Source: Pseudomonadota bacterium (GTDB taxonomy: Bacteria; Myxococcota_A; Polyangia; Polyangiales; Polyangiaceae). From it: a stretch of 6,863 nucleotides of DNA. The notes beneath the pieces are model-generated. The model saw only the letters and a program-made list of their open reading frames with translations. It searched no databases and was not told the DNA's origin. A program made the position numbers and the translations under genes. Below, in pieces: positions 1 to 6,863 of the stretch (position 1 is the stretch's first letter; every line of letters starts with the position of its first letter). The stretch is from contig JAEYOT010000880.1 in assembly GCA_023411445.1 (NCBI GenBank), positions 1 to 6,863 on the forward strand, written 5' to 3'.

Positions 1-508
1 GCGCCACGCTTTCCCACATGGGCTCCAATCCAACCGTGCCCTCGATGCAGAAGGCGTCCGCTGGCGGCTTGGCCACGAAGTCCATCGGCATCACGGTGGT
101 GACGCCCTTCTCGCCCTTGCCAGTCCAGGCGCAGCCATGCCAATCCTTCTCTACCCAGTAGCCGGGAGGGCCTTCGCCCGGCACGACGGTACCGCTACCG
201 CCCATGCCGCTGCCGGCGGCGCCCGGCGTCGAGCCGGCCGCGCCTGGGTTGCCTCCCGCCGCGTTACCAGCAGCGTTGCCATTGCCGCCGACCCCGTCCG
301 AACCTCCGGTGGGGTTGCCCGTGTTGCCGGCTACCGAGGTCGCGCCTGCCGTGGGAACACCGGTGTTACCGGCGAAGCTACCGTTGCCGCTGATGTTGCC
401 GCTAGCGCCGGTGCCGCCGTTGTTGTTGGGGTCGTCCGTGCCGCTGCAAGCACCCGCCAGGGATACGGCACCAGCTATGAGGAGTAGTGATGCGAAAGAC
501 TTCGTCAT
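1..508 (-). CDS. Secreted lipoprotein with Gly/Asn-rich linker, C-terminus beyond left edge (partial)
   Basis: The frame reads from ATG at 508 down to base 1 without a stop: 169 codons plus one base, with the 3' end outside the window. Residues 1-20 are a signal peptide (Lys3, then a hydrophobic stretch) ending L-A-G-A before Cys21. This is a slightly atypical lipobox; Ser follows the Cys, which would suit outer-membrane sorting. Residues 27-107 are a low-complexity Gly/Asn/Ala/Thr linker, probably a flexible stalk. From about residue 114 a folded domain begins, with G-Y-W, W-H-G-C-A-W-T, P-M-D-F and F-C-I-E-G-T-V; Cys126 and Cys154 could form a disulfide. From memory this resembles an uncharacterised secreted domain common in Polyangia, possibly glycan-binding; I could not verify that. 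No clear Shine-Dalgarno sequence precedes the ATG, but the signal peptide and lipobox support the start. It is transcribed away from the sco-oxidase pair. The gene call is firm and the function unknown. Confidence 0.85.
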   Translation of the reverse strand, partial: MTKSFASLLLIAGAVSLAGACSGTDDPNNNGGTGASGNISGNGSFAGNTGVPTAGATSVAGNTGNPTGGSDGVGGNGNAAGNAAGGNPGAAGSTPGAAGSGMGGSGTVVPGEGPPGYWVEKDWHGCAWTGKGEKGVTTVMPMDFVAKPPADAFCIEGTVGLEPMWESVA

Positions 509-681
509 GGCGCACGAAGCTTGGCACGAGATTGTGGGAGCGGTTCCAGATCGCGTCCGTTTTGCGCGAAATTCCGGGGAGACGCTGCAAACATCCGGTG
601 TAGGTGCAGTGGAGAGGTAAAGATACCTTCCGATTGACATGGAGGCCGGCACGTGGGTGGGAAGCTGGACGGTAGCTCACG
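509..681. other. Intergenic region upstream of the lipoprotein gene
   Basis: This 173-base gap lies between the decayed Cys-rich gene and the lipoprotein start. It should hold the lipoprotein promoter if that gene has its own. I see no convincing -35/-10 pair. A short dyad at 615-628 (AGGTA, four-base loop AAGA, TACCT) is too small to call a terminator or operator. Confidence 0.4.
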
Positions 682-982
682 TCAGCGTTTGGCGTCGGCA
701 GGGAAGACTTTCGGTTTTCGGATCTTGCTGCGGGCCCCTTTGGGCAGCCCTGGCACTTGCCTGGTTGTCGATGGTCATGCCGTCCGGGCACTTGGGAAAG
801 CACTTGTTGAGGACGGCGACCTGATCGGGTCCGCACGCGACCTGCGGCGCGCTCTTGCCGGACTTGTGCTCCCGGACTTGTTTGGCCAGGCACGCGGGCG
901 TGGCCTTGGTCATCTTCTACCCGCTAGCCATGCTAGCCAGCGGCAAGAGCAAGGCGGCGATGACGAGGCAGCGGAGCTCCAA
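682..982 (-). pseudogene. Decayed gene for a small secreted Cys-rich protein
   Basis: A coherent small protein can be read on the minus strand only across interruptions. TTG at 982-980 opens a typical signal peptide (ELRCLVIAALLLPLASMASG) that meets TAG at 919-917. The same frame then continues with MTKATPACLAKQ and a domain containing V-A-C-G-P-D-Q and K-C-F-P-K-C-P-D-G, with nearly all codons ending in G or C. Near 758-763 the G/C-ending bias moves to a second frame (G-K-C-Q-G-C-P-K-G). Near 735-738, in a run of four G, it moves to a third frame ending in basic residues and TGA at 684-682. One missing G at each site would restore the frame. The longest intact stretch without corrections is 913-677 (78 codons). 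The neighbouring 1647-codon frame is unbroken, which argues against poor sequence quality. An alternative N-terminus is ATG at 1001, which needs a further frameshift. Function unknown; the Cys pattern suggests disulfides. Confidence 0.45.
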
Positions 983-1158
983 GGCGCGCGAAGGAAATCA
1001 TCCCGCCGAACCTACCACCGCACGCTAGAGGCACCTCCGGCTGCAGGTGGTCACATCTCGATCGTGAGCAGTCCCATCTCAAAGAGGGACGTGCCGCGGA
1101 CGATGCACGGCGGACGCAGCTGACGTTGGTGATTCCGCTATCACCCAAAAGGATGATG

Positions 1159-1180
1159 GTCGTCGCGGCGTAGCGACGAC
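1159..1180 (+). other. Perfect 8-bp stem-loop in the sco leader
   Basis: GTCGTCGC (1159-1166) and GCGACGAC (1173-1180) pair perfectly around a six-base loop. No T-run follows on the plus strand, and on the minus strand the T-run precedes the stem, so it does not fit an intrinsic terminator in either direction. It could be a protein site on DNA or a structure in the sco 5' leader; nothing in the sequence decides between these. Confidence 0.4.
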
Positions 1181-1212
1181 GACCGAAGCGATCGAGAAGA
1201 AAAAAGTTTCTA

Positions 1213-1228
1213 TGGAAACTAGTTCCCA
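1213..1228. promoter_or_regulatory. 16-bp near-palindrome, candidate operator
   Basis: TGGAAACTAGTTCCCA is symmetric at 14 of 16 positions and lies 23 bp before the sco start codon. A related copy of its left half, TGGGAGCTAG, recurs at 1242-1251. The position suits a repressor or activator site controlling the sco-oxidase pair. No regulator gene is visible in the window, so this rests on symmetry and position alone. Confidence 0.3.
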
Positions 1229-1252
1229 ATGTCGGTAATAGTGGGAGCTAGT
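1218..1252 (+). promoter_or_regulatory. Predicted mRNA hairpin covering the sco ribosome binding site
   Basis: ACTAGTTCCCA (1218-1228) can pair with TGGGAGCTAGT (1242-1252) over 11 bp, with one G-U pair and a 13-base loop. The 3' arm contains the only Shine-Dalgarno-like sequence, GGGAG at 1243-1247, and the first two bases of the GTG start codon. If it forms, ribosome entry at sco would be restrained. A six-pair hairpin upstream (1205-1210 with 1215-1220, loop TATG) overlaps the 5' arm by three bases and could compete. An eight-codon frame, ATG at 1212 to TAA at 1238, runs through the 5' arm, so a translating ribosome would open the stem. This is a structural prediction by eye. Confidence 0.4.
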
Positions 1253-1880
1253 GTCAGCCACCACACTTCGCCGTCAGCAGGGTCGCCTAGCGCGAAGCAT
1301 CGCTACGGTGATCGTGCTGGCGAGCCTATGCGGCGCCTGTCGGCGCGAGCCGGAAGCGATCCAGCACGGAGTTTTCCAGGGTATTTCGTTCGTCGACCAG
1401 AACGGCGCCCCCGTTGAGGTAAGCGCCCTTTCCGAGCAGGCGCTGGTCGTCAGCTTCATGTTCACCAGTTGCCCCGTCGTGTGTCCTCGGCACACGAAAG
1501 GCTTGGTGGAAACTCGCGCTGCCTTGCCAGCAGCCGTGCGCGACCGCATCCGCTTCGTGTCCGTCTCCGTGGATCCGGACAACGACACACCCCAAGCGCT
1601 CAAAGCCTTTGCGCAGGCGCACGGTGCGGACGAACCGGGTTGGTCCTTCGTCCGAGCGGACGCGGCCAGCACGCAGCGGCTCACGGCTCGTCTGGCGGCG
1701 TTCGAGCCTGGCGTTGCGCCCACGCCGTCAGCGCACGGCACCACTCTCTACTTATTCGACCGCGGTGGCCGGCTCGTCCAACGCTACCGCGGTGCTCCGC
1801 TCGATGTTTCGCACCTCGCGCGCGAGCTCGTGGCCCTCGATGAACTGAAACCTTCCGGAGCGCGTTTGGCCAGTAACTGA
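1251..1880 (+). CDS. Sco1/SenC/PrrC-family copper chaperone (thioredoxin-like), membrane-anchored
   Basis: This 209-residue protein has the hallmarks of Sco proteins: a T-S-C-P-V-V-C motif with the copper/redox cysteines Cys74 and Cys78, the D-P-D-N-D-T-P signature about 40 residues later, and the conserved copper-ligand histidine His162 in S-A-H-G-T-T-L-Y-L-F-D. Residues 16-29 form a hydrophobic segment ending before Cys30. The lipobox (C-G-A-C) is imperfect, so the anchor could be a lipid or an uncleaved helix; the domain faces the periplasm either way. Family members bind Cu(I)/Cu(II) and act in copper insertion into cytochrome oxidase CuA or other cuproenzymes, or as thiol oxidoreductases. 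The GTG at 1251 is the first start after the in-frame TAG at 1239-1241. It has GGGAG only three bases upstream, which is close. It lies 41 bp before the copper radical oxidase gene, probably in one operon, so that protein is a likely client. The family call is firm; the client is inference. Confidence 0.93.
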   Translation: MSATTLRRQQGRLARSIATVIVLASLCGACRREPEAIQHGVFQGISFVDQNGAPVEVSALSEQALVVSFMFTSCPVVCPRHTKGLVETRAALPAAVRDRIRFVSVSVDPDNDTPQALKAFAQAHGADEPGWSFVRADAASTQRLTARLAAFEPGVAPTPSAHGTTLYLFDRGGRLVQRYRGAPLDVSHLARELVALDELKPSGARLASN

Positions 1881-1896
1881 GCCGGCTCGCTCCGGC
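1881..1896 (+). other. Small GC hairpin directly after the sco stop codon
   Basis: GCCGG (1881-1885) and CCGGC (1892-1896) pair around a six-base loop immediately after the sco stop. There is no following T-run, so it is not a terminator by the usual criteria. It could weakly stabilise the upstream message; it may also be chance in GC-rich sequence. Confidence 0.25.
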
Positions 1897-1909
1897 GTCC
1901 CCCGCAACT

Positions 1910-1939
1910 GAGTCACTTCCCATGCTCGAGTCACATCCC
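1910..1939 (+). repeat. Short direct repeat flanking the oxidase start codon
   Basis: GAGTCACTTCCC (1910-1921) and GAGTCACATCCC (1928-1939) match at 11 of 12 positions, 18 bp apart, one on each side of ATG 1922. The spacing keeps frame, so it may be a small in-frame duplication that moved the start region, or a chance repeat. Confidence 0.4.
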
Positions 1940-2029
1940 GAGATCAGTCGACGTGTATTTAACGCTTCGCTCTGGCGGCGCGCGCTGCTCAGCGGAGCCA
2001 GCCTGACGGCGTTGGTTGCCGCTGCTTGC
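1922..2029 (+). other. N-terminal Tat-like lipoprotein signal of the fusion protein
   Basis: Residues 9-13 read S-R-R-V-F, matching the start of the twin-arginine consensus, and a second R-R pair is at 19-20. A hydrophobic stretch (21-35) ends V-A-A-A before Cys36, followed by Ser-Ser. Ala at -3 makes the lipobox non-ideal. A Tat signal would fit a protein folding around a cofactor, but c-type haem is attached after export. Sec export using the second R-R as an ordinary basic n-region is a fair alternative. Confidence 0.6.
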
Positions 2030-5000
2030 TCTAGCCAAAATGGCTCGGAAACGAGCGAGGGGGCGGTCATCGCCGCGCAGGTCACCCCGCTCGAGGCGCC
2101 GGATCCGACGGTCGTGTTGCCCATCACGCTGCCGGAGCCGCAGGACCCGATGTTCGCCGGCCTCACCATCCCGGCGGACGCGCCGCTCCGCGGCATGTGG
2201 TCGGGGTCCCGCGCTTGGCCGCTGAACGGCTTGCACTCCGCCCTGCTCCCGAACGGCCAGGTGCTCACTTATGGCACCCCGGCGGGTAACGCCTCCACGC
2301 AAGACGGTCGAACGTTTGACGTGTGGGATCCGGCGCAAGGCTTCACCGGCGTGAGCCACCGCACCACCTACAAGGCGCAGCAGGTGAACAGCTTCTGCAG
2401 CAGCGCCGCGTTCTTGCGTGATGGCACCTTGCTCGTGTCCGGCGGCAACGACCCGCTCGCCAGCAGCGCGTTTTCGGCCGCCACCGCCGAGGTCACCACC
2501 TCGCCGTTCATGATGGCGGACGAGCGCTGGTACGGCTCGCTCATCACGCTGGCGGACGGGCGCCTGCTCATGTTGGGCGGCTCCACGCCGTACGGCGCGC
2601 TCCGTGCCCACCAAGATCCGGCTAGCGCCATCAGCGCTGGAACCGTTTCCATGACGCCGGAGATCTTCGAGCCCAGCGCTGGATTTCGTAGCCTTTTCGG
2701 AGCTTACAGCCGTGAGGCGTTTGGCCCGGACCATCACCGCTACTGGTACCCCCGCGCGTGGCAAGCCCCGAACGGCGAGGTGTTCGGCATCTCTTCGGAG
2801 AAGATGTGGTACCTGAGCTACGAGGGTGCGGGCTCCGTGCGCGTGGTCGGTGATTTCAAGACCGGCGTGAACGCGACGACGCGCCCGAACATCGGTCCCA
2901 CGAGCGCGGCCGTCATGTACGCGCCGGGCCTCATCCTCCAGGTGGGCGGCAACGGTTACTACGACGGGCACGCGACGCCGAGCAGCGCGCTCGCCACCGT
3001 CGTGGACATCAACGGCGCTACGCCGGCGCTCAGCGACACCAACCCGATGGCCTTCGCCCGCCAGTGGCCGAGCGCCACCGTGCTGCCGGATGGGCGCGTG
3101 GTGGTGACGGGCGGCACGCGCTACGCGAACAATGGCGGCGCTGACGCCGTGTACGAGGCCGAGCTGTGGGACCCCGCCACCGGCAACTGGACGACCGGCG
3201 CGCGCGCGGCTCACATCCGCGTGTACCACTCCGCGGCCATCTTGATGCCGAACGGCACCGTGCTCTCGACCGGCGGTGGAGCGCCAGGGCCGGTCAACAA
3301 CTTGAACGCCGAGGTTTACTTCCCGCCGTACCTGTTCCGGTCCACGCCGGAGGGCGGCGCGGAGCTGGCGCCGAGGCCGCGCATGGCCGCCGTGAGCACG
3401 CTAGCGCTCGGGCATGGTGAGCAGCTCGACGTGGAGCTCGCGGGGGCGCCGGAGATCCAGCAAGCCGTGCTGATCGGCGCGAGCAGCGTGACGCACTCCT
3501 TCAACACGTTTCAACGCCGGCTGGAGCTGCCTTTCCTGCAGGAGGGGGCGCGCCTGTCCGTGCAGATGCCGCCCAGCGGCCTCGACGCACCGCCTGGCTA
3601 CTACACGCTGTTCGTGCTGGACGCGGAAGGCGTCCCCTCGAACGCGGTGCTGCTCTCCTTGGGTGAGGACATGGCGGCCCCGCCCGTGTCCACGCTGCTC
3701 CCGCGCGGCGACGTGATCACGCTCCAGAGCCTCAGCTGGCCGGACTACGGCGTCGCCGTGAACGCGCAGTCGCTGGGCGTTATCAGCTTGCTCGGCGACA
3801 GCCCGAGCGCGGCGGATCTCAGCCGCGCGCGGTACTTGGTGCGCGACGGCTTGGCTGACAGCAACTGCGTGTCACTCGAGTCCACCGTCACTCCCGGCCA
3901 GTTCCTGCGCCACCAAGGGTACCGCGTCCGCTTGTCCACCAACGACGGCACGGAGCTATTCAAGGCCGACGCCACGTTCTGCCCCGAGCTGGGCTTGTCT
4001 GGAACCGGCATCAGCCTCCGCTCCAAGAACTTCCCGGCGAACGTGCTGCACCACCGCAACTTCGAGCTGTGGCTCGACCCGGTGGAGTCAGGCGCGACGT
4101 TCGCGGCCGACGCCACGTTCACGCTGCGAGAGCCGCCGCTGCCCACCTTGCCCGCCGTGGCCGCCCCCATCGTGGCCAGCGGCGACACGGTGAGCTACGC
4201 GCCCGCCATCTCGCTCCAGGGCGCGACTTACATCTGGGACTTCGGTGATGGCAGCGCGCCGTCCGATCCTTCCAGCACGCCCGACGCGACCCACGCCTAC
4301 GCGGCTCCCGGCCTGTACCTGGTCACGTTGACGGTGCGGCTCGCCGACGGTCGCACCGTCACGAAGACGTTCATGCAAGCCGTGCGTGGCGAAGTGACGG
4401 CGGGTGCCCCTCGCGCCTCCTCGCAGCTCGCGGTGGAGACGCGGCCTGCCGGGGCCGAGCGCATCTGGGTCGTCAACCCGGACACCGACACGGTGTCGGT
4501 GATCGACGGCGCCTCGCTCACTCGCAGCAAAGAGATCGCAGTCGGAGCTGCGCCGCGCAGCGTGGCGGTAGCGCCGAACGGGCGGATCTGGGTGGTGTCG
4601 CGCGACGCCGCGACCATCTCCGTCATCGATCCGACGAGCCTCACGGTGACGCAGACCTTCAGCCTCCCGGCGCGCTCGCGGCCTTACGGCTTGGTCTTCG
4701 CGCCCAGCGGCGCCGCCTACGTGAGCTTGGACGCGACCGGACAGCTCTTGGAGCTCAACGGCGCCACCGGCGCCGTGCAAAACACGCTCGACGTGGGGCC
4801 GAACCCGCGTGGGTTGTCGCTGACGGCGGACGGCTCTCGTCTGCTGGTCTCACGCTTCATCAGCCCGCCCGCTCCCGGCGAGGGCAGCGACAGCTTGGTG
4901 ACGAGCCAGGCCATCGCGGAAGTGCGCGCCGTGGATCTGCCGGCGATGGCCAGCGCGCGCGTGTTGACGCTGGGTCACAGTGATCGCCCCGACGGCTCGG

Positions 5001-6863
5001 TGCAAGGTCGCGGTCTGCCGAACTACCTCGGCGCGGCCGCGATCGCACCGGACGGCAAGAGCGCTTGGGTGCCGTCCAAGCAAGACAACATCGCGCGTGG
5101 CGTGCTGCGCGACGGTCAAGATCTGGATTTTCAGAACACCGTGCGCGCCGTCACTTCACGCATCGACTTGACGACCGAGAGCGAGAACCTGGAGCAACGG
5201 CTCGATCACGACAACGCCGGCCTCGCTTCTGCCGCGCTGTTCCACCCGAGCGGCGTGTACTTGTTCGTCGCGCTGGAGACGAGCCGCCAAGTTGCAGTCG
5301 TGAACGCGCTCACCGGCGCGGAGTTGATGCGCGTTGAGGTCGGGCTGGCGCCGCAGGGCCTGGCGCTCTCAGCCAATGGTCAGCGCCTCTACGTGCACAA
5401 CTTCATGGGGCGCACCGTGAGCGCGATCGACCTGAGCGCGCTGGTGACGAACGGCGAGCTCAAGAGCACGACGCTCGCCACCGTGGCGGCGATCACGACG
5501 GAGAAGCTTGCGAGCAACGTGCTCCTCGGCAAGCGCCTGTTCTACGACGCGCGCGACGTTCGTTTGGCGCGCGACGCGTACATGAGCTGCGCGTCCTGCC
5601 ACGCGGACGGCGGCGATGACGGTCGGGTCTGGGACCTGACCGGCCAAGGCGAAGGCTTGCGCAACACCATCAGCCTGATCGGTCGAGCTGGCGCGCAAGG
5701 AAGGCTGCATTGGACTGGCAACTTCGACGAGGTGCAAGACTTTGAAGGCCAGATCCGCACGCTCGCGGGCGGCACTGGGCTGATGACGGACGCGGCGCTG
5801 GCCACCGGAACTCGCAGCCAGCCGCTCGGTGACGTGAAGGCCGGCGTGAGCGCGGACTTGGACGCACTGGCGGCGTACGTGAAGTCCTTGACCCAACCCT
5901 TGCCGAGCCCTTACCGGACGAGCACTGGGTTGACGGCGGCGGGAGCCGCTGGCCGCGTCGTGTTCACGAACGCCGCCTGCAATAGCTGCCACTACGGCGC
6001 GACCTTCTCGAAGGAAGACGGTACCGGCCTCGAAGACATCGGGACCATCCGTAGCTGGAGCGGGAAGCGCCTGGCCGGGCCGCTCCTAGGCCTCGACGTG
6101 CCCACGCTCCGCGACCTGTTCGCCACCGCGCCGTACTTGCACGACGGCTCGGCGAAGACGCTGGAAGAAGCAGTCTTGGCGCACCAGGGCGTGACCCTGG
6201 CCGGACAGGACTTGAGCAACCTGGTCGAGTTTCTCCGCCAGATCGACGGAACGGAGCCGGCCGTCGACAAGCCGTGCTCGCCTAAGTCCTACGAGGCCGA
6301 GAGCATGTACAAGTCGACCGGCGGCTCCGTGTCGGGCGGCTGGAACATCTGGTCCAACGGCTACATCTCGACGCAGCACACCTTCACCGCGGGAGTGACG
6401 ACCATCACCGTCCTGGCGTCTGGCTCCGTCGCGGCCAACGTGTGGCCGAACCTGCGCGTCTCCGTCGGGGGCACGGTGCTGGGCAACAAGACCGTGAACA
6501 CGACCAGCTACGCACCGTACACCTTCTCCTTCACGGCCACGAGCGGCGCGAAGGAGATCAGGGTCGAGTTCACGAACGACCTGAACCAGAACGGGCAAGA
6601 TCGCAACCTGTACGTGGATCGGGTCGACGTCGGCTGCGGCAGCGCGCCTCCCGTGCCCACGTGCACGGACGGCGAGAAGAACGGGACGGAAACCGGCGTT
6701 GATTGCGGCGGGTCGTGCAGCGCGAAGTGCGGCAACGGCCAGACGTGCGGCGTGGCAGCGGATTGCACGAGCGGCATCTGCACGGGCGGTATCTGCCAAG
6801 CGGCGCCTTCGTGCACGGACGGCGTGAAGAACGGCACGGAGACGGGCGTTGATTGCGGCGGAT
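1922..6863 (+). CDS. Giant multidomain secreted copper radical oxidase / di-heme cytochrome fusion, C-terminus beyond right edge (partial)
   Basis: The frame is open from ATG 1922 to the window end, at least 1647 residues. Modules in order: Tat-like lipoprotein signal (1-36); galactose/glyoxal oxidase-type Kelch propeller plus C-terminal beta domain (about 85-582); AbfB/CBM42-like (about 598-738); PKD (about 742-822); YVTN-type propeller (about 846-1176); di-heme cytochrome c peroxidase/MauG-like (about 1188-1445); CBM60/36-like (about 1456-1573); Cys-rich repeats from 1581. It is expected in the periplasm or on the cell surface, lipid-anchored or exposed. ATG 1922 is the first usable start after the in-frame TAA at 1874-1876. 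The Shine-Dalgarno sequence is weak (GAG at 1910-1912), suiting translation coupled to sco. Codon use is uniformly G/C-ending with no break between modules, so the fusion looks genuine. Galactose oxidases are usually about 500-650 residues, so this is a large elaboration. The true substrate is unknown. Confidence 0.95.
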   Translation, partial: MLESHPEISRRVFNASLWRRALLSGASLTALVAAACSSQNGSETSEGAVIAAQVTPLEAPDPTVVLPITLPEPQDPMFAGLTIPADAPLRGMWSGSRAWPLNGLHSALLPNGQVLTYGTPAGNASTQDGRTFDVWDPAQGFTGVSHRTTYKAQQVNSFCSSAAFLRDGTLLVSGGNDPLASSAFSAATAEVTTSPFMMADERWYGSLITLADGRLLMLGGSTPYGALRAHQDPASAISAGTVSMTPEIFEPSAGFRSLFGAYSREAFGPDHHRYWYPRAWQAPNGEVFGISSEKMWYLSYEGAGSVRVVGDFKTGVNATTRPNIGPTSAAVMYAPGLILQVGGNGYYDGHATPSSALATVVDINGATPALSDTNPMAFARQWPSATVLPDGRVVVTGGTRYANNGGADAVYEAELWDPATGNWTTGARAAHIRVYHSAAILMPNGTVLSTGGGAPGPVNNLNAEVYFPPYLFRSTPEGGAELAPRPRMAAVSTLALGHGEQLDVELAGAPEIQQAVLIGASSVTHSFNTFQRRLELPFLQEGARLSVQMPPSGLDAPPGYYTLFVLDAEGVPSNAVLLSLGEDMAAPPVSTLLPRGDVITLQSLSWPDYGVAVNAQSLGVISLLGDSPSAADLSRARYLVRDGLADSNCVSLESTVTPGQFLRHQGYRVRLSTNDGTELFKADATFCPELGLSGTGISLRSKNFPANVLHHRNFELWLDPVESGATFAADATFTLREPPLPTLPAVAAPIVASGDTVSYAPAISLQGATYIWDFGDGSAPSDPSSTPDATHAYAAPGLYLVTLTVRLADGRTVTKTFMQAVRGEVTAGAPRASSQLAVETRPAGAERIWVVNPDTDTVSVIDGASLTRSKEIAVGAAPRSVAVAPNGRIWVVSRDAATISVIDPTSLTVTQTFSLPARSRPYGLVFAPSGAAYVSLDATGQLLELNGATGAVQNTLDVGPNPRGLSLTADGSRLLVSRFISPPAPGEGSDSLVTSQAIAEVRAVDLPAMASARVLTLGHSDRPDGSVQGRGLPNYLGAAAIAPDGKSAWVPSKQDNIARGVLRDGQDLDFQNTVRAVTSRIDLTTESENLEQRLDHDNAGLASAALFHPSGVYLFVALETSRQVAVVNALTGAELMRVEVGLAPQGLALSANGQRLYVHNFMGRTVSAIDLSALVTNGELKSTTLATVAAITTEKLASNVLLGKRLFYDARDVRLARDAYMSCASCHADGGDDGRVWDLTGQGEGLRNTISLIGRAGAQGRLHWTGNFDEVQDFEGQIRTLAGGTGLMTDAALATGTRSQPLGDVKAGVSADLDALAAYVKSLTQPLPSPYRTSTGLTAAGAAGRVVFTNAACNSCHYGATFSKEDGTGLEDIGTIRSWSGKRLAGPLLGLDVPTLRDLFATAPYLHDGSAKTLEEAVLAHQGVTLAGQDLSNLVEFLRQIDGTEPAVDKPCSPKSYEAESMYKSTGGSVSGGWNIWSNGYISTQHTFTAGVTTITVLASGSVAANVWPNLRVSVGGTVLGNKTVNTTSYAPYTFSFTATSGAKEIRVEFTNDLNQNGQDRNLYVDRVDVGCGSAPPVPTCTDGEKNGTETGVDCGGSCSAKCGNGQTCGVAADCTSGICTGGICQAAPSCTDGVKNGTETGVDCGG
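2174..3667 (+). other. Copper radical oxidase module (galactose/glyoxal oxidase family, AA5-like)
   Basis: Residues about 85-582 align with galactose oxidase at every cofactor position. Cys159 (N-S-F-C) corresponds to Cys228. Tyr204 (R-W-Y-G, 45 residues later; 44 in the enzyme) corresponds to Tyr272, the partner of the thioether bond. Tyr435-His436 (R-V-Y-H-S) corresponds to Tyr495-His496, and His525 (V-T-H-S-F-N-T-F-Q-R-R) to His581. Kelch-like G-G repeats recur (about 174, 219, 342, 397, 451). The C-terminal beta domain includes the P-P-G-Y-Y-T-L-F-V-L-D strand and G-V-P-S. Family enzymes oxidise a primary alcohol or aldehyde with O2 and release H2O2. The stacking Trp290 of galactose oxidase is replaced by Thr222, so classical galactose oxidation should not be assumed; glyoxal oxidase or GlxA-like activity is equally possible. 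Confidence 0.9.
3713..4135 (+). other. AbfB domain (CBM42-like, arabinofuranose-binding family)
   Basis: Residues about 598-738 carry the AbfB signature twice, as expected for this beta-trefoil: Q-F-L-R-H-Q-G-Y-R-V-R-L with K-A-D-A-T-F-C, then S-L-R-S-K-N-F-P-A-N-V-L-H-H-R-N-F-E-L-W-L-D-P with A-A-D-A-T-F. CBM42 family members bind arabinose side chains of arabinoxylan, so this module points to a hemicellulose target. Binding specificity here is inferred from the family. Confidence 0.8.
4145..4387 (+). other. PKD domain
   Basis: Residues about 742-822 show the PKD core W-D-F-G-D-G (772-777), then T-H-A-Y-A-A-P-G-L-Y-L-V-T-L-T-V (790-805). These Ig-like domains are spacers or interaction modules in secreted proteins. 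Here it links the copper oxidase/AbfB half to the propeller/cytochrome half. Confidence 0.88.
4457..5449 (+). other. YVTN-type beta-propeller domain
   Basis: Residues about 846-1176 contain recurring blades such as I-W-V-V-N-P-D-T-D-T-V-S-V-I-D, then I-W-V-V-S-R-D-A-A-T-I-S-V-I-D, and later L-Y-V-H-N-F-M-G-R-T-V-S-A-I-D, with A-V-A-P-N-G and A-L-S-A-N-G strand starts between them. A less regular insertion (about 1020-1085) interrupts the blades. Such propellers commonly precede di-heme cytochrome modules in secreted bacterial proteins. I see no catalytic residue set; a scaffold or docking role is likely. Confidence 0.85.
5483..6256 (+). other. Di-heme cytochrome c peroxidase/MauG-like module
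   Basis: Residues about 1188-1445 contain two c-type haem sites: C-A-S-C-H (Cys1223, Cys1226, His1227) and C-N-S-C-H (Cys1353, Cys1356, His1357). Other family marks are L-G-K-R-L-F-Y-D (1202-1209), L-H-W-T-G-N-F-D-E (1262-1270), and V-P-T-L-R-D-L-F-A-T-A-P-Y-L-H-D-G-S (1393-1410) followed by K-T-L-E-E-A-V. Members reduce H2O2 or, like MauG, use it to oxidise a protein residue; others are non-peroxidase electron carriers. Distal ligands cannot be assigned by eye, so peroxidase activity is plausible but not shown. Haem attachment requires a periplasmic cytochrome c maturation system, not seen here. Confidence 0.88.
6287..6640 (+). other. CBM60/CBM36-like carbohydrate-binding module
   Basis: Residues about 1456-1573 start with S-Y-E-A-E-S-M (as in CBM6/35/36-type domains) and end with V-E-F-T-N-D-L...D-R-N-L-Y-V-D-R-V-D-V, a pattern I associate with calcium-dependent xylan-binding CBM36/CBM60. 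The Asn/Asp-rich end would supply the calcium site. Family choice between CBM60, CBM36 and CBM6/35 is uncertain; a beta-sandwich glycan binder is likely. Confidence 0.7.
6662..6863 (+). repeat. Cys-rich tandem repeat, 150-bp (50-residue) period, truncated by window end
   Basis: Two copies begin at 6662 and 6812, exactly 150 bp apart. Each starts C-T-D-G-x-K-N-G-T-E-T-G-V-D-C-G-G; the first continues with S-C-S-A-K-C, T-C, D-C-T-S-G-I-C-T-G-G-I-C, eight further cysteines likely paired as disulfides. The copies are very similar at DNA level, suggesting recent duplication, and more copies may follow beyond the edge. Similar repeats are frequent in secreted Polyangia proteins (from memory); a stalk or cell-surface tether is a likely role. 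Confidence 0.85.

Follow-up and report, generated by a model that had tools for sequence, protein, structure and literature searches.

The window, the whole stretch of 6,863 nucleotides analysed, carries a SCO1/SenC copper-chaperone gene and, 41 bases beyond its end, the start of a long gene encoding a single polypeptide that combines a copper radical oxidase (CRO), complete in its cofactor residues, with carbohydrate-binding domains, a propeller and a di-haem c module (Table 1). The initial annotation had placed the two redox modules in one uninterrupted frame, which was borne out by the open frame found here, and had given their span as 2174-6256; that span is only the inner part of a larger gene with a frame that runs off the window end. 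A Pfam search of the translation from position 1922, in which all matches exceeded the curated cut-offs, confirmed the CRO and CCP_MauG domains. The domain order is CRO, AbfB/CBM42, PKD, YVTN propeller, di-haem c, CBM60 and a Cys-rich tail. The original observation did not mention the two carbohydrate-binding domains (AbfB and CBM60), the PKD domain, the propeller or the Sco gene upstream. The three closest homologues of the fusion protein (P0001-P0003), of 1745-1756 aa, have a similar Cys-rich tail followed by further sequence, and a CBM2 domain in their Pfam list.

Table 1. Positions of genes, domains and predicted cofactor residues in the window (residue numbers refer to the fusion protein; rows are those of the conservation alignment).
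Feature	Position	Strand	Basis or conservation
SCO1/SenC copper-chaperone gene (CxxxCP motif)	1251..1880	+	PF02630, 66.2 bits, cut-off 22.8
Fusion gene, open at window end	1922..6862	+	1647 aa read
N-terminal signal sequence and possible lipobox ending at Cys36	1922..2029	+	by-eye reading of sequence
CRO module (80-578)	2159..3655	+	Pfam, galactose oxidase match, fold of relative L052
Cys159, aligned with galactose oxidase thioether Cys	2396..2398	+	119/121 rows, 2 gaps
Tyr204, aligned with galactose oxidase radical Tyr	2531..2533	+	120/121 rows, 1 gap
Tyr435-His436 copper ligands	3224..3229	+	each 120/121 rows, 1 gap
His525 copper ligand	3494..3496	+	121/121 rows
AbfB/CBM42-type carbohydrate-binding domain (602-734)	3725..4123	+	PF05270, 128.9 bits, cut-off 22.8
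PKD domain (742-819)	4145..4378	+	PF00801, 48.7 bits, cut-off 23.5
YVTN/YncE-type seven-bladed propeller (820-1185), hydrazine synthase beta-like	4379..5476	+	
Di-haem c module (1192-1459), CCP/MauG/hydrazine-synthase-gamma superfamily	5495..6298	+	PF03150, CCP_MauG
First haem c site CASCH (1223-1227)	5588..5602	+	121/121 rows
His1263-Trp1264	5708..5713	+	Trp aligns with Trp of CCP FWDGRA, His with preceding Phe
Second haem c site CNSCH (1353-1357)	5978..5992	+	C1353 and H1357, 119/121 rows (2 gaps)
His1421, predicted second axial ligand of haem 2	6182..6184	+	aligned with CCP Met, MauG/MbnH Tyr
CBM60 carbohydrate-binding domain (1494-1571)	6401..6634	+	PF16841, 59.9 bits, cut-off 28.2
Cys-rich CTDGxKNGxETGVDCGG repeats, cut by window end	6653..6862	+	sequence

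The N-terminal sequence suggests that the fusion protein is likely exported, as a surface or periplasmic lipoprotein. Of 72 fusion ORFs, 42 have a crude lipobox-like pattern among their first 90 aa; the locus ORFs were called by a mechanical gene finder, which places some starts too far upstream, as in L004 and L008. The Sco and fusion genes are probably in the same operon; a search for a promoter-like site in 1000-2200, a weak test, found none.

The copper radical oxidase module

The N-terminal module matched Glyoxal_oxid_N (PF07250) with 43 bits against a cut-off of 37.5 and GO-like_E_set (PF09118) with 66.3 bits against a cut-off of 25. Residues 80-576 matched galactose oxidase with a best E value of 2e-42, and a model of the relative L052 matched 1gof in Foldseek with an E value of 5.9e-36. 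The Pfam domains and the fold of L052 thus describe the Kelch-type seven-bladed propeller and E-set of CROs, a fold shared with galactose oxidase and other AA5-type enzymes (1gof, bacterial 9g43 and fungal glyoxal oxidase 9n3u).

The five residues expected of a CRO, the Cys-Tyr pair, the second Tyr and the two His copper ligands, were at the positions first proposed (Cys159, Tyr204, Tyr435, His436 and His525) and nearly invariant in an alignment of 121 rows comprising the query and 120 homologues. Among the genome loci they were invariant in every row with a residue at the position. We take the counterparts of Cys159 and Tyr204 in galactose oxidase to be residues 228 and 272, respectively. The C-terminal E-set and the Cys-Tyr, Tyr, His, His set are common to the fusion and the AA5-type enzymes; the fusion differs in having RWY where galactose oxidase has RGY, and only the fusion continues, within one chain, into a propeller and di-haem module. 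The protein scored 139.5 bits against the 800-bit cut-off of the GlxA equivalog NF052501 and is not assigned to GlxA.

The propeller and di-haem module

The second propeller matched YNCE with 37.5 bits (cut-off 27.1) and the di-haem module matched CCP_MauG (PF03150) with 45 bits (cut-off 25.6); the di-haem family profile matched 3o5c (E 3.7e-21) and 5c2v_C (E 1.6e-20). The di-haem module, placed initially about 640 residues downstream, has its two CxxCH sites beginning at residue 1223, 645 residues past the end of the CRO domain, and at residue 1353. At least two such motifs occurred in 0 of 20,000 shuffles of the fusion protein. Cys1356 was retained in 118 of 121 rows (2 gaps, 1 Tyr). Of the 76 fusion ORFs, 69 have two copies of the exact motif, five have one, one has three and one has four; among the five with a single motif L072 is cut, whereas the remaining four read CxxxCH at their second site. 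Counting alignment rows with a residue at the position, His1263 was kept in 120 of 120 and Trp1264 in 114 of 120 (6 Phe); among the loci, Phe replaced Trp1264 in the close relative L001. His1421 was His in 119 of 119 alignment rows and 75 of 75 locus rows with a residue there.

Two c-haem sites in a CCP_MauG-type sequence are shared with the bacterial di-haem CCPs (3o5c, 1eb7), as is the Trp in most fusion members. Bacterial CCPs have an axial Met on the second haem and a distal His, of the His71 type, on the first, whereas in the fusion His1421 aligns with the Met of 3o5c and the stretch at the aligned distal position, TGQGEGLRNT, contains no His. MauG and MbnH are of the same superfamily and are likewise not known to carry the CCP-type distal His. 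Their second haem has an axial Tyr, present in five of five neighbouring MauG/MbnH-type proteins, where the query has His; the family scores were 39.5 bits against 443.85 and 43.5 against 362.85. A classical CCP identity was rejected on the ligands, and a MauG identity on the axial ligand and family cut-offs. The superfamily and haem sites of the di-heme peroxidase-like module in the initial annotation stand. With ligands of neither kind, only membership of this superfamily makes a reaction with H2O2 plausible.

As judged from its sequence, the closest architecture to the module is the beta-gamma pair of hydrazine synthase (5c2v; fused in Ca. Scalindua japonica), in which a seven-bladed propeller likewise directly precedes a di-haem c module. 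The CASCH...WDL sequence is common to both, and the predicted His/His coordination of haem 2 may be, His1421 aligning with a His of 5c2v_C in an alignment spanning a seven-residue insertion. The Trp of the fusion is as in CCP and MauG, whereas the hydrazine synthase gamma subunit reportedly has His144 there; the hydrazine synthase chain is also without a CRO. The NCBIfam hydrazine synthase beta-gamma model gave 65.1 bits against a cut-off of 1250. A full-core model built from L052 had a pTM of 0.61. In fold searches with the propeller-di-haem model the lists were filled by propeller matches, and no di-haem chain was found among the best 50 listed matches of the L052 model. The beta-gamma pair of hydrazine synthase is considered to act on NO, not H2O2 (PMC12758564).

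Distribution and history of the fusion

The CRO, propeller and di-haem module were together in all of the best 120 of 2228 homologues, with domain calls made by profiles built from fused loci. CRO and di-haem module were in one ORF in 76 of 80 kept genome loci, the other four being split or cut. The loci span Myxococcota, Proteobacteria, Verrucomicrobia and one Planctomycetota bin, and include the named isolates Paracidovorax wautersii DSM 27981, Rubrivivax rivuli KYPY4 and Rivibacter subsaxonicus DSM 19570. An assembly chimera, to which absence of the architecture from related genomes would have pointed, is rejected by these occurrences, and with nothing beyond the unusual length in its favour any assembly or gene-model artefact is exceedingly improbable.

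Three CRO lineages are involved in fusion to the same propeller-di-haem module. The fused state requires eight changes on the CRO tree (at least six forced) and six on the propeller-di-haem tree (at least five forced), both trees being from FastTree only and the CRO tree carrying long-branch warnings. The CRO tree retained 75 of 78 fused rows; it left out P0241-P0243, P0256, P0338, any CRO protein no longer than 550 aa and any row whose CRO stretch was at most 350 aa. Related unfused CROs were common in this set (104 rows). Seven of the 30 CRO-less proteins shorter than 720 aa were left out of the propeller-di-haem tree (two frameshift fragments and five others judged fragments). L021 and L022 were assigned to lineage B from their position on the propeller-di-haem tree only.

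The module was found in 81 of 377 sampled Myxococcota genomes, in the same frame as a CRO in only seven and with no CRO in frame in 74. Its greater frequency without an in-frame CRO implies that its core role does not have to rely on peroxide from a CRO. Stand-alone and otherwise fused forms of the module exist, one survey of the CRO-less forms having a length limit that favoured short proteins and fragments. No two-gene CRO/di-haem arrangement was found among the homologues examined. The candidate pairs P0241/P0124, P0243/P0128 and P0256/P0153, matched by the identical lengths of their longest contigs, were rejected as natural two-gene versions; P0241 and P0256 end in garbled sequence, and each second half begins within the module and has no signal sequence, so that frameshift breaks are likely.

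Neighbouring genes

As in the window, Sco adjoins the fusion gene in 56 of 80 loci, and in 44 of 55 with at least 1.5 kb on both sides. In contrast, none of the 20 CRO-less di-haem loci retrieved had a Sco gene nearby. Sco was not found in 24 of the 80 fusion loci, 11 of them with room, nor in L134-L137; the 24 include 14 of the 19 lineage B loci. By-eye reading of the 11 revealed no obvious other copper protein. Besides one antisense-type ORF cluster (18 loci, minus-strand ORFs, 1 of 19 members on the plus strand), Sco was the only widely common neighbour in the clustering, all other clusters covering at most eight loci. The conserved linkage to a copper chaperone is consistent with a working copper site.

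Alongside the fusion and Sco genes, 24 of 80 loci contain a gene for a monohaem cytochrome c; 23 of the 24 belong to CRO lineage A, and none of the loci placed in lineage B or C was found to have this gene. A peroxiredoxin gene lies near Sco in four loci (three Methylophilales/Methylophilaceae and one betaproteobacterial bin), the family identity being confirmed for one of the four. A separate MauG/MbnH-type di-haem gene adjoins some Sco-less fusions. MbnP plus MauG/MbnH-type fusions are the neighbours in L040 and L079, and MauG-type di-haem proteins near YtkA-like sequence in L134, L135 and L137. In L136 no Sco, cytochrome or MauG-type neighbour was found. In L093 and L095 a gene of the glucose/sorbosone dehydrogenase family comes after a CRO-less module protein.

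The Streptomyces CRO GlxA depends for its maturation on Sco and on the haem peroxidase DtpA, which is also proposed to remove the H2O2 that GlxA makes (PMC4736821). There, CRO, Sco and haem protein are linked by mutants and DtpA is a separate one-haem DyP protein, whereas here the link is by gene order and fusion and a di-haem c module is in cis.

Proposed function

The mechanism suggested in the initial annotation, an internal H2O2 relay, is supported only in part, by two real modules that are fused and conserved together. The reading we favour, with a rough probability of 0.42, is that the di-haem module would consume in cis the H2O2 that the CRO is predicted to produce as it oxidises bound polysaccharide. 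The adjacent Sco would load copper, and the carbohydrate-bound CRO would oxidise an alcohol or aldehyde group of the polysaccharide with release of H2O2. Haem 1 (Cys1223-His1227, with Trp1264 and His1263) would react with the H2O2, and electrons would arrive via haem 2 (predicted ligands His1357/His1421) from a small c-type cytochrome, such as that encoded next door in one lineage. The net effect would be protection of the copper enzyme and the cell surface from peroxide. The conserved fusion, its occurrence in several CRO lineages, the Sco, cytochrome c and peroxiredoxin neighbours and the GlxA/DtpA precedent argue for consumption of peroxide in cis. Against it stand the ligand pattern, the likeness to the NO-linked hydrazine synthase, the mostly CRO-less module of Myxococcota, the Sco-less loci and the Phe at position 1264 in 6 of 120 homologues. 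Where a separate MauG/MbnH-type gene is present (L040, L079, L134, L135, L137), its product could do the peroxide chemistry instead.

An electron relay, in which the copper site would reduce the di-haem module and the module a soluble cytochrome c, is rather unlikely; the protein would then serve in part as a copper-radical dehydrogenase, much as cellobiose dehydrogenase does. The cytochrome c gene in 24 of 80 loci would suit such a relay, as would the dehydrogenase-family gene after the two CRO-less module proteins. Known CROs, however, pass two electrons straight to O2, approximately 700 residues and several domains separate the copper and haem sites, a very low-potential haem would be a poor acceptor from copper, and the cytochrome gene was found in no lineage B or C locus.

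Also unlikely is a role in maturation or activation, in which the di-haem module would make or maintain the Cys-Tyr/Tyr-radical cofactor or oxidise Cu(I), taking in cis the part proposed for DtpA with GlxA. The copper- or maturation-type neighbours (Sco in 56 of 80 loci, MbnP plus MauG/MbnH-type fusions, MauG-type proteins near YtkA-like sequence) and the Streptomyces precedent (PMC4736821) point this way, but the module is common without a CRO, and the 104 rows of related unfused CROs indicate that the cofactor does not generally need the module in the same chain.

It is doubtful that the propeller-di-haem part is an independent enzyme or docking unit with a redox reaction of its own, like that of hydrazine synthase beta-gamma but with another small molecule, fused to the CRO merely for co-targeting to the polysaccharide surface. 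The 74 of 81 module-bearing Myxococcota genomes with no CRO in frame, the stand-alone and otherwise fused forms (within the length limit of the survey noted above), the His/His pattern of haem 2 and the propeller order would all fit; the repeated association with several CRO lineages argues against it.

Significance

The CRO-di-haem fusion is real, is assembled from known parts and is apparently undescribed in the literature searched, no description having been found in open-access sources. A further and improbable reading is that the di-haem centre would convert CRO-made H2O2 into a high-valent oxidant, whose target would be the glycan to which the protein is bound, or else lignin or protein nearby. 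If true, one bacterial chain would do the work of the separate CROs and peroxidases of wood-rotting fungi, and the MauG superfamily would gain a further ligand class, His/His beside the His/Met of CCP and the His/Tyr of MauG, recruited to several copper oxidase lineages.

In several phyla, and often beside a copper-chaperone gene, the fusion would unite naturally in one chain a copper enzyme that makes peroxide and a haem module whose superfamily uses it. In cultured Burkholderiales it would allow tests of the loading and activation of bacterial CROs, of their protection against the H2O2 that they make, and of the role of a hydrazine-synthase-like propeller-di-haem module outside the anammox bacteria.

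Domain organization of the fusion protein

The forward-strand frame opens with ATG at 1922 and has no stop codon by 6862, bearing out the single uninterrupted frame described in the initial annotation. The five cofactor residues of the copper radical oxidase (CRO) and the two CxxCH sites described there were also confirmed by alignment, and Pfam searching of the translation from 1922 placed the CRO, CCP_MauG and every other listed domain above its curated cut-off. Two CxxCH sites arose by chance in 0/20,000 shuffles of the query composition. Among the matches listed, the three closest homologues contain a CBM2 domain and all are longer than the query as read. A search of 1000-2200 found no promoter-like site, although this is a weak test.

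Features of the window, the fusion protein and related loci (L numbers)
Feature	Location	Basis or remark
SCO1/SenC gene, CxxxCP motif	1251-1880	Pfam; ends 41 bases upstream of fusion
Gly/Asn-rich lipoprotein-like ORF	2-652, minus strand	open at window edge; no Pfam match
CRO (Glyoxal_oxid_N + GO-like_E_set)	residues about 80-578	Pfam
AbfB/CBM42	residues 602-734	Pfam
PKD	residues 742-819	Pfam
YNCE-like propeller	from residue about 816	Pfam
CCP_MauG, best stretch	residues 1199-1273	Pfam
Di-haem module	residues about 1192-1459	extent from PDB matches
CBM60	residues 1494-1571	Pfam
Cys-rich tail	after CBM60	sequence; cut by window end
MauG-type gene	L134:4419-5828	
MauG-type gene	L135:8274-9995	
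MauG-type gene	L137:3191-5020, minus strand	
MbnP-MauG/MbnH-type gene	L040:7125-8900	
MbnP-MauG/MbnH-type gene	L079:1251-3065	
Doubled-module ORF	L078:7464-15128	
Tandem CRO genes	L097:4052-13915	

Distribution and conservation

The fusion is genuine and occurs widely. A whole-protein search scored 7996 candidates, 2228 of them with E ≤ 0.001, and CRO, propeller and di-haem parts were all present in the 120/120 best-listed of these homologues, as detected with profiles built from fused loci. Scanning species genomes yielded 267 relatives; the best 80 loci, which were kept and many of which are metagenome bins, carry record titles of Myxococcota, Burkholderiales, other Proteobacteria, Verrucomicrobia and one Planctomycetota bin. 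CRO and di-haem lie in a single ORF in 76 of the 80; the fusion is split between frames in L023 and cut by contig ends in L044, L076 and L080. When the query and the 76 fusion ORFs were aligned (77 rows), Tyr435, His436, His525 and the first CxxCH were kept in 77/77 rows, Cys159 and Tyr204 in 74/74 rows with letters, and the second-site Cys, Cys and His in 76/76 rows with letters, CxxxCH replacing CxxCH at that site in L065, L021, L022 and L053.

The architecture was also recovered in Myxococcota, where the initial annotation had proposed looking for it: of 377 sampled genomes, 81 yielded the di-haem module (E up to 1e-50) and 25 a GO-like domain, and in seven the two share one open frame, a count to which broken contigs may hide additions. 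Seven shared frames against 81 module-bearing genomes indicate that the fusion is patchy and that, in the phylum, the module is seen mostly without a CRO. The module was present in 8 of 300 sampled genomes from the order of L011 (query the homologous protein P0210, E up to 1e-60).

One ORF of L078 combines a CRO with two PKD-propeller-di-haem modules of near-identical score, which were either duplicated recently or produced by the assembly. Three CRO genes stand in tandem in L097, one fused and two unfused.

The CRO tree, a quick one with long-branch warnings built from 75 fused and 104 unfused rows, divided the fused CROs into lineages A, B and C (30, 18 and 27 rows), with lineage C, which includes the query, nested among unfused CROs; the fused state required eight changes, at least six forced by starred branches. 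On a quick propeller-di-haem tree (77 fused, 26 alone, four with a different N terminus) six changes were needed for the fused state, at least five of them forced, and the rows of CRO lineage A were scattered (seven changes, at least five forced). On a plain reading, the halves appear to have been repeatedly fused, lost or exchanged, gain and loss looking alike on these quick trees.

Identity of the di-haem module

Sequence and profile comparisons placed the module in the CCP/MauG/hydrazine-synthase-gamma superfamily, and hydrazine synthase beta-gamma has the same domain order as the query, propeller then di-haem. His1421 aligns with the Met of CCP 3o5c, with Tyr in five MauG/MbnH-type neighbour proteins and, with an insertion intervening, with a hydrazine synthase gamma His; the second haem of that subunit is reported to be bis-His and of low potential (PMC12607021, PMC12758564). 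The Trp of the CCP FWDGRA motif has its counterpart in Trp1264, a position occupied by Trp in 114 and by Phe in 6 of the 120 rows with letters, and the Phe that precedes it in the motif is replaced by His1263, a His in 120/120 rows. Whereas CCP has an axial Met and a distal His, the query alignment has no His at the distal position, and His1421 likewise sets the module apart from the Tyr-bearing MauG/MbnH-type neighbours. The module has its own ligand set and is therefore a superfamily member, neither CCP nor MauG. The di-haem peroxidase-like module originally annotated holds as to superfamily and CxxCH sites, but its ligands fit neither enzyme. The propeller-di-haem model of the query was of high overall confidence (pLDDT 90.9, pTM 0.92), with lower confidence in parts of the di-haem module; fold searches with it covered the propeller only.

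Genes adjoining the fusion

Sco adjoined the fusion in 56 of the best 80 loci from the 267 relatives, sharing its strand in 55 and diverging from it in L031. The distance is within 1.3 kb in all but L023, whose fusion is split, and Sco lies upstream or downstream depending on lineage. It was present in 44 of the 55 loci that have 1.5 kb or more on either side, and by CRO lineage in 23/30 of A, 5/19 of B (L021 and L022 included) and 28/31 of C plus unassigned loci. CxxxCP was retained in 54 of the 56 Sco neighbours. Aside from an antisense-type ORF cluster in 18 loci, Sco was the only neighbour family common to more than eight loci. In 24 loci it is joined by a small monohaem cytochrome c gene; 23 of these loci belong to lineage A and the other is cut. 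Near CRO-less modules Sco was found in 0/20 loci, within the sequence examined at each. Its linkage to the fusion is not universal, none being found beside the Myxococcota fusions L134-L137. A peroxiredoxin-type gene lay near Sco and the fusion in L034, L038, L043 and L057, from Methylophilales/Methylophilaceae and one betaproteobacterial bin.

The Sco-less fusions of L134, L135 and L137 are each adjoined by a MauG-type di-haem gene of its own. A YtkA-like ORF (match above cut-off) lies just upstream of that in L134, the N-terminal part of those in L135 and L137 has a weak YtkA likeness below cut-off, and L105, another of the seven Myxococcota fusion genomes, carries a relative of the L135 gene. 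In the Verrucomicrobia loci L040 and L079, the gene overlapping the fusion start joins an MbnP domain, which exceeds its Pfam cut-off, to a MauG/MbnH-type di-haem part; the NCBIfam models for MbnH and MbnP score below theirs. MbnP, going by its family name, binds copper. In these two loci the gene is apparently an alternative to Sco. We infer copper or cofactor maturation as the common theme of the fusion neighbours. The CRO-less propeller-di-haem proteins of L093 and L095 carry Big_5 and PKD domains, and a glucose/sorbosone dehydrogenase-family gene comes next to each on the downstream side.

Proposed function

In Streptomyces lividans, lack of either Sco or the haem peroxidase DtpA impairs the maturation of the CRO GlxA; in that report (PMC4736821), DtpA is proposed to act on Cu(I) and probably also to remove GlxA-made H2O2, and galactose-oxidase-type genes are noted to co-occur with sco in certain Burkholderia. 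Based on this precedent, the same logic was adopted for the fusion, in one chain. Consumption of H2O2 within the chain is argued against by the di-haem ligand pattern, by how often the module exists with no CRO attached and by the separate MauG-type genes adjoining some fusions; the main rivals are that the di-haem module serves as an electron relay or activates the copper site. Every part of the fusion is already known, whereas the arrangement and the ligand set appear undescribed in the open-access papers searched. The most likely working is one in which the oxidase would act on bound polysaccharide and release H2O2, which the di-haem module of the same chain would consume, given a presumed electron supply to the haems and a presumed localisation of the protein.
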